NCBI GenBank assembly: GCA_017402895.1
Contig: JAFPLG010000025.1
Coordinates: 1 to 11,778 of the forward strand
DNA: 11,778 nucleotides
Direction: 5' to 3'
From: Paludibacteraceae bacterium
GTDB lineage: Bacteria; Bacteroidota; Bacteroidia; Bacteroidales; Paludibacteraceae
A model generated the notes under the pieces. It worked only from the letters and a program-made list of their open reading frames with translations, did no database searches and was not told where the DNA came from. The translations under genes and the position numbers were made by a program. This document shows, in pieces, positions 1-11,778 of this stretch. Position 1 is the first letter of the stretch. Each line of letters begins with the position of its first letter.

Positions 1-1311
1 CGGGTCCATCAGTCGGCGACCGATGCTTACTGCCCCGCGCACCGTAACGTCCTCATTGGGAAACTCCTCACGGGCCAGTTTGCTGGCGCTATACACCGAT
101 GCGCCGTTCTCGCTGACCACAAATACCTGTGGCAGTCTTTTGTCTTTGAGCGAAGCGGTCTTTTGTCCTTCGACCTGTAGAGCTACACTGACCATCTGCT
201 CGGTCTCCCGGCTGGCTGTGCCGTTACCGATGGCGATGGCCTCGATGCGGTATTTTGTGATTAGTGCGCGTAGCGTCTCGATCGACTGCTGGTTGTGCAG
301 GTAAACGACGTCGTGGTGAACCAAGTCTCCTTGCGGGGTGAGCACCACAGCTTTGCAACCTGTTCTGAATCCCGGATCCAGGGCCAACACACGTTTCTGA
401 CCCAATGGAGCTTCTAGTAGCAGTTGACGCAGGTTATCGGCAAAGACACGTATTGCTTCGGTGTCGGCTTTCTCCTTGCTCAGCGCCGCAAACTCGGTCT
501 CGATAGCGGGTTTCAGCAGACGCTTGTAGCCGTCCTCCATGGCCAGTTCCACCTGGTACGAGGCATCGTTCTGTGCTCGGAGATAGATATACGCCAACTT
601 ATCGAGCGCTTTCTCTTGGTCGGGCGAGATATCCACGCGGATAAACCCTTCGGACTCCGCACGGCGAATAGCCAGCAGGCGGTGGGAACTGATGCGACGA
701 AGCGGTTCCCGAACCTGGAAATAATCCTTGTAGTTCTGCGCCTCCGGCGTGTCTTGCTTGTCCTTGACAGGCTTGGTCGAGATGATGGCCGAGTAGCTGA
801 ACTCACGACGAATCGCATTACGGCATCGCTCGTCTTCAGCGATGCGTTGGGCGATGATATCCCTGGCGCCCTGCAGGTCCTCTTCCTTTGCCGTCAGTTT
901 GCCGGGATGCTGACGCAGTAGTTCTTCCGCCAATGGTAATAGGCCTTTCTCTATTGCGATATCCGCTCGCGTCTTGCGGTGCGGCTTATAGGGCAGGTAG
1001 ATGTCCTCCAGTTCGGTGCTGTTCCAGCAGTCGGCAATACGTTTGCGTAGTTCCGGGTCATGGTTGTCCAACTCGTCCAGCCGTGCATAGATGGTTTCTT
1101 TGCGGTCCGCTAGGTCCATCAGTCGCTTGTATTCCGTGTCAATAGCAGCTATCTGCACCTCGTCCAACGAACCCGTTTTCTCCTTGCGATAACGCGCGAT
1201 AAAGGGAATTGTCGCCTTCTCGTCGAGCAGACTAATCGTAGCCGCTACCTGGCGTTCCGTGAGCGATAGTAATGGAGCAATAATATGAGAGAAAGAATCA
1301 GCACCGTTCAT
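1..1311 (-). CDS. tex: Tex-family RNA-binding transcription accessory protein (5' part, cut by window edge)
   Basis: The reading frame starts at the ATG complementary to 1309-1311 and stays open for 437 codons to base 1, so only the N-terminal part is present (family members are usually 700-800 residues). The N-terminal Tex helical region shows RQVAATISLLDE and IPFIARYRKE at about 20-43, and LEDIYLPYKPHRKTRADIA at about 101-119. The YqgF/RNase H-like domain begins near 305 with VLALDPGFRTGCKAVVL and continues through AIGNGTASRETE near 370. The last visible residues (RGAVSIGRRLMDP) match the usual linker leading to the HhH and S1 domains, which lie outside the window. Tex proteins bind nucleic acid and have been tied to transcription and RNA turnover in the cytoplasm; the exact role is unsettled. 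Its start overlaps the end of folA by 14 nt, suggesting translational coupling. Confidence 0.95.
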   Translation of the reverse strand, partial: MNGADSFSHIIAPLLSLTERQVAATISLLDEKATIPFIARYRKEKTGSLDEVQIAAIDTEYKRLMDLADRKETIYARLDELDNHDPELRKRIADCWNSTELEDIYLPYKPHRKTRADIAIEKGLLPLAEELLRQHPGKLTAKEEDLQGARDIIAQRIAEDERCRNAIRREFSYSAIISTKPVKDKQDTPEAQNYKDYFQVREPLRRISSHRLLAIRRAESEGFIRVDISPDQEKALDKLAYIYLRAQNDASYQVELAMEDGYKRLLKPAIETEFAALSKEKADTEAIRVFADNLRQLLLEAPLGQKRVLALDPGFRTGCKAVVLTPQGDLVHHDVVYLHNQQSIETLRALITKYRIEAIAIGNGTASRETEQMVSVALQVEGQKTASLKDKRLPQVFVVSENGASVYSASKLAREEFPNEDVTVRGAVSIGRRLMDP

Positions 1312-1786
1312 ATTCTGCAAAGGTATAGTCATACGGGTTCTTTTCGTCCGCAGGATGGCGTTCTGCGGCTGTTTGTCGCCAGATGGCCGGGTCTATCTCG
1401 GGAAAGAACGTATCTGCATCTTCCCAACTATGATGGATATGTGTGATATAGAGTTTGTCGGCGCGTGGCATCATCTGGCGATACACCATGCCGCCACCAA
1501 TCACAAAGGCTTCTTCCTGCGAATCCACGGCCGCTATCATCTCGTCCAACGAATAGACGGCCTCTGCGCCTTCAAACTGTTTACCCGGTTGGTCGGTCAG
1601 CACGATATTTCGGCGGTTGGGTAGGGGATGCTTCGGTAGCGACAGGAATGTTCGCTCACCCATCATCACGGTGTGCCCACCCGTGATCTGCTTGAAGTGC
1701 TTCAGGTCCTCGGGCATGTGACACAATAAATCCCCTTTCTTGCCAATGGCATAATTCTCTGCTATAGCTACAATAATAGATATCAT
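1298..1786 (-). CDS. folA: Dihydrofolate reductase
   Basis: This 162-residue protein has normal DHFR length and would reduce dihydrofolate to tetrahydrofolate with NADPH, recycling the dihydrofolate made by the adjacent thymidylate synthase. Visible motifs are AIGKKGDL (13-20), PEDLKHFK with the active-site acid at D27, [10 protein letters not shown] with R58 in the place of E. coli R57, and the glycine-rich VIGGG (95-99). Numbering matches E. coli through residue 50, which makes differences easy to see: the conserved Pro21-Trp22 pair is Leu-Cys, and cofactor-binding Arg44 is Glu, followed by Arg45. The ATG overlaps the thyA stop codon (ATGA), so the two are almost certainly translationally coupled. 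The identification is secure; the effect of the substitutions is inference. Confidence 0.96.
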
Positions 1787-2577
1787 ACGGCAACAACGCC
1801 CGCAATATGGGGATGCGGGTCATATCCCTCTAATTGGAAATCTTCGTATTGGAAACCGAACAGGTCTTTTACATCAGGGTTTAGTATCACCCTCGGCAGC
1901 GGTCGCGGTTCGCGCGTCAACTGCAGTTCCACCTGTTCGAAGTGGTTCGTATAGATATGCGCATCGCCCAGCGTATGGATGAAATCGCCTGCACGTAGAC
2001 CCGTTACCTGAGCCATCATCTGCAACAGAAGGGCATAGCTGGCGATGTTGAATGGCACACCCAGGAATATGTCGGCCGAGCGTTGGTAGAGCTGAAGCGA
2101 CAAGCGTCCGTCTGCCACGTAGAACTGGAAGAGCGAGTGGCAAGGCGGCAGGGCCATCTTGTTCACTTCCGCCACATTCCATGCACTGACAATCATGCGT
2201 CGGCTGTCGGGGTTGTGCTTGATCTGGTCGATGACCATACTGATCTGGTCGATCGTGCCCCCCTCGTAGTCCGGCCACGAGCGCCATTGATGACCATAAA
2301 CAGGTCCGAGTTCGCCATTCTCGTCGGCCCACTCGTTCCAGATACGCACACCGTGTTCTTGCAGGTACCGCACGTTGGTGTCGCCCTTGAGAAACCAGAG
2401 CAGTTCATAGATGATGGACTTGAGGTGCAGCTTCTTGGTGGTCAACAGCGGAAAGCCATCTTCCAGGTTGAAACGCATCTGATGACCGAAAACCGACTTT
2501 GTACCTGTTCCGGTTCGGTCTTGCTTCAGGGTGCCTTCTGTCATCACCCGCTTACATAAATCTAAATATTGTTGCAT
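1783..2577 (-). CDS. thyA: Thymidylate synthase
   Basis: At 264 residues this has the same length as E. coli ThyA. It converts dUMP and methylene-tetrahydrofolate to dTMP and dihydrofolate in the cytoplasm. The catalytic cysteine is C146 in the motif [13 protein letters not shown]. Other family signatures are [11 protein letters not shown] (21-31), [11 protein letters not shown] (124-134) with the phosphate-binding Arg pair, [18 protein letters not shown] (164-181), and the DAHIYTNH segment near 205-212. The C-terminus ends [10 protein letters not shown], comparable to the closing tail of E. coli ThyA. It lies 23 nt downstream of the PorE-like gene and overlaps folA by 4 nt, giving the common thyA-folA pair. 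The upstream gap holds an AT-rich heptamer repeat and no Shine-Dalgarno sequence. Confidence 0.98.
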
Positions 2578-2581
2578 AAAT

Positions 2582-2595
2582 TATCAATTTTCAAT
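2582..2595. repeat. Heptamer microrepeat upstream of thyA
   Basis: Two adjacent 7-bp units, TATCAAT and TTTCAAT on the + strand, fill most of the 23-nt gap between the PorE-like gene and the thyA start. Read with transcription they give ATTGAAA then ATTGATA, ending 4 nt before the ATG. With only two units, chance is possible; it is listed because similar units precede other starts in this window. Confidence 0.5.
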
Positions 2596-2600
2596 TCGGT

Positions 2601-4661
2601 TTAGTACATTCCGTACGTTGTCTTCAGTACTTTAAACTCTGTACGACGGTTTATCTGGTTGCATATCTCGCGTTGCGATTCGGTGAGTGTCATGATAAAC
2701 GCTTCGTCCAGCGTCTGGCCTTTGGGAATAAAACTATATCTATCGCTCACCAGTTTGTCGGCCACTACGGGTTGACCTTCGCCATAACCTTTTGGTGTCA
2801 GTCGGTCGCGGGCAATACCGTGTTGTACCAGGTAGTCGCACACCGACTGTGCACGCTTCTCCGACAGCGTTTGGTTGAATGCATCCTCGCCCTGCATATC
2901 CGTGTGTGCCGATAACTCTATGGTGATATTCGGATTGTCGTTCAGCAGTTTTACCAGTGCTTGCAGTCCTTTCTCCGACTCGGGCGTCAGGTCCCACTTG
3001 CCGAACTCATAGAATATGTTCTCTACACCCACGGGGCGGCTGATGCTGGCCAGTTGGAAATGCTCCTCAAAGGTTTTGCTGTCGCGCAGCCCCTCGGTTG
3101 AGAGCGTCTGGCGTTGGTTCAGGTAGCCGCGACAGGTGGCAAGCATAGCATAGCGTACATCGCGTTTGAGTTGCACCTTGAACGTGCCGTCACGGCGAAC
3201 CTGCACCTTGGTGTTCGTGCCGTCGTTGCCTACGATACGCAGCGCCGCATCAGATAGCTGTTCGCCCAAGTTGTCGGTGATGCTTCCTTCCAGCAGGTAC
3301 ACCAGTTCCGGCAATTCGAAACGATAGATGTGATCGATGCCTTTCCTGTCTCCGCGGTTGCTGCTCATATAGCCGTTCTGGCTGGCTCCCTCAAAGGTCA
3401 TGCATATATCGTCTCCGGCCGAGTTGATGGGTTCGGCCATGTTGCTAAGTATCCATTTTGTGGAATCATGGACGCTGGTGTCACGGGTGGCATGAAAGAT
3501 GTCCAGTCCGCCGTATCCAGGATGGCCGTTCGACGAGAAATAGAGGCTGCCGTCCGGATGCACCGTGGGAAACATCTCATCTGCCGAGGTGTTGATCTGC
3601 GGTCCCATGTTCTGGGCTCCCACCCAGTTCTGACCGTCCAACTCTGCCATCCATATGTCCTTGCCGCCTTGTCCGCCCGGGGCATCGCTCACGAAATAGA
3701 GGGTGTCGCCTGTAGGACACAGCGTAGGGTGGGCAACGGAGATCGTGCTGTCCGGGAACAGACGCACCTCTTGCGGGTCGCTCCACTCACCGCTTGCACG
3801 TTGTGACACCATGATCTTCGTACCCTGATCCTTGCCGGCCATGGCCTTTGAGTAGGTGAAATACATCGTCTTGCCGTCGGCCGTGAAGCAGCATACACCC
3901 ATCTCGGCCGTACCGCCCTTGTTGCTCTGCTGTGTCGAGTCGTTGGATTCGGTGGTCTCCTGTTCGCTCTCGGCTGTATAGAGTCCTTCGGGCTGCTTGA
4001 TGTCTTCCCATTGCCCGGCAGCGTTCTTGCGGCTCTGGAACAGTTGGAATAGTTGTTGCCCCGTGATGTTACTGGCGCGTTTTTGCTTTTTCTTGCCCTT
4101 GGTCTGCTGGCGGTTGCTCGTGAAGAACAGCACGCTGGCATCATTGCCCATAAACTGTGGGGCGAAATTGCTGCTGTTGCGGTAGTTGAACTCCTTGCTC
4201 AGCGTCACCTTGTACCGACCAGGCTGTTTCTTCATCTCCTCCATGCGTCGGCAGGCGGCATACCCCGCCCGCGCCACATAGTCGTCCGGGTAGGTCTGCA
4301 GATACTGTTCGTAGAGCTTCTGCGCCTCTTTATACTTAGCCTGATAATGCAGTGCTTGAGCACCGTGCAGATAGGCTATCGAGTCCTGGTATTTCAGTTT
4401 GATGGCATTCTGGTAAGCTGAGGCGGCACGCGGACTGTTCAGCACGCGGTAACACTCGCCCTGACGGAACGCTACATGAGCCTTCAGTTCGCGGTCTTTT
4501 TTGCTATTCAGTCGCGGATAACACTGCTTGTAGATGTCCGCTGCGGTGTAATACTCACCGATGGCGAATTTCTTATCCGCACGTGCCACCCGCTTCTGGA
4601 TACTACAACTCGTTAGTCCCAGAACTAGCGTCAATATGATATATGCTAGTCGTCTAGTCAT
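2601..4661 (-). CDS. porE: PorE-like OmpA-family lipoprotein (TPR, beta-propeller, OmpA C-terminal domain)
   Basis: A 686-residue envelope lipoprotein. The signal peptide (1-18) ends in the lipobox LTSC with C19 as the lipidated residue. No acidic patch follows the cysteine, so the surface-export signal known in Bacteroidota is absent and a periplasm-facing location is likely. Domains in order: TPR-like helices (about 25-140), WD40/PD40 beta-propeller blades (about 165-450, with repeats such as YFVSDAPGGQGGKDIW and YFSSNGHPGYGGLDIF), a carboxypeptidase-regulatory-like fold (about 455-540), and an OmpA-type peptidoglycan-binding domain (about 545-680) with D588 in AHTD and R603 in LSEKRAQSV. 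The order and length match PorE of the type IX secretion system, which tethers the machinery to peptidoglycan. An acidic, Ser/Gln-rich insertion sits at about 230-250. The family call is firm; PorE orthology over a paralogue is probable, not proven. Confidence 0.85.
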   Translation of the reverse strand: MTRRLAYIILTLVLGLTSCSIQKRVARADKKFAIGEYYTAADIYKQCYPRLNSKKDRELKAHVAFRQGECYRVLNSPRAASAYQNAIKLKYQDSIAYLHGAQALHYQAKYKEAQKLYEQYLQTYPDDYVARAGYAACRRMEEMKKQPGRYKVTLSKEFNYRNSSNFAPQFMGNDASVLFFTSNRQQTKGKKKQKRASNITGQQLFQLFQSRKNAAGQWEDIKQPEGLYTAESEQETTESNDSTQQSNKGGTAEMGVCCFTADGKTMYFTYSKAMAGKDQGTKIMVSQRASGEWSDPQEVRLFPDSTISVAHPTLCPTGDTLYFVSDAPGGQGGKDIWMAELDGQNWVGAQNMGPQINTSADEMFPTVHPDGSLYFSSNGHPGYGGLDIFHATRDTSVHDSTKWILSNMAEPINSAGDDICMTFEGASQNGYMSSNRGDRKGIDHIYRFELPELVYLLEGSITDNLGEQLSDAALRIVGNDGTNTKVQVRRDGTFKVQLKRDVRYAMLATCRGYLNQRQTLSTEGLRDSKTFEEHFQLASISRPVGVENIFYEFGKWDLTPESEKGLQALVKLLNDNPNITIELSAHTDMQGEDAFNQTLSEKRAQSVCDYLVQHGIARDRLTPKGYGEGQPVVADKLVSDRYSFIPKGQTLDEAFIMTLTESQREICNQINRRTEFKVLKTTYGMY

Positions 4662-4676
4662 CTAGTCGTCTAGTTA
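4645..4676. repeat. Octamer repeat bridging the DUF1015 stop and PorE start
   Basis: Four consecutive 8-bp units on the + strand: GCTAGTCG, TCTAGTCA, TCTAGTCG, TCTAGTTA. They fill the junction completely. The stop codon of the DUF1015 gene is the outer end of the last unit (4674-4676). The ATG of the PorE-like gene (4659-4661) straddles two units, so two units lie inside the signal-peptide coding sequence. Each unit contains CTAG. Confidence 0.85.
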
Positions 4677-5951
4677 CACCAATTCATGAATTACCAATCC
4701 CGAACGCAACTTCGGTTCAAACCACGTCGTCTTAGGCGGCATGATGTTGCCCGAGTCGGCGATGTCGATGATTTGTTGCATCGTAACGGGGTAGAGGGCC
4801 AGGGCCATCTTCATCTCGCCGCTGTCTACTCGTCGCTTCAACTCACCCAATCCGCGAATACCGCCTACGAAGTCGATACGCTTGTCCGAACGCAGGTCCT
4901 TAATGCCCAGCAGTTTGTCCAATATCAGGTTGCTCGATATCGTCACGTCCAACACACCGATCGGGTCGTTGTCGTCGTATCGACCCTGCTTGGCTGTCAG
5001 TGAGTACCACTCCCCGTCCAGATACAACGAGAAGTTGTGCAACTTTTGGGGCTTGTATATCTCTGTGCCTTGTTTCTCAACGATGAAGTCTTCCTCAAGG
5101 GCTTTCAAGAACTCGGATGATGTCAGTCCGTTCAGGTCCTTCACTACGCGGTTGTAGTCGATGATATTGAGTTGGTTGTCCGGGAAGCAAACCGCCAGGA
5201 AGTAGTTGTACTCTTCCTTGCCGGTGTGGTTGGGATTCTGACGACGTTTCTCGTCGCCCACCAACGCTGCAGCCGCACTACGATGGTGTCCGTCGGCAAT
5301 ATACATAGCCGGTATCTCACCGAAGATGCGGGTAATGCGGTCGATGGTCTCGCGATCGTTGATCACCCAGAACGTGTGCTTGAATCCTTCCGGTCCAGCC
5401 ACGAAGTCGTACTCCGGTTCGCCGGCTGTCACCTCTCGGATAATCTCATCCAGGTCATCACGGTGAGGGTAGGCAAAGAATACAGGCTCTATATTGGCAT
5501 TGTTCACGCGTACGTGCTTCATGCGGTCCTCTTCTTTGTCGCGACGCGTGAGTTCGTGCTTCTTGATGCGGCCTTCCATATAGTCGTCTACCCATGCGGC
5601 CACGACCAGTCCATACTGGGTCTTGTCCTGCTCGCTGCTGATAGCTGAATGCTGACTGCTTAGAATTGTCTGTGCATATACATAGTACTTCTCGTCCTGG
5701 TCTTGCTTGAGCCAGCCTTTTTCGCGAAACATACGGAAGTGCTCGGCGGCGCTGGGATATACCCGTTCGTCGTGCTCGTCTGTGCCCTCCGGGAAGTTGA
5801 TTTCCGGCTTGATAATATGGTAGAGCGACATCTCGTTACCCGTAGCCTCGCGGCGTGCCTCTTCCGAGTTCAGCACGTCGTACGGACGGCTACTTACCTT
5901 TTCGACCAAATCCTTAGGCGGTCGAATACCCTTAAATGGCTTAATCCGCAT
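4674..5951 (-). CDS. DUF1015 family protein (ParB/SerK-like fold, possible small-molecule kinase)
   Basis: A 425-residue protein of the DUF1015 family, typical in length. Hallmarks are MRIKPFKGIRPPKDLVEKVS at the N-terminus, SRPYDVLNSEEAR (21-33), KKHELTRRDKEEDRMKHVR (130-148), and the central DGHHRSAAA motif (220-228), which resembles the GHRR-type motif of ParB/sulfiredoxin-fold nucleotide-binding proteins. From memory, some relatives have been linked to serine phosphorylation; that is too weak a basis to assign a reaction here. The start is the ATG at 5951; an in-frame TTG nine bases upstream is less likely because the family begins at MRIKPF. Residues about 96-108 look inserted compared with the usual YVYAQT-KTQYGLV continuity and coincide with a heptamer repeat in the DNA. 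It lies 17 nt after the bactofilin and 12 nt before the PorE-like gene. Confidence 0.9.
   Translation of the reverse strand: MRIKPFKGIRPPKDLVEKVSSRPYDVLNSEEARREATGNEMSLYHIIKPEINFPEGTDEHDERVYPSAAEHFRMFREKGWLKQDQDEKYYVYAQTILSSQHSAISSEQDKTQYGLVVAAWVDDYMEGRIKKHELTRRDKEEDRMKHVRVNNANIEPVFFAYPHRDDLDEIIREVTAGEPEYDFVAGPEGFKHTFWVINDRETIDRITRIFGEIPAMYIADGHHRSAAAALVGDEKRRQNPNHTGKEEYNYFLAVCFPDNQLNIIDYNRVVKDLNGLTSSEFLKALEEDFIVEKQGTEIYKPQKLHNFSLYLDGEWYSLTAKQGRYDDNDPIGVLDVTISSNLILDKLLGIKDLRSDKRIDFVGGIRGLGELKRRVDSGEMKMALALYPVTMQQIIDIADSGNIMPPKTTWFEPKLRSGLVIHELV
5637..5664. repeat. Heptamer repeat inside the DUF1015 coding region
   Basis: Four 7-bp units on the + strand: GCTGATA, GCTGAAT, GCTGACT, GCTTAGA. 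They encode about residues 96-105 of the DUF1015 protein (I-L-S-S-Q-H-S-A-I-S), a Ser-rich stretch that looks inserted relative to the family. The pattern resembles the intergenic GGCTAAN repeat at 8699-8726. Confidence 0.75.
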
Positions 5952-5955
5952 AAAT

Positions 5956-5969
5956 ATCAAATGTCAAAT
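5956..5969. repeat. Heptamer microrepeat upstream of the DUF1015 gene
   Basis: Two 7-bp units, ATCAAAT and GTCAAAT on the + strand, occupy most of the 17-nt gap. In the transcribed direction they read ATTTGAC then ATTTGAT just before ATTTATG, and a further partial unit reaches into the bactofilin stop codon. Only two full units, so support is limited. Confidence 0.5.
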
Positions 5970-6637
5970 CAAACTTCAACGATCTCGTCTTCTACAAACG
6001 TAATGATATTATCTTCCTGTCCATTGCCTATCGAACTCTCGTTGACGGCCAGCACAGGTTCTTCGGCCTTCACGGCAGCAGGCTTCGGAGCTTCCTTCTT
6101 GGGCTCTGCTTTCGGAGCCTCATCCTTCTTTTGTCCAAAGCTGAACAGTGACTTCTTGGGTTCCGCAGGTTTGTCGGGCATGCTCGCAGGCACTTCTGCT
6201 TTTGCCTCTTCCTTCTTCTTCTCGGCTACAGTCTTAGGGGCCGGTTTCTGGGGCTCCTCTTTTGGGGTGGCAGATTTTGGAGTGCTTGCCGGCACCTCTT
6301 CCTGCTTCATCGAGCAACTACCGTTAAACTGTGCCTTGGGCTCTACGATCAATATCTTGGTCTGTACGTCGCCCTTGATACTACCCGTAGCGCGAAGCGA
6401 TAGGGTATTCTCGATCTTCATCTTGCCTTCTACGCAACCCAGTATGTCGGCATTCTGACAGGTCACGTCGCCCTGTACGGCACCCTTCTCGCCAATCACG
6501 ATTTTACCTTTACACTGGATGTCTCCTTCGATAACGCCATCTATGCGGAAATCCGAGTCCGCCACAACGGTACCGATAATCTTACTGCCGGCGGTTAGCG
6601 AGTTGTATAACGCGCCGAATTGATGTGTTGTTGCCAT
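5969..6637 (-). CDS. Bactofilin-family cytoskeletal protein
   Basis: A 222-residue protein with a bactofilin domain at about 15-110: short right-handed beta-helix turns are visible as TVVADSDFRIDGVIEGDI, KIVIGEKGAVQGDV, ADILGCVEGKMKI and LRATGSIKGDV. The tail (111-222) is rich in Lys, Glu, Pro and Ala, ends in an acidic segment and looks disordered. Bactofilins polymerise without nucleotides into membrane-associated filaments that can position cell-wall or envelope machinery. The start is taken as the ATG at 6637 (MATTHQFGAL), preceded by an A/T-rich leader. A further-upstream ATG at 6691 would add 18 atypical residues and lies next to the predicted transcription start, so it is rejected. As first gene of the leftward block it sits directly behind the promoter at 6702-6733. 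No transmembrane helix is visible. Confidence 0.9.
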   Translation of the reverse strand: MATTHQFGALYNSLTAGSKIIGTVVADSDFRIDGVIEGDIQCKGKIVIGEKGAVQGDVTCQNADILGCVEGKMKIENTLSLRATGSIKGDVQTKILIVEPKAQFNGSCSMKQEEVPASTPKSATPKEEPQKPAPKTVAEKKKEEAKAEVPASMPDKPAEPKKSLFSFGQKKDEAPKAEPKKEAPKPAAVKAEEPVLAVNESSIGNGQEDNIITFVEDEIVEV

Positions 6638-6701
6638 AATCTTTATATATTTTTTATTATTAGTCTTATAGTTTGGTTTGGATGCGCACATAATCCAAGC
6701 G

Positions 6702-6733
6702 CAAAGGTAGTACTTTTTTCTGATATATGCAAC
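6702..6733 (-). promoter_or_regulatory. Bacteroidota-type promoter for the bactofilin operon
   Basis: On the minus strand a -7 box TACCTTTG (6709 down to 6702) fits TAnnTTTG exactly. A GTTG at 6733-6730, 20 bp upstream, is a three-of-four match to the TTTG -33 box. The transcript would begin roughly 50-60 nt before the bactofilin ATG. No SD-like sequence lies between. Confidence 0.7.
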
Positions 6734-6822
6734 GCCCTTGGATTTTTTTTAATAAAAAATCACAAAAAACAGCTCTTGTCCACCGACTCCGAAAAATATT
6801 TTCATAAAAATTTACAAATTTT

Positions 6823-6854
6823 TTTGTGTATGTCAAAAAAAAGTAGTAATTTTG
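6823..6854 (+). promoter_or_regulatory. Bacteroidota-type promoter for the yceD-rpmF unit
   Basis: TTTG at 6823-6826, a 20-bp spacer, then TAATTTTG at 6847-6854 match the Bacteroidota -33/-7 consensus exactly. The predicted start of transcription falls about 10-15 nt before the ATG at 6876, giving a very short leader. The surrounding 6740-6850 stretch is strongly A/T-rich with poly-A and poly-T runs. Confidence 0.8.
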
Positions 6855-6875
6855 CAGCCGATTTTGTCGACACGT

Positions 6876-7313
6876 ATGGTAAAAACGCTGAATTCTACCT
6901 TGGTAGTGCTTGATCAACTGGCAGTTGGTCAGTACGAATCTGCCTTCCGATTGGATGCGGAATACCTCTCTTCGCAAGAGGCTACCGAGTTGCTCGGAGG
7001 AGATGTGGAGGTTCGCGCTGAACTCACGTTGCGTCAGACGGATTTCGATCTTCGTGTGGCTGTCGAGGGTAGTGTCCAAGTCGCTTGCGACCGCTGCCTC
7101 GAGCCTATGACCGTCTCGGTCAGTGCCTGCGAACTGATGGATGTCGAGCCGGGTGCACGTGAATTAGACCTTCGGTGGTTGGCATATGAACTGATTATTG
7201 TAAATCTACCGCTGACGCATAGTCACCCGGAAGGTGAGTGCAACCCGCAAATGCAGGTACTTCTCCAAAACCACCTTTGTAGTGCGGCTCCGGAAGAACC
7301 CGAAAAGCAATAA
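6876..7313 (+). CDS. yceD: YceD/DUF177 family protein (short form)
   Basis: A 145-residue DUF177 protein, identified by the CDRCLEPM motif (C71-x-x-C74), the segment LAYELIIVNLPLTHSHPEGECN (103-124) with a further Cys at 122, and the gene order upstream of rpmF, which is conserved across many bacteria. The family is linked to large ribosomal subunit or 23S rRNA biogenesis, but the mechanism is not settled. The protein is shorter than usual: the acidic connector between the CxxC region and the WxxYE segment is only about 12-15 residues. The chosen start is ATG 6876; an in-frame TTG at 6852 lies inside the promoter's -7 box and is not credible. Confidence 0.88.
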   Translation: MVKTLNSTLVVLDQLAVGQYESAFRLDAEYLSSQEATELLGGDVEVRAELTLRQTDFDLRVAVEGSVQVACDRCLEPMTVSVSACELMDVEPGARELDLRWLAYELIIVNLPLTHSHPEGECNPQMQVLLQNHLCSAAPEEPEKQ

Positions 7314-7320
7314 ATCGCAA

Positions 7321-7350
7321 AAATTGTTAAATTGTAAATTGTAAAATTGT
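7321..7350. repeat. Heptamer repeat upstream of rpmF
   Basis: Four copies of AAATTGT at 7321-7327, 7329-7335, 7336-7342 and 7344-7350, with single-base inserts between some copies. They fill nearly all of the 46-nt gap between yceD and rpmF and end 9 nt before the ATG. The region is A/T-only apart from one G per unit, so it should be unstructured in mRNA. Confidence 0.85.
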
Positions 7351-7359
7351 TAAATAATT

Positions 7360-7545
7360 ATGGCACATCCTAAAAGAAGACAATCGCACACTCGTCAAGC
7401 GAAACGTCGTACACATGACAAAGCTAAGATGCCTACACTGGCTATCTGCCCGAACTGTGGCGCACACTACATCTACCACACCGTATGCCCGAGCTGCGGT
7501 TACTATCGTGGCAAATTGGCTATTGAGCAGGCTCAGGAGGCTTAA
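7360..7545 (+). CDS. rpmF: 50S ribosomal protein L32
   Basis: A 61-residue basic protein of normal L32 length, beginning MAHPKRRQSHTRQAKRR as expected. It carries a complete zinc-ribbon: C30-PN-C33 and C43-PS-C46, so this is the zinc-binding (C+) form and not the cysteine-free variant used under zinc limitation in some bacteria. L32 is a late-assembling component of the large subunit. It follows yceD by 46 nt and shares its promoter; a terminator-like hairpin follows. Confidence 0.98.
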   Translation: MAHPKRRQSHTRQAKRRTHDKAKMPTLAICPNCGAHYIYHTVCPSCGYYRGKLAIEQAQEA

Positions 7546-7554
7546 ACCTACTAT

Positions 7555-7573
7555 GGTCGTTCTTTTATCGACC
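7555..7573 (+). other. Small hairpin after rpmF
   Basis: GGTCG (7555-7559) pairs with CGACC (7569-7573) around a 9-nt U-rich loop. It lies between the rpmF stop and the stronger terminator hairpin. It may be incidental or part of the termination or RNA-processing region. Confidence 0.4.
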
Positions 7574-7584
7574 GCTAAACCAAT

Positions 7585-7633
7585 GCGCATAGGCTCCGGT
7601 TCCTGAGGGACTGACAGCCTATGTGCGCTTTTT
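7585..7633 (+). terminator. Compound intrinsic terminator after rpmF
   Basis: GCGCATAGGCT (7585-7595) pairs with AGCCTATGTGCGC (7616-7628), leaving a 2-nt bulge, and is followed at once by five T (7629-7633). The loop can fold a second small stem, GTTCC with GGGAC around TGA. It sits 26 nt before the rluB start, for which no TAnnTTTG box is evident, so partial read-through is plausible. Confidence 0.8.
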
Positions 7634-7658
7634 ATTTCAGATTTATTACCTAACAACT

Positions 7659-8696
7659 ATGTTCGAAACTTCTAATTACCGTCGCAATCCGCAGGGTCAA
7701 TCCGGTCGGGAGACCGGGCACTCACGCCCGCGCTTCGTGCGCAATGCCGGAGAAGGCGACGAACAGCGTCGACCGCGCTTCCAAGCCGGTGAGCGCTCGC
7801 AAAATGGTGAACGTCCCCAATTCGGCCGTCGTCCCAGATTCCAAACGGGAGAACGCCAACAGACGGGTGAACGTCCACACTACGGTGCTGAACGCGTGAT
7901 GCGCCCGCGCCGAAATGCTCCAACTGCTGCGTTTGGCGAAAACAAACGTCAGAAATTCCACGAGCGTATCGAAGATCCTACGAAACCTATTCGCCTTAAC
8001 AAGTATCTCGCGAATGCCGGTATTTGCTCGCGTCGAGAGGCTGATGATTTTATCCAGGCTGGAGTGATTACAGTCAATGGAGAGGTCGTTTCGTCGTTGG
8101 GAACAAAAGTCCTGCCAACCGACCACGTTATGTTCCATAATCAGCCGGTTCGCCGTGAACGCAAGATATATATCCTGCTCAACAAACCGAAGAATACGGT
8201 TACTACGACTGATGATCCCCAAGAGCGTCGTACGGTCATAGATATCGTGCGCAATGCTTGTGCAGAGCGTATCTATCCCGTTGGACGACTCGACCGTAAT
8301 ACGACCGGTGTACTGCTGCTCACCAATGATGGCGACCTGGCAGCAAAACTGACCCATCCTAAGTTTGGTAAGAAGAAAATATACGCTGCTACGCTCGATC
8401 ATGAACTGACAGAGGTAGACGAGGCAATCTTGCGCAATGGTGTTACGCTCGATGGCGAACGTATTGTTCCCGATGCGCTTGAGTTCCCGAAAGAAGACCG
8501 TCGTCATATCGGCCTTGAGATCCACTCGGGGCAGAATCGTGTCGTACGCCGTATGTTCGAGAAGGTGGGCTACAAGGTCGTAACGCTCGATCGCGTCAGC
8601 TTTGCCGGACTGACCAAGAAGAACGTGGCACGCGGTAAGTACCGCTTCCTCACTCCAAAAGAGGTCGCCATGCTCCAAATGGGCGCCTTTGAATAA
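7659..8696 (+). CDS. rluB: RluB/RsuA-family rRNA pseudouridine synthase with repetitive N-terminal extension
   Basis: A 345-residue protein. Residues 1-100 are rich in Arg, Gly, Gln, Glu and Pro, include a 20-residue tandem repeat, and are probably disordered and RNA-binding. An S4 RNA-binding domain follows (111-157, IRLNKYLANAGICSRREADD), then the RsuA-type catalytic domain with YPVGRLDRNTTGVLLLTNDG and catalytic D212, and the closing GQNRVVRRMFEKVGY motif. It would isomerise a uridine in rRNA; the large-subunit RluB assignment is by similarity and the target base is not shown. The start is ATG 7659; an in-frame GTG at 7623 lies within the terminator stem and is rejected. Its 3' end is 53 nt before the DUF1846 gene, with repeats between. 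Confidence 0.9.
   Translation: MFETSNYRRNPQGQSGRETGHSRPRFVRNAGEGDEQRRPRFQAGERSQNGERPQFGRRPRFQTGERQQTGERPHYGAERVMRPRRNAPTAAFGENKRQKFHERIEDPTKPIRLNKYLANAGICSRREADDFIQAGVITVNGEVVSSLGTKVLPTDHVMFHNQPVRRERKIYILLNKPKNTVTTTDDPQERRTVIDIVRNACAERIYPVGRLDRNTTGVLLLTNDGDLAAKLTHPKFGKKKIYAATLDHELTEVDEAILRNGVTLDGERIVPDALEFPKEDRRHIGLEIHSGQNRVVRRMFEKVGYKVVTLDRVSFAGLTKKNVARGKYRFLTPKEVAMLQMGAFE
7770..7889 (+). repeat. 60-bp coding tandem repeat in rluB
   Basis: Residues 38-57 and 58-77 are two copies of a 20-residue unit of pattern RPRFQxGERxQxGERPxxGx. A weaker third trace (RPRFVRNAGEG) precedes them at about 23-33. The repeat gives the N-terminal extension a regular Arg spacing. Confidence 0.85.
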
Positions 8697-8698
8697 AA

Positions 8699-8744
8699 GG
8701 CTAACGGCTAAGGGCTAATGGCTAAAGTTAATCGTAAATCGTAA
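8699..8744. repeat. Two stacked heptamer repeats upstream of the DUF1846 gene
   Basis: Four units GGCTAAC, GGCTAAG, GGCTAAT, GGCTAAA (8699-8726) differ only in the last base. After a 4-nt linker come two exact ATCGTAA units (8731-8744), ending 5 nt before the ATG at 8750. Together they occupy nearly the whole 53-nt gap. No TAnnTTTG box or SD sequence is seen here. Confidence 0.9.
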
Positions 8745-8749
8745 ATCAT

Positions 8750-10219
8750 ATGTCTCTTGCCATCGGATTCGATAATGAGAAATACATCCGTATCCAATCG
8801 GAGCATATCCGCCAGCGAATAGCTAAGTTCGGTAACAAACTGTATCTGGAGTTCGGTGGTAAGTTGTTTGACGATATGCATGCCAGCCGTGTGTTGCCGG
8901 GCTTCCGTCCCGACAGCAAACTGGCTATGCTCACCCAGTTGCGCGATACGCTGGAGATAGTGATCGTTATCTCGGCTTTTGATATCGAGAAGAACAAGGT
9001 GCGCCAGGACCTGGGTATTACCTACGACGAAGACGTGCTGCGTCTGCGCGATGAGTTTATGTCGCGCGGCTTCCTTGTCTCGTCGGTTGTGATTACCCAC
9101 TATTCCGGTCAGCGGTCAGCCGATGCTTATCGTCGCAGACTGGAGCGCCAGGGTATCAAGGTCTACTATCACTATATCATCGAGGGTTATCCGCATAATG
9201 TAGAGCTTATCGCTTCTGATGATGGATTTGGTCGAAACGACTACGTCGAGACCTCTCGTGAGTTGGTTATCGTGACAGCTCCCGGACCCGGAAGCGGGAA
9301 GATGGCCGTCTGTCTAAGCCAATTATATAATGAGCACGCGCGTGGACGCGACGCGGGATATGCTAAGTTCGAAACCTTCCCGGTTTGGAATTTGCCACTT
9401 CGCCACCCGGTCAATGTGGCTTATGAAGCGGCTACGGCCGATCTCAACGATATCAACATGATTGATCCCTTCCATTTGGAAGCATACAACCAGACGGCTA
9501 TCAACTACAATCGAGATGTTGAGATCTATCCCGTGCTGGATGCGATATTCACATCTATCTATGGCCAGAATCCCTATAAGTCGCCTACCGATATGGGCGT
9601 TAACCAGGTAGGTTTCTGTATCTCGGATGATGCCGTGTGCTGTGAGGCGAGCAAGCAGGAAATCATACGCCGCTATTTTGCGGCTCTCAATCGTTTGGCA
9701 AAGGGAGATTGTAATGATGCAGAGGTGCAAAAACTGGCGATGCTTCAGAAGCAAGTAGGTATCAATACAGCCTATCGTCGCACAACAGTGGCTGCACGCG
9801 AACGCAAAGAACAATCCTTAGGAAATGCTTCGGCGGCTATCGAACTGCATGATGGTACGATTATCACGGCCGAAGCCTCACCCCTATTGGGGTCCTCTGC
9901 TGCGCTGTTACTTAATGTGGTTAAGTACTTGGCAGGTATAGAACACGAGGCGCGACTTATTCCCGATGAGATGATCCAGCCGGTTCAGCATACAAAGATA
10001 TCCTACCTACACGGCCATAATCCACGTCTTCATACCGATGAAGTTCTTGTAGCCCTCTCTGTGCTATCTTTGCATGATGAGCGATGTGAACGAGCACTTG
10101 CCACGCTGCCTCAGTTGGCCGGTTGTCAGGTCCATTCTACGGTTATGCTCTCTGAGGTGGATACCAAGACATTCAAAAAGCTTCGCGTTGACCTTACGTG
10201 CGACCCATCCAAATCATAG
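8750..10219 (+). CDS. DUF1846 (UPF0371) family protein
   Basis: A 489-residue full-length member of a widely conserved family of unassigned function. Recognisable family stretches are GFDNEKYIRIQSEHIRQRI (6-24), LYLEFGGKLFDDMHASRVLP (31-50), DIEKNKVRQDLGITYD (78-93), the glycine-rich APGPGSGKMA (177-186), FETFPVWNLPLRHPVN, and YKSPTDMGVNQVG. The APGPGSGKMA segment looks like a phosphate-binding loop but is not a standard Walker A, since Met replaces the final Ser/Thr. No signal peptide or membrane helix is visible, so it should be cytoplasmic. It probably shares a transcript with rluB upstream and with the TIR gene only 6 nt downstream, which hints at co-expression but does not establish a functional link. 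Confidence 0.93.
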   Translation: MSLAIGFDNEKYIRIQSEHIRQRIAKFGNKLYLEFGGKLFDDMHASRVLPGFRPDSKLAMLTQLRDTLEIVIVISAFDIEKNKVRQDLGITYDEDVLRLRDEFMSRGFLVSSVVITHYSGQRSADAYRRRLERQGIKVYYHYIIEGYPHNVELIASDDGFGRNDYVETSRELVIVTAPGPGSGKMAVCLSQLYNEHARGRDAGYAKFETFPVWNLPLRHPVNVAYEAATADLNDINMIDPFHLEAYNQTAINYNRDVEIYPVLDAIFTSIYGQNPYKSPTDMGVNQVGFCISDDAVCCEASKQEIIRRYFAALNRLAKGDCNDAEVQKLAMLQKQVGINTAYRRTTVAARERKEQSLGNASAAIELHDGTIITAEASPLLGSSAALLLNVVKYLAGIEHEARLIPDEMIQPVQHTKISYLHGHNPRLHTDEVLVALSVLSLHDERCERALATLPQLAGCQVHSTVMLSEVDTKTFKKLRVDLTCDPSKS

Positions 10220-10225
10220 TACACC

Positions 10226-11554
10226 ATGTCCTACGATGTCTTCATCAGCTATTCTCGCCACGACGAGGTGTTCGTTGAGCGTCTGACGGCCCAACTCGAT
10301 GCGCTGGGCTATTCCTATTGGATTGATACCACCGGCATCGAGAGCGGGGATGTGTTCAAGAAGAATATCGTTAAGGCTATAAAGGCCTCGCGCGTCGTGC
10401 TCTTCGTTTCGTCGCGCCATTCTAACGAGTCCACGTGGACCACGCGCGAGATCAACTACGCTATCCACAACGGCAAGCCCATTATCCCGATACGTGTTGA
10501 TGGTGCTGACTATAACGAGGTGCTGCAGTTCGATCTCGAGATACTCGACTATGTCGATTGTACCCGCATGTCGCGCTATGCAGAGGGGTTTGAACGCTTG
10601 GGCAGAGCATTACTCCAGTATTTCCCCGAGCGTGCAGAGGAGGCTACGTCTTCTTCGCGTCGCTGGCGTCTCTCGCGTCGTATGCGCCGAGTGCTTATTA
10701 TTTTGGCTTGCGTGCTGGGTATAGGCCTTTGTGTAGGTGGAGTGGGGTATGCTGTCTATCGCTATGTCGTGTCCGACCACTCGGACGAGGTGGATGTCTT
10801 TGTCTATGCCTACGACTGGCAAACCATGACGGCCCGGCTGGATGTCGTCCTCTATACGCCCGACCTGACTGAGGCGGTTATTCCTTCTTCGGTCGAGTAC
10901 GAGAATCGTGAGTTCCGCGTCACCGGCATCGGACCTTCTGCGTTCGACGCATGTCCTTTCTTGACCCGTGTTACGATTCCAGAGACGGTCACTTCTATCG
11001 GTGAACGGGCGTTTCGCAACTGCTCTTCGCTCACAGAGGTCGTTATTCCCGGTACGGTCACCAGTATAGGACAGGATGCCTTCCCCGAGGCGTGCCGCGT
11101 CACCTATCCCGGAGGCGGGCGCGTTGACTTGGCGGCCTTGCACAAGGCGGTCACTGAGGATATCACGTCGTTTTGTCTCTACTCTGATTTGTTGACCGAG
11201 CCGCGTGACACGTTCTTTCTAAGCAATCCTGGACACCATATCGACCTCCGTATCGATACGCTCGGCCGTTTCTATATCTACAACGGCACGATTCACGACC
11301 TTATCTACGATCTGGGGGACCGCTCGTTCGGCGAGATGAACTTCCTGCCCACCAGCGACGGCCATAACGCCATCCCTGTCTGCCTCCACCATGCCTATGT
11401 GCTCAAGTGGTTGCGTTATAGCGAGAAGTATCGTTTCGAGTATGGCGACGGCTACTATTACATGAAGCTTCGCGTCGATAGCCTCTCCACCGACGAACAA
11501 GGTCGCCCCATCTCCGCCTCTATCCGTTGGTGTTCCTGGGATCCCTCGAGGTAA
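10226..11554 (+). CDS. TIR domain - transmembrane - leucine-rich-repeat protein
   Basis: A 442-residue protein. TIR domain at about 1-115: YDVFISYSRHDE (3-14), BB-loop region WIDTTGIESGD (32-42), and STWTTREI with E75 in the position of the catalytic glutamate of NAD-cleaving TIRs. An Arg-rich stretch (seven Arg within 145-155) precedes one hydrophobic helix (about 156-178), so by the positive-inside rule the TIR faces the cytoplasm and the rest the periplasm. Residues about 190-296 are BspA-type LRRs (LRR_5): three units at about 214-245 (with an insertion), 246-268 and 269-291, pattern LTxVxIPxxVTSIGxxAF. Residues 297-442 form a domain I do not recognise, rich in aromatic residues. No Thoeris-like partner lies beside it in the window. 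A role in sensing or signalling is inference. Translation starts 6 nt after the DUF1846 stop. Confidence 0.88.
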   Translation: MSYDVFISYSRHDEVFVERLTAQLDALGYSYWIDTTGIESGDVFKKNIVKAIKASRVVLFVSSRHSNESTWTTREINYAIHNGKPIIPIRVDGADYNEVLQFDLEILDYVDCTRMSRYAEGFERLGRALLQYFPERAEEATSSSRRWRLSRRMRRVLIILACVLGIGLCVGGVGYAVYRYVVSDHSDEVDVFVYAYDWQTMTARLDVVLYTPDLTEAVIPSSVEYENREFRVTGIGPSAFDACPFLTRVTIPETVTSIGERAFRNCSSLTEVVIPGTVTSIGQDAFPEACRVTYPGGGRVDLAALHKAVTEDITSFCLYSDLLTEPRDTFFLSNPGHHIDLRIDTLGRFYIYNGTIHDLIYDLGDRSFGEMNFLPTSDGHNAIPVCLHHAYVLKWLRYSEKYRFEYGDGYYYMKLRVDSLSTDEQGRPISASIRWCSWDPSR

Positions 11555-11572
11555 TTAGCATCCTATTCCGAT

Positions 11573-11603
11573 AATCGTCGCCGAAAAGGTGGCGATTTTT
11601 TTT
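11573..11603 (+). terminator. Intrinsic terminator after the TIR-LRR gene
   Basis: A 9-bp stem, ATCGTCGCC (11574-11582) with GGTGGCGAT (11588-11596), includes two G-U pairs, closes a GAAAA loop and runs into eight T. It starts 18 nt after the stop codon and marks the end of the rightward transcription unit. Confidence 0.9.
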
Positions 11604-11635
11604 GCTTATACTGTTCTTACGGTGAGATTCGCCTA

Positions 11636-11690
11636 ATCTAACGTGTATCTAACGTATATCTATCGTATATCTATCGTATATCTAACGTGT
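11636..11690. repeat. 11-bp tandem array, half A
   Basis: Five contiguous 11-bp units: ATCTAACGTGT, ATCTAACGTAT, ATCTATCGTAT (twice), ATCTAACGTGT. Unit length is constant, with changes confined to two positions. The heptamer ATATCTA recurs at 11656, 11667 and 11678. It lies downstream of the terminator, and no convincing gene covers it. Confidence 0.93.
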
Positions 11691-11692
11691 TT

Positions 11693-11778
11693 GACATGAT
11701 ATGGACATGATATGGACATGATATAGATATGAGGTAGATATGAGGTAGATATGAGGTAGATATGGTATTGACATGTGA
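11693..11778. repeat. 11-bp tandem array, half B (runs to window edge)
   Basis: After a 2-nt junction come GACATGATATG (twice), GACATGATATA, GATATGAGGTA (three times), GATATGGTATT and a final unit cut at 9 nt (GACATGTGA). The heptamer TAGATAT, the exact reverse complement of half A's ATATCTA, occurs four times at the same 11-bp spacing (11724, 11735, 11746, 11757). The array probably continues beyond the window. Confidence 0.93.

Follow-up and report, generated by a model that had tools for sequence, protein, structure and literature searches.

The window, meaning the whole stretch of DNA analysed, is an entire contig of 11,778 nucleotides from a Paludibacteraceae bacterium. Its last gene encodes a protein with an N-terminal TIR domain, one predicted membrane helix, a stub of LRR_5-type leucine-rich repeats (LRRs), and a further C-terminal domain (Table 1); the window genes scanned beside it (nine window ORFs, Pfam) are housekeeping. 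None of 21 readable relatives of the preceding DUF1846 gene has a TIR gene within 1.2-1.5 kb downstream (by eye), so the TIR gene looks accessory at this site; the 21 are what remains of 25 loci after removal of the window itself (L114), two loci with no ORF (L137 and L138), and one with 29 bases downstream (L133). A similar long downstream ORF is shared by 13 of the 21 (by eye, from printed starts), and the only one of the 13 compared with Pfam, that of L115, is a TonB plug protein. Past the TIR gene, the AT-rich contig end has 11-bp tandem repeat arrays at 11636-11775, and the GC content of 11555-11778 is 36.2%.

Table 1. Features of the TIR gene and its immediate surroundings, in window coordinates.
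Feature	Position	Strand	Basis or remark
DUF1846 gene	8750..10219	+	6 bases upstream of the TIR gene, possibly co-transcribed
Whole gene (TIR, helix, LRR_5 stub, C-terminal domain)	10226..11554	+	ORF, ATG start, 442 aa plus stop
TIR domain, residues 1-135	10226..10630	+	Pfam TIR_2; AlphaFold TIR fold
W71...E75, WxxxE motif of NADase TIRs	10436..10450	+	Alignment with solved TIRs
Arg-rich stretch before helix, residues 145-155	10658..10690	+	Charge count
Single predicted membrane helix, residues 156-178	10691..10759	+	Hydropathy, AlphaFold
LRR cap plus about three repeats of BspA type, residues 189-294	10790..11107	+	
C-terminal domain, residues 295-442	11108..11551	+	Profile relatives, exported lipoproteins, some DUF5036
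Terminator-like hairpin with T tract, immediately past the gene	11573..11605	+	10 pairs, consensus match only

Judged by codon comparison, the ORF is a genuine gene under purifying selection, because a full-length relative at 60% identity shows such constraint. This relative (P0002, also G021:C22, 444 aa) was found in both the homologue and the family-genome searches, and its record, JAFWOU010000023.1, is a Paludibacteraceae MAG from sheep omasum, of the same genus as the query. Over all codons dN is 0.35 and dS 1.88 (near saturation and therefore rough). By part, dN and dS are 0.36 and 3.1 for the LRR part and 0.77 and 2.1 for the linker and helix (dS rough in both), and 0.39 and 1.02 for the C-terminal part; dN is 0.22 for the TIR, where synonymous sites are saturated. 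Another protein, P0004, is 44% identical to the query across 99% of its length. Both have the query's order of TIR, helix, LRR_5 and C-terminal domain, and they are, apart from the window's own gene (P0001, 99% identical), the full-length relatives among the best 120 of 2231 homologues. Besides G000, G021 has the sole full-length match at 1e-25 in 200 family genomes (best 8 candidates per genome).

The TIR domain matches Pfam TIR_2 at residues 5-125 (E 2.6e-26), and the AlphaFold model has a TIR fold at about residues 1-135. The hallmark of catalytic (NADase) TIRs is a glutamate in the alpha-C helix together with a tryptophan four residues earlier. Here W71 (TGG, 10436-10438) and E75 (GAG, 10448-10450) align with the W...E of AbTIR, BtpA/TcpB, and 3h16, and by this alignment the domain carries residues of the catalytic type. 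E75 is invariant in 8/8 aligned sequences, the query among them. Among 69 distinct TIR ORFs the position is E in 64 and the earlier one is W in 44; this sample, which includes the query, is biased to TIR-rich loci, having been drawn mainly from one genus out of loci retrieved for a TIR or homologue match, and it covers part of the genus TIR_2 rows. The best solved relatives by sequence are bacterial TIRs (best E 4e-7), followed by SARM1 (2e-5) and Toll-like receptors (about 4e-4). Among defence profiles, the best in PADLOC is the short-Argonaute TIR (2.4e-17); for Thoeris, in which a ThsB-type TIR is paired with a ThsA-type effector, Pfam ThsB_TIR is above its cut-off, the best PADLOC ThsB value is 6.6e-8, and NCBIfam ThcB4 scores 41.7 bits against a cut-off of 220. 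No ThsA-like match was found among the nine window ORFs scanned, the TIR gene being the last on the contig. AbTIR, ThsB, SPARTA TIR-APAZ, and SARM1 share the fold and the WxxxE motif with the query, but are not known to act with an ectodomain of this kind; for the query, a place in the membrane and a part in the periplasm are predicted.

The top hydropathy segment of the protein is residues 156-174, with a Kyte-Doolittle value of 2.65 that was reached by 4 of 2000 whole-protein shuffles. AlphaFold places a helix at 152-182, where pLDDT is low (31-52), and the full-chain model, with a mean pLDDT of 62.8, is weak apart from the TIR and LRR. The 15 residues N-terminal of the helix include seven K/R and no D/E; by the same rule the K/R count ranges from 0 to 7 across 13 other helix-bearing proteins and is 0 in P0122. 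The original prediction of a complete TIR domain with E75, a strong Arg cluster, and one predicted membrane helix at 156-178 is confirmed at the level of sequence. The predicted topology has the TIR in the cytoplasm and the LRRs and C-terminal domain in the periplasm, and it is independently supported because stand-alone relatives of the C-terminal domain look like exported lipoproteins.

The LRR part is short. Pfam LRR_5 matches residues 234-288 (E 2.5e-14, 53.7 bits against a cut-off of 27.7), spanning positions 2-55 of the 127-position model, which corresponds to about three repeats. Residues 295-442 (148 residues, one third of the protein) form a further domain that the original prediction did not include. 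A profile of this domain (A5) finds L108, L109, L110, and L113 at E values of 3e-15 to 2e-11, and Pfam PF16439 (DUF5036) matches L109, L112, and L113 above its cut-off (3/5) and L108 and L110 below it. L111 was dropped from these relatives as weak, on the opposite strand, and without a signal peptide. By eye, the stand-alone relatives have a signal peptide and lipobox at their start. Comparison of the domain itself (11108-11551) with Pfam gave no credible match, PF16439 being unlisted at E values up to 10. By profile, then, the domain has relatives among exported-looking Bacteroidales lipoproteins, including DUF5036 proteins; it is called related rather than a member because the DUF5036 link runs only through the relatives (L108-L110, L112, and L113), and DUF5036 lipoproteins differ from the query in standing alone and looking exported.

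A fold search suggested that the C-terminal domain might be HmuY, which profile comparison did not support. With a shallow profile of low power, hhalign with eight HmuY proteins gave a probability near 0 and the HmuY global score was 1.2, while 40 column shuffles averaged 2.6; HmuY Pfam PF14064 was unlisted for the domain. Since H389 is the sole invariant histidine in a three-row alignment, there is no case for two-histidine haem ligation. A viral home for the domain was also considered and rejected, as none of 204 pattern-matching stretches was confirmed.

When the query is set beside the seven nearest proteins of the same chassis, the TIR is 63-98% identical over four kinds of ectodomain. 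The query, P0002, and P0004 have the LRR stub and C-terminal domain, P0005 and P0007 have long LRRs, P0030 has short LRRs alone, and P0121 and P0122 have YD/RHS-like repeats without LRRs (by eye; RHS_repeat gives 0.049 for P0121, below its cut-off, and nothing for P0122). Two pairs illustrate this: P0121 and P0122 are 98% identical in the TIR but 53% in the ectodomain, and P0007 and P0030 are 90% identical in the TIR but 36% in the ectodomain, with ectodomain borders set by hand and certain pairs aligning over few columns. A family of sensors would be expected to show exchange or rapid change of the outer part while the inner part stays fixed; for the two pairs, looser constraint outside is another possible explanation. 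The near-constant TIR with a changing ectodomain and the C-terminal domain's kinship with exported-looking proteins are the strongest new facts of this analysis, and, if these TIRs signal from the periplasm, the two pairs would offer a direct route to the sensed ligand by domain swapping.

The query is not alone in having an N-terminal TIR followed by one helix and a C-terminal part. This layout occurs, with at least 60 residues after the helix, in 34 of the 69 TIR ORFs; the others have no helix (21), more than one helix (3), or a TIR that is not N-terminal (11). TIR_2 is present in 37/101 genomes of the query's genus. TIR_2 and LRR_5 occur together in 11 of the best 120 of 2231 homologues (precomputed Pfam), and the TIR and helix part used alone as query matched 5/393 order genomes at 1e-17; a search of the 393 order genomes with P0005 was swamped by LRR-only matches (best 4 candidates per genome) and no count was taken. 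A helix is predicted in P0002, P0004, P0005, P0007, P0020, P0028, P0030, and P0110. Of these, P0005, P0007, P0030, P0020, P0028, and P0110, and L091 by regular expression, resemble the query in having an N-terminal TIR, one helix, and LRR_5, but the number of LRRs varies between about three and many, and neither the alignment nor Pfam scans showed an equivalent of the C-terminal domain. P0035 and P0041 are TIR-LRR proteins without a predicted helix, as are two proteins of L097 and one each of L087 and L014, in which LRRs were counted by regular expression; the L097 pair sits in tandem (L097:1793-4645). Since such helix-less proteins exist, envelope sensing does not follow from the mere presence of LRRs on a TIR. 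The C-terminal modules on N-terminal TIRs (Pfam) include LRR_5, VWA, FGE-sulfatase, WD40, and RHS repeats, and because LRR_5 is only one of several, a family with exchangeable ectodomains is a better statement than a reversed Toll-like receptor.

The protein had originally been described as Toll-like-receptor parts in reverse order with BspA-type LRRs. The one-chain layout of TIR, helix, and LRR holds, as does the LRR type, which is LRR_5 above cut-off, but there are only about three repeats. Animal Toll-like receptors likewise have the LRR outside, one helix, and the TIR inside (a topology predicted for the query); however, their LRR is N-terminal and forms a long horseshoe, and their TIR is C-terminal, the reverse of the query (TIR at 5-125, LRR at 234-288). 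Domain order, LRR type, and a TIR nearer to bacterial TIRs led to the rejection of homology with Toll-like receptors, and on these sequence grounds the likeness is one of layout, not kinship. The original prediction also allowed that a family with this architecture might already be established. The layout does recur among homologues, but no description of a bacterial TIR-TM-LRR protein was found in the open-licence literature searched, as far as the accessible portions of those sources go, including those of PMC7075850, PMC13142454, PMC8195603, PMC9153377, PMC8635717, PMC9122126, and PMC13232231. Prokaryotic TIRs are reported in diverse architectures (PMC7075850, PMC8635717), and some TIR proteins with short extra domains, transmembrane regions for example (PMC9153377); a preprint by Yirmiya on the systematic discovery of TIR-based systems is cited in PMC13232231; an earlier description of bacterial TIR-TM-LRR proteins may therefore exist.

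On balance, the protein is probably a single-chain envelope sensor, a single-pass protein of the inner membrane whose cytoplasmic TIR makes an NAD-derived signal, although this is favoured only somewhat. Its small periplasmic ectodomain would consist of a lipoprotein-type beta domain and about three BspA-type LRRs that serve as cap or spacer, and would bind, or lose contact with, an envelope component such as a surface polymer, a lipoprotein, phage, or foreign material. The chains would then cluster and the TIR domains assemble, and the assembled TIR would use E75 to convert NAD+ to an ADP-ribose type signal or to deplete NAD+, serving defence or envelope-stress signalling. In favour of this reading stand the TIR fold with W71 and E75, the positive-inside flank of the one helix, the exported-looking kin of the C-terminal domain, the changing ectodomain on a conserved TIR, and the gene neighbourhoods with SIR2-TIR, STAND, and RyR genes described below. 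Counted against it are the helix-less TIR-LRR proteins, the uneven positive charge before the helix among relatives, the housekeeping genes in the window, the lack of RyR and SIR2-TIR matches in G000 (59% complete), and the small binding surface that about three LRRs provide.

An unlikely alternative is an envelope housekeeping or stress protein in which the TIR, working as scaffold or polymerising adaptor in the manner of MyD88-type assemblies, tethers periplasmic modules and has neither NAD chemistry nor a part in defence. The scanned window genes are indeed housekeeping, MyD88 TIR assemblies appear among the fold matches of the query TIR, and the VWA, FGE-sulfatase, and WD40 modules of relatives are generic; however, the conservation of E75 given above (8 aligned sequences, 64/69 TIR ORFs) and the placing of TIR-TM genes of the genus with SIR2-TIR, STAND, and RyR genes at several loci argue against this alternative. 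SIR2-TIR relatives at 1e-40 occur in 5/121 genus genomes, and in 5/5 of these loci (L078, L079, L174, L175, and L176) the gene adjoins one for an nSTAND1-type NTPase. The G021 orthologue, which differs from the query in its site, does not follow DUF1846 but has efflux-type genes (by eye) on one side and a WG-repeat gene on the other, with three genes between it and a SIR2-TIR and nSTAND1 pair and a TIR-TM-FGE gene about 11 kb off on the same strand, where the ORFs read are all on one strand. At L175:13285-18913, two protein-kinase-like proteins (by eye, first residues) lie near the SIR2-TIR/STAND pair.

The same associations bear on a quite improbable reading, that of an abortive-infection effector whose ectodomain only anchors or restrains it and which is activated by a cytoplasmic STAND or SIR2-TIR partner rather than an envelope signal. 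The SIR2-TIR and STAND pair near the G021 orthologue, with three genes between, is consistent with this, as are N-TIR-TM genes in the stretch read at 4/5 SIR2-TIR and STAND loci (L078, L079, L174, and L176, not L175) and the toxicity to amoebae of amoeba TirC minus its N-terminal helix, as reported in PMC13142454. A pure anchor, however, leaves the change of ectodomain on an unchanged TIR unexplained, the C-terminal part is constrained (dN and dS as above), and G000 (59% complete) has no SIR2-TIR match. A recent chance fusion, with the helix serving an exported protein and the TIR carried along without use, would account for there being few full-length relatives (G021 at 1e-25; P0002 and P0004 in the best 120 of 2231) but is very improbable given relatives at 60% and 44% identity, constraint in the compared parts, and many other TIR-TM-X proteins.

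A wider form of the envelope-sensor reading is possible but tentative, namely that the Bacteroidales have a family of single-chain transmembrane TIR receptors, constant in the cytoplasmic TIR and with exchangeable, rapidly changing periplasmic sensors, whose ADP-ribose type signals would be read by RyR, STAND, or SIR2-TIR proteins. The triggers would be envelope events such as phage adsorption or foreign lipoproteins or polymers, and the family would be a bacterial counterpart of cell-surface pattern-recognition receptors, evolved apart from Toll-like receptors. Descriptions of bacterial TIR defences place most of them in the cytoplasm; if membrane TIRs signal from the periplasm, bacteria would hold separately built receptors resembling Toll-like receptors.

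RyR matches above cut-off number 28 (of 31 rows, three below cut-off being omitted) and fall in 15/101 genus genomes. A TIR_2 match lies within 10 kb of 19 of the 28, in 9 of the 15 genomes (80 of 86 TIR_2 rows used, the window's own and the five lowest omitted), and the share of a 2.1 Mb genome within 10 kb of a TIR is at most 0-10%; for the remaining nine matches, in 6 of the 15 genomes, the contig carries no TIR_2 match. No RyR match was found in G000, at 59% completeness, and the link concerns the TIRs of the genus in general, not the query protein. The phage members of the RyR domain degrade or sequester cADPR signals according to PMC13232231, and a TIR-RyR gene link in the genus would hint at cellular readers of TIR-made ADP-ribose signals.

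Several minor features of these loci were also observed. RyR genes are present in 3/5 SIR2-TIR and STAND stretches. A protein of 183-203 aa, sigma-factor-like by eye, lies beside an RyR-domain protein, with TIR genes in the same stretch, at L079:1134-2595, L095:6288-7770, L176:5452-6913, and L177:11208-12951; the two of these proteins compared with Pfam gave no match. Between TIR-TM genes at L091:4527-7096, another gene has on either side a multi-helix membrane protein, and the two of these begin alike.
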